Shown here: positions 1-64,000 of the stretch, one piece after another
Numbering within the stretch: the first letter of the stretch is position 1
Layout of the letters: every line of letters starts with the position of its first letter
Source of the DNA: Catenaria anguillulae PL171
Taxonomy: Eukaryota > Blastocladiomycota > Blastocladiomycetes > Blastocladiales > Catenariaceae
Direction: 5' to 3'
Length of the DNA: 64,000 bases
NCBI GenBank assembly: GCA_002102555.1
Contig: MCFL01000033.1
Location: 247,790 to 311,789 of the forward strand
Position numbers and translations under genes: made by a program
Notes under the pieces: model-generated
The model's database searches: none
Seen by the model: the letters and a program-made list of their open reading frames with translations, nothing else
Told to the model about the DNA's origin: nothing

Positions 1-2794
1 ACGTGAGAAGCAAGGGAAGAAGGTCGTTGACGGCGCCGAGAAGGACAGGTTGAGGTATGTTTTGGACCAAGTGGGCGAGGGCGAGAAGGGCGAGGTCTTT
101 GGCTGTCGAGTCCGGTGCAGTGTGGAACTGCGAGGTGAGGGACGGAAGGCATTGGTTGAAGATGCGTTGCTTGTACAAAAGCTGGTGGGGATCATGACAT
201 GAGGATGAGTTCGGGTTAGCGTGTGCAAGCTCTCTGTGATCAAAAGAGAGAGAAAGAGCAATGCGCACCTTGACAACGGCAAAACTCTCCTTGCACAAAA
301 CCACGTTGCTCTCGCCGACAATCACGCCCACAACCCGTGCCGCCGCCGCCCTTGCCTCGACCCGTGCTTCCCCAACACCGCCCACCATGCCCAAGATGCG
401 TCCCGTCAACTCGCCGCCAATCTTGTTGCCTTGCATCACGAGCGCCTTGGCCACCCATGCAGTCACGGCCAACGCCCGCGGGCTCGCACCGGGCGCATTC
501 AAGAGCGCTGCCAGTGGCTCGTGGTTGAGCAGCGGCAGAGGGTCGCGTTGCTTGTTGACGAGCGAGCCCACGAGCATAGCGACAGAGTCATCGGGGAGCG
601 ACGGGTTGGAAAGTATGGATGAGAGGAGGTCGGTGGGCGAGAGTGGCAGCGGGGTCGTGGGCCGCAAGTTGCCGAGAATGCCCACAAAGATCGGGAATGT
701 GAGCGAGGACGAGGAAAGTGGGGACGTGGGTGAGAGGATGTGGGCAAGGATGGGTGATTGGGCCTCGGGACTACAGACAACGCATCATAAAAACACAAAT
801 GGTTCTTCGTCAGATGGTCCAAGAGCAAGACTGAGAGAAAACGGGGGAAATCGTACGGTTGCACTTTGCGCATCATGTTTGCCGCAACATCTGCCACCAC
901 GCCACCTGGTCGCTCATCTCGTCCCTCTGCAGTGTGCCTGCATCCAGCAAGCGCACCAAATGCTCAGCATTTACTGCTTGTGCGGCATGCACCACACGGT
1001 CCATGGCCGTCAACACCTGACCAAGGGCCTCGCCGCCCACCTGTGGCACTTTTGCCACAAGCGCCATCAAGATCTCGGCAAACAAGTCTGTGCCGTCGGC
1101 CAAGACCACAAGGCCTCGAGCTTGGTTGGATCCAGCACCTGCTCATTCAAATGCGCAATGAGCCCAGGCAAAACCCAAGTCCGAACCAGAGCCGCATTGG
1201 CCTTTGCCACCTTTGCAAGCAACTTGATGGCCTCGGCCGCAACTCTCTGCCGCCCTCGACACGATCTGCCGCCTCGATGGCCGATGCAAAATGCTGCACA
1301 TAAGTCGCGGCCTCGTCCGCGCTTAACAGCCCGGGTACCGCCATCAAATGAAACACGCCCTGCAGCCCCAACATTTGCAAGCTGGCGAGCCGCCCGATCG
1401 GCGCGCCGTGAAAAACGCTGCGTGCACGTCATTGACCAAACTGACAAGCGCACGCGGCGGCGGAGCTGGATGCGCGGCCAGCGCTTCGACCATGTGCACG
1501 AGGGCGGCGACCAGTGTCTTTTGCTGTGCAGGCAGCTCTTCGGTGCGCAAGCGCTGGACCAGAAAGGGGACGGCTGTGGCAAGCACCGAATTGGCCACGT
1601 CCGGGTCGGCCCGCACAAATGCGCCAAGGACGAGTGCAGAGACTTTGGCCAGTTTTGTTTCGGGCTGCGTCAGCATGTGCAGGCATTCGCGCAGGGCCGG
1701 GGTCAGCACTAGGTCGACGGGGTTTGTGCGCGATTCGCCCGTCACGCACAGCACGCGCACCAGTGTGGAAAGGGTTTCGAGGGCAAGGTGCTCGTGGTGT
1801 GCGTCGGCAGAGTGGAAGGCATCGGCCTTGAGTGCTTGCCACAGCCGCGGGACGTGCGTGAGCAGGTGCGACGAGGCGCCGTAGATGGGCAAGGCAAGGT
1901 GCAGGACCGAGAGCGAGTCGCGCTTGGCATTTGTGTTTGCGGACTCGAGTTTTTCGAGAATGGCGGGAATGGCCCAGGGAGCAAAGAGCGGAGAAGCAGA
2001 CAGGCACGCTGCGAGTGCGGACTTAAGGTCTTGCGCGGAAATGCCTGATGGATCGTTGGGCGGCGGCTTGAAGGTGATGGGAAAGTAGCAAAAGCTGGCC
2101 TCAAAGACGTCCTGCGCACACGGCGTCAGGTCGCAGTGCAGAGAGAGCGTGCGCAATGACCGGAAGGCAAGCATCAGGTTGCGCGGATCCTTTTCGCCGT
2201 CCATGGCTGCCAAGTAGCCCGCGATAAAGTCCTGCTCCATGGACCGGCGGATGGCGTCGAGGTGGCGGGTTGTGAGCAGGTCAAACAGCTGGAAGAAGCG
2301 GTACCGGGTCGTTTGAGGAAAGACTGGATGCTGACTTCTTGGAACAGGCGGCGGGTGATGGCAACGAGATCGTCTGGGTTGACGAGGCCTGCGTCGACAA
2401 GGGCCGCCAGCGACAGGGCAACGTGTGGGACACACAGCTGGTCGGTCAGATGAGCCGCCAGAAAGTTGGCGAGCAGCGATCCTTCGTTGAGTGAGAGCAG
2501 CGTGGCGCCGCCTTGGGGCGACGCACACACGGCCTCAATGACCTTGGACAGGAAGAGCACGCCCTTTTCGCGGGCAAATGCGTCCGGGTGGGTGAGTACA
2601 GGGTTCAGCACCTGTACGCAAGCGACTAGCGAGTCTGTCTTGGCTAGGATGATGGCCGTGGCGGATTCTGCGAGCTGGTGCACGGCGCCGTGGTTTGGCG
2701 CCTGCAGCACGGCATCGGCAATGTCCGCGACCGAGGATCCGTTGGGATTGCTGTTCATTGTGTTGCATGAGCTCCTCGGGGCAGTGAGAGACAT
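1..2794 (-). CDS. MMS19: MMS19-like cytosolic Fe-S assembly / DNA-repair HEAT protein (C-terminus beyond window)
   Basis: MMS19 is the HEAT-repeat adaptor of the cytosolic iron-sulfur targeting complex, delivering clusters to XPD, polymerases and other DNA enzymes. The N-terminal third contains FLAAHLTDQLCVPHVALSLA, then RRLFQEVSIQSF, and downstream FCYFPITFKPPPNDPSGI, which is the MMS19 signature (Cys-Tyr-Phe-Pro-Ile followed by PPPNDP). The C-terminal HEAT part at about 1-190 reads LLYKQRIFNQCLPSLTSQF and continues off the left end. Likely introns lie near 185-275 and 768-890. The start is either 2794 or the in-frame Met at 2758; the second begins MNSNPNG and leads directly into the HEAT region. 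The frame breaks by one missing base near 2317, 1411-1415, 1250 and 1108. At 1411-1415 restoring one T in a T5 run (minus strand) recovers the frame, so I read these as sequencing indels, not a dead gene. Identity is firm; the exact exon model is not. Confidence 0.9.
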
Positions 2795-3504
2795 AGCTTG
2801 CCTTGGTGGTGTCGGCCTGAAGCCTTCAGTTTTCCAACGGCCATCGATGGCAAAATATCACTGAGGCATCAGCGAAACGTCGGCTGTCGTGATCTCACGT
2901 GTCAAGCCTGCAAGGTGTGAGACAATTCTCGGGGTCTGTGCAGACCACCTCTGGTCCTCATCGTCATCGACGTGGCCCCTTGACCCTCAATCGGTTAGGT
3001 TACATGTATACTAGCAGGCATATGGAGGATCGGGCTACAGATGAGTCTTGGCCGAGTCTTCAGCCACTTGCACGGGATTTCCGAGGACAGGTTGTGGGAA
3101 TGCGCAATTTGTCCGGCGACCCCAGCGCTTGGATACAGCCATACGTGCACGCAGCGCATGCATATGTGCTGGCCATAGTGGCAGCCATGGTGGGCGGCTT
3201 GGACCGTGTGACGTGGGCATCGTCGCGATGGCTGCGTGAGTCCGAGAGATGGCTGCAACGAGCGTGACACATTTCGAGGCAGCCTCTCGGCACCCGACTG
3301 TTCGCGGCTCCATCCGACCGGCGATTGCGATGTCATGCCCATCGCTCGTTCTTCCTGCTCCGGCTCTTTCCAGCTGGCCACCAAGAATGGAATAAATGCA
3401 CCGCCAATCCATGCACATGCACGGACGCAGGACAACCTCCACATCATACTTAACTGCCTATCCAACGAGCAAACATCCATACCACCATCCCATACTGTCC
3501 CAAC
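2795..3504. other. Intergenic between divergent MMS19 and Hem25-type genes
   Basis: This stretch separates the 5' ends of two divergently transcribed genes and presumably holds both promoters. Short open frames on both strands show no recognisable domain. I see no RNA gene or repeat in it. Confidence 0.6.
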
Positions 3505-4668
3505 ATGTCACTGTCCGGTTCAAGAACATCCGCTCAGCCAAAGGCAAGCGGATCAACACACCTCACAGCCGGCGCCCTATCCGGCCTTGCCTCCTGCGTC
3601 CTGCTTCAACCATTCGATGTTGTGAAAACTCGTCTCCAGCAACGGCCCGCCGGCCTCGATGCCGCGCCCACCGGTCTTTCCAAGCGCTTGGTGTCTCCGG
3701 GTTTTGTTGAACCTTTTTTGTCAGCGAACCGAAACGGCACTCATGCCTCGTTTTTGAATCCACCCTCAGGCAACTCCGATCCATTGTCTCAGACATCGTC
3801 CGCGAGCGTGGAGTCCCAGGTCTGTGGCGTGGGACAACCCCAACCGTTCTCCGGTACTATGCACACAAGTCGTTTTGTCGCAGTGTGGGCCGGGGCGTAC
3901 TTTTTCTAACCCTCTCAATCCACCAATGTGCCAGAAATGTCCCCGGATCCGCGTTTTACTTCTTCTTTCTTCACCACCTGCGCACCCTCTTTGCCCGACA
4001 CTCGTCCCTCGGAGTCTCGCGCGACACGGCCAACATGCTTCCGGCGCAACGGCCCGTGGCGTCGCCGGCTTTCTCCTCATGCCCATTTCAGTCATCAAAG
4101 TCCGTTTCGAGTCGTCGGCGTACGCATACACCTCAGTTGTCGGCGCTGCTCGCGACATTGTGACCACGTCGGGCGTGCGTGGGTTGTTTGCGGGCTTCGG
4201 TGCAACAGCCGCAAGGGATGTCCCATATGCGGGCATTTACGTTGTGCTCTATGAGCAGATGAAGGGGTGGACAGAGGGCATCATGGGCGGCGAGGGCGCA
4301 AAGGCAAACATGAGTGCTGGCGTCATGGCAGGCACGTTGGCCACGGCCGTGACACAACCGTTTGATTTGGTGAAAACCAGGGTTCAAGTCGACCCGCGGC
4401 AGTATCCCAACTCGTTGGTGGCGACCAGAAAGGTGTTTGCGGTACATACGCTCGGTTTGTGTCATTCCTCGGCTGGCTTTTCATTACAACTGATTGTCCT
4501 CGCTGGCAACAATAGACCGAGGGCTTGAGTGGATTCTTCAAGGGCATGACGCCGCGATTGCTGCGCAAGCCGCTGCATGCTGCCATTACTTGGACCGTGT
4601 ACGAAAAGGCCGTGTCGATGATCCGAATGGCACAGCTGGACAAGGACAAGCACACCATTCCACAATAA
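3505..4668 (+). CDS. HEM25: Mitochondrial glycine carrier, SLC25A38/Hem25 family
   Basis: Inner-membrane carrier that imports glycine for the first step of haem synthesis. Three mitochondrial-carrier repeats are visible. Repeat 1 has LLQPFDVVKTRLQQ. Repeat 2 has GFLLMPISVIKVRFESSAY and later GFGATAARDVPYAGIYVVLY, both diagnostic of the SLC25A38 branch. Repeat 3 has AVTQPFDLVKTRVQ and ends FFKGMTPRLLRKPLHAAITW. Likely exons are 3505-3692, 3770-3853, 3935-4441 and 4516-4668; the last two introns have clean GT..AG ends and join LR|NVPG and FA|TEGL in frame. One base appears to be missing near 4043 between ANMLP and ATARGVAG, so the conceptual frame shifts there. The start Met (MSLSGSRTS) sits just before the first carrier repeat, giving about 310 residues, normal for the family. 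Confidence 0.9.
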
Positions 4669-4892
4669 GAACACTGGCCGTCCGTCATCATTCGACCTCG
4701 TGTGTTTCTTTGTTACCTTGTTACCCAGCGACTTTCTACACCATTGCCTTTCATCATGAGCGGGACCACGAGGCGATCCCTCTGTGCCGCTCATCCAAAT
4801 CTTTTCCATGTTACTCTCTCGTCGATAGTTGCTCGTCCAGCCAGACTCTGGTACCCATGTACTTTGTTCACTCGTTTTGTGCTTTCCCCCAT

Positions 4893-7800
4893 TCAACACA
4901 TACATACTACGACTATGCATTCATTCATTTTGCAAAACCACTCAACTCCTCCACCTACCCTTCCCCTGCCCTCCCTCCTCCCCTTCCTTTCCTTGACAAT
5001 CTCGTCCATGACCCGCGTCCGATAATGCGCCCACTGATGGCTCCTGACAAACGCATCCTGAATGGCACGCAGTGGCACGCCCATGCCCATGGCCAAGTGC
5101 ATCGAGTGCTGCGCGCCGCCCGAATTGGCCGGATCATAAGCCGCCATTTGATCGCGCTCAATGGCTTCCATGATGTTGAGTGCCTTGGGCGTCATAAGCT
5201 TGAGAAAGTCGACTTTGGAGATGCGGAAGATTTCCGTGGGCTCGCACGTCACGATTGAGTGGGGCGAGAAGATGACGCTTGCATTGGGTCCGGAGGCGCC
5301 TGGTGCGGCGCCCGCGGTGGTCAATGAGGAAGAGGAACCAGGGCTGGTTGCCGAGCCTGGAATGTGCAACGACGAGTTGCCCGAGCCCGAGGCGCCCGAC
5401 GCGCCGGGAACGGGTGACGCAGTGGCCTTGCGTCGCTCGAGCGAGGCCAGGATGCATTCTTGGCCAAAGTATTGCGCAGCGCCAAGTGTTCCGATGCACA
5501 GCAGTTTGTAGACAATGCTCGGGTCGTTTTTTGACACGGGCGACGCGGCAGCCATGGCTGGCGGATGGTTGGAATGTGACGTGGAACCAGAGGATGCATG
5601 ATGATGCCCGGCGTGGCCGTGGCCATGATGATGGTGCGAATGATGGTGGACGGACCGGACGGGAAACATGCACGGTTCGAGCGAATACCGGTGGTTTCCC
5701 CTGGGAATCTTGCGAAAGGGAACAATACGCAGCACACGCACCGACCCGGACCGGATCAAGTGCACATAGTTGATAGCCTCACGCTCGCGCACAATCACGG
5801 CGTTGGTTGGGCAGTCGCGTTTGGAACACAGTTCGGCGAGGCGGCTGAGGTTGCTGGGCGACATGTCGGTGAGAAACGGGATGCTTTGAAAGAAGGCCAC
5901 CTTGGATCGGATGTCATCTTCGGCAGTTCCTTGAGCACTTCGAGAAAGTCGTCCTTGTCGATGCGAAAGAATTCAGAGGCCGTCAGGCATTTCACGGACG
6001 CGTTGCGTTTGGTGCCCTTGAGGATGGCGAGTTCGCCAAACGAGTCGCCTGTGAAATTAGTGAGCGAGTGCCATAATGTGCGAAATGAAGAATCAAGGGA
6101 CGAACCTGACATGAGGTCATTGAGGTCAATACGGACATCGTTTTCCATCTTGTAAACTAAAATCAGCAATTGAGCCAAGTTAGCTCTCATGACCATCATC
6201 TCAGTCAACGGGCGGACACACCTTGCACGCGGCCGTTGAGGATGAAATAAAACGACTTTGGGTCATGTCCTTGCTTGATCATGACCCGGCCTGGTCCAAA
6301 TCGCTCATACTGCAGTTTTCGGCACAATTGCTTGCGGACATCGGGCGAATATTTCTATGTTTACACGCCGCGTAAGGACTTGTCAGCCTTGCTTCCATGT
6401 GTCACACATGTGTCGCATCATGTCGACATAATCGAGAGCAAACCTGGAATGATGGCATTTGCTCTGTCAACCGCTCAATCATCAAATAATCGTCTTCCGT
6501 GTACTCTGACCGGTGCTTGTCAAGCGTCTGGCGCATGTCCGTGGAAATGATGAATGCGGGCCGATTGGTGAACTCGGACAAGCTAAACACGGGCCCTCTG
6601 GCTCCACCTGGTGCGCCGTTGGGACCGCTGGCCCCCGATGCACCCTGTCCGCTGCCACCAGCTGACGAGGCACGGCGATTGGCGTCCGCAGCTGAAGATG
6701 CGCCAGAGTTGGCCATGGCTGCATTTGCGTCGATGGCCTCGGTTGCAGAGACCGAGAATCCACCCAGTGCCCGGATTGCCCTGTCGCGCAATTGCGTATG
6801 TGAGACAACAACGACACACGCACGATGATGATCATTCGGAGTGGGAAAAAATCACAACGTACCGAGTCACACTCAAGATGGCAAATCGCCACCACTCTGC
6901 GGCCGTCAACACGCCTCCCTTTGCTCCAATCAGTTGCTTGGTCTGTAAATACATGGCATGCAGGTTGAGCTTCTTGAGCACCTGCGACTGCGACATGGTG
7001 ACCATGGCGAGCGGCACGGGCAAGTTGGCCGTGGATCCGCCAAGAGCGGTCAAATTCATGTTGGATCCACTGCGGATGGCGCTTCCACGTCGTGACAGGC
7101 TCGCGCCGTCAATGCCTGCGATTTTCAGAAATGTTGCTGAAAGGGTGGATTTCGCGCTTTCGGTGCGGTCAGTTGAGATGACTGCCGGTGGGGTAGAGGC
7201 AGTTAACGAGTTGGCAAGTTGGAGCTGGGCTGAGTCGATGACAGTTTGTTCGCGGCGGAAGCCTGAGAGGTTCATGTTGGACCCGCTGGGCGAGGCACGG
7301 CTCGATCGAATCGAAATGTTGCTGAGCGATCGTTCCATGCGCGGTGTGCGTGATGGGGACAAGGTACTGCCAGGGTCGTTTGGCGGGGTGGACGGTGAAG
7401 CATTGGGTAGCTTGAGTGCCGTGATTGCAACGTTGAGCAGCTCGAGCTGTTCTTTTGTTGGCCCAGCTGACTGATTGGGCTCAGTTCCCCGGCCGCTGGC
7501 CACGGTGCTCGGATGCGACGGGAACATGTTTTGAGAAGCAGGCAACACTGTGCCGTTTGCAGATCCGACGTTGGGTGATGAATGAGCTGGCCGAGGTTGA
7601 TCAGGTAAATGGAGCGACGCATCATTGCTCACTGCAGGCGAGAGGCCGCGGACAGGCGACCCGGCGGCGGAATGGGTACGACTGGTAACGCCACCAAACT
7701 CGTTGGTAGTTTTAGCGAGAGTTGGATCCGATTGAATCGCGGCTGCTTGTCGACGAAACTCGTTGGACGGTTCAGTGGTTCCAATGTCATTGTCTCCTTG

Positions 7801-7929
7801 TGGTTCACCAGGCTCAGGCTCAGGAGCATCTTGCGTCCTGTCGTCGTTGGACGTGTATAGTTGAACGACAGCTCCTGGCTGACCATTCTCGGGTTGGACA
7901 TGTGGCGCCGAGTCCTTTGGGTTGTCCAT
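4893..7929 (-). CDS. Protein with two cyclic-nucleotide-binding (CNB) domains
   Basis: The N-terminal ~365 residues are low-complexity, rich in Ser, Pro and Asn, with repeated SGSNMNL motifs. The first CNB domain runs from YERFGPGRVMIKQGHDPKSF to GDSFGELAILKGTKRNASV; the FGELA stretch plus a nearby Arg is the phosphate-binding cassette. The second begins SIPFLTDMSPSNLSRLAELC, includes VIVREREAINYVHLIRSGSV, and is interrupted by a His-rich insert (HHHSHHHHGHGHAGHHH) and a Gly/Ser-rich insert before FGQECIL and the final beta strands. There is no kinase, channel or GEF domain, so the partner is unknown. Several introns lie in 5900-6830. One base seems missing near 5924, where EVLKEL should run on into AEDDIRSKVAFFQ. 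Function is inferred as a cAMP/cGMP sensor or a relative that has lost binding; the second cassette is divergent. Confidence 0.8.
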
Positions 7930-8189
7930 TGCGGTGGGTCGTTGATTTCAGTTTACTTTCTTTAATGCATGTACTCCTGTCTTTCATCATGATCCTCTCT
8001 TTGTGTCCCTGACAGCCGTCAAAGAAATTCGTCAAGGGACCGCTGCGAACATGTGTCTCAGGCGTCTTCGTTCGCGGTGGACAAGCAGGCCGGAGCCATG
8101 GCCCGGGAGCACCTGACAACATCGTGACGCTGCAGCCATGCAAGAATCAACGAACAATACAAACCCTGAGCAATAGCCCCCCTCTCATA

Positions 8190-9195
8190 ATGAATCCAAT
8201 CGATTCCAATCAATCATGCTCGAAGCAATCGTTGTCGGTTAACGCCACTCTGGCTTCCTCAACACCTCTGCGAACAATTCTCATCTTTGCCGCCAAATGC
8301 ATGTCAGAATTCAGCGGTCCACCAGACGCCTCCGCCATTTCACCAGTACTTTTCGCTCTGCATCCTCCCACTGGGGCTCTCCAACGGATCCTGTCACGCT
8401 TCCTCATGCGGCATGCGCACCACATTTGCGCTACGGGCGATCTCGCCAGTCTCTGCATCTTGCGCTCATTCAAAGCACGCCTCAATCCGCTGGGGTTTGC
8501 AGTAGCCCTTATTCATAACCACGTTCATGTGATGGACTGGTGGATAAACACTGTCAAATGGGACATTTCGCAAGAGTCATCCTTGGCGACCACTCCGCGG
8601 CCTATCAAGCAGGTCAAGACTTGGACTTTCCCATGCGGCGCGCAGTCGTTGCGGGTCATATGCGGCCGTGCGCTGGATAGTCAACAAGTATTGCGAGTGT
8701 CAAGAAGATGACCATGTATACGACTTTTGCCGAATGGGCGGCGGGAGCTTGAGCGATGCTTGTGTGGGGAGTTGCTCGCCAAGGAGGCGAGGCACGGGAA
8801 CTCGCAACACTGTGCTTGCAAGCCAAGTATCCCATGCTTCCCGAAAGCATCTCCTCATCGCCAGTGACTTGCCACGTTTGCTTGAAGGCAACGCAGCTGG
8901 GATTGGTCCATGTGCTCCGCATCCACAAGGCGCGGTTGCCTTCGCGAATGTGCTGGGAGTCTGCAAAGCGGGATGTCGAGTGGAGGGAACTTTTGATGGA
9001 GACGGCCGTTCTCGGTGGGAATGTGGACGTGGTATCCTTTTGGGTTGAGCACATGATGGGGACAAAGTGGGATCCGCACTGTGGGTCCGGATTGGGGAAT
9101 GGGCAAGGACGACCCAAAGCGCGAATGCCGTTGAAGAATGGTGGAAGGATATTGATTCTGTGCGTTGGGCGATGAACTTGGGTAGAAATACATAG
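8190..9195 (+). pseudogene. Ankyrin-like repeat gene, frame-broken
   Basis: A set of degenerate ankyrin-like repeats with a Trp-Trp signature is spread over three frames: HHICATGDLASLCILRSFKA, then HVHVMDWWINTVKWD, MRAVRWIVNKYC, GLVHVLRIHKA, GGNVDVVSFWVEHMMGTKWD and finally AVEEWWKDIDSVRWAMN before a stop at 9193-9195. The order and spacing fit one protein of about 330 residues. At least two frame changes are needed (around 8600-8700 and around 9090), and I could not place introns that cover them. This could be a decayed member of a large repeat family or a gene damaged by the same single-base losses seen in neighbouring genes. Function is unknown; such repeats usually bind proteins. Confidence 0.5.
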
Positions 9196-9829
9196 TCTCG
9201 GTCGACCACCGACACAAGACTGGCGCCGCTTGATCAACGCATGTCGGTACACTGTCGACACACGCCCTGGGCCGTGGATGTGGGGAGATTCACAAGCAGG
9301 CGCAAGACATGCCGGCAGTGACACGTTTGAAAAAGGGAAGTGCATCTTGAACTGCGCACCATTGTCGTGGCCCGCGTGATGACTGTGCACCATGGACCGC
9401 TCGGCACACATGTAGCCTCCCCAATTCGCAGCATCGCGAGTCAATGCAACTCCGTACACTCAATGCAATCCGTGTCTACGACATTTCATTCTAGGTAGGG
9501 TGAACATTCCATTTGTCGTTTTCGTTCAGTTGCATCAAGTTCGCAAACCAGTGACCATTCGCCAGCCAACTCCATCGCCTCCACTGGCCACTTAGTCCAT
9601 CACCACGCAATCGCAAGCCATATTTTCAAAACTGGGGGGATCACACAATCCGTTTTAAGCGTCGAGTACCGAAGTGGTTTGCACCCTTCTAGAACCCCTT
9701 TCTCGTTTCTCTGCTGGACTCGGCGGCCCTCATCATCATCACGTTTCGCTCAAAAAACGTGTCTGGTGCTCCTGGGCGTCATCAACTGCACATCTACCGT
9801 GGACTGCATGTCCCCGCTCTGTCCCACGA
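9196..9829. other. Intergenic / 5' region of SPX-EXS gene
   Basis: No protein domain is recognisable on either strand. The right end probably contains the first exon of the SPX-EXS gene, because a good donor (GTAAGTGT at 9833) precedes the exon encoding KFAKTLAAEAVPEW. Confidence 0.5.
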
Positions 9830-9892
9830 CTGGTAAGTGTCCTCGACCTATTCACGCTCCTATCCATTGTATTGATCGCCTTCGCCCGCTAG

Positions 9893-12800
9893 AAATTCGC
9901 GAAAACACTCGCAGCTGAAGCCGTCCCAGAATGGCGAGCCGCGTACATCAACTATCGTGGGCTGAAAAAGAAGCTCACCAAGATCCAGCACGAGATACAA
10001 GCCGAGCTCGAGCGCGAGCGCGAACGCAATGCTTCGTCAACGCCCAACACACCGCTGCTTTCGCCGCTCTTGAATCGCACTCGATCTGCACTCTTTGGTT
10101 CGCCGGCAGATATTGTGCCATCCACCATTCCCGATGCGCCCACTTTGGTGCAGCAAGGGCGGGTCAACTCCACCTCTGCAACAGCGTTACCGCCGCCGGC
10201 AATAGTTGGCGAAGGAGCGGCGCACAGAAGGCATCCGTCACACTTGCAGTTTGCGGACGAGGACTTGATTCAAAAGCCGGCTCCAGCAGGTCGTGGTGCA
10301 GATGACGATCACCCGTCCGAATCTCTCCATGATGGGGGTTTGCACCACGGTGGCAGTCACGACGACATGGAGGCACCGTTGCTGAACGGCCGCATGACAT
10401 CGCCAACCGATACCGATCGGGAAAATGCTACACCCACTTCCTCCACCTCCACCTCAAGCGGCGACTCGATCGGCCGACACGTATGAGCCCGCCGGGTTTG
10501 CTGTCAATTTGCCATTTCGCGAAAACCTCGACGAGGACACGATCCAACCAATGGCGCCCAAGCACTTGTACAAGGCGCTGAGCAGTGGATCGGATGGGGA
10601 CGATGACGAAGAATCACCCAAATCACCACCGCCACCACCAGCGACCCAATCATTGACGGCAAGGATCCGTCCATTGCATCAGCACCGCCGCTCACAGCCC
10701 ACTCTCACGCTGCGCCATTTCAGCATTCGCCACTCAACCCACAACGATCCCCGTCGCCACCACGCCCTGCTTCTCACCCTCTTCCCGCTCGTTCACATGA
10801 CTCCATGTCCCGGTTCCCGATCCCGTTGGAGCAATTGCGGGGCCTCAATTCGTCCGAGGACCTCAACGAGGTGATTATGGAAGCCCGCCTCCAATCCCTA
10901 ACACAACCGCCACCGGACTCTGGCGCGCTATCCGATCCATCCCAATCCCTCTTCGGCTCCCCTCAGACATTCCCACCGCTCCCTACTTCACCGCACTTTC
11001 CAGACTCCAACGCGACCGTATCCCCAACACCCGACCCGTCGCCAGCGTGTCTTCGGATGACGACGTTGCTGCCCCGACCATGGGCACACGCCGCATGTCG
11101 TTTCGCGACCGGGCACGCGCGCGCGTGTCATCGTTCCGATCCAACTACTCGACCCTGCGCAAGCGGCTGGCATCAAATGCCACGGTGCATTCAAACAATG
11201 AGCCGATTTTGCCGCTGGATGACTTCTTGGCAGGTCGGCCGGCGGTTGAGCGTGATTTCTTCAAGATGTTGGATAGCGAAATGGAAAAGATCACCAAGTT
11301 CTTCAATGGTGTGTGTGCTCACGCACAGCCTTTCTTTGTACATGACTGACTTGATGCTTGATCGCCCACAGAGCAAGTGTCCAACCACCAAGCAACAATG
11401 GCGAAAATCAAAGAACTCATTGCCGACATGGAAGCTACCCGTCGCCAAGGAAGAGGCCGGTCATCCAGCCCGACTGCCGCTTTCACTGACACATTGGCCC
11501 ACCTGCTCGGAACGGGCGACAGCGGTGGCAATGTGACAACAGGGTCAGCGGCGGACCGGTCGTTTTTGCATTTTTTGCGGCCCCTCAGCCATGGTGGTGG
11601 GACAAAGACATCGAGGATCAAGGTGCTCAAGTCGGCGCTGTTGGAAGAGTACAAGGCCTTGACGTTTTTGAGGAATTATCAGATTTTGAACTTTACCGGC
11701 TTGTTCAAGGTACATTTCTTTTTTGCATTCGGTTGTGAGGTGGAATGACGGCATTGACGGACTCGGTGCACATTGCGGACAGATTCTCAAAAAGTTTGAC
11801 AAGTGCGTTTGGCGTTCTTGGTTTTTGTGTTCGTCCATACGCTGGCTCACCTCTCGTCGCTTCTGCCCCGCCGATATTCACCTTCCCGTAGGACGACCGG
11901 TTGGCGGTCCTCTCGCCTGTATGTGGCCGAGCGTGCTTCGCTCCTGACATGGGATCAAGATCCATCTGCTCGGAATATGCTAAAGGACATTGAGTCATTG
12001 TACTGCAAGCACTTTACCGGCGGCAAGCGCCAGGACGGCATGCGCCAGTTGCGTTTACCCGATCGTCGACATGCAACGTACCAGAATGCAACTTGGCTGG
12101 CCGGGTTTTATTTGGGCGTTGGGATTTGCTTGTTTGTGCAAGCGGTCGTATCAAGTACGTCCATATCCTTGCTCAGCCGCGTTAAGGTATGCTCTGACTG
12201 GGCTGACTTTTGGCGTTAGTATTCCACAATGACATGCATCACCGCCCGCATTTTGTTCCGCTGGTCCAAATCTATGGCGGGTTTCTCATGCCGATTTTGT
12301 TCTCCATTTGCTTTGTCGGCTGCTTGTTCAAGTACGTCCCTCTATTCTCCATTTCCTCCTGCAGTATGCTTGGTTGGCTCACCTCGGCGACCGTACTTTT
12401 CATGCAACAAACAGGTGGTCCACACATGGTGTCAACTATGTCTTCATTTTCGAGTTTGATTTCCGAGATCACATTCACTACCTGCAATTCTTGCAGCTGC
12501 CGTCGTTTGTTTTCCTCATCTGGAGCGTCTTTGTGTTCTTGACGCTTGCGCCCGCCAACGACGTAATTGGTATCAACCCGCTCATGCTCCCGATCGTGTT
12601 TGCGGGCGTCATTGTCGTCTTCTTTTTGAATCCGATCGACATTTTTCATCGAAGCGCACGCTATTGGCTAATCCGCACTCTGGTTCGTTCTCGCCTTGGC
12701 TCTCGTCTGACTTGAGAGTGTGACTCGTACGGCTCACCTCTGCATCGCATGACACAGGCTCGGATTCTTGCCTCGCCATTTCACAAGATTTTGTTCCGCG

Positions 12801-13744
12801 ATTTCTTTCTCACCGACATCCTTTGCTCGCTCGTGTACACGTTGACCTCGCTGCCGCTCTTCTTTTGCGTGTCCATTGGCGGCGATGTTGACTGCGACCC
12901 GTCACGTTCATTTGTTTCGCTTGCACTTGCTCTCTTTCCCTACGCAACGCGATTCGCACAGTGCGTCCGCCGGACATACGACTCGGGCAACAAGCACCCG
13001 CATATGACCAATGCGGGCAAGTACTTTTTTGGCATGTGCGTCATCAGCGCCAGTTTCAAGTGGAGGTCGAGCCAAGAGGAAGAGGAATGGTTGATTGTGT
13101 GGGTCTTGCTGTCGATTTGCGCAACCGTGTACGCCGTCTCTTGGGATATGTTTTTCGATTGGGGGCTCATGGATCCCGAGCACAAGTTGCTGCGATCCGA
13201 GCTCGTGTTTCCGTCGAATGCGATGTACTACTTTGCGCTCGTGACCAACTCGCTGTTGCGTCTCGGATGGGTCATTGTACGTTTTTCACGATTGCTTGAC
13301 TGTTGATCGCGCATTCATTCACACACGCCCGTCTTTCTCCCTTCGCTTGCCCGTATCAAGCAAATCTCACCAGGGCACTGGTTCCCGACCGTCCCGTCTT
13401 CCGCCATTGCCCTTGTCCTTGCCATCCTCGAAATCTTGCGCCGCGTCCAATGGTGCCTGTACCGCATGGAAAACGAGCACTTGTCCAATTGCGGCCAGTT
13501 CCGAGCCACAAAGGAGATTCCACTCCCGCGCGTGCATCACCCGTCGGACGAAGACGACGACTTGGAAGCCCACGGGCGACACGACGAGAGCGGGAGTAGC
13601 AGCGACGGGACAAGAGGTGGTGGGAGCGGCGGCGTGATTCGCATGTTGCGCTTGAACAATCGGGCAGCAAGGGAGAGGTCGCAGAGTCGGTCGAGAAGTC
13701 CGAGTCCTGAGGGCGTGTTGGAGGAGGTTCGGAGAGCAGGGTAG
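9893..13744 (+). CDS. SYG1: SPX-EXS domain phosphate transporter (XPR1/SYG1 family)
   Basis: Membrane phosphate exporter whose SPX domain senses inositol pyrophosphates. The exon at 9893 opens the SPX domain with KFAKTLAAEAVPEWRAAYIN and YRGLKKKLTKIQ. The normal initiator Met is missing just upstream, so a short first exon ends near 9832 or a base is wrong. A long low-complexity insert follows. The second SPX part contains FFKMLDSEMEKITKFFN and LLEEYKALTFLRNYQILNFTG, then ILKKFDK. The EXS part has HTHGVNYVFIFEFDFRDHI-like sequence, SWDMFFDWGLMDP and RMENEHLSNCGQFRATKEIP, diagnostic of SYG1/XPR1. Introns are clear near 11309-11372, 12145-12220, 12330-12415, 12684-12758 and 13276-13370. The insert is broken near 10470, at an A3 run (10620-10622) and at a C4 run (10959-10962); adding one base at each of the last two restores the frame. 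The C-terminal tail is Ser/Arg-rich. Confidence 0.9.
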
Positions 13745-14441
13745 GATGACTTGGGTTGGCGTTTGCACATGCGGGATGTCGTGGTGGCAGGACTGTGACG
13801 GTGTTACTGTTTGCTGTTGCCGCCTGCAGCCTGCCCGTAGCCCCTCTTTCCGCACGTTCCTTTCCTTCGCTGTACATTTCGTCTCATTGTTTTTTTTCCC
13901 CGACTCAGTTGACCCTGACACTTCAGAGTAGTTTTCTTCCGCATTTGCGACGGTTGTTTTGCCCTTTTCCACTTTCATATCCACTCGTATCCATTTCACT
14001 TGATTGTGTATGATTGCTTCGGCTGCGAAAATTTATATCATATACATACCCGTACCCCTCCAACTCGTCCGTGATTGACCACCAAACAAGTGACGAACAT
14101 GCACGGCAGTGGGTACATAGGGTAACACATACACATCCATCTGTGAGAGCCAGGCAAAACCGGAGTTGTTTCCCACGCAGATATAATATGGGTGGAATGA
14201 AAACAATGGAGTTGTCTGTCGAGACATCGCGGGGCTACTGAGCACAGTGTCGCAAACTTTGTGTACCCTCTTTCCCTGAGCTCATGGGAAAAAAATAGAG
14301 ATACCATTTGCGGTTACAGCATCTGGCTGGACCTGCCCATGGGAAATTGATTGCTTCTCTGCCAAAAATGACTCGGTAAACGGAACAAGTTTCAGCACCA
14401 CCCAGACTGCTCTCGGATTTCGCCCATAGTTGCACTGCAGC
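13745..14441. other. Intergenic
   Basis: This lies between the SPX-EXS gene and the first membrane-family paralogue. It is AT-richer than the flanking exons and holds only short open frames with no domain that I recognise. Confidence 0.6.
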
Positions 14442-15375
14442 ATGAATCAGTCTATTCCCAGCGCCACACTGACTGCTGCCAATGGCCTCCAGCGCACCTT
14501 TGGCCTTGTGCTCTCGGGAGCCGCCATCCCACCATGTCGTTGGTGATCTCCGCCGGCCGTAACTCAAAGATTCAAGACTTTCTTACGGACACGCTGTACA
14601 ATCGCTTCTTCAAGGTGTGCCTTGGTGCCACTCTGCACTTGATTTTGTTGCTAACACTGGGTTGACACTTCTTCGGATCAGTCATGCGATTCAGTCTGCC
14701 GTCATTGGCGCTGTCACGATCGCAGTGGATCTCACACTTTTGCACAAAATCGGTATCAACCGAGCGGAATTGGCATGCAATGACCAGCAAAGCATTGATC
14801 ACCTGAGGCGCGCCATGGTCATTGTCGTTGTTGACGCAATCGTCACTCTGGTTGAAGTCAGCGTTCGAGTGGCGGCGACCATGGCGCCGTACAGTGCTGT
14901 CGACACGTACATCAAAGTAAATAACTCACCTCTGCACGACGATGGTGTGGCAACGATGTGCAACTGACAAGCGAATGTGGCATTGGTGATAGGGACTCAA
15001 CATTGCCGTCGATATATTCACCTACTCGACGCTTGGTGTCAGCATCAACGACATCCTTCGCATGCCCTCCACGCTCAACCTCTCGGGACCACACAGTGGA
15101 AGTCATTCTGATCCGAACGGCGGCAATGTGGGCGGACCCATTCCAGGTACAAGCAACGAATCCACCCCATCTGCCAGCCTCCAACACCTTGTACCCGGAG
15201 GCCGCGCATCTCGATCGCCTTCGTGCACCAGCAGCAGTATCATGAGCAATTGGCACCGTGGTCCTCGGCAGGGTCGCTCATGAATCCAGCACAGGGTGCA
15301 CCCATGATGCCTCAGGGAAGTGGGATGGTGGTGGCAAATGGCAAGTTGGCTGGTCGCGCAATGGTTGTCAAGTAA
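14442..15375 (+). CDS. Multi-pass membrane protein of unrecognised family, internally deleted copy
   Basis: This is the upstream member of a tandem pair. It starts MNQSIPSATLTAANGLQRTF like its neighbour MSQSIPSAALSAANALQRIV, then jumps after the first hydrophobic segment straight to KIQDFLTDTLYNRFFK. About 470 bp present in the neighbour, coding the middle helices, are absent. The rest matches closely: SHAIQSAVIGAVTIAVDLTL, MVIVVVDAIVTLVEVSVRVA, then after an intron GLNIAVDIFTYSTLGVSIND. The tail is Ser/Gly/Met-rich; an ending at 15375 requires a frame change near 15230, otherwise the stop is at 15283. I do not recognise the family. The loss of helices suggests a partial copy, probably not functional in the same way. 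Confidence 0.55.
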
Positions 15376-15675
15376 GAGGCGTAACATGCAATTGCAGACT
15401 TTGTTCCTGGTTTCCACAGAGATGTGCTTCGATATTACATACTCATCATTCTGTCACTCTTGGACTGGACAAACACGTTATGTAGTCGGCTGTTGAGCGC
15501 AATGTCCGCATTCTCTGTCTGGCTGACGCACACACTGTTGCTCGTGTCGTGCAATCGAAGAACCAGTTACTCCGGTTACCGCAAACTTCGAATGATTTAA
15601 CAGTACCCGCATGTTTGTCACCCATCAGATGATCACCTCTTGACCGACCTGAACTATTCACCTGCATCCGCCGCC

Positions 15676-17010
15676 ATGAGTCAATCCATCCCGAGTGCGG
15701 CACTCAGTGCGGCCAATGCTCTGCAACGCATTGTCGGCCTTGTGTTTTGCGGATGCGCGATTGGAATCAGTTATGCGACGCTTGTCATAAAGCCAAGAAC
15801 TACAAATGCCAAAGTGCTTGTGTGGATTCAAGTTGCACGATACCTGGCCGTCACATCCAGTGTCATGACCGGATTAGTCGCGCTGCACATGACGGGCTTA
15901 TCGTTTGAGTCGATATTGGGCGACTATCGGCTCAACATTCCCGAGGCATGTCGTCTTTCTGCAGTGACAGGCGTTGTAGGGCACTCGGATGACGGGTCAA
16001 AGCCCATGTGTAGATGGGAGCATACCTTGCAGTCACGCTCGTGGTTCACCAAGCATATACGCCGTCATGTCATATCTGTTATTGCTGCGGCTCAAGTCTG
16101 TGCTTCCACCGCCTCAACCACGCCCGCCTGGTTCCCATCCTACTCAATTTTGCCTACTGATGGCGTCCGTGCCGACCGTGTGCCTGATAACTGCTGCGAG
16201 CCAGCACTCGCAAATCCAGCACTTTTTGACGGACACCCTGTACAATCGCGGGTTCAAGGTAGTTTGCAATCCATTCTGCACATTTGCCGCGACCACAACG
16301 CTCATGGGGAACTTGCTCGCACGTGGAAAAGATCAGCCATGCCATTCAGTCAGCCATCATTGGCACAACCACCATTGCCGTCGACTTGACGCTGCTGCAT
16401 AATATTGGCACAACGCGCGCTGAGGTCAACAAGGCGGATGGCAGACGTTGAGCCATTTGCAACGGTCCATGGTCATTGTCATTGTGGATGCATGCGTGAC
16501 GCTGATTGAGGTCAGCGTGCGGGTATCCGCGACCATGGCGCCGTACATTGCCGTCGATACGTATTTGAAAGTACGCCGTGTTCGTTTCCGTGCGATTCTT
16601 TACCCTGGGGGCACGACTGACTCGGATATGGCAATGGACAGGGTCTCAATATCTCGGTCGATATCTTTACCTACTGCACTCTGGGCGTGAGCATCAACGA
16701 TGTACTGCGAAAGAGCCCGAGCTTGTCGCTGTCGAGCTATGCAGCCACGGCGGTCATTGGCCATTCGTCAGGCGACAATAATCTCGGCGCACCAAGTGGG
16801 GTGGCGAGACGAATCGACTTGCTATTCTCGCTCCACCAACGGCGGCAAGCTTGGCACCAACACCTGCTGCACCTGGCGGAATTGCTGGGTCATTGGAAGG
16901 GCAGACGCGCATCTGAGCGCGAGTCGGATTCCACTGACCAGGTAGGCCGCTTTGCATGGCTCATCTCGCAATCGGATGGCGACGGAATGAAGCCATGCAC
17001 TTGGGTATAG
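15676..17010 (+). CDS. Multi-pass membrane protein of unrecognised family, longer copy
   Basis: Starts MSQSIPSAALSAANALQRIV. Hydrophobic segments include IVGLVFCGCAIGISYATLVI, YLAVTSSVMTGLVALHMTGL, YLAVTLVVHQ, YAVMSYLLLLRLKSVL, QSAIIGTTTIAVDLTLL, MVIVIVDACVTLIEVSVRVS and VDIFTYCTLGVSIND, so about seven membrane passes. The conserved block HFLTDTLYNRGFK precedes an intron, and a second intron (from 16571, donor GTACGC) precedes GLNISVDIFTYCTLG. The cytosolic tail is polar. The frame changes near 15960-16070 and 16430 need an extra intron or base corrections. The seven-helix layout recalls a receptor or transporter, but no known motif is visible, so no function is assigned. The shared exon structure with the copy at 14442 shows a tandem duplication. 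Confidence 0.55.
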
Positions 17011-17229
17011 ATTTTGTGTGTTTATTTGACTTTGTAATTTTTGACAAAGTGACAAGGAAGCAGGAGTGGAGGAATGATCAAAGGAGGTGGGTGAGACGTA
17101 GCGAACTGCGATGGACGTTTTGAGGAACAGTTTACATCACATGACGACGACCTGCTCAACTACTTATGTCCTCCTCCTTAACGCTCTCTCCAACATCATC
17201 AATGCCCCTAATTTTCGAGCGATGCACTG

Positions 17230-17811
17230 CTACTCGACCAACATCTCATCAAAGCCGACTTGATACTCAACACCATCGCCACCGACATCGTCGTCCTCGT
17301 CCACGCCTTGGTCGCCCTGGCCCTCGTCCTCGTCCTCATCCACACTCGGCAAATCCTCAATCATAATGGAAAACTCGTCCACATCGATTCCAGGCACAAG
17401 CCAGCACAGGCCCACGGCCACTCCGCCCGTCAATCTGCCCATCAACCGTCCTCCAACAGCCACACACGGCTTGAGTGCCGACCACACCGAGACCTTTTGC
17501 GACGAACTCAATCGTGCAAGCGACACGAGCGACGGCCACTTGGCCGACGAGGCGAGAAATGTTGGAAGGTATGCTGCTGTCTTTCCCAACGTCCAACCGA
17601 CGATCTTGGTCGTGGCATAAACGGACGAGTAGCCAAGCGTGGCGATCAGTAGTGCGTTTTTTAACGAGGTGGTGCCCTGGCGGGTGAATATGGTTGGCAG
17701 TCGCGCACGTGTAGCTTGTTGCGGGGACGGCGCGGGCGAAGGCATATTGGGCGAGAGTAGTAAGGAGGTGAATGCGTTGGGTGGCGGCTCGGCGGCGGCG
17801 GCAGATGCCAA
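17230..17811 (-). CDS. Hypothetical 193-residue protein with a possible membrane segment and acidic tail
   Basis: A single open frame. The first ~40 residues are Ala/Pro/Ser-rich. A moderately hydrophobic segment NALLIATLGYSSVYATTKIV follows, then basic/hydrophobic sequence with VGGRLMGRLTGGVAVGLCWL, and finally a highly acidic tail (DEDEDEGQGDQGVDEDDD). I do not recognise a family. The start at 17811 is only about 20 bp from the first usable Met of the divergent TAD2 gene, so one of the two starts may be wrong or the promoter is shared. Acidic C-termini of this type occur in small mitochondrial or ER proteins, but nothing decides the location here. Confidence 0.45.
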   Translation of the reverse strand: MASAAAAEPPPNAFTSLLLSPNMPSPAPSPQQATRARLPTIFTRQGTTSLKNALLIATLGYSSVYATTKIVGWTLGKTAAYLPTFLASSAKWPSLVSLARLSSSQKVSVWSALKPCVAVGGRLMGRLTGGVAVGLCWLVPGIDVDEFSIMIEDLPSVDEDEDEGQGDQGVDEDDDVGGDGVEYQVGFDEMLVE

Positions 17812-17830
17812 TGGGTATGAGGAGCAGTGG

Positions 17831-18621
17831 ATGCTTGCGGCCTTGGGATTTGTACGTCATCATCGACGATGTTGCATCTTTTGGATGTGAATAGCTCACT
17901 TCTGCTGCTCGAGGACTGGACAGGCACAAGAAGCACTCGATGTCGGCGAAGTACCTGTTGGATGCGTCTTTGTCCACAATGGCCACATTCTCGCCGGCGG
18001 ACGCAACTACACCAACGAAACGTCCAACGTACGTCCACACCATTTTTCTCCCGCCACCAACACATTTTTCCATTGACCAATGCTCACTCACTCACTCTGG
18101 TTGTGGTTTGCCTAGGCATCCCGGCACGCCGAACTCGTCGCCATCGATCTGATCCTCAAATCGCACCCGCCATCCATCTTTGCCTCAACCGACCTGTACG
18201 TGACCGTGGAACCCTGCGTCATGTGTGCGTCGGCGCTGCGCCAGCTCGGCCTTCGCCGCGTATACTTTGGGTGCGGCAACGACCGTTTTGGTGGATGTGG
18301 GTCCGTGCTCAACGTCCACGCGATGCCTACGGGCTTGGGCATGCGTGAGCTCGAGTGTTTTAGCGGGTACTTGCGTGACGAGGCCATTGTCATGCTGCGG
18401 CAATTTTACTTGCGCGAGAATGAAACGGGTACGCTTATGTTTTGTTGGTTGTTGTTGCACGGTGGAGTCGGGAGGAGGCTGACGAGTGGACGTTGCAGCG
18501 CCAAAACCTAGGAAAAAGGCCAATCGGACACTCAAGACGGACGATATCGACCCAAATGCACTTGCCGTCATGTCGTCGTCGGCGTCGTCATCGCCCGTTC
18601 CGCCGCCACCACCAATGTCAT
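17831..18621 (+). CDS. TAD2: tRNA-specific adenosine-34 deaminase catalytic subunit (TAD2/ADAT2)
   Basis: Catalytic subunit of the heterodimer that converts A34 to inosine in tRNA anticodons. The deaminase fold is clear: AQEALDVGEVPVGCVFVHNG, then the zinc and proton-shuttle motif HAEL (His-Ala-Glu), then TVEPCVMCASALRQLGLRRV supplying the PCxxC zinc cysteines, and YFGCGNDRFGGCGSV. Introns sit near 17849-17927 (donor GTACGT), 18027-18115 and 18429-18506. The C-terminus is basic, then Ser/Pro-rich, ending PPPPPMS. The Met at 17831 (MLAALGF) is the closest start; upstream in-frame sequence YEEQW also fits the usual E.WM..AL pattern and would reach Met codons as far back as 17639, overlapping the divergent gene. 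No TAD3-type partner is in the window. Confidence 0.9.
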
Positions 18622-18725
18622 GAAGTGCATCGTTATATGTATTGTGTAGAGATGATACAAAAAAAGACAGACGAAGCCGAGGATCGGTAACTCTTTGAAG
18701 AAACCGCCAGCCCCCAAAAAAACCC

Positions 18726-20330
18726 TCACCGTGCGCGCCCCGCCGCGGCCGCGCCCAACGGATTCATTGCCGCTGCATGCAAACTGGGCGGGTCTCGCTG
18801 GTGGCCGCCCATCTCGCTCAACCCAAGCTCACTTGCATTCTCGACGCCAACGCCGGCGCCCAAGGGGGTTACCACTTCGTGGGTGGGCACGCTGCGGTTC
18901 GCAGGCACCTGTTCGCTCTTGCGCGCCAAATCGTGCTCATGGACTTGACCAATCTTGACCTGGCCAAACGCAAATGTGCCCATGGCCACGGCCATCACGG
19001 CCAAATTCACGCCAAGCCAAGCGGGTCCCGAGTCATAGCTGATATGCCCCAACACCACGTTGACGGGTGCTGCAAGCGCCAAAAAGTAGCCCAGCGCCCA
19101 ATGCGCCTTATCCCTGATGGGCACGCCCGACCGCATTGGGTCAAATGTCTTGTCAATGACCACGCCCAGGATGACTTGCGCGAGTGTGGCGAGCGTGATG
19201 AGCAGGCCAAGAATGCCGTGCGGCGTGGAAAACGAGGTTGAAGGGTTGGTGGCAACGGCCAGGGCAAATGCAATGAGCACGAGGACGAGGACGAGCGAGA
19301 AGAGCGCGCGGTGGATTGGGAACCACGAGGCGTGCAGTTTGGCTTTCATGAAGCGTGCGACAAAGATGCTGTACGATTCGAGAAACCGAATTGAGTCCCA
19401 ATGCATACAACTGACTGAGAAAACGAGCGACAACAGTGGACGTACGCTGCAAATGAGAGCACGCTCCAAGCCAGCGCCATGCATATTCCATGGACCAACA
19501 TGGCCGTCTGCCGCGTCGACATGCCACTCGCACCACTCCCCGTTGTCCCACCACCCCCTGTGCCTCCCGTTCCGCCGCCCGACCCAACCACGGGCGACCC
19601 AAACACACGGGACTCACAGTATCGAGGGCACCCACGTACTCAAACCTGCCCTCGTTTGTATGCTTTGGCAAATTGTTTGCGCCAACCCCACTTCCGGAAT
19701 ACACGGCCCAAGCCATGGGCATGGCTGCATTGACCACGGCACGATCCGCCGCATTGTTTGTGGACGGCCTGGCCGCCGGCCGGCGTACAAGGATTTGGAA
19801 CGTGCCTGTGGTCGGATCGGCCACGCGCGTGGAATTGACAAGCGTGTACAGTTGCTGTTGCGCAGCAGGCGGGCGCGTGTAGCCGGTAGACAGGCGCCGC
19901 GAAAATGTCCAGTCGCCTGCGGGCGTGCGCCACAGCATCTACACACAGAGAGAGAGAAAGAGAGAGTGTGCGTGTGTGTGTGTGTGTGAGTGAGAGTCAA
20001 GCAAAGAACGATACGATAAAGGTGACTTGGACGTACAATCATGTCTGCATTGTCCATGCCCTCCCCAATCCCGACCGAAATCCATCCGGCGGCCACCTTG
20101 GTCGTGAACAAAAAGTCAGTGGATTGTGGGTTGCCTGGGGTGGCGGCCGCTTGGAAGCACAGTTGCGAGTTGGCAAAACATTGCACTGGCCCTGCACGTG
20201 CGACGGGAGGCGCCGAGGTAATCATGAGTGTGAGGGCAAGGGCGAGGCACGCCATGGTGCGTGAGAGAAGGGCCGAACGAGGTGGGAATCGCGGCGGCGC
20301 GCGTGAACGGAGTTGGTCACGGTCCAGCAT
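18726..20330 (-). CDS. Secreted/membrane DOMON - cytochrome b561 protein
   Basis: The protein begins near MLDRDQLRSR; the in-frame MACLALALTLMITSAPPVARA is a good signal peptide. The DOMON part follows: CFANSQLCFQAAATPGNPQS, FLFTTKVAAGWISVGIGEGM and, after an intron holding a GT repeat, VNAAMPMAWAVYSGSGVGAN. A Gly/Thr/Ser linker then leads into a cytochrome b561-type membrane domain: MLVHGICMALAWSVLSFAAY (first haem His), FPIHRALFSLVLVLVLIAFA, FSTPHGILGLLITLATLAQV, DKAHWALGYFLALAAPVNVV and a final helix. The His residues in these helices match the four-His haem ligand pattern. Such proteins move electrons across the plasma membrane, for example in ferric reduction. The cytosolic tail is polar and ends AAAAGRAR. 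The family call is firm; the substrate is not known. Confidence 0.85.
19945..19999 (+). repeat. GA/GT microsatellite inside a DOMON-b561 intron
   Basis: A run of GAGAGAGAA-type sequence passes into about nine GT repeats and back to GAGTGAGAG. It falls between the two DOMON exons. Confidence 0.85.
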
Positions 20331-21169
20331 GGTGCTGTTTAGTTGGGTTTCTGGCAGATGTTCGGGGGAGAAAAAAAAAAAAGAGATGGTGACTTGCTGA
20401 ATTGGTTTTGGAGGACTGAGTTGGCCGACGGAAAATAGATGCAAGTGGGGAAACAGATCGAGTGACGGATTGTGATTGTGCGAGGTGGATGCGTGAGGTT
20501 GACCAAGGGAACGGACGGGGGATATGCTCTGTATGTATATGTCGAGGCGTGTGCGATTGCATCAAGTGTGTGCAGATTGCAATTGCAGTTCAAGATTCAT
20601 GCATAGGGCCGAGTTTCGACCTCGATTCGATTCTGCGCGATGGAGGTTGTGTCGATTTGTGTCGCCAGAGCTTGAGCCTGCTCGGAGTGTCTCTGAGAGT
20701 CGATGAATGTGTTTGGCGATGATGAGGGGCAAGGTCGCGGGTTGGCACTGGACTTAAATCCGTATCGGTGGCGGGAATGAATGGCAATTGGCAAATGAAA
20801 AAGTGGACGTGGGAACCGTCGAGCCTCCCATTGGGCCATGGACCCACATCCCATTTTGCCTTTGTCGACCAAACGACGCGACTGGGTGTTCATGGATGAA
20901 TGGCGTCCACAAGCCCCCAGCCCAAGCGGTCGTCACGGCGGCACGCTCATTATTCATCATTACCTAACTCCACTTTGGATCTGAGCGTCTTGGCGCATCT
21001 GGTGACTTGTCCGTGTATTTCTAGAGTGGGTCCTGTGATTCTTGGTAGCCTTCTGGAAGCCAGTGGATGCAAGCACCGTATTGCGCAAGACAGTTCCATC
21101 AACTGACAGATTGCATTTTTAGGTCCATTGCGGCACCCACACCTTACTCATCCAAACCTAAAAACTCAC
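20331..21169. other. Intergenic
   Basis: Upstream region of the DOMON-b561 gene and 3' flank of the UBX gene. No coding pattern, RNA gene or repeat longer than an A12 run (near 20371) was seen. Confidence 0.55.
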
Positions 21170-22483
21170 TCACTGTTCATGACTGGTCGAATTCCCATTG
21201 TACGCCTCCACGGGTCCCTTGTCCTTATCCTCTGCTTGCCTGTCGCGCTTCAAATCCGCCAGTGTCTGCAACCGCCTCTTCCTGACCACCTCCGGATCAG
21301 GCACGCCATGGCCTGCGCCGTCGCCACCGTTGCCGTTGGCGCCATTCCCGGATCCGACGCCGCAGGCCGATGTCCGCCAACCTTGAGCCAAGCACGCACG
21401 GCAAGCATGAGAAGCGCTTGGATCCAGCCAATGAGGAGGTTGAAGAGATGGCGCACACGGTCAGAGATGGTGGTGTGGTTGGCCGCGGCCGTGGCGTTCC
21501 GTGTCAAGGTCGCTTGGAGGGGCGGGCGCACGACAAGTGTGGCCGAAGGCCCTTGCAATCCACACGCGGCCAGTGACATGGTGCTGCTGGTAGCCAAAGT
21601 GTCGCCAGTAAGGCCGAAGACGACGTGTAGAGTGCGATCCGTGTAGGGTACGATTGCATGAGCCCGTGGTCGCCATGGTGGTAAGGTGCAGAGGACAGAT
21701 CGGTGGCCAAGTCGGCAAGCGTCGTGGACGAGAGCGAATAGGTGTGCCGCGACACGGAGGCGTCGAGGTGGCGGATGGCCAGGGCGATCGAGTCTGGGTC
21801 AGTGACGGTCGGTGCTGTGGGGGTTGGTGCTGTAGTAGGAGCGGGAGTGGGAGCAGGAGCAGCAGCGGGAGCAGACTTGGGTATAGTGCGGGACTTTGAT
21901 GATGAGCTTGACTTCATGGAATCAGCAGTAGCAGGACGAGTGGTAGGCTGTCTCTGCTTTGGTGATTCCGATGAGGAGGAGGATTCCGTTGGAGGTTGCG
22001 AAGATGGTTGCGGAGCAGCGACCGACGCCTCTGTAAATGTAGAAGGCGGTGCAACGTGAACCTGTGGTTGGGATTGGGACTGAGGAGGAGCAGGAGCATG
22101 ATGGATGCCGAGTGCCTGTGCAATCCTGGCCGTGACCAGCGCCGTGTCGGAAACAGCAGCCGCATCCAAGGTGGCCAACACGCGGCCCTGGCGAAGCAAG
22201 TAGACGCTGGGTACGGACGCGGGCTGGCCATAGACTTGGGCAAAGAGCGAATGCTCGTGCGACTGGGCAGCGATGCGCAGCGTGAGGGGCGGCAGGGGAT
22301 GCGAGGCAAATGCGGACGCGGCAGCGTGGACGTCCTTTGCTGTTATCTCCGAGTCTTGAGAGTCGATCACAACGACCAGCAGGGCCCCGTGGACTGGGCG
22401 GCGGCCACGGCCATGGCCACGTTGGAGAGGATGGGCAGCGGCTGAGGCTGAGGCTGAGGCTGTGTGCTCGGATCGGGATTCAT
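21170..22483 (-). CDS. UBXN4/erasin-like UBX-domain ER protein
   Basis: Start MNPDPSTQPQPQPQPLPILS leads into a thioredoxin-like UAS region: NVAMAVAAAQSTG, then LLVVVIDSQDSEITAKDV, FAQVYGQPASVPSVYLLRQG and VTARIAQALGIHH. A Pro/Gln/Ser-rich linker follows. The UBX part has RTLHVVFGLTGDTLATSSTM and CGLQGPSATLVVRPPLQATL, where the usual 'PSA.L.V.P' ending is visible. A hydrophobic segment LFNLLIGWIQALLMLAVRAW then resembles the membrane hairpin of UBXN4, and the tail VRKRRLQTLADLKRDRQAED is helical and charged. UBXN4 recruits p97/Cdc48 to the ER for ERAD. The frame is broken at a C4 run (22385-22388) and at a G3 run (21646-21648); one base added to each restores the reading frame, and a third change lies near 21390. 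These look like assembly indels. Confidence 0.75.
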
Positions 22484-22669
22484 TGCGTCAAGTGCGTTGA
22501 TGCTATAGTGCTCCAGTTTTCAAGTTACCTACTTGTAATGTACCTTGCGATGACTGGTGGCAGACGTTAATAGTCTCAGTGTGGCTGGCTCTGATCTGTG
22601 GCGCCGCCAGACCAGATTGGCTGCTGGCCGAGAGTCATACCGCATTGACAGCACACACTCATAGAACCA

Positions 22670-24523
22670 ATGGAAATATGTAGACCCCATTCACTGAATG
22701 CAATTGCCATCTACGTACATTTAATCACTGCCATCATCTGCCTTGCCTTGCCTGCCTTTGCCGCCATCGTCACCCACAACGCCGCGGTTGCCGCTGCTGG
22801 CCGGCCGGCACCTGTCCATCCTCACAACGCTTGCTTTCATCGTATTTCTCCTCAATCTCATTGCCACACCGCCGCAAATGGTCAACCCCAACCGATTCAT
22901 CACGCCGTCCGCTACGACGTTGCCTTTGCCCAGGGCTCACGCGCCGTCTACTACAAACCATTTACGCCAACCTCCGCTGCTACCTTCCCTGACCCTGACC
23001 CGGACCATCGGCTGCCCAACTCGTCCCACTCGCCAACATTGCCCGCAAGCAGCAAGCAGCGCCCGCACCCATCGACCCAGGAAAATTCTCGCACTCGGTC
23101 ACCACGGGCCAATTCGCCCTGCGCCTCACATGCACCGAAACCACCAGCGCACGGTGCCTGGCCATGCTGAAAACCCTGCAAACCGCCGCCACGCTCTACT
23201 CGTCCATGCTGAACCTGTCGCCCACCCGGCCCATTGTCTTGTCTGCCACCTACAAGTCCTTTTGCGCCAACCCGCCCGCGCAAAATGGTGGCGGCGCTGG
23301 GTTTGTGTCAACCGAGTGTCCTGCACGCCTCAAATCCGCGCTTGGCTCGGCGTTTCCGTCCACGCAATGGAACTTGTTTGGGCTCGAGGGGGTTGACCCG
23401 GATTACACCTACCCGCAGGCACTTGCCAAGCAATTGTCTGTTGTGGATTTGCCCTGGGCAGACTCGGACATTTCCGCGCAATTCAACGTGGACGCCCCGC
23501 TATGGTTTGACGGCGACGCCGACACCATCAAGCCGACCAAACCGATGCACTCTATGTTGTGATGCACGAGATCTGCACGGGCTCGGGTGTCCACGTCTTG
23601 GAACGCTTATGCCTCGGAACTTCTCGGCACGGGATCCACCCAACTGCCCACCACTGCCTTTCTCACCCCGCACCCAATCATGCACGCTCATCCACACCCG
23701 CAGCTCCGAAACTCGCAGGCTTTTTGCCACACGCCATCTACGACCGGTTCTTGTACGATACCTTGCATCAGCGGACCGCTTGCCTGGTACGCGTACGTGA
23801 TGGCCACACCGTGTGCGAATGCGACGGCAGGGAAAGGCGCGACCCCGCTCGAGTTTTTCACCAAGGTGTTGCAATCACGCATCGGCGACTTGGTCAAGGA
23901 CGTGTATGGGGCGCACGCGCAAGGACGGGTGGTGTTTGTGTATCCCGACCGGCGCAACGCGTCGGCAACCACGACACGGGCAACCAAGGCCAGGGGCAAG
24001 GTGGGGAAGGGCTGCAGGTGGCAACACGGCCAATGGCGGCAACTCCACGGCCGCCACCCAAGCAATGCCCGAGACTTGTCAAGCGGCAATCCTCCGACCC
24101 GTTGTCGATCAAGCAGACTTTTTGGCATTGCACACGCCCGATGCATTTGCTCCTGGGTCGTCGCTCACGCACGTGTTCAACATGCCCTCACCTGGTGGAC
24201 CCAACTTTTTGTTACGGCCAACGACCGAACCTGGCGCCACGCTGTGGTCGCTTGCGTCGTCCAATGGGCTCTGGGTCTGCGGGGGAATTGCCAAGAAACG
24301 CAACGCAGGCCGATGCGTTTATGGGGCAAAGGGCGCTGTTAATCCGGTCGGCCCGGGCGTGTTGCGGGTGCTGGATGCCCTTGGGTATACGGTGCAGAGC
24401 GGGTGGGGCGTGGATGTGGCGCATGGGCAAAGAGAGAGAGGAAGGAGAGCGGGGAGGGGAGTGGGCAGAGTTGGCGGGGAGGAGAGGGAGGCAAGGTGTA
24501 AAGGGTCGTGGTGGGCGGCATGA
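22670..24523 (+). CDS. Secreted HExxHG-type putative metalloprotease, frame-broken
   Basis: The N-terminus has a hydrophobic stretch, YVHLITAIICLALPAFAAIV, that could be a signal peptide. Conserved-looking blocks follow in changing frames: MLKTLQTAATLYSSMLNLSP, PIVLSATYKSFCANPP, QWNLFGLEGVDPDYTYPQAL, VVMHEIC followed by G.G and SWNAYASELLG, WYAYVMATPCANA, PDAFAPGSSLTHVFN, LLRPTTEPGATLWSLASSNG and GPGVLRVLDALGYTV. The VMHEIC block at about 23560-23580 looks like an HExxHGLG zinc-site motif damaged by a lost base, and the C-terminal GP..L..LDALGY is common after such motifs. That makes a secreted zinc peptidase likely but not proven. At least three frame changes are present. The basic Gly/Arg end from 24420 is probably past the true stop. 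Confidence 0.5.
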
Positions 24524-25290
24524 GTGGGGTGGATTTTATCTGTATGTATAGAGTGTCTGGTTTTGCTTTTGGATTCAATACGAGTCACTTGTTCGATTCC
24601 TGTGTGAGACTTTCAAGAATCCCAACGTGAGATGGATTGCCTGCAGCCGTCAGATTATGCAACGCCGAGGGCCGGGCGCCGCTTTCGGTACGTCCCGCAA
24701 TCTCTTTGCCTTTTCCCCCCGAGCTCATTTCTCGGTCGCGCGGGCCTCCGTCGGCATGTTGCCCGCCGTCGCCGCCTCCACCTTTCCACATCCCGACTCG
24801 TCAACTGATCACAACGTGTCGTTTTACTTTCAACCGACAAGCCACGCCAGCCCATACCAGGGCATCGTGGAGTTACGTACCCTGCGGCGATTCTGCAGCA
24901 TTGCCTCCCACCCCTCGCCGTCACCCACAGGCACGTTGCACGTGGCGCCGGCGTTGATCAGCTCGACGCATTCAAGTCGGCGGCGCTTTCGAATCTAGGC
25001 GAGCATGATGATTCGGCCCGTCTAGGTGGCAATTTGTAAGGTGAAGGGAAGTCCTTCATCAACTTGGATGGTTCGCTTTTTCATCAGTCCGTTTCGCCCG
25101 AAATCCGCTTGGCCAACATTGTTGTCCTGGCTCCAGTCTCACCAGGTCTAGACTCTGGCTCTCTTGTTTGACCGTCTCTGATGCGATCGTCGCGGGCGGC
25201 GGCGCCACCGACAAGCGCGGCCGGCTACTTGGGGCAGCGGGCGCGACAGGACCATTTGCAGCGCCAGGCTTGCCGGGTCAACTGCAACCG
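24524..25290. other. Intergenic, no supported gene
   Basis: Short open frames occur at 24627-24998 and 25168-25419 on the plus strand. Neither shows a domain that I recognise, and no exon chain is convincing. The right part abuts the retroelement remnant. Confidence 0.5.
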
Positions 25291-25374
25291 CAGCAACGTG
25301 GCAGCCAAGATGACGACGATTCGTTCATTTTGGATGACGGAGGGGCCCATGTCGCTGATTGCTCCAACTGGTCC

Positions 25375-26130
25375 GAAAAAAACCGCACAAGCACGTCTCG
25401 TCGATTAAGGATAAGGTAAACGCTATCTACGCCCTTGGCGAGCAAGATTCAGGCAAGGCCATAAAGTCGTAGCATGGGATCGCCCGACCCACCTCCGCGA
25501 GATCCGTGGTTTCTTGGCCCTTGTCGCCCAGGTGCGCATGTACTTGCCTCACCTCAGCTCAAAGCTGGACCCATTACTGGCGCTCATCTGTGGCCTGCCG
25601 CCATCGCCCAAGGGACCGACGAGATCAGGTGGACAGCTGAAGCGCAAGAAGCTTTCACTCTCATCAAGCAACAGGTTGGCCAAATCGCCCCTTTACGCTG
25701 CCCCGATCATCTCCCATCTCCCAAGCGCTCCATTCCAGTATTCACCGATGCATTGGATGTGGGACTTGGCGCTGCACTCATGATCGAAGAGAATGGCGAA
25801 TACTTGCCTGTTCGGTTCGAGTCTGCAGTTTTGACCACCACCCAGCGTGGTTACCATGCCGCCAAAGGGAGCTCATGGCTATGCTCATGGCCATCAAGAA
25901 ACTGCACCATCTTGTGTTTAGGCGTCGGGTTGTCATTTGGTCAGACTCAGTTGCTGCATGCGGGATGGTTAACAACCCATCATCAGCTCCAGATGCCACA
26001 CTGCTCCGCTGGGTCACTGGCTGTCATTCGTGGTTTTGTCGAAGAAGCCAAATTCATATTGCGTGTGCAATCAATCCCATTGCTGATTCACTGTCACGAC
26101 TTGAGACCAGGCCTCCTGCCTTCCGAGCTC
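25375..26130 (+). mobile_element. Ty3/gypsy retrotransposon remnant: end of reverse transcriptase plus RNase H
   Basis: The left part reads WDRPTHLREIRGFLALVAQV and MYLPHLSSKLDPLLALI, the typical C-terminal end of the reverse transcriptase where the thumb leads to RNase H. The next frame gives EAQEAFTLIKQQVGQIAPLR, then IPVFTDALDVGLGAALMIEE with the first catalytic Asp of RNase H. After a frame change it continues ELMAMLMAIKKLHHLVFRRR, VVIWSDSVAACGMVNN with the later catalytic Asp, and CAINPIADSLSRLET. Gag, protease, the RT catalytic core and integrase are not seen here, and no LTRs were found. The element is 5'-truncated and frame-broken, so it is not active. Confidence 0.85.
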
Positions 26131-26189
26131 CGCTCTTCACCGTGCCAGCTTTGCTTCACAACCCAGCCCCGCACGGCAGCACCATGTCT

Positions 26190-26790
26190 TGGCATCGCAG
26201 CGCGATGCCACCACCGCCGCGCTCCGCACCACCTTGCGCACCGAGCTGCAGAAGTATCCCGAGTGTCGTGACGCCGTCAACGCAAGCGCCGCCAGCGGTC
26301 CCGAAGCGGCTTTTGCTCTCGCAGTTGATTGGCACGAACGGCATCGAGACCAGTTTCCAATCGTCTACGGATTGTTTCGTGATTTTGCAGCATTCGAGGT
26401 CACATCCACAGCCGAGGTGTACGACGACATCCTCGCTCGGCTACGCGCGACGCAAGAGACGTATACGTGGATAAGGCTGGCAAACCAAGTACATTACCGA
26501 TTGGGTCGAGAAGTACTCGTCGCGGTGGGTGCGTGCTGGCTTGTCGCCCGCGTACACCATGATTCCCTCGCTCGTACATGCTGATATCCGGCCCGACACA
26601 AACGTGATCGAATCCAGCAACGCCCGCGACCATCTCATCATTGGAACCGGCCTTGTTTGCCTAAGTACGTCACCCGCGCATACGAGGTCGACTGCATCGA
26701 CTACGAAGTGTTTGCTTGGCTGCGCGCACGGGCATTGCGACTCGACCGGGCTCATGGCAAGCCGCTCGCGATGCAAAGAACGCCAAGCGG
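26190..26790 (+). mobile_element. Remnant of a MULE-like (SWIM-type) DNA transposase
   Basis: Two adjacent frames read as parts of one protein: TTLRTELQKYPECRDAVNAS, HERHRDQFPIVYGLFRDFAA and, after a frame change, YITDWVEKYSSRWVRAGLSP, LVHADIRPDTNVIESSNARD, KYVTRAYEVDCIDYEVFAWL. The pattern of an aromatic/Trp-rich stretch followed by a short loop and NxIES recalls the end of MULE-type transposases, where the transposase domain ends near a conserved Asn-x-x-Glu-Ser. No DDE triad could be assigned and no terminal inverted repeats were found. It could instead be another host-like gene fragment, so the family call is tentative. Confidence 0.4.
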
Positions 26791-26896
26791 GTGAGGCGCG
26801 CGCCTCCGCCAAGCGTGCTGCAGGCTCAGCGGATTTGGAAGATGCGTCATCCGAGGGAGCCTTGGCCTCATCATCCACTTCGGCGGATGCCCCCCG

Positions 26897-27560
26897 CAGC
26901 GGCCGCATCCACACCCGCTCATTTTTGAGACCTACACCAATATGTTTGGCAACGTGCCAATTTCCGTTTTGAGCTGGACGGTCCGGCCGTTTGTGCGCCT
27001 GGTTTCCGGTGTCGTAGTTGTCGATTTGTACCCACATGGTGCCATGCCAAGCTCCGAGGCGGCAGCCATGCGTATTTCGGGCGCGTTGGAAGCAGAACCA
27101 CTTTCCTCCTTGGCCCCACCAGATCCGACTTTCCTCGCGCCTTTGCCAGCGATTCCGGCCATGGATGCTCATGCCATCATGTCCATGCCCGCCACTCACC
27201 TTCCGATCGAAGTGCTTCAGCACGTGCACCCGCATGTTCTGCACCTTCCTGGCCGACCCTCACCACTTCCAGTCTCACACGTGTCGCCGCCTTGTCTTCT
27301 CCGTGTCGTCCAACCGAACACGCAAGAGTGCTCAAGAGCACATGTGCCCGAGCTTGGCACCTTGCCGAGCGCCCCCCAGCGCGTGTGCGAGCGCGTTTCG
27401 CCGCGCTCGGCGGCGTTTGAGGACGCGTGTATTGATTATCCTCGATTTGTTCCAACATGGTACCATGCAAAGTGCAGAAGTAACAGCTTTGGATCGTGTA
27501 CGCTTTTCATTTGCTTTTCAATCCTGCCATGGAATCTGTTTTAACCGGCGACAATGCCCA
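26897..27560 (+). other. Degraded coding-like segment
   Basis: An open frame of about 200 codons (26942-27544) has no recognised domain, and a second frame overlaps it. A short stretch, VSPRSAAFEDACIDY at about 27390-27440, resembles SPRSAAFADSLLNF in the intact gene at 28377. This suggests that part of the segment is a duplicated fragment of the local gene family. Confidence 0.3.
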
Positions 27561-27639
27561 CTGACACAGAAATCCAACGCCATAACGCCAACCACTCTTG
27601 ACTCTTGCGATACCCTGCCGCATCGTTGCTGCCTCACGC

Positions 27640-27965
27640 GCTGGCCCATGCCCCGCAGCACACGCGCGCTTCACACGCAAGGGCACGGGGCACCCCGCCT
27701 CGTTGGTCCGCGATCCATTTGGTATGACTGACAAGGACGCGCTGGCATAGTTTCGCATCGCCTTGGCCATGCAGAACGTCAGAACCCGAGGAAAACTACC
27801 ATTCTTTTCCCGCATCCGAACGCCGACGACCTGACTGCCCTCATGAGGCATGGTCGGGTGTCCCAAGACTACATCAAGACGGCTATCGACCCCATGATCG
27901 AGCACAAGTTGATTACCCCGGCTGACTTGGAAATGGAGAGGAGTTTGCCCTCATTGACGCCTTGA
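27640..27965 (+). pseudogene. Dead copy of the lineage-specific gene found at 30.4-32.1 kb
   Basis: This stretch aligns by eye with about 30780-31015. It has ASLVRDPFGMTDKDALA then a TAG stop where the intact gene has ASSLRDPFGMIDNDALVK; FRIALAMQN against FRIALAMQD; and, after a short deletion that shifts the frame, ALMRHGRVSQDYIKTAIDPM against ALMRHGRVSQNYIKTVIDPM. Just upstream, ARFTRKGTG resembles RRFTRKGIG of the gene at 28377. The copy therefore looks mosaic. The in-frame stop at about 27750 and the small deletion make it non-coding today. Confidence 0.7.
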
Positions 27966-28376
27966 GGAGTGTTAGCTTGACGGACGTCGATGGATCGAGC
28001 GAGCGGTGTTGCTGCCTGGACGTTCCAAGGGTGGAAAATGGGTGTGACTCGACTGGTGGTTGCTATTGAGGTCGCGTGTTCTGGTGGTGTTCCATGATTT
28101 CGTCAGGCCTGTACATATCCACTTAGCAGTCTGTGAGCCTTGGGCTCTCCAATACTTTATTGAGCCCATCTCCTGTATTACTCCTCTCTGATTTCTCATA
28201 TTCGTCAACACCTACCTCCATGGTCGGACCGTGCAGGGTGGATGAATCAAAGACAGCAAAGCAAAACCAACAACCAGGAACTCCTTTCATTTAGTCAATC
28301 ACACACCTTCTCCATCAAATGCCATGTATTCTAGTCCGACCCGTGGCAATCCAGACCTCACACATAATCCAGCGTC

Positions 28377-29324
28377 ATGATGCCTACAACGCCTGACACG
28401 CCCGACACACCCACCGCACCCACCAGGTCATCGCGGCCGCTTCACATCACTCCGTGCCCCGCGCCACGCCGACGCTTCACGCGCAAGGGTATTGGAAAAG
28501 CCGACCCGCCGTTGCCCTCTTCCATGATTGCGCGCGAAGGACCGAGTTGCACCTCGAGTGGCTCTGCCACAGCGGTTGCCCCACGACCGTTCCAATCGCC
28601 ACCTGATCGTGTCTCACAGCCCAACGACTCTCAGCCGTCCGTTTCGCTCGATGACGAGCTCGACGCTTACCTTCTCGCCTCGCCTGCGCGCCCGTCATCT
28701 GCGTCAACGTTTTTCTCACTCGACGCACATGATCTCATGGCTATGGCTTCCGCCACTATTCCACTCGACCCACCCGCGTTACCCGCACCCTTTCCTGTCG
28801 GGAATCAACGGCATGCACCACTGTCGCTCGTTGAACCGACCGATTTTGCGTTAACAGGTCCCAGTGTGCCCAGGGCCATCTCACCGCGCTCGGCCGCATT
28901 TGCGGATTCACTTTTGAACTTTGACGGATTTGATTCCGACGACGAAGACGACGAAGACGAGGCGCGCAGCGCCGATGCCAAAACGGGTTCTTGCGAGTCG
29001 CTAGCGGCTGTGCCAGGGACTTCGCCAAAAGCGCGGACCGATCCAGAGAGCATTGTGCCTGCTGCTGGATTCAGTGATGTTGAGACGCGTGGATTGGCGA
29101 GCGAGCCTGGAGGTGTCGTATACGAGACGCAGTGTCCGTTAGCGAATGTGGATCACATTTCGGTCGAAGAGTTGGTTGCGATCTTGGCTCAAGTGCGCGT
29201 GGAGGATACCATCAAATTGGCCGTGCCCGAGCGGCAACAGGCGGGCACAGAAGCGCACGGCGCGGCAGATGACAGTGAGGGTGTGAGTGAGGCGGGTTCA
29301 AGTCCGCAGTCGAATGCCGCGTAG
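28377..29324 (+). CDS. Hypothetical 315-residue low-complexity protein
   Basis: A single uninterrupted frame. The N-terminus is Thr/Pro-rich (MMPTTPDTPDTPTAPT), followed by a basic RRRFTRKGIGKADPP motif shared with the degraded copy at 27.65 kb. The middle is Ser/Pro/Asp-rich. An acidic cluster (FDSDDEDDEDEARSADAK) follows SPRSAAFADSLLNFDGF. Near the C-terminus is NVDHISVEELVAILAQVRVE, a predicted amphipathic helix. No membrane segment or signal peptide is seen and I do not recognise a family. The Met at 28377 and the one at 28380 are both possible starts. Confidence 0.5.
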   Translation: MMPTTPDTPDTPTAPTRSSRPLHITPCPAPRRRFTRKGIGKADPPLPSSMIAREGPSCTSSGSATAVAPRPFQSPPDRVSQPNDSQPSVSLDDELDAYLLASPARPSSASTFFSLDAHDLMAMASATIPLDPPALPAPFPVGNQRHAPLSLVEPTDFALTGPSVPRAISPRSAAFADSLLNFDGFDSDDEDDEDEARSADAKTGSCESLAAVPGTSPKARTDPESIVPAAGFSDVETRGLASEPGGVVYETQCPLANVDHISVEELVAILAQVRVEDTIKLAVPERQQAGTEAHGAADDSEGVSEAGSSPQSNAA

Positions 29325-30392
29325 AGGTGTGCAGCCAAATGGAGCAAGTGGGTTCATTATGATGTGTGCAAGTCTATCGTGTCGCGTTTCTCAAACGGAG
29401 GTACTCCTCTTTGACCTCTCTGCCTTGTTCTACCGTTGTGTCTGTTTTCTGGGTCGAGTCTCGTACTTTATCATGTTTCATTTTCTTACCCCGAAGGTAG
29501 TCTAAATACTTGATTAGCTTCTTTATTTCACTTCAACTCAGCCATCAGTGGTCTCGCTTTAGGCGTTTGAGGGCGACACTCTACAGGAGGCCGCTGATGT
29601 CGTGTTTCCAGCTACCTGTGCACGACTGTACATAAGTTTATTTCGAGCGCAAGCTTTCTCGAGATGCCACACTCATCTTCAGCCGTCAACTCTCAACACA
29701 TGCTTCCCAAGCATGTGATAATGACGAGCGGCAGCGGGTCCATCCAACAACTTCACACGCACCAACACCCATCGACCGCCATAGTGAACCACCACTACCT
29801 CAGGGAAGAGAAGGAAGGGAAAAATAGAGCAGTGGAGGAAAAAGCCAACTCACACGCATCGTTCCAAAAGTCGACGCATCATCTCAAAAGCAACAAGCCC
29901 TGACTGGAACGAAACAACGTGACGCCCCAATTGCAGCCAATCCCATTTCCCCCAAAACAAAATTGGAAAGAAGATATATGGGAGGAGCAGAACACCCGCC
30001 GAGCCATCTTCCAAGAGAGGCCATCTAACTTGCATGCGTAGTGTCAGGGTATGAGAGAGCAGGAACCGCCACGCGCACGCAACTGCGAAGCACTATCCCG
30101 AGGTGGGCTTATACCACACAGTCCGTGGCAGTGGGCAGGCTATGGACGACCGATTGAAGAGAACGAGCAATGTTTCGTGGCGCACGATGCTTTGGACGCA
30201 TGGAGCATCGATGGGCAGAGAAGGGGGGGGGGGGCGAAGAGCAAGGGAACGCGAGCAGAGCGTTATGGCGGTAGTGCTGGTGGTAGTGGCGGTTCTGGCG
30301 GTCGTTGCGGTGTATATTGCAGATGGTGGTCTAGTATTGGATAACTGATTTCGAAAGGGAGAGAGAGAGGTAAAGCGGCAGCGGCGCGTGCC
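29325..30392. other. Intergenic
   Basis: No domain is seen. A G12 homopolymer lies at 30223-30234. The segment 30235-30350 is a GGT/GTG-rich stretch that looks like simple sequence. Confidence 0.55.
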
Positions 30393-30662
30393 ATGTGGTT
30401 CACGCGTTTCGCGTTCCCACATTCGCTCAAGGTCAAGGGACGGATCGAGGTGCCAGGTCAGTTCTCGATCCGAGCTTTGGTAGCCAACGGCAAGGACCGT
30501 ATTGCGACTTATCCATCCACGAGAAAAAGACACGAGGGAGACACCGTCGACGATGCCGGCAATGTGAATAGCACCACGCTCGATGCAATCTACCCCACCA
30601 CCAAAGCGGAATCGATCTCGCCCTTGCCCCTCAAACACAGCGACTCTACTCTTGAATTTGCA

Positions 30663-32150
30663 ATGTCCAAAAAAAACGTCCCCATCGTGCTTCCGACGCC
30701 AGTCCCTCACTCGACCACACGGACACGGGCTCTACCCCCACGCCCGCGCTTTGCAGCCGTTCCGCGCCGGCCTGCGCGACCTTCTGACCCACCCGCCTCG
30801 TCGCTCCGCGACCCCTTTGGCATGATTGACAACGACGCGCTGGTCAAGTTTCGCATCGCCTTGGCCATGCAGGACGTGATGACCCTCGCCAACCCGGGGA
30901 AAACCACCCTTATTTTCCCTCATCCGAACGCCGACGACCCGTCGGCCCTCATGAGGCATGGTCGGGTGTCCCAAAATTACATCAAGACGGTGATCGACCC
31001 TATGATCGAGCAGTTTAAGCAAATGATGCACATCTCGGTCACCACGGTGCTGGTCTCGGCAACCCCGTCTGGGCCGCCCCATCTGGTCATTCAACCCGCC
31101 AACGGCCCAAGCTCGGCGACCCTCCGAGTCATTCTATGCAATCCGTCTTTTCTCGGTCCTGTGACACCGCAAATGATGGCGAGACTCGACGATCCAGATT
31201 GGAACGCATGCAAGGCACAGTGCATCGCGATTCACGCGCGGTGGGCGCGCAACTTGCGGGTGTCGCAGATGGCGTGGACCCTGCAGCCATTCGTCCAGAT
31301 TGTGGGTGCGACATCTCGGTTCGATTTGCTGTCGAATGATCAGATGACTAATGCCGAGTCCGCATCAACCCGCATGGTTCTTGATGGCAAAAATGCGCAT
31401 GATTCTGGACAGGACGAGCGGCAAGCGCAGTCTATGCCCACCCAACCACCCACCAATGTGGCATCTTCTGCAGCCTCGGCTCAGGACAATTCTATTCCAG
31501 TCGAGTTGCGCCGGTCGAAGAGTCTACCTCTTGTTCACTGTGTTCCTTCCACAATCACTTCGTACATTGACCCCAAGCAACTCGTGTTGGCAAGCCCTCT
31601 GCGCCAACCGCTTGCCGAGCTCGAGGACAACAAACACACGCCCAACCTTTTCAAATCCCATGTCTCTCTTGTCCATACCATCGCCGGACATGGTCACGAC
31701 CACCTTGCTGCCCGCCGTGAACAAAGCTCTCAACCGACGGCTGTTCCGTTGACTCGACGAACAACGGCGCCGATTCCGCTTGCGCCAAGCGACGCCCTTA
31801 CGCGATTCGAAGCACAAGTCAAGAATTGGGATGGCGGACGAAGGCACCAAGACCACACCAAACCGATTGCCGGTGCGAATCAAGGGCAAAAGAAGGACCA
31901 TACCGACGCTGGTACCCATCAAGCGGGCCTGCTGCAAGTTTTGGGCCCGTACGTGGCCAGTCGCACCGAGGGCACAAGCGAGGATGCGGACTTGGACCGG
32001 TCGGACAAGCGACCATGGTTCACCCGCCGTCATACCGATCCGGTTGTTGGAAAGGGGACAGACAAAAAGCAGTGGTTTGGGGAGGCTCTGGGCGAGCAAG
32101 CGCCGCGCCGGTCGAATTCATGCGTAGGACCGCGAGCGAGCGCTGTGTGA
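30663..32150 (+). CDS. Hypothetical ~495-residue protein of a local gene family
   Basis: The frame is open from 30393, but the Met at 30663 (MSKKNVPIVLP) gives a more natural start because the 90 residues before it are compositionally odd. A basic/Pro-rich N-terminus leads to SLRDPFGMIDNDALVKFRIA, then KTTLIFPHPNADDPSALMRH, IDPMIEQFKQMMHISVTTVL, LVSATPSGPPHLVIQPANGP, LGPVTPQMMARLDDPDWNAC and QMAWTLQPFVQIVGATSRFD. This middle ~200 residues looks globular. The second half is disordered, with repeated short basic/Ser/Thr stretches. I do not recognise the family. A decayed partial copy lies at 27640-27965. Confidence 0.55.
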   Translation: MSKKNVPIVLPTPVPHSTTRTRALPPRPRFAAVPRRPARPSDPPASSLRDPFGMIDNDALVKFRIALAMQDVMTLANPGKTTLIFPHPNADDPSALMRHGRVSQNYIKTVIDPMIEQFKQMMHISVTTVLVSATPSGPPHLVIQPANGPSSATLRVILCNPSFLGPVTPQMMARLDDPDWNACKAQCIAIHARWARNLRVSQMAWTLQPFVQIVGATSRFDLLSNDQMTNAESASTRMVLDGKNAHDSGQDERQAQSMPTQPPTNVASSAASAQDNSIPVELRRSKSLPLVHCVPSTITSYIDPKQLVLASPLRQPLAELEDNKHTPNLFKSHVSLVHTIAGHGHDHLAARREQSSQPTAVPLTRRTTAPIPLAPSDALTRFEAQVKNWDGGRRHQDHTKPIAGANQGQKKDHTDAGTHQAGLLQVLGPYVASRTEGTSEDADLDRSDKRPWFTRRHTDPVVGKGTDKKQWFGEALGEQAPRRSNSCVGPRASAV

Positions 32151-32255
32151 CCGCTCGTGTGCTCGTGTGTATTTGTGCCCGTGTCCTTGTGTACCCGTTT
32201 GCCGTGTGCTCGTGTGCTCGTGTGCTCGTTTACTCGTTTGCTCGTGTGTTTGACG
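32150..32255 (+). repeat. Imperfect GTGCTC / GTGTGCTC simple-sequence tract
   Basis: Directly after the stop codon of the preceding gene, units such as GTGCTCGTGT and TTGCTCGTGT recur about ten times with substitutions. It would lie in the 3' UTR. Confidence 0.75.
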
Positions 32256-33168
32256 AGCAACAGGTGTATTATTTTGCCATTTCGGCCTTGTTTTTCTAAC
32301 TTTCTGTTTTTTATCCTTTGTTACGAGTCCGCATGGGCGGCTCAACAACTCGATGTGTTGGTTTCTGCTCGCCAAGTCCTATTCCTCTTTCCTTGTGACC
32401 TTTATACCATATTCCGTTGATCCTCCCGGGCACATGTCACTTCTCTTTTGTCTCTTTGTCGGCCGTCTGACTTGCGTTTGAGCGAGCCCTGCTCGCCGTA
32501 TATTACATGCCCACGTTGACCCGCGTTCCCGAGTATGGTCGTTTGAGCCAATGACTATGGCAATAGCGAGCGCTTGCGCGTTCGCCGAACGAATTGGTAC
32601 CAAAGGTAACGAAATGGCATGCATGAACGAGTTCCACACCCTGAGTGATTGCTGCCGACATTGGTCACAGCGAGACTCAGCTGGATAAGCCCTGCGATTG
32701 AGGGCTGAGAAAGCCATCATTAACCTGACCTGCGACCATCTGCGGGTAAACAGCTCGTTCCCGATTCAGCGCGGATAAGTATCTCAAGATTGACGCTCCG
32801 ACGATTCAGATACTGCCTCGTGGTTCCTGACGCCAACTCAGTGAGACGATGATATCGCAACGAGCAGCAGAGGTATTGTTGCACGAGGGCTGCCGACAAT
32901 GCCACGTTGGACAATGGCTCACGCCAAGTGAGCGCGACACACCGCAAAGTCCAGCAGCGAGCGACTTGTTGCAGCAAATCATGGCGGCTGCAAAAGCCAA
33001 AGGCAACAGAAGAAGGAAACCAGTAGCCGCTGTCGCGGTTGAACGAACGAAGCGTTTGCGGATCTCGCCACCCAATCAGAGGTCACAGAACACTCGGAAA
33101 CAAAAGTGAAGCTAAATGTAGAGGTAAATGACGCATAGTGCACACACATTCATCGACCCGCCGGCCAA
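32256..33168. other. Intergenic, possible small exon at 32849-33109
   Basis: A plus-strand frame of 86 codons (MISQRAAEVLLHEGCRQCHV, later basic KGNRRRKPVAAVAVERTKRL) follows a fair acceptor at about 32840. No first exon or homologue was recognised, so I do not call a gene. Confidence 0.3.
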
Positions 33169-33639
33169 TCAAATCTGCTTGAATGGTGTCCAAATCCCGC
33201 GCACAGCAGGCGTGGTTGAAATGACGCCGCCCTTGACGGGTGCCTTTGCGCCAGCATCGGCGGCCTCGGTGAGTAGCCGAATGTGTTGCTTGATCTCTGC
33301 GGGTGACATGTTTTTCACGCACAGGACCTTTTCGCGGCCCGAGACTAAAAACACCGTCAAGTTGGGTGAGATGAGTGAAAGAATTCAAAGTGTTGGGGTG
33401 GATCAAAGTGGCGAGCACATACTGAAGAGTCCCTTGGCGAGTGGGTGTTTTGCTGGGCGAGGGGTGACGACAAACTCAATGTGCGGGTGCTGGAGGGCAA
33501 ACTTGTGGAGGTCTGTCTTGAAGAACTGGATGAGGCCGGCCGAGGACCCGGACCGCTCACAGTAGTTGAAGACGATGCGCTTGCACTGCGGGACAAAGAG
33601 GCCGACGCCGTTCTTGAATTGCGGGAGAGGGAGGACCAT
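33169..33639 (-). CDS. MRPL43: Mitochondrial large-subunit ribosomal protein mL43
   Basis: Structural protein of the mitochondrial large ribosomal subunit (MRPL43 in human, MRPL51 in yeast), thioredoxin-like fold. Start MVLPLPQFKNGVGLFVPQCK is followed by RIVFNYCERSGSSAGLIQFF, KTDLHKFALQHPHIEFVVTP and RPAKHPLAKGLF, all characteristic. An intron with donor GTATGT and acceptor TTTTTAG (about 33340-33425) joins GLF in frame to SGREKVLCVKNMSPAEIKQH. The C-terminus is VRGIWTPFKQI. Length about 130 residues, normal for the family. The open frame continues upstream of the Met but is not conserved-looking, so the start at 33639 is preferred. Confidence 0.9.
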
Positions 33640-33947
33640 GCTGATGATTGATTCAATGGATTCCGGGAGTGCTGGGTTACATGGGCGATTGCATTGGTGC
33701 AAGATACGACTTATTGTACATGTGATGGTGATGGTACATCTTGACATCTTGACGGACAAGGCAAGTTGCAGTGAGCAATGAAGGGCCGCCGATCCACTCG
33801 CGCGCTGATGGCTGATGGCGCAACTCGCCGATGCGTCCATTGCCATTTGCCGTGCAAACCAATGATAATACTGAAATGTAACAAAATACTGATGTCTGGC
33901 TAGAATCACCTGATGCAATCCATTCCCATTTCCATTTCCAGCCAATT

Positions 33948-34398
33948 TTGACGATAATGATCTCTCCAACGAAAATGGCCGACGACTCGGACCTGCTCCA
34001 AATCGCATGCCATCTGCCCTTGCCTCTGTCTCCATCTCTTGTTCCACTTCAGCAACCAGAACCAGAACCTGAACCTGAACCTGAACCAGAACAAGAGTAC
34101 CGCGTCAAGGAAATCCTCTTTGCAGACGCCCATCTCTTCCCTCCGTCCCGCACTCCCTCCTCGAATGGTGGCCATGCTGCGGACCGTGACAAGCGCACGC
34201 GCATCCTCATGCAAAACGCCAATGGCCCATGTCCGCTCTTGGCCATTGCCAACATCCTCGCCCTGCGCGGCCGCCTCGTCATCCCGCTCGGCGAACCCAC
34301 CGTCTCGTACTCGTTTCTCGCCCACCGCCTCGGCGAGTATCTTCTCTCATCATCCTCAACGTCTCCACCCGCGTCGCCCACGCTTGATACAGCCGCCG

Positions 34399-34450
<52 letters not shown>

Positions 34451-35524
34451 GGCATCATCCCCGCGCACATCCAAACTCGACCTTACTCTATCCCTCCTCC
34501 CAACCCTCCAACACGGCCTCACCATCAACCCATGCTTTGACCACGTCACCTCCATCGACACCTCCACCCCGACCTCGCCCGCCCCTTCACTTTTTGCTGC
34601 CTTCCACATCCCGCTCGTTCACGCCTGGACCTGCGACCCGCAAGACACGCTCGCCTGGTCCGTGCTGGGCCCCGAGGGGCCCGGCCGCTCCTTCAACCAC
34701 GCGTCCGTCTTGGCACTCGCCGATCCGCCCACACACGCCAGCGAAATAGCTCGCGAGTGGCTCGAATCGACCCGCGGGCAGATCACGGTGCACGGGCTCG
34801 TGACGCTCGCATCGGCCGTGGACAACGGGTTGTATGCGCTGTTTAGAAACAACCATTTTCATGTCATGTACAAGCGCGGGCACGGTGAGGTGTACACGTT
34901 GGTCACGGACGAAGGGTATACGGAGGTGCAGGATGTTGTGTGGGAAAAGGTCGAGGGGGTCGATGGCGAGTCGAAACTGTGTACAGGTGACTTTTCAGAG
35001 TGGGATCCAAACAAGAAGCCACGCAAGGTGGATGAGCATGTGCCCGTGGGTATGATGTTGGGTGTGGGCCATGGGTTTGGGAGCACAAGGCATGTGGATG
35101 CTGGATCCATGGTCGGGACCGTGTCGTCGAGGTCTGGGACTGCGGGCACAGATGTGTATTTGCCCAATCAGCCACCACTACCGGCAGGTTTCGAGTCGGA
35201 GCAGGAACGTGCTGATCGAGAGTACGTATTTATCACTTCAATCCGTCCATTTGGGTCATCGCTCATTCCGCTTTACCTTCCAACAGATATGCTCTCGCCC
35301 TTCAGCAAGCCGAAGACGCAGCCGCCACGCTCCCCGTTTCGTCACCAACCGCCGTGTCGTCCTCGTCGGCGGCCGCGCCTCCCTCGCGTCGCCCATCGGC
35401 CAATCCTGGCGCCAGGGTTCCGCAACAATCGGCGCCCGTGTATGTGGATCCGAGCGAGGCAGTGGGGCAAAATGCCGGGCACAAGAAGAAGGACGGCAAG
35501 GCAAAAGATTGCCTGGTCATGTGA
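33948..35524 (+). CDS. MINDY-family K48-linkage deubiquitinase with C-terminal CaaX box
   Basis: Cysteine protease that trims K48-linked polyubiquitin. The catalytic Cys lies in MQNANGPCPLLAIANILALR and the catalytic His in LFRNNHFHVMYKRGHGEVYT; the acidic EVQDVVWEKV follows as in MINDY-1/2. A Glu/Pro repeat (QPEPEPEPEPEPEQE) precedes the domain. A Ser tract encoded by a TCA repeat (34400-34450) is inserted between the Cys and His blocks. After an intron (about 35221-35286, acceptor CAACAG) the tail reads EYALALQQAEDAAATLPVSS, which looks like a MIU ubiquitin-binding helix, and the protein ends DCLVM. Cys-Leu-Val-Met fits a CaaX prenylation site, suggesting membrane attachment. Start choice among Met at 33948, 33957 and 33975 is open. 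Confidence 0.9.
34398..34452 (+). repeat. Trinucleotide (TCA/ATC) repeat coding polyserine
   Basis: About 17 consecutive TCA codons lie within the MINDY gene. The tract codes a flexible polyserine loop between catalytic blocks. Confidence 0.9.
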
Positions 35525-36001
35525 TTTTCAAGGGAGACTCGGTTGGTGTACATTTTGTTGTTTCGCGGAGGCGTTGGTTCACGCCTTATTCTCTCTTGAT
35601 TTGGTTGTCAGTGTACCCGTGCATGTAAATTCCGGACTGTCTTTCGTAGTTTTCGTCCCCCTCCTCGGTATTCCGCCAGCATCGATGGCACATCGATTGC
35701 TCTCGTGGCGTCGCTTTCACGGGCTCAGTGTCACCAGCCCGCAATGCTATCATGGTGATGATATTTACCGTGAAACCATGGAATCAAACCCAGGCCAACT
35801 CGCAGCAACAGCAACGGGAACCCACACCGACATTGAACCCAACTTTACCCCTCGTCCCCAACGTATGTCTCCTTCCGCCGTTCAACGCCAACACCTCGTT
35901 GTCTGGCAGCGATCGGTGACCGGCAGCCCCACATCCGCAGCTCTTTACTAACTCACGGGCACGGCCCATGCCCCCCCACCGTCCGCCACAGCCAACAAAC
36001 A
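35525..36001. other. Intergenic
   Basis: 3' flank of the MINDY gene and promoter of the M20 gene. No domain is seen in any frame. Confidence 0.6.
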
Positions 36002-37430
36002 ATGTCGACGACGCCCAGCCTCCCCGACCCATCTGAAATCCGCACATCTGTGCGTGACTTCCTCGCGCAACTCTCTGCCGAACTGCGCGACCTGTCGCTC
36101 AAGATCTACAACCACCCGGAACTGAGTTTCCAGGAACACTTTGCGGCTGCGACGATCCGCGCCTATCTCGAGACAAAGGCCGGCGTGGTTGTCCAGGATT
36201 CAAAGGCCAAGCAAGAGACGCCCACGGCGTTTGTGGCCACGTTTGAGCATTTGGTGGGCGAGGAGCACGAGGAGCTTGTGAGTGTGGGTTTTTGTTCAGA
36301 GTATGATGCGTTGCCCATTGGACATGCGTGCGGGCACAGTGCGTACTCTACAATTTGTTTTCCATCTCCTCACCCATGGCGCTGACTGGTGGACTGGACT
36401 TTTCTCGATGATAGACCTCATCTGCATCTCTGGCGTCGCGGCATTCCTCACCACGGCCTTTCTTCTGCGCCGTTTTCACCTTCGCGGCCGCTTGACGCTC
36501 TTTGGCACGCCCGGCGAAGAAGGCCTCGGCGGCAAAATCAACATGCTGCGCGCGGGCGACTTTGACGGCATTCACTTTGCCATGATGCTGCACCCGGGCA
36601 ACATTGACTTGGCCTATCCGACGTATCTGGCGGCCCAATCGCTTGACGTGGAGTATTTCGGGCGCGAGGCACATGCGAGTTCTGCGCCGTGGGATGGAGT
36701 GAATGCACTGGATGCCATGGTGTGCGCGTTCAATGCGATTGCCCATGTAAGGCAGCAGTTGAGGCCGACGGATCGGGTGCATGGCGTGATCACAAATGGT
36801 GGCGCCGCGCCCAATATCATTCCGGCGTATACGAGCGCGAGCATGATGGTCAGGGCGTTGACGATTGGTGGATTGAAGGAGGAGGTCAAGCCCAAAGTGG
36901 TTGCGTGTTTGGAGGGCGGTGGGAAGGCTGCTGGGTGTGAATTCAAATTGGTCCGTGACCTTCACTCCTTGACCCCCTCCTGTAAACGCGAACTCACAAT
37001 TGTTGTGGGCGCATGTGTGTGTGTGTAGACGGAACATCCAACCTACTACGACGTCAACACCAACCCAACACTCACCTCGATCTACACCTCGGAACTCGCC
37101 ACCCAACTCGGCATCTCGCTGCCGTCGCCCACCGACCAGCGCGCCATTTCGCGCGGGTCCACCGACATAGGCAACGTGACGTATGCGTGCCCTGGCATTC
37201 ACAATGTGTTTGACATTGGGTGCGCCGCAGAGATTCATTCGGTCGAGTTTCTCGAGCATGCAAAGAGTGAAATGGCGCACGAGCGCACGTTGCAAAGGGT
37301 CGGGTGTCTTGTAATGGTGGCTGTGGGCGTGTTGACGGATAAGGCGGTCAGGGACAAGGCGCGGAAGGAGTGGGAGGAGGAGAGGGTGAGGGCGGTGGCC
37401 AGGGGCGTCGAGGTGAGGGGTTGGGAGTGA
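36002..37430 (+). CDS. M20-family amidohydrolase, PM20D2/AbgB-like
   Basis: Zinc-dependent amidohydrolase. Domain order: SLKIYNHPELSFQEHFAAAT at the N-terminus, then FCSEYDALPIGHACGH followed after an intron (about 36338-36414) by NLICISGVAAFLT, giving the metal-binding GHACGHN. TLFGTPGEEGLGGKINMLRA carries the catalytic Glu pair. The dimerisation domain begins SLDVEYFGREAHASSAPWDG and includes VITNGGAAPNIIPAYTSASM. A second intron (about 36951-37028) precedes TEHPTYYDVNTNPTLTSIYT; STDIGNVTYACPGIH closes the metal site. Length about 420 residues. PM20D2 in animals hydrolyses beta-alanyl dipeptides and the bacterial relatives cleave aminobenzoyl-glutamate; the substrate here is unknown. A cytosolic location is likely because no signal peptide is visible. 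Confidence 0.9.
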
Positions 37431-37631
37431 GTGCTCGTGATGTAACAGGGTGGGTTGGTGTATGGTTTGGTTTATTTCCTCCCAGCTTCCGCATTGGAAA
37501 TGGAATGTCTACGTTTTGCTCATTTGCTGTCCGCGTTGGTTGGCACGTCAAAGCGCCGCATGTCTCGCCTTGCCCGTCGACCCTGTGAATGGCGCATGTC
37601 ACCAGCTCGAACTCCATGAAGATGAATAACG

Positions 37632-39002
37632 ATGCTGAGTGATTCAACTCCAAGCAATGCTCTGCAATGCGAGCCGACGGCCCAAATCTCTACCCCGCCA
37701 GAGACCGCTTCATGGCCACAGCTCGCCGACCGATTGCTCGCTGCGGCTCTTGACAACACCCGACCAGAGCGGCACGGTGACGATGGCCCAAGTTTGCAAC
37801 TGCCACCGTTTGCATCCATCCAAGATCTCGCCCGGCAAACCTATCCGCTATTTCGCCCGCGGCCGCCCAACCATGCAGACGCTTCCTCGTCAGGAACCCT
37901 GGCCATCGAGATTGCACACATTGTGTCACGGATCATCCACCATGCTGCCCCACAGTTGGCGCCAAGGTCGTCGCTCGAGTGCATGGACCAGTTTCGTACT
38001 GCGCTCGGGCAGGTTCGCTTGCTGCTCACATCTCTGGCGACCTGCGCGGCCGACAGAGAGGATCGCGACAAGTTTGGTGAGGTTGTTTGGACATTGGCCA
38101 TGTTGCTCAGCGTTTGCGCGCGCATGTACCTCGACAGCGGGCCGTATGGGCAAGAGATTCGAGGAGCGGCGGTCAAGGTGGAAGCGGTGGCGAGGTCGAT
38201 CGGCAAAGTCTCAGTGGCGGTTCGTGAGCGAATGGACATGTTGGATAACGATGAGGAGAGAACGGTCCATGAAAAAGAGTGGTTGCTCGGGTACGTGGGC
38301 TCCAATCTACAGTTGCCATTCTAGCGCACACGCTGACCACCCGCAGTACTCAGATTACACATCTTCCTCATTTCCCAACTCCACAACTGCCAACGCAACC
38401 AAACCTACCGGCCCTTTGCCCACCAACTCCTTCTCCCCTTCCACGATCTCGACCCCTCCTCCACCAACCTGCACCACATCCCAACTGCTCTCTTATACCC
38501 CGCCCACGCCCTCGCCTCGCTCGCCCCACACCTCCTCACCCGGTTTGCTCTCCCCGTGCCCACATTGCTTCACGCAACACACCGCATGCTCACCGCCGCA
38601 ACCAAACACTTTTCGGCATATCCGCCGCCAACACGCAATCACGCGTACCTGATGCACTGCGCGCTGCAATTGTTGTCGGATCCGGCCGTGTGTGCGGCCA
38701 TGGCCGAGTATCCCGTGTTTCTCGTGACGCTGATGCGTGCGCTGGCAGAATACGTGTTGGCGTATGGCCCGTCGCGGCAAGTGGCAAGTGGGGTCGTGGA
38801 TCGGGAGGTGGTTAAGTGGATGGCCAAGGTTCAGGTGAGGTACGCAAAGACTGTGGCGACACGAGAGGATTGGGAACGCGTGTTGGGTGTGGGAGCTGGG
38901 GATGAGGAGACGGCGGGGAGCGCGGTTTTGGCAAAGGTTGTTGCGGCAGTGGAAGAGAAGGTGTGTCGAGTGACCCGTGGGGATACACGCAATTCAACAT
39001 AG
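37632..39002 (+). CDS. Hypothetical ~435-residue helical protein
   Basis: Two exons, about 37632-38290 and 38347-39002, with donor GTACGT and acceptor CCCGCAG preceded by CTGAC. Exon 1 reads SWPQLADRLLAAALDNTRPE, IEIAHIVSRIIHHAAPQLAP, FRTALGQVRLLLTSLATCAA and FGEVVWTLAMLLSVCARMYL. Exon 2 reads LRLHIFLISQLHNCQRNQTY, ALYPAH-like sequence, LPVPTLLHATHRMLTAATKH and AEYPVFLVTLMRALAEYVLA. The pattern of amphipathic helices suggests an alpha-solenoid. The phase at the exon junction is off by one base, so the donor or a base needs correction. I do not recognise the family. Confidence 0.5.
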
Positions 39003-39076
39003 ATGCAATTGACGTAGCAGTTCAATGGTTTACAAAGGAAAGGATTGACGATGCCCACATTTTCCACCACGGCTGC

Positions 39077-39457
39077 CTAGGCCGATGCCGTAGACAAGTT
39101 CAGGGATAAGCTCGACAAAGTCTTGATCCGTCGTCGAGACCATCGCAGACGCTGTTCTCCTTGGCAGTGTCTCTGGACGTACGCCGGGATTACGGCAAAT
39201 GCGAGCACACCCACAGCAGCTCTCGAGCTTGTGCACTTGAATTGCCATAAGGGCGACCGCCGAGGGTCGAAGACAAGCGCCGAAACAGTTTGATGTAGGG
39301 ACATAACCTTGGCGTCGAGCGTCAGTGCGATGGCATACACTGCCGGGAGACTCGTGCGTACGCCGACCGACGGGATCTCGATTTGCGCAGACCTCATCTT
39401 ACCCTGCCGGCCCGATTGGCCAACCGAGGCGTGATCCGAGTGGGCGGTGAGCGGCAC
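39077..39457 (-). CDS. Possible small membrane protein (126 residues)
   Basis: One short frame contains VSALVFDPRRSPLWQFKCTS followed by a hydrophobic segment SSRAAVGVLAFAVIPAYV. The layout of an aromatic and basic stretch before a single helix ending in a Pro recalls small accessory subunits of respiratory complex I, but the match is weak. A donor-like GTACGT directly after the helix could lead to another exon. I keep it only as a candidate. Confidence 0.25.
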   Translation of the reverse strand: MPLTAHSDHASVGQSGRQGKMRSAQIEIPSVGVRTSLPAVYAIALTLDAKVMSLHQTVSALVFDPRRSPLWQFKCTSSRAAVGVLAFAVIPAYVQRHCQGEQRLRWSRRRIKTLSSLSLNLSTASA

Positions 39458-40160
39458 GGTGGACGAGCCATGGTGGCAACCCGATCATAATACGTCGATG
39501 ACGGCCATGCATTTCGGATTGATGCGGCATGGTGGAAGGCGAGCGAGCGCAACGGGAGAGAAAATCGATGGCGGCGTGAAGTGTGAACGCAAGAATGACA
39601 CTGTCGGGCACAGGCGACGGAAGGGGGGAAGTAATGTGCGCCGTGAATATATATAATACAAGGAGCGAATGCAGAGGCAATCTCCGTGTTTGGTTCCCCC
39701 ACTCAAGTTTCCGCGATACCTTTTATGAGTTGTTGCTGATTGCTTGCGTTCGACTCTCTTGCTCCGTTGCGTGCCGCGTGCTGGCCGATCACACTCTCGC
39801 GCATGTGAGACAGGAGTTCGTCTCACCAGTTCAGAGCAGGAAAAGGCGAAAACGAGCGATGGGGCCATGGGCGACATGCCCGGCATGAGAAGGATGGCAT
39901 GTCCAGAATCTGGCGCCTGGGCCGTCTATGAGTACATGTAAGAAAGCTGAGCTGAAATCAACAAAAATGAAAGCGGGAAACACAAGTTAGGACAAAGTTC
40001 AAAAAACGAGGAGGGGATCTTGGCAAAGCATCGGGGAATAACAACAACGCAAACAGGAAAGAGCCATGGCGAGCACACATCACATGAGCCAGGCCGGCAA
40101 GGGCATGGCCCTGCATCCCAAACGACGAAAAAGAAAACCACCTGCGGCAGAACCAAACAC

Positions 40161-42151
40161 TCACGCAATGTACAGCACATCGCTGTCATTGTCCTTCTTG
40201 ACAACCCGACCTGGTGCATCACCGAGGTACAGTGTCTCATCGTCTGCAACCCCCGCCGAGCGTACTTGGCGGCCAGCAGGCACAATCGCGTTGTGATCCT
40301 TGGACAGGGATTGGTCGACAGGCGGCAAGTGAACGAGACCTTGCGATGGCAACGTGGATTCGACGGACTTTTGCAAACCGGGCTTGGTTGCTTCTGGCTG
40401 TGTCAACGACAAATCAACCATGGTCGCTGCTGAGTTTGATGGCGATTCCGAGTTGTTGGACGACTGGGACGCCCTGCGGCGAAGCCAGAAACAACCGACA
40501 AAGACAATGAGGGTAACCACAAACACCGCAGCGATGATGCCAAAAACTGCAGCAAGAGGGAGGCCAGAAGTGGTGGGCAATGGCTCGGGCGGAGCGGTTG
40601 GGCTGGGGGCAACAGGCACGGGGCAATCCGGAATGGAAAATTGCTTTAAGTTGTCGAAGCATTTGCCTGTCTTGTTAAACGACGGCGCGAGGCAGAGCTT
40701 GCTGTTGCTGTTGCTGGATGCCGAGGTAATAATGGAACAATTGGTGCTACAAGAAGAACAATTGAAGTCCGTGAATAGTCCGAAAAAAGCCCAGATCAGA
40801 CAAATGCGCACAAACCCGACAAAGGGCAAACTGACGATTGGGCCAGAGAGCTGGTTGTTGTACAGGTACCTGGCAAATGCATTTCATCCACCCGGGTTAC
40901 TAGAGTCAGTGATTGGGTTGGGTGTGAAAAGTAGGTCAGTCAAGTTTGCAACGGACAAGTAACTAAGCTTGGGGAGCTTGCCCAAATCTGCTGGAATGGG
41001 GCCAGAGAGCTGGTTGTCAGACAGGTACCTGGCAAATGCATTTCATCCGCCCGGGTTACTAGAGTCAGTGATTGGGTTGGGTGTGAAAAGTAGGTAAGTC
41101 AAGTTTGCAACGCACAATGATTGAAGGCTGGAGAGCTTGCCCAAATCAGCTGGAATGGGGCCAGAAAGCTGGTTGTATTGCAGCCACCTGGCAAATGCAT
41201 TTCATCCGCCCGGGGTACGAGAGTCAGTGATTGGGTTGGGTGTGACAAGTAGGTAAGTCAAGTTTGCAACGCACAATAGTTCAAGGTTGGGGAGCTTGCC
41301 CAAATCAGCTGGAATGGGGCCAGAAAGCTGGTTGTCAGACAGGTACCTGGCAAATGCATTTCATCCACCCGGGTTACTAGAGTCAGTGATTGGGTTGGGT
41401 GTGACAAGTAGGTAAGTCAAGTTTGCAACGGACAAGTAACGAAGGTTGGGGAGCTTGCCCAAATCAGCTGGAATGGGGCCAGAGAGCTGGTTGTTGTACA
41501 GGTACCTGGCAAATGCATTTCATCCGCCCGGGTTACTAGAGTCAGTGATTGGGTTGGGTGTGACAAGTAGGTAAGTCAAGTTTGCAACGGACAAGTAACG
41601 AAGGTTGGGGAGCTTGCCCAAATCTGCTGGAATGGGGCCAGAGAGCTGGTTGTTGTACAGGTACCTGGCAAATGCATTTCATCCGCCCGGGTTACTAGAG
41701 TCAGTGATTGGGTTGGGTGTGACAAGTAGGTAAGTCAAGTTTGCAACGGACAAGTAACGAAGGTTGGGGAGCTTGCCCAACTCAGCTGGAATGCGGCCGG
41801 AAAGCCGGTTGCCAGACAGGTCCCTGGCAAATGCATTTCATCCGCCCGGGTTACTAGAGTCAGTGAACGTTTGTTGAACAAATCTGCTGGGGGCAGGTCT
41901 GCGTACAATGTAGTGACACGGCCACTTGAGCACTCAACTTGTTGCCAATTACAGCATGATGTTCCGTTGCGGTTCAAGTTGAATGTTTGGAATATTGAGT
42001 CAAGAGTGTTGCATTCGTCAGCGGACATGGTGAGCGTGGGCGAAGTCGCTGAGTTGAAGGTGAGCAGGAGCTGAATGGGCGTTGATGTTGAACAGCGACA
42101 AAAGTGAGACACGGGGGTTGCTTCCAGAGATGATACAGAGAGGTGGGGCAA
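40161..42151 (-). CDS. Receptor-like transmembrane LRR protein encoded by a tandem exon-intron array
   Basis: The N-terminal exon (Met at 42151 or later) carries an LRR cap: DECNTLDSIFQTFNLNRNGT then SCCNWQQVECSSGRVTTLYA and DLPPAD. Each following exon codes exactly one plant-type 24-residue LRR of the form YLYNNQLSGPIPADLGKLPN plus LRYL. Introns are phase 2, begin GTCCG or GTGCG, end TTTGCCAG and are 87 nt long. Seven intron copies occur, giving six full LRRs and one partial. The last LRR runs into a Cys-rich stretch (FNCSSCSTNCSIITS), then Ser/Pro/Thr, a membrane helix (AVFGIIAAVFVVTLIVFVGC) and FWLRRR, with a cytosolic tail ending DSDVLYIA at 40161. No kinase domain is present. The signal peptide is unclear; a hydrophobic stretch IQLLLTFNSATSPTL precedes the cap. 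Likely a surface recognition or adhesion protein. Confidence 0.8.
40862..41870 (-). repeat. 159-bp tandem repeat: one LRR exon (72 bp) plus one intron (87 bp) per unit
   Basis: The anchor TAGAGTCAGT occurs at 40901, 41060, 41219 (one base changed), 41378, 41537, 41696 and 41855, an exact 159-bp period. Units differ by only a few substitutions and both exon and intron parts are conserved. Retention of one intron would keep frame length (87 = 3 x 29) but adds an in-frame TGA. Confidence 0.97.
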
Positions 42152-42708
42152 AAAGTATCCTGCTGTCCTTCATGGCGGGTGCCAGGCACCTTTTATGTGG
42201 CCCTGTCGCTTCTGCGCAGGCTTCCGCCATTGCATGTCACAGATCACCGAGTTGCCCACATGGGTCAGGGGAAATGATGAAACAAGACAACGAGCAAATG
42301 TTCGACAGTCGCCTCTCGCTATTGGCTGAACAACGTGCATGCGGATGCGTTTGGCCCACTAGCTTTCGACGAGCGCCACCCGCCACGTTGTGGCTGCAGG
42401 ACATGCGAAGCTATAGCGTTTCTTTATGTATTTATTGTTGTGTGAGACAAGTGATGTTGAGTAGACGCGTCGCAGGCTGTTGGCTGTCTCACCTTTCCCA
42501 TCCCTTCTCTCCATGTGTGTATAGATTGCCCTGTATAGTATGGGTATAGGACCTCCGGCGAGACCCCCTACACCCCTCTCTCCTGCACCTCTAATCCAGT
42601 GCCAGGCCAATTATATAATCTGTTCCAGCAGACCCTCCCGCATCTACATTTTCTTCTACTAGTTTCGCCGTCCTCGCTTCACTATGTGCCTGTTCCCCTC
42701 CTCTCATC
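42152..42708. other. Region between LRR gene and retroelement remnant
   Basis: This should hold the LRR gene promoter on its left. Its right part, near the pyrimidine-rich sequence at 42540-42670, could be leader sequence of the element. I could not identify an LTR or a primer-binding site. Confidence 0.4.
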
Positions 42709-45700
42709 ATGAATATCAACCTCGATCACCTTCCCCACGATGATTCATCGCTTGAAGAGCTTGCGACCTGGTAGGCCGACCCGGCCAACATCCCGCATCG
42801 TTGTGACTTTGTCCTCACCAGCGCCCAACTCATTGTCGCCGACAAAGTCTCGCTCACGGCTGAAGAGCTCGGCGCTGCCATCGACTGGATGGACTCGGAC
42901 ACCACTGGCTGCCAACGTGCCATTGCGCAGCCCCGCTGCAACGATACCACCGCGCAAAATCAACTGGCTCGGATCGCCGCTCAACTTGATCTCGCCAAAT
43001 CTTCGCTTGCCCAAGTCAAGTTGCTCCGCCAGGGCCTCTCCCAAGAGTGCTCCAAGGCCGCCTCGGACTACATGGCCAAATTCCAGGTGTATTACGTCGG
43101 CCCGGGCAACAAAACCGCGCAACTCGGCACCCAGCCGTCTGCCGAGCGGGTCAAGGATCCCCAAGCAATACATCTCGCGCATTGCCCAGCATGCATCCAC
43201 CTCGCGCAATACCTCCGCAGTACCTCCGTGCGCAATAACCTTACCTGGCCACGAACCTCGCCGACGTGTTCCAGGGCTTGCCCGGCACTGTAACCACTGC
43301 CGCGGCCACAGTCGCCCTGCTCAAGTCTTGTGCGCCGTAACTTGTCCCGCACAACCTGTTCGCTTTGATGGCCGACCGCCCACTGCAATCCGACACGGTT
43401 CGCTCGTGGATCAACCGCATCATCAGTGCCGTCCGGGTGGTCCCTGATGGCCAAGCCCAAGTGCTTGGCGAGACACATGTCTACGCGGTCTTGCAAGCGT
43501 ATTTCCCGCGAGACGTGCGCGCCAGCATGGTCGACGAAATCTTCGACACAATGGTCACCGTGTCGATGTTCGCTGCCCCACTTTTGGCGCACCAATTTGG
43601 CCCGTCTGTCCCCGCTGCCCTGGCCGAGACCCTGCCTCAGCCCTTCGCTCTGTTCCCCGCCGAGGACGCGTCCGGGGACGACGAGACACGTGATGACTTG
43701 CCCGTTGGGAACGGAACGGCCACGCTGGTAACGGTGGCAACCGCAGCTCCGGTTCCCGCTCCAACCGTCGCCGCAACAACAGCAACAATGCCCAGCACCA
43801 TGGATCGGCAACGTCGGGGTCTGGCTTTGACCCGCGCACAATGCCGTGGCCGCCATCGCCACCCCGTCGGCGCCCCAGCCGGCCAGCGCTTACTGTCCCA
43901 ATGCGTTCACCAACCGTGCCGCTCCCGGCCTGGCCCAGGACACCGTCAGCTGCCACATGGCTCGCAACTACGCCAAGGTCGGGCAGATCATTGCCCGTGG
44001 CCTGCGCTTGCTGCCGTCGTCGCCCGTCGCCAGATCGCTTGCAGCCATCATCACCGCCAAGCCACTTGCCGTCATGACCGACATGGTCAAGGCACTCGAT
44101 TCGTCGCCCGTCAAGGAACCCGAAGTGGAACACGTTGCCCGGCGTTGCCCGCGCGCTGCGCTCGTACACGGACTCTGCGCGCAGCGTTGCTGAAGAAACG
44201 CCCGTGCTTGTCGCCACTCGTCTGCTGGCGAGCATGTACAAGTCGAGCATGGACTTTGCGGGTTGCGTGGGAAAACCATCCCGGAAACGAGCCGATCGCC
44301 GATGCGCACTCGGTCGCGGTGGGCAAGCTCCCCTTTACCGTCAAGCCGCCCGCCGAAGACGCTCGCCAACTCCTTTGTTGCCCAGAAGTTGCCGGCCGGT
44401 GCCCATGAAAGCCCGACACTTACTGTCGACGACCTGCGCCGCCTCCTCACCTCGCGTGACGGCGCCGCTGACTCGTCCACCCGTAAGCGTCGCGCAGACT
44501 CTGGTGACCTCGGAAACGAGCCCCCCCCAGCAGTACGTCCATCCCTGCACCCATCTCTGATTCCCTGCGCACATTGTGCCCGAAGGCTAACGATGATGAT
44601 GATTCCGCCCCTTCCCTTCAATCACAGGCCGCCGCCACCACCACCACCGTTCCGGCTGGTGCTCGCAACTGCCGCCACAAGTGAGGACCCGTCGCCCCGT
44701 AACCCCAGTTTTGGCGATGCGGTGGAAATTGTGGAAGGTGCTGATGTCGTGCGTGCCATTGATGTTCGTAACAATAAACATAGTCGTATTGATATCAAGG
44801 TGTCTTTGTCCCCCCTTGCGCGAGCAGCACCAGAGCTTCTTTGAGTCTCTGTCGCCTCGTCCCGTCGATCCATCACCGCACAAGAATCGCAAGACATTCC
44901 TACGGTCCCGCACCACAGCTTCCCGTTTGAACTGTGCTGCGTCGCAACAATCACTCGTGCGGGTGGATTCTGGGGCCGATTGTAACATCCTTCCTGCACA
45001 GTCGCTGGACCCATTCCGTCCGTACCTCAAGGTACCGTCACCTGCGGATAGTAAGCTCGCTGGCATTGGCGGCGGATCTCCACCGCTGGGCCATGTCGAC
45101 CTGCTTGTCCGCTTCCATGACCGTGCCGTTGTTGCCCGCTTCCATGTTCATGAGACGGCTGGCCACATTCCCATCCTCATTGGCAATGACACCTTTCCAG
45201 CGCTTGGTATTGGTTTCACCGGAATTGACCGTCGCTTGTCGCTGCCTGTTCGGCTTCCAGAGTTGCCCGCCTCGGATCGTGCTACGCTGTTTCTCGAGGA
45301 CGAACCGCCTCCGATTGACAAGCTACCGCAAGTCATCCAAGACTTGCTTCGACGAAAATGAGGCCATTCCCGCCGGTACCGTTTGTACGCACCCTATGGC
45401 CAAGATCGAGGTGCGCATACCCAAGGATGCGAAGCCGCAACCATTAACCTCGCCGTGTCCCCAAGGCCAAGGAAGTCGGTGTCAATGCGCGTGGATTGAG
45501 CAATGAGACACTGGCATTGAACGCGTGCTCACGCCTTCGCCGTGGAATTGTGCCCTGCCAGTCCGACAAGAAGGATAAAACCATGGAAACATTACCGGTG
45601 TCCGTGTCTGCATTGACCCTCGGCACATCAATGCACTCATTCCCGATGACAACCACCCGCTGCCCGTCGCCTTTGACCATCTCGAGGACGCCACCGGCGC

Positions 45701-45790
45701 CTCTGTCTTTTCTAGCATCGACCTCTTCGCCTCGTTTCAGCAGTTTAGCATCGTGCCCAAGTCACGCTGGGTTGATTTTTGGTGCGCATG
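42709..45790 (+). mobile_element. Ty3/gypsy retrotransposon remnant: gag, protease and start of RT
   Basis: A gag-like region begins MNINLDHLPHDDSSLEELAT and has an in-frame TAG at about 42772. It then continues LTAEELGAAIDWMDSDTTGC and ARIAAQLDLAKSSLAQVKLL, and in other frames LFALMADRPLQSDTVRSWIN. The protease is clear at about 44960: VRVDSGADCNILPAQSLDPF contains the Asp-Ser-Gly active site, followed by IPILIGNDTFPALGIGF, the usual second hydrophobic block before the flap end. The RT begins near 45590 in a third frame with VRVCIDPRHINALIPDDNHP and SIDLFASFQQFSIVPKSRW, then stops. RNase H, integrase and LTRs are missing. Multiple stops and frame changes show that it is dead. The piece at 25.4 kb covers the complementary RT-end/RNase H region, perhaps from the same family. 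Confidence 0.85.
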
Positions 45791-46070
45791 AACGCACTTG
45801 ACATGGTCTGCTTGTGTATCTTGTGCGATCGGGCGGCAAACGGGCCGAGTCGTCACGGACCCACTCATTCAAGTCATCGTCAACAGCGAGAGTCACATCC
45901 AGACACACAATCGGTCGCCATGAAACCGCCGCCATGAGCACACGAGTACTAAGGAAATGGTGAAGTATAAAACACTGAACCTCATCTCACTAATGTACCA
46001 AAATACACATCTGGCCCTGACCACTCCCGAACCCAACCACCCATCATCGCAGCCAGCACACGGCCAAAGC

Positions 46071-46893
46071 TCAAGCCGACTTGATCTTGCTCGACTGCAC
46101 CAAAAACTCGGCCTTTTGCTTGGTCTTGCGCTGCTTACGCAACCACTTGCGGTACGTCTCGCGCGACACAACCGTGGCGCCATAGTAGTCAAACAAGTGC
46201 AGCTGCGGACCGGCAAGCGATGCGTGCGCGCGGTGCTTTTGAATGCGGCGATAGAATTCACGATCGAGCTGTTGACGACCAGGCCGTGAGTATCATCAAA
46301 CGTGATGGGTGGAACAAGCGAAATGCACGCAAGTCAATGAATTGACGTACCGCGTCCAATTTCTTGACCTTGGTCGGATTCACGACCCTCCACAAGGCCT
46401 CGAGCGACACTGGCGTCATGGTGGCGGCGATGGCGCCGACGGTCATGGCCCCAATGCCAACGATCCAAGGCGATTCGATGCCCATGATGGTCTCTGTTGG
46501 GTCAAACTGGTACGTGGCGGCCACGTAGAAGGTGGCGCCGACAAAGGCCATGGGCGACATGACAAACGAGAAGATTTGGTTGCGCAGGCGCATGTCCTTG
46601 CGCAGCGACAGGTACTCGGTCCAGGTGACGGCGGGCTGGGCGGGCTGAGATGGCGTTGGGGTGGCTCTTGCAGCCGAGGAGGATGCGGGAGTTGGTTTTG
46701 GAGATGAGGGGGAGGCCAAGGTGGATTGGTGGCGGTGCATGGAGGTGAGTGCGCCGATGGAAAGCGTCCGCTGAGCCGCCAAGGAGGCCGCAGCGGCGGC
46801 CGTGGGCATCAAGAGCGGGCGGGCCAGCGAGTGCGAGAGAGCCGACGCCGAGATGGTGACGGCACGGCGGAACGGAGACAGCGGTAAGAACAT
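46071..46893 (-). CDS. PAM17: PAM17-like subunit of the mitochondrial import motor
   Basis: Pam17 helps organise the TIM23-associated presequence translocase motor. The N-terminal ~75 residues are Ala/Ser/Arg-rich with no acidic residues, fitting a mitochondrial presequence. The core reads VTWTEYLSLRKDMRLRNQIF, then two membrane segments (FVMSPMAFVGATFYVAATYQ and IVGIGAMTVGAIAATMTPVS), then LWRVVNPTKVKKLDA. An intron at about 46269-46350 (GTACGT..CAACAG) joins to LDREFYRRIQKHRAHASLAG, FDYYGATVVSRETYRKWLRK and QRKTKQKAEFLVQS. The motifs DYYG and YRKWLR near the C-terminus are typical of Pam17. Protein length is about 245 residues, slightly above the yeast protein. Confidence 0.88.
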
Positions 46894-47185
46894 GGTGTTT
46901 GGGAGAAGCTGGGCTCAGCAGGCGGATCGACTGAATTGCATAGACTGGTTGGGAGCGACTCAATGTGCTGTATACTGAGCAAGTACATAAGTTTCCTGCA
47001 CACCGGCAAGTTTAAGTTGATGATGGAAGCAATATAATGGGGAGTCGTCGGCCGCCGATCGACCTCTTTATTGGTCATCGACACGATCCCGCTTTGGCTT
47101 TGTGGGAACAATACGGTTCATTATACTGTATAGAATTGAGCCACAGTTAAATAGGACTTGCCAACATCACCAATCCATCGTGCCT

Positions 47186-49524
47186 TTACACCGACTTGCT
47201 GTCGCCGCTACTCACACTACTCCCGCTACTTGCCCCACTCTCTTCCGCACCCACCTCCTCCTGCTTGGTCGCCGCCGCCGCTGAAGCCGCCTTACACACT
47301 CTCAACGGCCGCACCACCCCCGCGGGCAACTGATGCGCCAACCCAAGCAACCTCAACCTCACCTCATCTCTCCTTTCCCTCGCACCTTCCTCATTTGGCC
47401 GCCAACTCGCCAACAACCTGCCAACCACATCCAACTGCTGCCCGACTTTGACCTCGTCGCGTGCATTTACCTGCTGCCGGATTTCCGCCACGAGCGAATG
47501 CGCAAGCATACCTTGAAGCTCAGCCACGTCCCAGCCCTTGTCGGGATCGGTCGCGAGCAGATTCATGTCGATGAGCGAGTGAGCGCCAAGGGCGTGCGTG
47601 CATTCGGCGGCAATGTCGACGGTGCCAAGATCGGTTGAGAGTACATGATGTGAGGAAGAAGCTGGGGACGAGGGTTGGCCTGGGAGCGGGGCGAGTTTGG
47701 ACGTCCATCCATCCGCAATCCGAATTGGCGGCACTTGATCCATTGCATCCACATCCATCTCATCATCCGCGGACCCCTTGGCTGGCGGTGCAGGCGGAAC
47801 AACCAGTGCCGCCATGACACTTGCCGCCACGCCCGCCGCTCCTCGCGAACACTTGACCAACTTTTCCCTTGCTCTCCTCGCCACCACCTCAGGCAATCCT
47901 TGCACAAACTGCTTGAGCGACCCCGCATACGCTTCGCCCAATGCGCCACCCCACACCGTTTCTGCATACTCGTTCAAGATCTCGTTCTGCTCGTCCGCAA
48001 TCGCATGCGCAACGACCCCGAAATCGTCGGGTGCATTGTCTGCGTCGGCGGAAAACGGGAACCAGTCGTCGGACGTGGCGGGCGCATAGGTGGTGCGAAT
48101 GGCGCCCGTGCGCAAGTGCTGGTGCGAGGTGAGCAGCGGGGCGTGGCCAGAGCGCAGGGCAGCGTGTGCGGGGTGCAGTGGGAGGTCAGCCGACGAAGCA
48201 GCGGCGAGATCGGGCGGAGGGACAAGTGACCCGTTGGCAGCAAACAGAAACGGAGGTGCCGTCAAATGCTTGGGTGCAAGCGTGCCTGATGTGGTGTACC
48301 GCTTGGTGGCCGTGTGCTCAAACATGTCAGCGGCTCTTTCGGCAAGACTGAGCGGTGTGGCGCTGAGTGCGCCGTCAAACGACTCTGCGTCGAATCCACC
48401 ATCTCCCCGCGTGTCTACCTTGGATCGCAGGCGCGCGCTACGCTTTGGCCCGGGCGACCCGCCGCCGACCATTCCGGCCTCCTCGTACGCTGCAGATGCA
48501 AACGCGCTCGGGCCCGGCGAACTCGTCACGGTGTCGGCCGTGCCCACGCCCACAAACTCGCTGTCGCGCTCCTTGTCAAACCAGTTGCGGCCCCACACTT
48601 CAATCTTGTCTGCCTCGCGCCAATAGATACTGCCCGCCTCGTTAAACTTTTTGCAATTGCCAATGACGAGCCAGAAGTCTGCCTCAAACTGTGCCAGCGA
48701 CTTGTACACTTTTGCCTTGACTTTTTCGCGCATCGTGCCGAAATCCATGGGGTGTGAAATGACGGCCAGGTACGTGGGCACGGCGCGCGTGTCGACGGGT
48801 TCGGAAAAGAACCGGTACTGGTCCTTGCGGTGGATGGTATCGAGTGCACGAGTCAGTGTCGAGTACAAGTCCTTTGCGCGCTTTTGCTTTACCGCGCCGC
48901 CGCCTCGCGCCGTCGTCGTCGACGGTAATGGTGTAGGCGGTGCAAAAGAACCGGGGTCTGTCGTGTTCGAATCCGCTTCAAGTTTCACTGGGATGGGTGC
49001 GGGCGTGGCAGCAGGCGCACTCGACAAAATGGCGCGTATCCGAATAGGCCGCGATCCCGATCCAACCGTGCTGAGCGAATCTGCGCTTGCCGAAACCGAC
49101 ACGGGCGCAGATGCGCCGGCACTCTTGGGACCGTTCACACCGTTGGCAGTGCCAGACTTGCGACGGCGCCGCGGCGACGTGGGCCCGTCCAAAATGTCAA
49201 TGTCCATGTCGTCATCGTCATCGCTCACGCCGTCACTCGGGTCGTCGTATCGCACGTCAATGCTTGCCCTGCGCCGTGGCGGGGCCTGCGCGCCCGAGTA
49301 CGAGGTGGAGGAGGCATGGGTGCTGGGCGGGGTGGGTGGCGAGTCGGCAATGGTGCGCAGGCGTTTGCGCGGTCGGGCAGGCGATTGCGCGTGGTCTGTA
49401 GTGGTGTCAATTGGGACGATAGTGTGTGAACAAGTGCGTGTGGGAACACTGGACAGGTTGTCGCGAGTGAAAGGAAGCGGGAGTGAGGCGACGGACCAGC
49501 AAAGTCATCTGTGTCGTAATCCAT
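47186..49524 (-). CDS. Bromodomain protein, BRD7/BRD9-like
   Basis: Exon 1 is very short (MDYDTDDFA, from 49524), followed by an intron of about 100 bp (acceptor CACTACAG near 49398) and a long exon to 47186. The N-terminus is Pro/Ser-rich with an acidic run (SDDDDDMDIDILD) and basic RRRRK. The bromodomain at about residues 175-275 has RKDQYRFFSEPVDTRAVPTY, LAVISHPMDFGTMREKVKAK and FWLVIGNCKKFNEAGSIYWR; the acetyl-lysine-binding Asn is in KKFNEAG. The spacing and HPMDFGTM fit the BRD7/BRD9 branch. The C-terminal half has a helical block ADEQNEILNEYAETVWGGAL and, near the end, LIDMNLLATDPDKGWDVAEL. Likely a chromatin-remodeller or SAGA-type subunit in the nucleus. About 745 residues. The frame is clean over 2 kb. 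Confidence 0.82.
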
Positions 49525-50220
49525 GGTTGAAGTAAAGCAAGGAAGGGCAAACGCAAAGATCTAGACGGTCAACGTCAACAAAACAGAAAAGTTACACAAA
49601 GTGCTGCTTCCATTTGGTCGCGACATACGCACACTGGCACCCACACAACAACAACGCATACAACATAAAAAGCGGTTCAAGAGCGGAAGACATACATGAT
49701 TATCACAAGCTGGGGCAGACCAATGTCGAGTCGACGGTTCCGAGATGCCAATTCGGCAATGTCCGCACTGGATTCGCTAGTCGACGGCGCGGGAAAAGGA
49801 AATCAGACTGGAAATGCGCTCGGTTTGTGCTAGGCAGCGGCTGTCGTCACTGGTGCGTATGCCTGTGGGCATATGCTGATGCTTCTCGATTCGACGCCTC
49901 TTTGTGCTCTGGCCCAAGGTGTGATCGATCCACCCATTGGATCGACGTGCCTGTTCAGTTGTGCCGATCCATTTTCCTCTCATCTCAGGGCTGCTGCAAC
50001 CGCGAGCACTGAGGTCGAACAAGATATAAAATGTACATTATGGAAGCTGTTGAAGAGAAATGAATAAAAAGACAAGAAGAGGAGAGAAAGTGGAGCTTAC
50101 TTATTTGCTGACATCCAAAAACACAAGTGCGGTGTAGACAAGTCCAACCGAAAACACAAAACAAAATGAAGCGCAACGACTCATACTGACACACAAACAA
50201 TTGGACATGATGAAATTGTC
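49525..50220. other. Intergenic between two convergent/divergent neighbours
   Basis: This is the promoter side of the bromodomain gene and the 3' side of the RNA-binding gene. No coding or RNA gene is recognisable. Confidence 0.55.
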
Positions 50221-51273
50221 TTACCACCGACCGGCGGGCTCCTCAACGGGATACTCTGCGCCTCCCTCTCCCTGCTGATGATGCTGGTACTCGTGGTCAT
50301 GCCCCGCGTGCTCGCCGCCCTCATACCCGCCCTCATGCTGACCCGGCGCAGGCAACTGCTGGTTATCGTTGGGCACAAACATGTCGTCCCTGTCGCCGTC
50401 GCCGCGGCCATGGCCATGGTACCCGCCGCGCTGCTGATACCCACCACCCCGTCCGCCGCGACCTCCGCCGCGCTGATACCCGCCGCGTCCGCCACCGTAC
50501 GGGTTGTACCTACCGCCACGCCCGCCTTGCTGATACCCGCCGCCACGTCGGTACGCGCCGCCAGCGTGATATCCGCCATGATGCGGGGGCGGCGGAGGCG
50601 GGTACCCGTAGCCAGGGTACGCGCCAGGCGGCGGCGGGCCCATGGGCGGATACCCGTAGGGACCCGGGGGAGGGTAAGGGTACCCGTAGGGCATCATCAT
50701 GGGCGGATAGTGCGGCATCATGCCGGCGGCCGCGCCGCCCCGTCCACCGCGTCCGCGTCCACGGCCGGCTTTGAGACCGGGGACATTGGTGCGCTTGGGC
50801 GTCACCTTGATCTGGCGCCCGTTGAGCGTTGAGTCGTTGAGTGCGAGCGCGGCCTGGGCACCTTCGAGCGTGGCAAACTCAATGTAGGCAAATCCCTTGG
50901 GTTGTGCCGTGTGCTTGTCGAGCATGATGGTCAAGCGCACAATCTGGCCGCACGCGTCAAAGTGTGCCTTGAGCTGGTCGGAGGTGGTGGCGTATTCGAC
51001 TTGGGAAATGTGCACCGAGCGACGATCCGATTCTTCCTTTTCGGGAGGAATCACAATGGGCGAGTGGACAGCCGCAGGGGTGGCACCCGTGGTCGTGGAA
51101 ATGGACGAGGCGCCCGCGTCCGAGGAGGGCGCGCCGCCAAACAGGCCGTCGGTTTCGGCTTCGAGTTGGGCAACGCTGCGCTTGAGCATTTCGATTTCCT
51201 CGTCCGCGTCGGCAGAGGCCATGGTCACATCCGTGTCGGAGGCGGGCGGGTGCGTGTTGATGGAGGAGGACAT
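50221..51273 (-). CDS. PAB2: Nuclear poly(A)-binding protein (PABPN1/Pab2-like)
   Basis: An uninterrupted frame of 350 residues. An acidic coiled-coil stretch (DADEEIEMLKRSVAQLEAET) precedes one RRM: RSVHISQVEYATTSDQLKAH contains RNP2 and GFAYIEFATLEGAQAALALN contains RNP1. NGRQIKVTPKRTNVPGLKAG then leads to a Gly/Arg-rich tail, with many RGG and GGYQ repeats, Pro/Tyr-rich PYGYPYPPPGPYGYPPMGP, and a His-rich end. Order (coiled coil, single RRM with VTPKRTN, RGG tail) is diagnostic of PABPN1 and fission-yeast Pab2, which control poly(A) tail length and nuclear RNA decay. Arg methylation in the RGG part is expected from the family. The tail here is unusually long. Confidence 0.9.
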   Translation of the reverse strand: MSSSINTHPPASDTDVTMASADADEEIEMLKRSVAQLEAETDGLFGGAPSSDAGASSISTTTGATPAAVHSPIVIPPEKEESDRRSVHISQVEYATTSDQLKAHFDACGQIVRLTIMLDKHTAQPKGFAYIEFATLEGAQAALALNDSTLNGRQIKVTPKRTNVPGLKAGRGRGRGGRGGAAAGMMPHYPPMMMPYGYPYPPPGPYGYPPMGPPPPGAYPGYGYPPPPPPHHGGYHAGGAYRRGGGYQQGGRGGRYNPYGGGRGGYQRGGGRGGRGGGYQQRGGYHGHGRGDGDRDDMFVPNDNQQLPAPGQHEGGYEGGEHAGHDHEYQHHQQGEGGAEYPVEEPAGRW

Positions 51274-52134
51274 GGTGATTGAGGAGGAGCGCTACGTGGA
51301 GACATTTTGACAATTGGAGTCGATAAGTGTTCTGTTCACTCGGCCAAGGAGACGAACAATGTGAGTGAGTGACATGCACATACCACGAGACCGACAGTAA
51401 GGGAATGAGCTCTTTTCTCTTTTTGATTTTGGGTGGAATCGAGGGAATGATTCTCTTTGGGCTATTTTTTTTCGAGGGAGTGATAATCTTTTTGATTTAG
51501 TTCTCTTTTTTTTCGGACACTGAACTGATGACTGTCTTTGACCAGTGGTGAAGGGGAAGCAGCGAAATGACATGGTGGCATGAGCAAAAAGGGACACATA
51601 CCAGATGAGAGTAGGTGACTTGAGAGAACGGAGAGAATGCGGGATACACGGTGCCGAAAGCGAATGCAGAAAGTTGCAAATGGTTCTGGGCCAAAGTTAC
51701 GAGAGTAGGTAGGCAACGTAATTGGAGAATTATGAGGCCGTAGGAAATGACCACACATGTCCAAGCTCCTCTCAACGCATCACGTGAAGAAGGTGAGAAG
51801 AAACACAAGTCCGCCGATGCGATGCGCGTTGGTGGCGATCTTGATTGGCGGCTAACGATCTGCAGGGACTCTTTGCGGGTGGGCGTGGCTTGAGCGCGGA
51901 GTATGACGTTGTGTGCGGCTTTTTCCGGCAGCCCACATGCGAAATGCGAGGGATATAAAGTTTTGCGTCGAGGCGGATCGGCGTGCTATTGTGTCTGTGT
52001 ACCAAGGAGTGATCCCCTATCATCGTCCCCTTGACCACTCCTCATGTACATTTGCACCCTTCTTCAGTGAAGCCACAGTCGTCCATCTGCTGCAGCAACG
52101 TCCACTCAACGCACGCTAGCACACACTTTCCGCC
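51274..52134. other. Divergent promoter region of PABPN1-like and COX5 genes
   Basis: Both flanking genes start here and are transcribed away from each other. Purine- and pyrimidine-rich tracts occur near 51420-51520. No coding pattern is seen. Confidence 0.55.
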
Positions 52135-52781
52135 ATGTTCCGCTCCACCGCCGCCCTCCGCGCCGCTTCCCAAGTGGTTGCCCGCCGTGCCGCCTCGACC
52201 ATCTCGGCCGATGCTGCTGCCGCCGCCCCGGCTGCTGCTGCTGCCCAGCCCCAGGTCTCTCGCGCCGTCCTGGCCGATATCCCTGCCCGGTGGTCCGCCA
52301 TGGCTCAACCCGAGCGCACTGCCGTCGTCGACTCGCTGCTCGCCGCCCAACGGGGCGACTGGAAGGCCTTGTCTGCCGAACAAAAGAAGGCTCGTATGTA
52401 TCAATCAGACCCTTCTTCCTTTCGCTGTTGGATCAACCAACTCGCCTCGATGCCACCCACACTTGGATACTCACTCGCATCACCCCACAATTCTCAAACG
52501 ACACTTTTTTTCATCCAGTCTTCTACATTGCCTACGGTCCCCACGGTCCCCGCGAGCGTCTTCCCAAGGGCTTCCAAATGCGTGTGTTCCTCGCCACCAT
52601 GGGCGTTGTTGGCATTTCCAGTGCCCTCTTCTACTGGATCCGTCTCAAGGGCGGCAAGGGTGTTCCCACCACGACCAAGGAGTGGCAAGAGGCCGCCAAC
52701 GAGTACGCCCGTCAGCAGGGCGGTAACCCATACACGGGTGTGGCGTCGGACAACTACAAGGGCAAGGGCCATGTTGCTTAA
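52135..52781 (+). CDS. COX5: Cytochrome c oxidase subunit 5 (COX4 family)
   Basis: Nuclear-encoded subunit of respiratory complex IV. The N-terminus MFRSTAALRAASQVVARRAA is a clear mitochondrial presequence. The matrix part reads LADIPARWSAMAQPERTAVV and LLAAQRGDWKALSAEQKKA; an intron at about 52395-52519 (GTATGT..TCCAG) joins in frame to FYIAYGPHGPRERLPKGFQM. The single membrane helix is VFLATMGVVGISSALFYWIR, followed by TTTKEWQEAANEYARQQGGN, the family's Lys-Glu-Trp-Gln motif. The protein ends GKGHVA. Length about 172 residues, typical of fungal Cox5. Confidence 0.93.
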
Positions 52782-54195
52782 ATATCAACCTAAAGGTGTG
52801 CATCCTCTCCTCCATGCTCGGTCGCCTAGGACTCGTTGCGCCTCTTTTCTCAACCCGCTGCATTGCCGTCAACCCTGTCTGATCTTTGCATTGTTGCGAT
52901 CCTTCGTCCGCATTGTCAGACTTGAGCTTTCGTCAATGGCCGTAACCTTGTTTGTCCCCACTTTCCTATTCCCTTTGCTGTCGCGCAGCGGCTCTGCCAC
53001 CAGCCTGCTTGCTTGTCCTCTTTCAAACAACACCCAATATCTTCCAACACTTGTTCTTGGTCCTGTCCATTCTGCCTCTTTTTCTTTCGCTTTTCTGCGC
53101 TTGTATGTAGACCCTAGTTTGTTACAAATGTTTTTGACGCATTGCTTGTGCTCCGTACCTATCCAGCTCCTAAAGCGCCAGCGTCAGCCGGTCGTGAATC
53201 CATCTGTCAATTTCTTCTTGTGTGGGGAAGACCTCTGACGTTAGACAAGTCGTTCCCGTATCAGTCGTATTCGTACTCGCCTGAAGCGAGCGTATTTCGA
53301 CTCTTTTGCGTTGGATCACCGTCGTCTTGTCCGCTTGCGTTGTTTTTGCTTCTCTTTCTTTGTCTGCCATTCGCTTTTTTTCTTCCCCACCACTTGTTCT
53401 GTTCTGTCCTTTGCCTTCTTCCTCTGTGTGTCGTTGATATTCCGAACATGGACATTTACCTACCCGCCCTGTTTTCGACTGCCTCCTCCCTCCTTCAGCT
53501 ATTAGCTCACTCCCCGCTTCAAGTACATAAAGTTGTCACTGAGAAATGAAATGTGGAATTCAACTTTGGCTTGTGTGTGAAGTTTGAACCTTGAAGGTGG
53601 GGGAGAGGCGATCGGCATGGCACCGCATCTCTCCAGCCACCCAGCAGATCGGAAGGCCACTCAGAGGGTTCCGACCAACCCCGATCTCGATCCAAAGAAG
53701 CGGCCAATCGTTTTGTTCGTTTTGCCCGGTTTGCGTTTGCGTTGCCAATGTTGCCCTTGTACAAGCATCGTCGCCGTCACCAACAATCTGGAAGCTAACA
53801 GCCAACTGTTTGCCACGACCATCGCAACGTACGCATTCGCACCCCATGAAACTCATGCTGTATGCCGACCATCAACTGGCCCAGGATCTTTCTTTGCCGG
53901 CCGGGTCCAACCGCCGTCACTGGATGTCGTCCGTCGGCGGAAGACCGCGGACCCAGCAGGTCATTGCTGGCCCACTGGGTTTGCCGCTGCCGTCGACAAT
54001 GTCAATGGGCCTTGACGAGGACCAGCATTCAACGCATCCGACATGATTGAATGAATGATAATAACGTTCAAGCTCACACACCACGTCCTCTGCGGCTCGC
54101 AATCTTCCATCGCACCACATCCACTTTTACAGACATTTTACTCTACGACACTCGTCGCTTGTTCGATTCATCCCTTGACGTCCCGCTCTGCAACA
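52782..54195. other. Long intergenic stretch
   Basis: About 1.4 kb between COX5 and QCR7. It is T-rich with pyrimidine runs, and open frames on either strand are short and lack domains. I see no tRNA-like cloverleaf or repeat. Confidence 0.5.
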
Positions 54196-54770
54196 ATGGC
54201 CCTTCCGACTGCCACCTACGAAGCCCTCGCGCAAACCATCAAGTCGTCGCGCATTCTGTCGAGCATGCTCATGCCCATTGCCCGCTGGAACGCCAACGCT
54301 GCCGGCTACCGTCAACTCGGTAAGTTGCGACAACCTTTGGCCCTGGCCTTGTCTGGTCTCTGCCTGAGCTTCGTCCCGCCGCTTCTTGACACTCACCACG
54401 CCCGTCACAATGTAGGCCTCAAGTACGATGACATCATCATGGAGGAATCGCCCGTGGTCCAAGAGGCGCTGCGCCGGTTGCCGCGCGAGGTGCTTGCCGA
54501 CCGCACGTACCGCCACCGTCGTGCATTCCAGTTGTCGCTCTCGCACTCTGTTTTGCCCAAGGAGCAGTGGACCAAGGCCGAAGAGGTGCGCCGTCTTTGT
54601 TTGATTTTCTCGGGTTGGTGCATAGGAGACTGGACTGGGACTAACGCACAATCCCTGGCAAATATGAATTTTATCTTCAGGACAAGCCGTACTTGACGCC
54701 CTACATTGACATGGTCGAGAAGGAGTTTGCCGAGAAGGCAAAGTACGACAACTTGGTTGTCAAGCAGTAA
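54196..54770 (+). CDS. QCR7: Cytochrome bc1 complex subunit 7 (UQCRB/QCR7)
   Basis: Small matrix-side subunit of complex III. Exon 1 (MALPTATYEALAQTIKSSRI then LMPIARWNANAAGYRQLG) carries the typical N-terminal helix and the Tyr-Arg-x-Leu-Gly block. Intron 1 (about 54320-54416, GTAAGT..TGTAG) leads to LKYDDIIMEESPVVQEALRR, LPREVLADRTYRHRRAFQLS and LPKEQWTKAEE, the strongest family signature. Intron 2 (about 54584-54680) leads to DKPYLTPYIDMVEKEFAEKA and the stop at 54768-54770. The protein is about 120 residues, the expected size. It is transcribed in the same direction as COX5 1.4 kb upstream. Confidence 0.92.
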
Positions 54771-55574
54771 GTCTGCCTGCTGCACGTGCCTTGCTTGTCT
54801 CGACGTTCAAGGTCTCCGCCATTCAACGGCCCACCAGTATCTTTTTTTCCCGTTTGTCTTGTTTCGTGCCTCACTTCCCGCTTTTTCGGCTCCCCCTATT
54901 TGTTTGTTCCTTCCCGATCGGTAGATATATATCTCTCTCTGTTGTTTGTCCTCTTTGCGTCGCTTTGTGTGGAATGTTGGGAATATACATCCTGCATTGG
55001 AACGAGGAATCGTTGCTCAATGGCGGAAGAATCCTGCAAGCCCGTGAGAGCCACATGCGGGCAACGAGAGCTTGTTCCAAGTGGAAACTTATTGCGACAA
55101 GCAATAGAAGTTTGCCTGGTCACGAGTCGGCCAGGAGCAGGACTGTGGTTCCTTGAGCAACTGAAAAAGTGAAGATGGTTGCCGTCAGGGTGTTGGGTGT
55201 CATTTTTCACACACAACAAACGCGCTTCAGATGTCACTTCGGATCGCGGGCGTCTGGCGTCAGCTTCTCGGCTTCGGATTGGCCCAACAGAAGAGCACTT
55301 CCGCGAGACAGACCCCTGAAGGCCTTGCTGTCGGACCTGCAAGTGGTCGTCGTCTTTCTCTTTCAGGACAGACTACTCTAAGTATTGTGAAGCTTGATGC
55401 AATTCTCAACTGAGTCAAGGTGCGCTCTTCACGTTGCGCCAGCCTATGTTTTTCCGTTACTGATGGTGAAAACATACTCACTTACGCCCAGTCTCTGAAA
55501 CGACACCGCACCCCTGCTAGTACCGCCATACCCTCCCCGCCCCGCCGACGCTCCCCGCCTTGCCCGCACCAACC
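54771..55574. other. Intergenic, promoter of acyl-CoA synthetase gene
   Basis: No coding pattern. A TATATATATC stretch near 54924 and pyrimidine-rich sequence near 54930-54960 could be regulatory, but nothing decides this. Confidence 0.45.
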
Positions 55575-58146
55575 ATGACCAAGGACACGCCCTTTGTCCC
55601 CAACAAGATCAATCTGCGCAAGCAATCCGTGCCCGTGCCGGGCACGGCGCGCGCCGGGTCGACGCCCGCGTACCGCAATGCCCTGACTGCCGACAAGCTT
55701 GTGGAAGGGTCGCCCATCAACGGGCAGCCACGCACCTTGTACGAGGCGTTCTACAACACGGCGCGCGCACACCCAGAGTACTTTTGCCTTGGGCACCGCC
55801 AAAAGACAGGGCCAGCGACCTGGGCACCCTACACGTGGCAAACGTATGGCCAGGTGGCCACGCGCGCAACGCATTTCGGGTCGGGGCTCATGCGCATCAT
55901 GGACGACATTGTTGTGCCCGCCGTGGGCATGCCCAAGACGGCCGCGCCTGGATCGCGCAGGGCGTTTCATCACTTGGGCTTGTACTCGGTGAACCGGCCC
56001 GAGTGGCTGATTGCCGACATTGGGTGCCACTCGTACTCGGCCGTGTCCGTGTCCTTGTACGATACGCTTGGCCCCGAGGCGTTGCAATTCATCATCAACC
56101 ATGCCGAGTTGCGCGTGGTGGTGTGCTCGGCCGACAAGCTCGTCAACTTGATTCGTGTGCGCGAGCAGTGCCCCGACTTGAAGGTGATCATTTCCATGGA
56201 TCCCTTGGATTCCGAGGCCAGCACGTATCTCAAGCTGTGGGCCGCCGAGAAGCACTTGACCATCATGTCGTTTGCCGAGGTGGAGGATTTGGGCAAGACG
56301 GCGCCCTTGAAGCACATGCCCCCGCTCAAGACGGATTTGGCCACCATCAACTACACTTCGGGCACCACCGGTACGCATGTCTCCTCTCGGCTTGTCACTT
56401 TTTCTCTTGCGCTACATCACTCGTACTGACAATACGATGTGCTCATTAGGCGACCCGAAGGGCGTTATGCTCACGCACGGCAACCTTGCCGCGCAGAACG
56501 TGTTGCCCTACTTTGGCGAAGCCATCTCCAACGACGACACGCACATCAGCTACCTTCCGCTCGGTATATTTCGAACCGTTTTTTCTTCGCTTGATTGTCT
56601 TCATGCTCACAATCTTGCCTTGATCAGCCCACATTTTCGAGCGCAGTGTCATCATGCAATCGCTGTCGGGTGGCGCCAAGGTCGGCTTTTTCCGCGGCGA
56701 CGTCAACTTGTTGATTGAGGACATTGCTGAGCTGCGCCCGACCGTGTTCCCGTCGGTTCCGCGCCTTCTCAACCGCGTACGTATTTGTTCTCTTCTCGTA
56801 CATCCTCCACCATGGACGGAATGTTTTCTCACCTCGCGAGCATCAACAGATCTATGCGCGTGTCCGCGCAGCGACCGTCGATGCCCCGGGCGTGCGCGGT
56901 GTGCTGTTCCGCCGCGCTGTCGCGGACAAGCTTGCGCGCCTCGAGTCTGGCGGCGGGTACACGCACGCATTCTGGGACGCACTTTTGTTTTCCAAGGTGC
57001 AAAAGGTGCTTGGCGGTAGGTTGCGGCTCATGATTACGGGTTCTGCGCCGCTTGGCAAGGACGTGATGCAGTTTTTGCGCGTCTGCTTTTCCACCGAGAT
57101 TCTGGAGGGGTATGGCCAAACAGAGAACGGGGCAGGTGCGACGATCCAGCTGCCCGGGGAATACGTTGCTGGGCAAGTCGGTGCTCCTTTCCCGAGGTAC
57201 GAGCTGTTTCCGTCCATTTCTCTCTCCGTTTTCACTGCACGATTCTCACATTTTCACTGCATGTCAAAGTTGCGAAGTCAAGCTCGAGTCTGTGCCCGAA
57301 ATGTCCTACACGGTCAACGACAAGCCCTTCCCGCGCGGCGAAATTTGTATTCGTGGGCCCAACGTGTCGATCGGCTACTGGAAGGATCCTGTCAAGACCA
57401 AGGAGACGTTTGACTCTGAAGGCTGGGTGCACACGGGCGACATTGGGTTGATTACGGATCGCGGCACATTTGTCATTATTGATCGCAAGGTAAATATTCT
57501 GCTTTTCTTGCTACTATTTCCGATCGGGCACTTTTCAAAGCATGACTGACACTGTTCTGTTTTTGACAACAGAAAAACATTTTCAAGCTCGCACAGGGCG
57601 AGTATGTTGCCCCCGAAAAGGTGGAAAACATTTTGGTCCTCTGCCCGTTGGTTGCCCAAGTCTTTGTGCACGGCGACTCGCTCCAGTCCGAGCTTGTGTG
57701 CGTTGCTGTGCCCAACGAGGAAACATTTATTCCATGGGCACGCACGCAGCTCAACAAGCCTGCGACCATGGACTTGAAGCAGTTGTGCGCCGACCCCGAA
57801 GTCGTCGAGGCGTTTTTGCACGAGTTGACTGTGATTGGCAAGGTACAATTCCCACTTTGGCTGAGCTTGGATGAGTGTGTGCATTCTGACTCCAACATCT
57901 CTGTTCTATCCCGCAACCACAATCCAGGAAAAAAAGCTTCGCGGGTTCGAGTTTGTCAAGGCCGTGTACCTTGAGCCCGAGCAATTCACCATCGAAAACA
58001 ACTTGCTCACGCCGTCATTCAAGCTCAAGCGCCAAGATGCCATGAACAAGTATCGCAAGCAGCTCGATGCCTTGTACGCCAAGCTGGCGGCCGAAAAGAC
58101 GGCCGCGTCCGAGGGTGGCGCGCTCATGTCCAAGGCAAAGCTGTAA
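55575..58146 (+). CDS. Long-chain acyl-CoA synthetase with C-terminal AKL
   Basis: Activates fatty acids to acyl-CoA using ATP. Visible motifs: [10 protein letters not shown] split by an intron from [12 protein letters not shown] (P-loop-like AMP-binding motif), SYLPL then [97 protein letters not shown] (the conserved TGD) and [20 protein letters not shown]. Six introns of about 65-85 bp are placed near 56371, 56562, 56777, 57196, 57489 and 57843. The start is [10 protein letters not shown] at 55575, with an upstream in-frame Met at 55560. The protein ends LMSKAKL. Ala-Lys-Leu is a known variant of the PTS1 peroxisome signal, so beta-oxidation in peroxisomes is a likely role. About 690 residues. 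Confidence 0.93.
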
Positions 58147-59105
58147 AAGACCCGAGGTCCGCAGACTGGCCAGCGGCTTGTGTTGGAGCCGCAAAGCTGC
58201 TTGAGTATGTTGATGATGACCGAGTTTGTGTCATTGATATCGCTTTTCCGTCCTCATTTGTATTCCAGGAGTTGGGTCGTATTGATTCCTTGCATGTTTT
58301 CGGCCACAAATGCATAATGCGTTGAGGAATTCCACATTACCGATGAGGTGACACCAGCGGGACAATTTATCAAGCTGGGATGAACCCTCGCGAACATCGA
58401 GACAAGGTTACCCATCATACGCAGTCGGCGATCTTACAGTATTCATGCATGACATTGTTCCCCCCCATTTGCATCAAAGTATTTTATACGAAATGGACCA
58501 AAGTTCGAATGGACCATGCTATGGTTCTCTTTGATCGTCTCGCAGTGACATCAGCGATCAGCCTCAAAGCTTCCCCATTTCGATCAGTTGCCCTGCTCCA
58601 CTCGGCCAGCCCTCCGCCACCGACTTGGTTTGGGCACAGGCGAACCAATCGGCAACTTGTCGCACTCGCCGCCGTCGACTTGACTTGCTCGCCAGTATTC
58701 TTGCTCTTTGGTAATTGATTGGAGCAAGAACACCTTCTCTCCATTCCTTAGACTTGACCTTAGACGACGCTCGTAGTTGCTCTCGACACCGCTCCGTGAC
58801 ACCCTTTGCAGAGAATCGCATCCATTTCAAAAAGCAGTGACCGCCGCCGTTTGCCGACCTCTCCTGCCCGACTCTGATTCCGACTCCGATTCCCACAAAG
58901 CTCGAGATCGACGACTGCCTCCTTCCATCTTGATATTCACATTTACCTTCCTCGCATTCCGACCTGTGTGAGTCCATTCGTTCAATGTTCACCCACGTCG
59001 CCATCAACATCATCATCAACCAGTGAAAGCCGTCCATCCACCATCTCAACCTCAACCTCAACACATACCAACAACAAACCCGAAATCCTATTCTTTTTTT
59101 TCATC
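58147..59105. other. Intergenic
   Basis: 3' flank of the acyl-CoA synthetase gene and a long 5' leader of the CCCH gene, rich in TC and CAAC runs near 58980-59100. No protein domain is seen. Confidence 0.55.
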
Positions 59106-60945
59106 ATGTCGACTGTATACCTTGGACTCGCAGCGTCTGCTGGCGCCGCCGCCGTTTACGTTGGCCGCCGCTTGTCTGGTACGTCTCACGTTTGCAAGTT
59201 GTCTCACGCCTGGCGTTTCGTTGCTCACTTTTTTACTTGTCCTTTTGCCCTTGACAGTCAAACTCGGCGGCAAGGACGGCGACCAGGCTGCCGCAGATAT
59301 CGCCACCGCCACGAGTCCCACCAGCGGCGCTCCCGCGACCCCGGCAAAGGATCCGCAAGAGCATGCCGACCTGACTGAGGTCGTGGTGGATCAAACCCCG
59401 CCCAGCAGCCAAGTGTCGGCATCGTCGGCTCCCACTCGTTCTGTGGGCCCGGCTCTGACCAATGCCCCCGTCACGCCGCCCGCCACGCCAATCCAGCCTC
59501 CTGCGCTCCAGCTCGACCAGCTGGATCCCATCACTATTTCCAAACCCTCGTCGGCGTCTGCTTCCTTGTCGCTGTCTTCGGCGTCCTCCATTTCCACTGC
59601 AAGTACCACGTCGACCGCGCCGACGGTCCCGCTGCATACCATCACCGAAGACGATGACGACGAGTCTCTTTCCATGCGGCGTCCCATGTCGCAGTGCTTG
59701 TCAGTCATGTCAGAGGACGAGCGTGAGGACGATAGCGCGCTGCGCAAGATGCAACGCCGGGCGTCCAACTTGAACCTCAAAGCGCCCGAGTTTGTTCCGT
59801 CCCCGTCCACGTCGCGCGCTGGATCGCCCACGGGCAGTGCCGTGTCGGGTCAGGACAAGAAGGATGGGGAGGTGGATGATGCGGATAAGCCAAAGAAGAT
59901 CCGGTGTGCGTATTGGCCCCAGTGCAAGGTATGCATTCGCGTTCTTTGTCAAGTTGGTTGCATTGAAGCCTCACTTGCGCTAACTTGTTCGGGATCTCGC
60001 ATCAACAGTATGGCCAATTGTGCAAGTACTGGCACCCTACCCATGCCTGCATGTACGTCTGACATCGCCCACCTTCACCCTCAGGCTCGCGTGCACCCTC
60101 CATATGCTTACTTTCGCTTCAAATGCAATAGGAACGAGCAAAACAAGGTCAAGTACCCGAACGGCTGCGTTTACGGCACCCGCTGCTTCTTTTACCACGA
60201 ATCCGAAGCCGTCTACCTCGCGACCATGGGTGTCTTCCCGCCGTACCCACGCTCGCTCGGCATTGGCCCCAACACTCCTCCTGCTGCCGCAACCATCTCC
60301 CGCCCGGGATCCTTCTCTGCACCCTCATCTCCCACAGGCTCGCCAAACCGCCGGTCGTCGGCCATGATCCTGCCCTCGCAACGGTCCAGCCCACTGGTCG
60401 GCCCCATCTCTGTTCCGGCGCCCTACGGGTACGCGTCCCAGGGCTCATCGGCACCCAACAGCCCCGTGGCGTTGGGATCGGTGCAGCCATACCACCAGCA
60501 CCATCAGCAGTCGCACTCGCCGTCCATCGGCGGGTACCCGCCGCAGTTTGTCCCGCAAGCCCCTTTCCAACAGCCCGGATTCGGTCCTGTGCCTTACCAG
60601 CATGCGCAAATCGGACACGTTGCGCAGCACGGCCACCACGCCTTGCGCAAGCCGCGGTCCATGTCTGTCCTTGTCCCCGGACCCGGCAACGCCGGCTCGC
60701 CGCCGACAATGACGCGCGACGCGCTCGTTGGCTTGGCTTCATCGACGCCGCCGCCCGCAGGCGCACGACACATCGGGCTCGAGTCTGCGGCACCCGGGCA
60801 TGGGGCGCCCAGGAGGATGCGGTCGGCCACGGCGTTGAGGCAGGAGAGTGGTGCCGCGCAGGGACACGAGCGGCGCGCGTCCTTGTTGAACGTGCAAGCA
60901 AATGAGTTTACGCCAGCAACGGCGGCGGCAGTGTCTGTTGAGTAA
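59106..60945 (+). CDS. CCCH zinc-finger protein with N-terminal membrane segment and two PAM2 motifs
   Basis: Exon 1 codes MSTVYLGLAASAGAAAVYVG then RRLS, a short hydrophobic anchor followed by Arg residues. After an intron (donor GTACGT near 59179, acceptor TTGACAG) comes a Ser/Thr/Pro-rich region. SNLNLKAPEFVPS (about 59764-59802) fits the PAM2 consensus, which binds the MLLE domain of poly(A)-binding protein. Two CCCH-like fingers follow across two introns: RCAYWPQCKYGQLCKYWHPT and YPNGCVYGTRCFFYHESEAV. The first has spacing C-x5-C-x5-C-x3-H; the second is similar. A long Pro/Gln/Ser/His-rich region precedes a second PAM2-like motif, SLLNVQANEFTPA (about 60880-60918), near the end. The combination suggests an RNA-binding protein tethered to a membrane and to PABP. 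The family is not recognised as a whole. Confidence 0.8.
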
Positions 60946-61090
60946 TCTTTTTGGATCTGCTTTTGCGATTGCGTGCGTTCGGGTTATTGATGAGGGTTTG
61001 GTTGGTTGAATGAGATTGAAATGAGAATGGAGTCCAGTGAAATTGAATTGTCCTGGACTCGGCCTTGCCTGGTTGATTGTTGGAGTATCA

Positions 61091-61982
61091 TCACCTTGTT
61101 GAAATGTTGAAATCTGTCTGTTTGTCGTTTCCTCTTTGTACTAATACACTCACACTCTGTAGTCACAAGCCGTGGACAAAGTGCAGTAAAGGAGAATTGA
61201 TCTGGGATCCAGTGGCACAATCATCGAGCCATCAAAGCTTACAATGTCGACCGCAAAGCATGATACTCACCCTGCCTCAACGCCCATACCGTCGACCCTT
61301 GCGACTCGGCATTCCTCAAATCCAAATGGTCGACATGATTGACCGTTACGTACACCAACCCGAAATGGCTCGACACCTTGGCAAGGTCGCTTGACGGGAC
61401 GGCATCACTCGTTTTTGAATCCAAGTACGTCTGCTTGGCTGCTGGCGATTGTACAGCCCACATGCGCTCACGGACTTGCTGCCAGTTGACCTTGCTCGAA
61501 GTTGCCGTCGAAACTGTCGAAGCGTTTCCATCGACCACCACACCAACACCGGACAGTCGAAACTGCTCGCGCGAATGCGAAAAGTACCAGCACACCTCGA
61601 CCAGTGGATTGTCCTTGATTTCCGTCACCTTGCGGGTCCGCAAATCGGTCACAAACAGTAAATGGACAAGCTCATCTTGAGCCGCAGCTACCGAATGCGG
61701 CGATGTCTTGATCCAATCATCGGCAAAGTGCGCAGTCCCATTGGCAACGAGACCACGAAATACGACAGTGCGGACTCGGGGTGCCCACGACGGCGATTGA
61801 AGAGGCGATGCTGGGGTGGAGATTGTCCCGCAGGTTGCGAGCTGAACGTATTTGACTGGATGACCCAGGACTGCAAAGTTGCTGGCCAGGGAAGCGTGAA
61901 GACGGTCGATCCAGCGGTGGGCGGACATGGTGGACATGGTGGACATGGTGGACATGGTGGACATGGTGGACATGGTGGACAT
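61091..61982 (-). CDS. Pyridoxamine-phosphate-oxidase-like flavoprotein (Alr4036 type)
   Basis: The N-terminus is MSTMSTMST repeated from a 9-bp unit, then SAHRWIDRLHASLASNF. The FMN-binding split-barrel has YVQLATCGTISTPASPLQ, RVRTVVFRGLVANGTAHF, LLFVTDLRTRKVTEIKDNPL and VEVCWYFSHSREQFRLSGVG; the Arg-Thr-Val-Val-Phe-Arg-Gly and Glu-Val-Cys-Trp-Tyr-Phe blocks are typical of the PPOX family related to Alr4036. Later NWQQVRERMWAVQSPAAKQT matches the region before the dimer contact. The frame stops at 61239, but CAG|GTGAGTAT at about 61277 is a good donor, and a last exon from about 61155 would end at 61091 with SVSVLVQRGNDKQ. Substrate unknown; homologues may oxidise pyridoxamine phosphate or bind other cofactors. 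Confidence 0.75.
61923..61982 (-). repeat. 9-bp tandem repeat at the translation start (ATGTCCACC units)
   Basis: Six identical ATGTCCACC units plus a variant ATGTCCGCC lie head to tail, each supplying an in-frame ATG. They code Met-Ser-Thr repeats at the start of the PPOX-like gene. Confidence 0.97.
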
Positions 61983-62246
61983 GGAGCAGAGCCTGGGAAC
62001 GTTAGACGGAAGCTGACGGCGCTGTATTGCTTTGGCTTAATTGGTTTATACGGTTGTTGCGTGCACAGTAAAGAGTTTGACAAGTTTTGGTTGATGCAAC
62101 GTCTCGGTCCGTCGCGGATTGCGACAGGCGGAACGTCGGCCGTGCTTCACAAAGCGATGCGCTGTCCTTCCACAACCGAGGAAAGGACACAAAATCTGAC
62201 AGTGGACTCAGAAAAACAACAACAAGAATCACGTGCAACCATTCAT

Positions 62247-63220
62247 TCATGATGTATCCGTGTACGCCCTCTCGACTTGCTCGCTCATTCGGTCCAATAG
62301 TTCAGATCGGTACTGATCAAGTGAGACAGACCTCAGGGAAGAAGGATTCGGATGGCTGTGTTGCCAAACGTGCTCAGCAACAGCGACAACGGCAACCCCA
62401 CAGTCCGACCCTAATCAATGAGGATGCAGTATACGATCAGTTCCAGGAGTGCTCCAATTGTCAAGAAAGCCAACCAAGTCGCGCACCGTTGATTTGCTGA
62501 GGACAGGTACCATTCTGAATGGAGCAAGCGCTCGAAGGCCACCCAAGGAGTCGCGAGACAATCTTGGCAAGAGAGGCGGCAGGTCGGCTGTTGTGGGACA
62601 TCATGCTGTCGTGATGGATGAAGACTCGATTGGGAACGTCAGCCACAAGGGTAGACCTGGAAAAGCAGCGGTGCGGCAACAACTCTGTCAGCGTAATGAC
62701 TGGCATTTCAGTCAGTCCCACGCCCATTTACCAATGAGTCCCGCCAAATCCATGCCCAGAAACGTTGTTGACAGGCAGTACAATCAGGTCACAGGTAAAG
62801 ATGGCGTGGTCGTGTCCGAGAATGCTACGAATGGCGTCTGAATCTGTACATGCAATAGAGGACTAGAACTATGAGCGAGCGATGCAACGCTTGCCGATGG
62901 AACAACTGACGCAAGTGCACCTTCAATCGATAACAATAGCCGGGAGATGCTTGGCTCAATCAACGCGATGGAGCTCGAATGTCCTTGATGCCGCTTCTCG
63001 TACTGTTGGAAGAGCCTTTGGAGCAAACCATTCATACATACAAAATCAGCCGCAGATCCACCCAATGAAGAACTAATGTTGGTCACACATAGTCAACGGA
63101 CTCAAAGAACACAGCGATTACAGCATCAGTGAGCCAGTTGCTTGGGCGCAAGGAGACAATATCCGAGTGGTACGCGCTGGCATTGCCAATTGTGAAAATT
63201 AAACGGTCTTGCGAGTCCAT
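62247..63220 (-). CDS. SENP8/NEDP1-like Ulp1-family (C48) cysteine protease
   Basis: Deneddylase-type protease assembled from short exons. Exon 1, from Met at 63220, reads MDSQDRLIFTIGNASAYHSD and IVSLRPSNWLTDAVIAVFFE, matching the SENP8 'sDv.lL.p.nWLnD' start. Exon 2 includes SIALIEPSISRLLLS and then AIFTCDLIVLPVNNVSG with GFGGTHW holding the catalytic His. An intron (GTAAAT..TTCCAG, about 62683-62757) joins in frame to STLVADVPNRVFIHHDSMMS, where Asp is the second catalytic residue. A last intron (about 62411-62486) joins PQQINGS to SDCGVAVVAVAEHVWQ, giving the catalytic Cys in DCG with the preceding Gln, and the protein ends AYTDTS at 62247. All three catalytic residues are intact. Expected role is processing or removal of NEDD8. 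The short frames alone would not reveal this gene. Confidence 0.85.
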
Positions 63221-64000
63221 TGCGATGGGTTAGCTATTGCCTCGGTGCTGATTCAGAGCGACGGAGTGTCGTCGTAGTTGAGTTGATTAGCAGAAGCAGA
63301 GCAGCAGCAGATCGACGGCTCCTTCTAGTTCCGCAAGTACGTGAATGCAGACTAGCGCGACCCGCCGGCGTTGCCCGGCCACATCAGCTTGAAAGATCGG
63401 GGTGAAGGTGACTGTTCCAACGTGGCCGTCTCCGACTCGAGTCAGTCAAGGAGCACCCCCAACGGATTCCCAGACAGATTGATGCTCCATTGCAAGTGAA
63501 AGTTGTACATTGACAGACACCCCATTGGGAAGGATGGTAAATTAGTCCCACAGCAAGAAACACATGAATGGAAGTGGAACAGATATTGGCAGATACATGG
63601 ACAACGAAACCAACATCAATCTGCATACTTCCACAACCGTCTTGTCATCCATTCATGCCTGCGACCGATAAACAGGCTCACCACCTGCTCTTGCGTCGAC
63701 CCTGCAAACTCTCTTGTACCACCAACGTATTTCTCTGAAAACTGGCCAACACTCATCCAGCACGCTCATCACACATTCCAGTTACCGAACAGCAGCGCCT
63801 GACCCAACGCATCCCGCGTGTCCTACAGGTCCCAATGATTCCGCGCCCGTGTCACCCACCAACTGGCGTTGCGTATCCAGTGCATCCCAGTGCGACCCAA
63901 CCATCCCACGTATCGCGCGGATCGCGCAAGCATTCCCGTATTCAAGCGCGACCCGTGCAGCCCGTACAACCCGTGGTCCGTGTATTGACCGCCTCGCAGC
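63221..64000. other. No supported gene
   Basis: On the minus strand a frame at 63384-63626 has CQCTTFTCNGASICLGIRWG and another nearby has SINLSGNPLGVLLD, both faintly LRR-like, but no exon chain holds together. A CGCATCCCG/CGACCC-rich stretch fills 63800-64000. Partial genes at the right edge cannot be excluded. Confidence 0.35.

Follow-up and report, generated by a model that had tools for sequence, protein, structure and literature searches.

Diversity in the repeated gene described here peaks in the codons on the concave face of its repeats, where it is ~20 times that of the adjoining introns. The gene lies on the minus strand of a 64,000-nt stretch of Catenaria anguillulae PL171 DNA (the window; contig MCFL01000033.1, here C257), and it appears to encode a surface receptor built of near-identical exon-plus-intron blocks. 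The explanation that we consider likely is that unequal exchange between these blocks changes the length of the array and keeps it homogeneous, with selection acting to diversify the binding face, and that this takes place in a plant-type LRR receptor-like gene. Such an array design looks like a simple route to ever-new recognition surfaces, and the sequence points to a candidate cell-surface recognition gene in an early-diverging fungus.

A tandem array of LRR exons and phase-2 introns

Six 72-nt exons alternate with 87-nt introns on the minus strand at 40816-41906 and are followed by a shorter cap exon (Table 1). Each 72-nt exon encodes one 24-residue LRR and is in phase 2 at both ends, and together with one 87-nt GT...AG intron it makes up the repeat unit. 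The acceptor TTTGCCAG occurs seven times at an exact 159-nt spacing, and TRF reported a 159-nt period at 40840-41866 (score 1723, 92% matches, 0% indels), by far the strongest of its nine rows for the window. These results bear out two statements of an earlier sequence-only reading of this DNA, namely that there are seven anchor copies at a strict 159-bp spacing and that the duplicated unit is one 72-bp exon plus one 87-bp phase-2 intron; a correction is that the array comprises six full LRR exons and a C-cap exon that is LRR-like only at its start.

Intron 0 (83 nt, with the donor GTACGC at 41906) matches array intron 1 exactly over its last 43 nt, which places the unit boundary inside an intron. 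The same reading was therefore right that the first intron shares its 3' end with the others and that the breakpoint falls within it, but wrong as to its 5' end, which is GTACGC and not GTTCAACAAAC, a sequence internal to intron 0. We rejected GTTCAACAAAC as the donor because it disagrees with both the LRR consensus and the deposited protein, and a later candidate donor, GTCACA, because it is in the wrong phase for the next exon; splicing at GTACGC joins RVTTL to DLSGN, as in the deposited protein. Retention of any of the six array introns (six of the eight introns) brings in a stop inside that intron, so that the claim that any retained intron adds a TGA holds for these six; it fails for intron 0, the retention of which shifts the frame and leads to a later stop, and for the last intron, which when retained is open and in frame. 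A protein read through the array without splicing was also rejected, given the stop in each of the six array introns and the indels in the introns of a second copy of the array (on a contig here called C433). Rfam gave 0 matches at gathering score in the window, and hence no RNA family in the introns, and no tRNA was found in the window.

Table 1. Exons and introns of the gene copy in the window, in the order of transcription.
Feature	Position in the window	Strand	Description
N-cap exon	41907..42028	-	122 nt, MSADEC...RVTTL, ends in phase 2; deposited model P0001 starts here
Intron 0	41824..41906	-	83 nt, GTACGC...TTTGCCAG
LRR exon 1	41752..41823	-	72 nt, DLSGNRLSGRIPAELGKLPNLRY
Array intron 1	41665..41751	-	87 nt
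LRR exon 2	41593..41664	-	72 nt
Array intron 2	41506..41592	-	87 nt, identical to array intron 1
LRR exon 3	41434..41505	-	72 nt, 1 nt different from exon 2
Array intron 3	41347..41433	-	87 nt
LRR exon 4	41275..41346	-	72 nt
Array intron 4	41188..41274	-	87 nt
LRR exon 5	41116..41187	-	72 nt
Array intron 5	41029..41115	-	87 nt
LRR exon 6	40957..41028	-	72 nt
Array intron 6	40870..40956	-	87 nt
C-cap exon	40816..40869	-	54 nt; LRR-like at its start, with SLPFV after it; assigned by comparison with the C433 copy and the paralogs
Last intron	40747..40815	-	69 nt, GTTTGT...TTGTAG; homologous position in C433 and the paralogs by eye
Last exon	40161..40746	-	586 nt: Cys-containing cap, transmembrane stretch, short kinase-less tail, stop

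Deposited models and the predicted protein

A protein search, in which the best 120 of 7,989 scored candidates were considered, identified two deposited C. anguillulae PL171 proteins, BCR44DRAFT_1437715 (P0001), which is the predicted product of the window copy, and BCR44DRAFT_1444112 (P0002), which is that of the copy on C433; a third protein, P0063, belongs to one of the two paralogs described below. P0001 and P0002 agree with the array splice sites and contain all full array exons in order; the cap exon (40816..40869) is skipped in P0001 and kept in P0002. At 40747-40869, the window copy has GG, not AG, ahead of the donor, and its last intron (69 nt) is open and in frame. The deposited models start at MSADEC, and no signal peptide was found; upstream (42029-42208) the frame is open for some 48 codons and has no in-frame ATG before a stop. 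A run of hydrophobic residues occurs there in the window copy, with a stronger run, by eye, in the second of the two paralogs, so that a signal peptide may be spliced on or have been missed.

The repeats follow the 24-residue plant-type pattern LxxLxxLxLxxNxLxGxIP, and Pfam LRR_1, LRR_4 and LRR_8 matched above their cut-offs. Pfam matches with E up to 1 were to LRR families only, with no kinase domain (the tail is short) and no NB-ARC or NACHT domain found among them, and on this result we ruled out both a kinase receptor and an NLR. The model predicted for P0002 (13 sequences, mean pLDDT 75, pTM 0.64) reaches block pLDDT 91-99 over residues 31-220 and shows a three-residue concave strand every 24 residues; it also has one long helix, 291-317 (block pLDDT 63-86), over the hydrophobic stretch. 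The introns split the codon of the central Leu of the concave strand; this Leu is the middle residue in 7/7 concave strands of the P0002 model, with the variable residues on both sides, and its position in the window copy is assigned by homology with that model. Foldseek and sequence searches placed the ectodomain among plant receptors such as MIK2, GSO1, FLS2, BRI1 and PGIP, and the best PDB relatives are likewise plant receptors. We read the gene as one of the plant-type LRR receptor-like kind, the product of which is probably a single-pass membrane protein.

A second copy of the array and two paralogs

The second array, at C433:14535-15696, has seven full LRR exons and a cap compared with six and a cap in the window, and its flanks are colinear with those of the window copy. 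All seven full exons are 72 nt, the length changes being confined to the introns (87 to 89 nt), and the acceptors are spaced by 159, 161, 160, 160, 161, 161 and 159 nt. The difference of one full unit comes from two copies in one assembly, and it supports the proposal of the sequence-only reading that copy number can change without breaking the frame. The colinear region comprises C433:1-36905 and window 25801-63351, with gaps and with 499 bases of C433 between two compared pieces left out; substitutions range from 0 to 11% per aligned kb, and about 29.6-32.0 kb of the window is without alignment. At C433:36906-50000 there was no match of ≥200 bases to the window, and C257 ends at window position 64000. 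Divergence from C433 is <2% at both ends of the overlap, 3–11% at 27.8-45.8 kb and 0–4% beyond; it is 9% in the array kilobase, although units there may be paired out of order. Between the two copies the N-cap exon differs at 4/123 nt and the last exon at 38/582 nt (dN 0.054, dS 0.112). The C433 copy is probably the other haplotype, the alternative being a duplicated segment. Several other LRR loci of the genome are also found as pairs, on different contigs and with similar scores (C436/C347, C165/C13, C402/C46 and C399/C60), which suggests that both haplotypes have been retained in parts of the assembly.

There are at least three loci of this kind in the genome, in searches that score the best candidates only. 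The two paralogs lie at C257:113.5-115.5 kb and 116.5-117.9 kb and likewise carry a single LRR in each exon. P0063, the first of them, has six exons of 72 nt and a seventh of 75 nt; the second, in which the splice sites were placed by eye, has five internal exons, four of 72 nt and one of 75 nt. Their introns (69–103 and 60–89 nt, respectively) are unalike. Intron pairs of P0063 are 0.40 identical (0.28 when shuffled) and its exon pairs 0.63 (21 pairs), and in the second paralog the values are 0.37 for introns (0.29 when shuffled, 15 pairs) and 0.53 for exons (10 pairs). As the paralogs share the exon plan and have unalike introns, the plan is older than the present array, and intron sequence is not generally held in the family; the sequences thus indicate that the present array was re-amplified or homogenised at a later time. 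This lends support to the recent expansion or homogenisation put forward in the sequence-only reading, and tandem duplication of an exon-plus-intron unit, its central proposal, is supported as well. When the last 198 residues of P0002 were used as the query, none of 1,285 candidates other than P0001 and P0002 reached E≤0.001; even P0063 was missed, and the search gives only a weak hint that relatives are absent elsewhere.

Diversity is concentrated in five codons of each exon

Within the six window units, 6/87 columns are variable in the introns compared with 23/72 in the exons. When the 13 full units of both copies were compared, the exon difference exceeded the intron difference in 78/78 unit pairs, with mean pair differences (gaps counted) of 15.6% for exons and 3.7% for introns. 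Mean pairwise dN was 0.187 and dS 0.152, compared with an intron distance of 0.029; dN was greater than the intron distance in 77/78 pairs and greater than dS in 56/78. The statement that the introns are almost as similar as the exons was thus inverted: the comparison of intron with exon divergence that had been proposed as a check shows that the introns are several times more alike, that the exons are the more divergent, and that the diversity lies in five concave codons.

These are the codons for the five x residues of the concave xxLxLxx (unit codons 23, 24, 2, 4 and 5), for which a contact role is suggested by their position in this motif. They have a pi of 0.528, with 14/15 columns variable, compared with 0.058 (11/57 columns) in the rest of the exon and 0.027 (8/89 columns) in the introns, and none of the other 23-codon positions is as diverse, so that of the 33,649 possible five-codon sets (from 23 codons) theirs ranks first. 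Fisher tests of variable columns gave p=5.5e-11 for the concave codons versus the introns, p=1.8e-7 for the concave codons versus the rest of the exon, p=0.08 (not significant) for the rest of the exon versus the introns, and p=0.017 for third positions outside the concave codons (6/19 vary) versus intron columns, all of these p values being optimistic as the sites are linked and not independent. The sample is one gene in two copies. Among 390 comparisons of concave codons, 214 of the 305 that differ do so at two or three bases. Because silent exon sites are more diverse than the introns, dN is above dS in no more than 56/78 pairs and the rest of the exon does not differ significantly from the introns, new mutation and selection since the common ancestor of the introns is not the whole story, and older variants kept via conversion, hitchhiking or multi-base changes are needed; silent exon diversity and multi-base codon differences together favour shuffled older variants over fresh point changes only.

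Exchange between units and the explanations considered

All four gametes were present in 76/153 pairs of informative two-state columns (indels included), i.e., in 2/17 pairs within 10 nt, 29/56 at 11–40 nt, 31/56 at 41–80 nt and 14/24 beyond, a pattern that can arise by recurrent mutation too. Distances in the 5' half-strand, the mid-exon and the 3' half-strand are uncorrelated. The 3' half-strand is correlated with the following intron (r=0.46, 5/5000 permutations), and linkage is therefore not absent; for the intron and the next 5' half-strand r is 0.20 (448/5000 permutations). Half-strand pairs across introns come in 12 distinct combinations in 13 positions, none of them common to both copies. 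Near-uniform introns next to diverse contact codons mean that homogenisation and a protection or creation of contact-codon differences are both needed. In the explanation that we favour, unequal crossing-over and gene conversion between units would change the length of the array and keep its units alike, selection for diversity at the ligand-contact residues would keep or create differences there, and exchange on either side of or within an intron would recombine strand halves into new surfaces; judging from the selection pattern, the protein would probably bind a variable marker, of self or non-self, at the cell surface. A more specific idea, about which we are doubtful, is that the intron acts as a recombination platform, exchange anywhere in the uniform 87-nt intron joining new left and right half-strands, always in frame. 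If this were true, the fungus would combine half-strands into new binding surfaces, generation by generation.

A possibility that we take seriously, if tentatively, is that the exon diversity is old and the introns young, ancient concave variants having been protected by selection while conversion tracts overwrote the introns and the conserved parts of the exons. This is a sub-variant of the favoured explanation, with which it is compatible, and it needs little new amino-acid change. The predominance of concave codons that differ at two or three bases fits it well, as do the diversity of silent exon sites relative to introns and the fact that P0063 carries some x residues identical to those of the array (EV, QS and YSD); however, exchange tracts would time and again have to stop no more than a few bases from an intron end, and copying of whole units is shown by the pairs B2/B5 (one difference in the exon, none in the intron) and A2/A3 (one in each). 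Plain recent tandem expansion without selection, in which the copies are alike as they are young and their variation is neutral, would yield the high overall similarity, the exact spacing, the frame-neutral unit and the copy-number difference. We nonetheless find it hardly credible, as neutral variation would not make nearly all concave columns variable and so few intron columns, and it is contradicted unless some mutation process is confined to the concave codons.

It is improbable that the introns are alike through functional constraint, be it splicing regulation or alternative or mutually exclusive exons, with exon skipping giving rise to isoforms. Symmetrical exons do permit skipping, and P0001 skips the cap exon, but the introns of the two paralogs are unalike in sequence and length, those of C433 contain indels, both deposited models include every full array exon, and the window has no Rfam family at gathering score. 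Lastly, the length of the array or its second copy might come from misassembled repeats, given that short repeats are error-prone and that C433 overlaps the end of contig C257; this we judge very improbable, since the two contigs have different unit sequences in which all full exons are 72 nt, and their flanks are colinear, with substitutions per aligned kb ranging from 0 to some 11%.

Comparison with known repeat arrays

Like the Catenaria array, the LRR genes of Tetrahymena contain a tandem series of equally long LRR exons separated by introns in phase 2. In the part of Xiong et al. (2019, PMC6564038) on which we draw, these exons are 90 bp (30 residues) and variable in unit number, unequal crossing-over is proposed and an association with retroelements described, and most species have >1000 LRR genes, mostly without a transmembrane domain and with purifying Ka/Ks for most; the authors suggest that exon-array LRR genes may have evolved only once. 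In contrast, the Catenaria exons are 72 nt, found at no fewer than three loci, with a transmembrane stretch and concave-face variation in the protein. Relative to the single origin suggested in that part of PMC6564038, the Catenaria gene is a further phase-2 LRR exon array outside Tetrahymena, in which both lineage and exon length differ.

The fungal recognition genes het-d and het-e (HNWD) of Podospora anserina have WD40 arrays that evolve in concert and change in repeat number, and four surface codons per repeat are under diversifying selection, as given in the parts of PMC1805685 and PMC2873952 used here. The Catenaria array resembles them in having uniform repeats and diversity concentrated in contact codons, contact in Catenaria being judged from the xxLxLxx position. 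HNWD proteins are, however, STAND proteins with WD40 repeats, for which the same parts of these two papers mention no intron per repeat, whereas in the Catenaria gene every repeat has its intron and the product is a membrane LRR protein. In such a protein the Catenaria gene would combine the exon-array mode of Tetrahymena with the selection mode of HNWD.

For coffee resistance genes, the part of PMC3113787 drawn on here describes positive selection acting on the x residues of xxLxLxx. The Catenaria protein shares the 24-residue plant-type LRR with plant LRR receptors and resistance genes but differs from them in lacking a kinase or nucleotide-binding domain and in having an intron in every repeat of its gene. 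Animal LGR receptors differ in being seven-transmembrane, and the part of PMC8286064 used here mentions no recently homogenised array in them. The zinc fingers of PRDM9, as portrayed in the portion of its literature that we used, likewise form an array of repeats in which contact positions are under positive selection; PRDM9 differs in being a DNA-binding protein with another function. We know of no intron per zinc finger in PRDM9.

A repeated intron of this kind is a built-in reference free of protein selection, only a few bases from the selected codons, and because it adjoins them diversifying selection becomes measurable inside one gene. A literature search by title and the start of the abstract gave no description of this gene or of such a recognition gene in an early-diverging fungus, a search on chytrid LRR receptors found nothing, and the phrase 'introns are more conserved' was absent among the matches listed.

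Further differences and repeats in the window

The stretch of the window that is unaligned in C433 (29563-32041) overlaps an ORF at 30393-32150, and within it 30792-31012 is a partial repeat of 27694-27904 at 85–89%; the unaligned stretch may be a gene copy present on one haplotype only. A perfect 9-nt repeat, with about 7 copies of GGACATGGT, lies at 61923-61984, and the kilobase that holds it has 36 gapped bases relative to C433, which would fit four 9-nt units. At 34399-34459 a (CAT)20 run lies within an ORF with a match to the MINDY deubiquitinase family (33948-35951).
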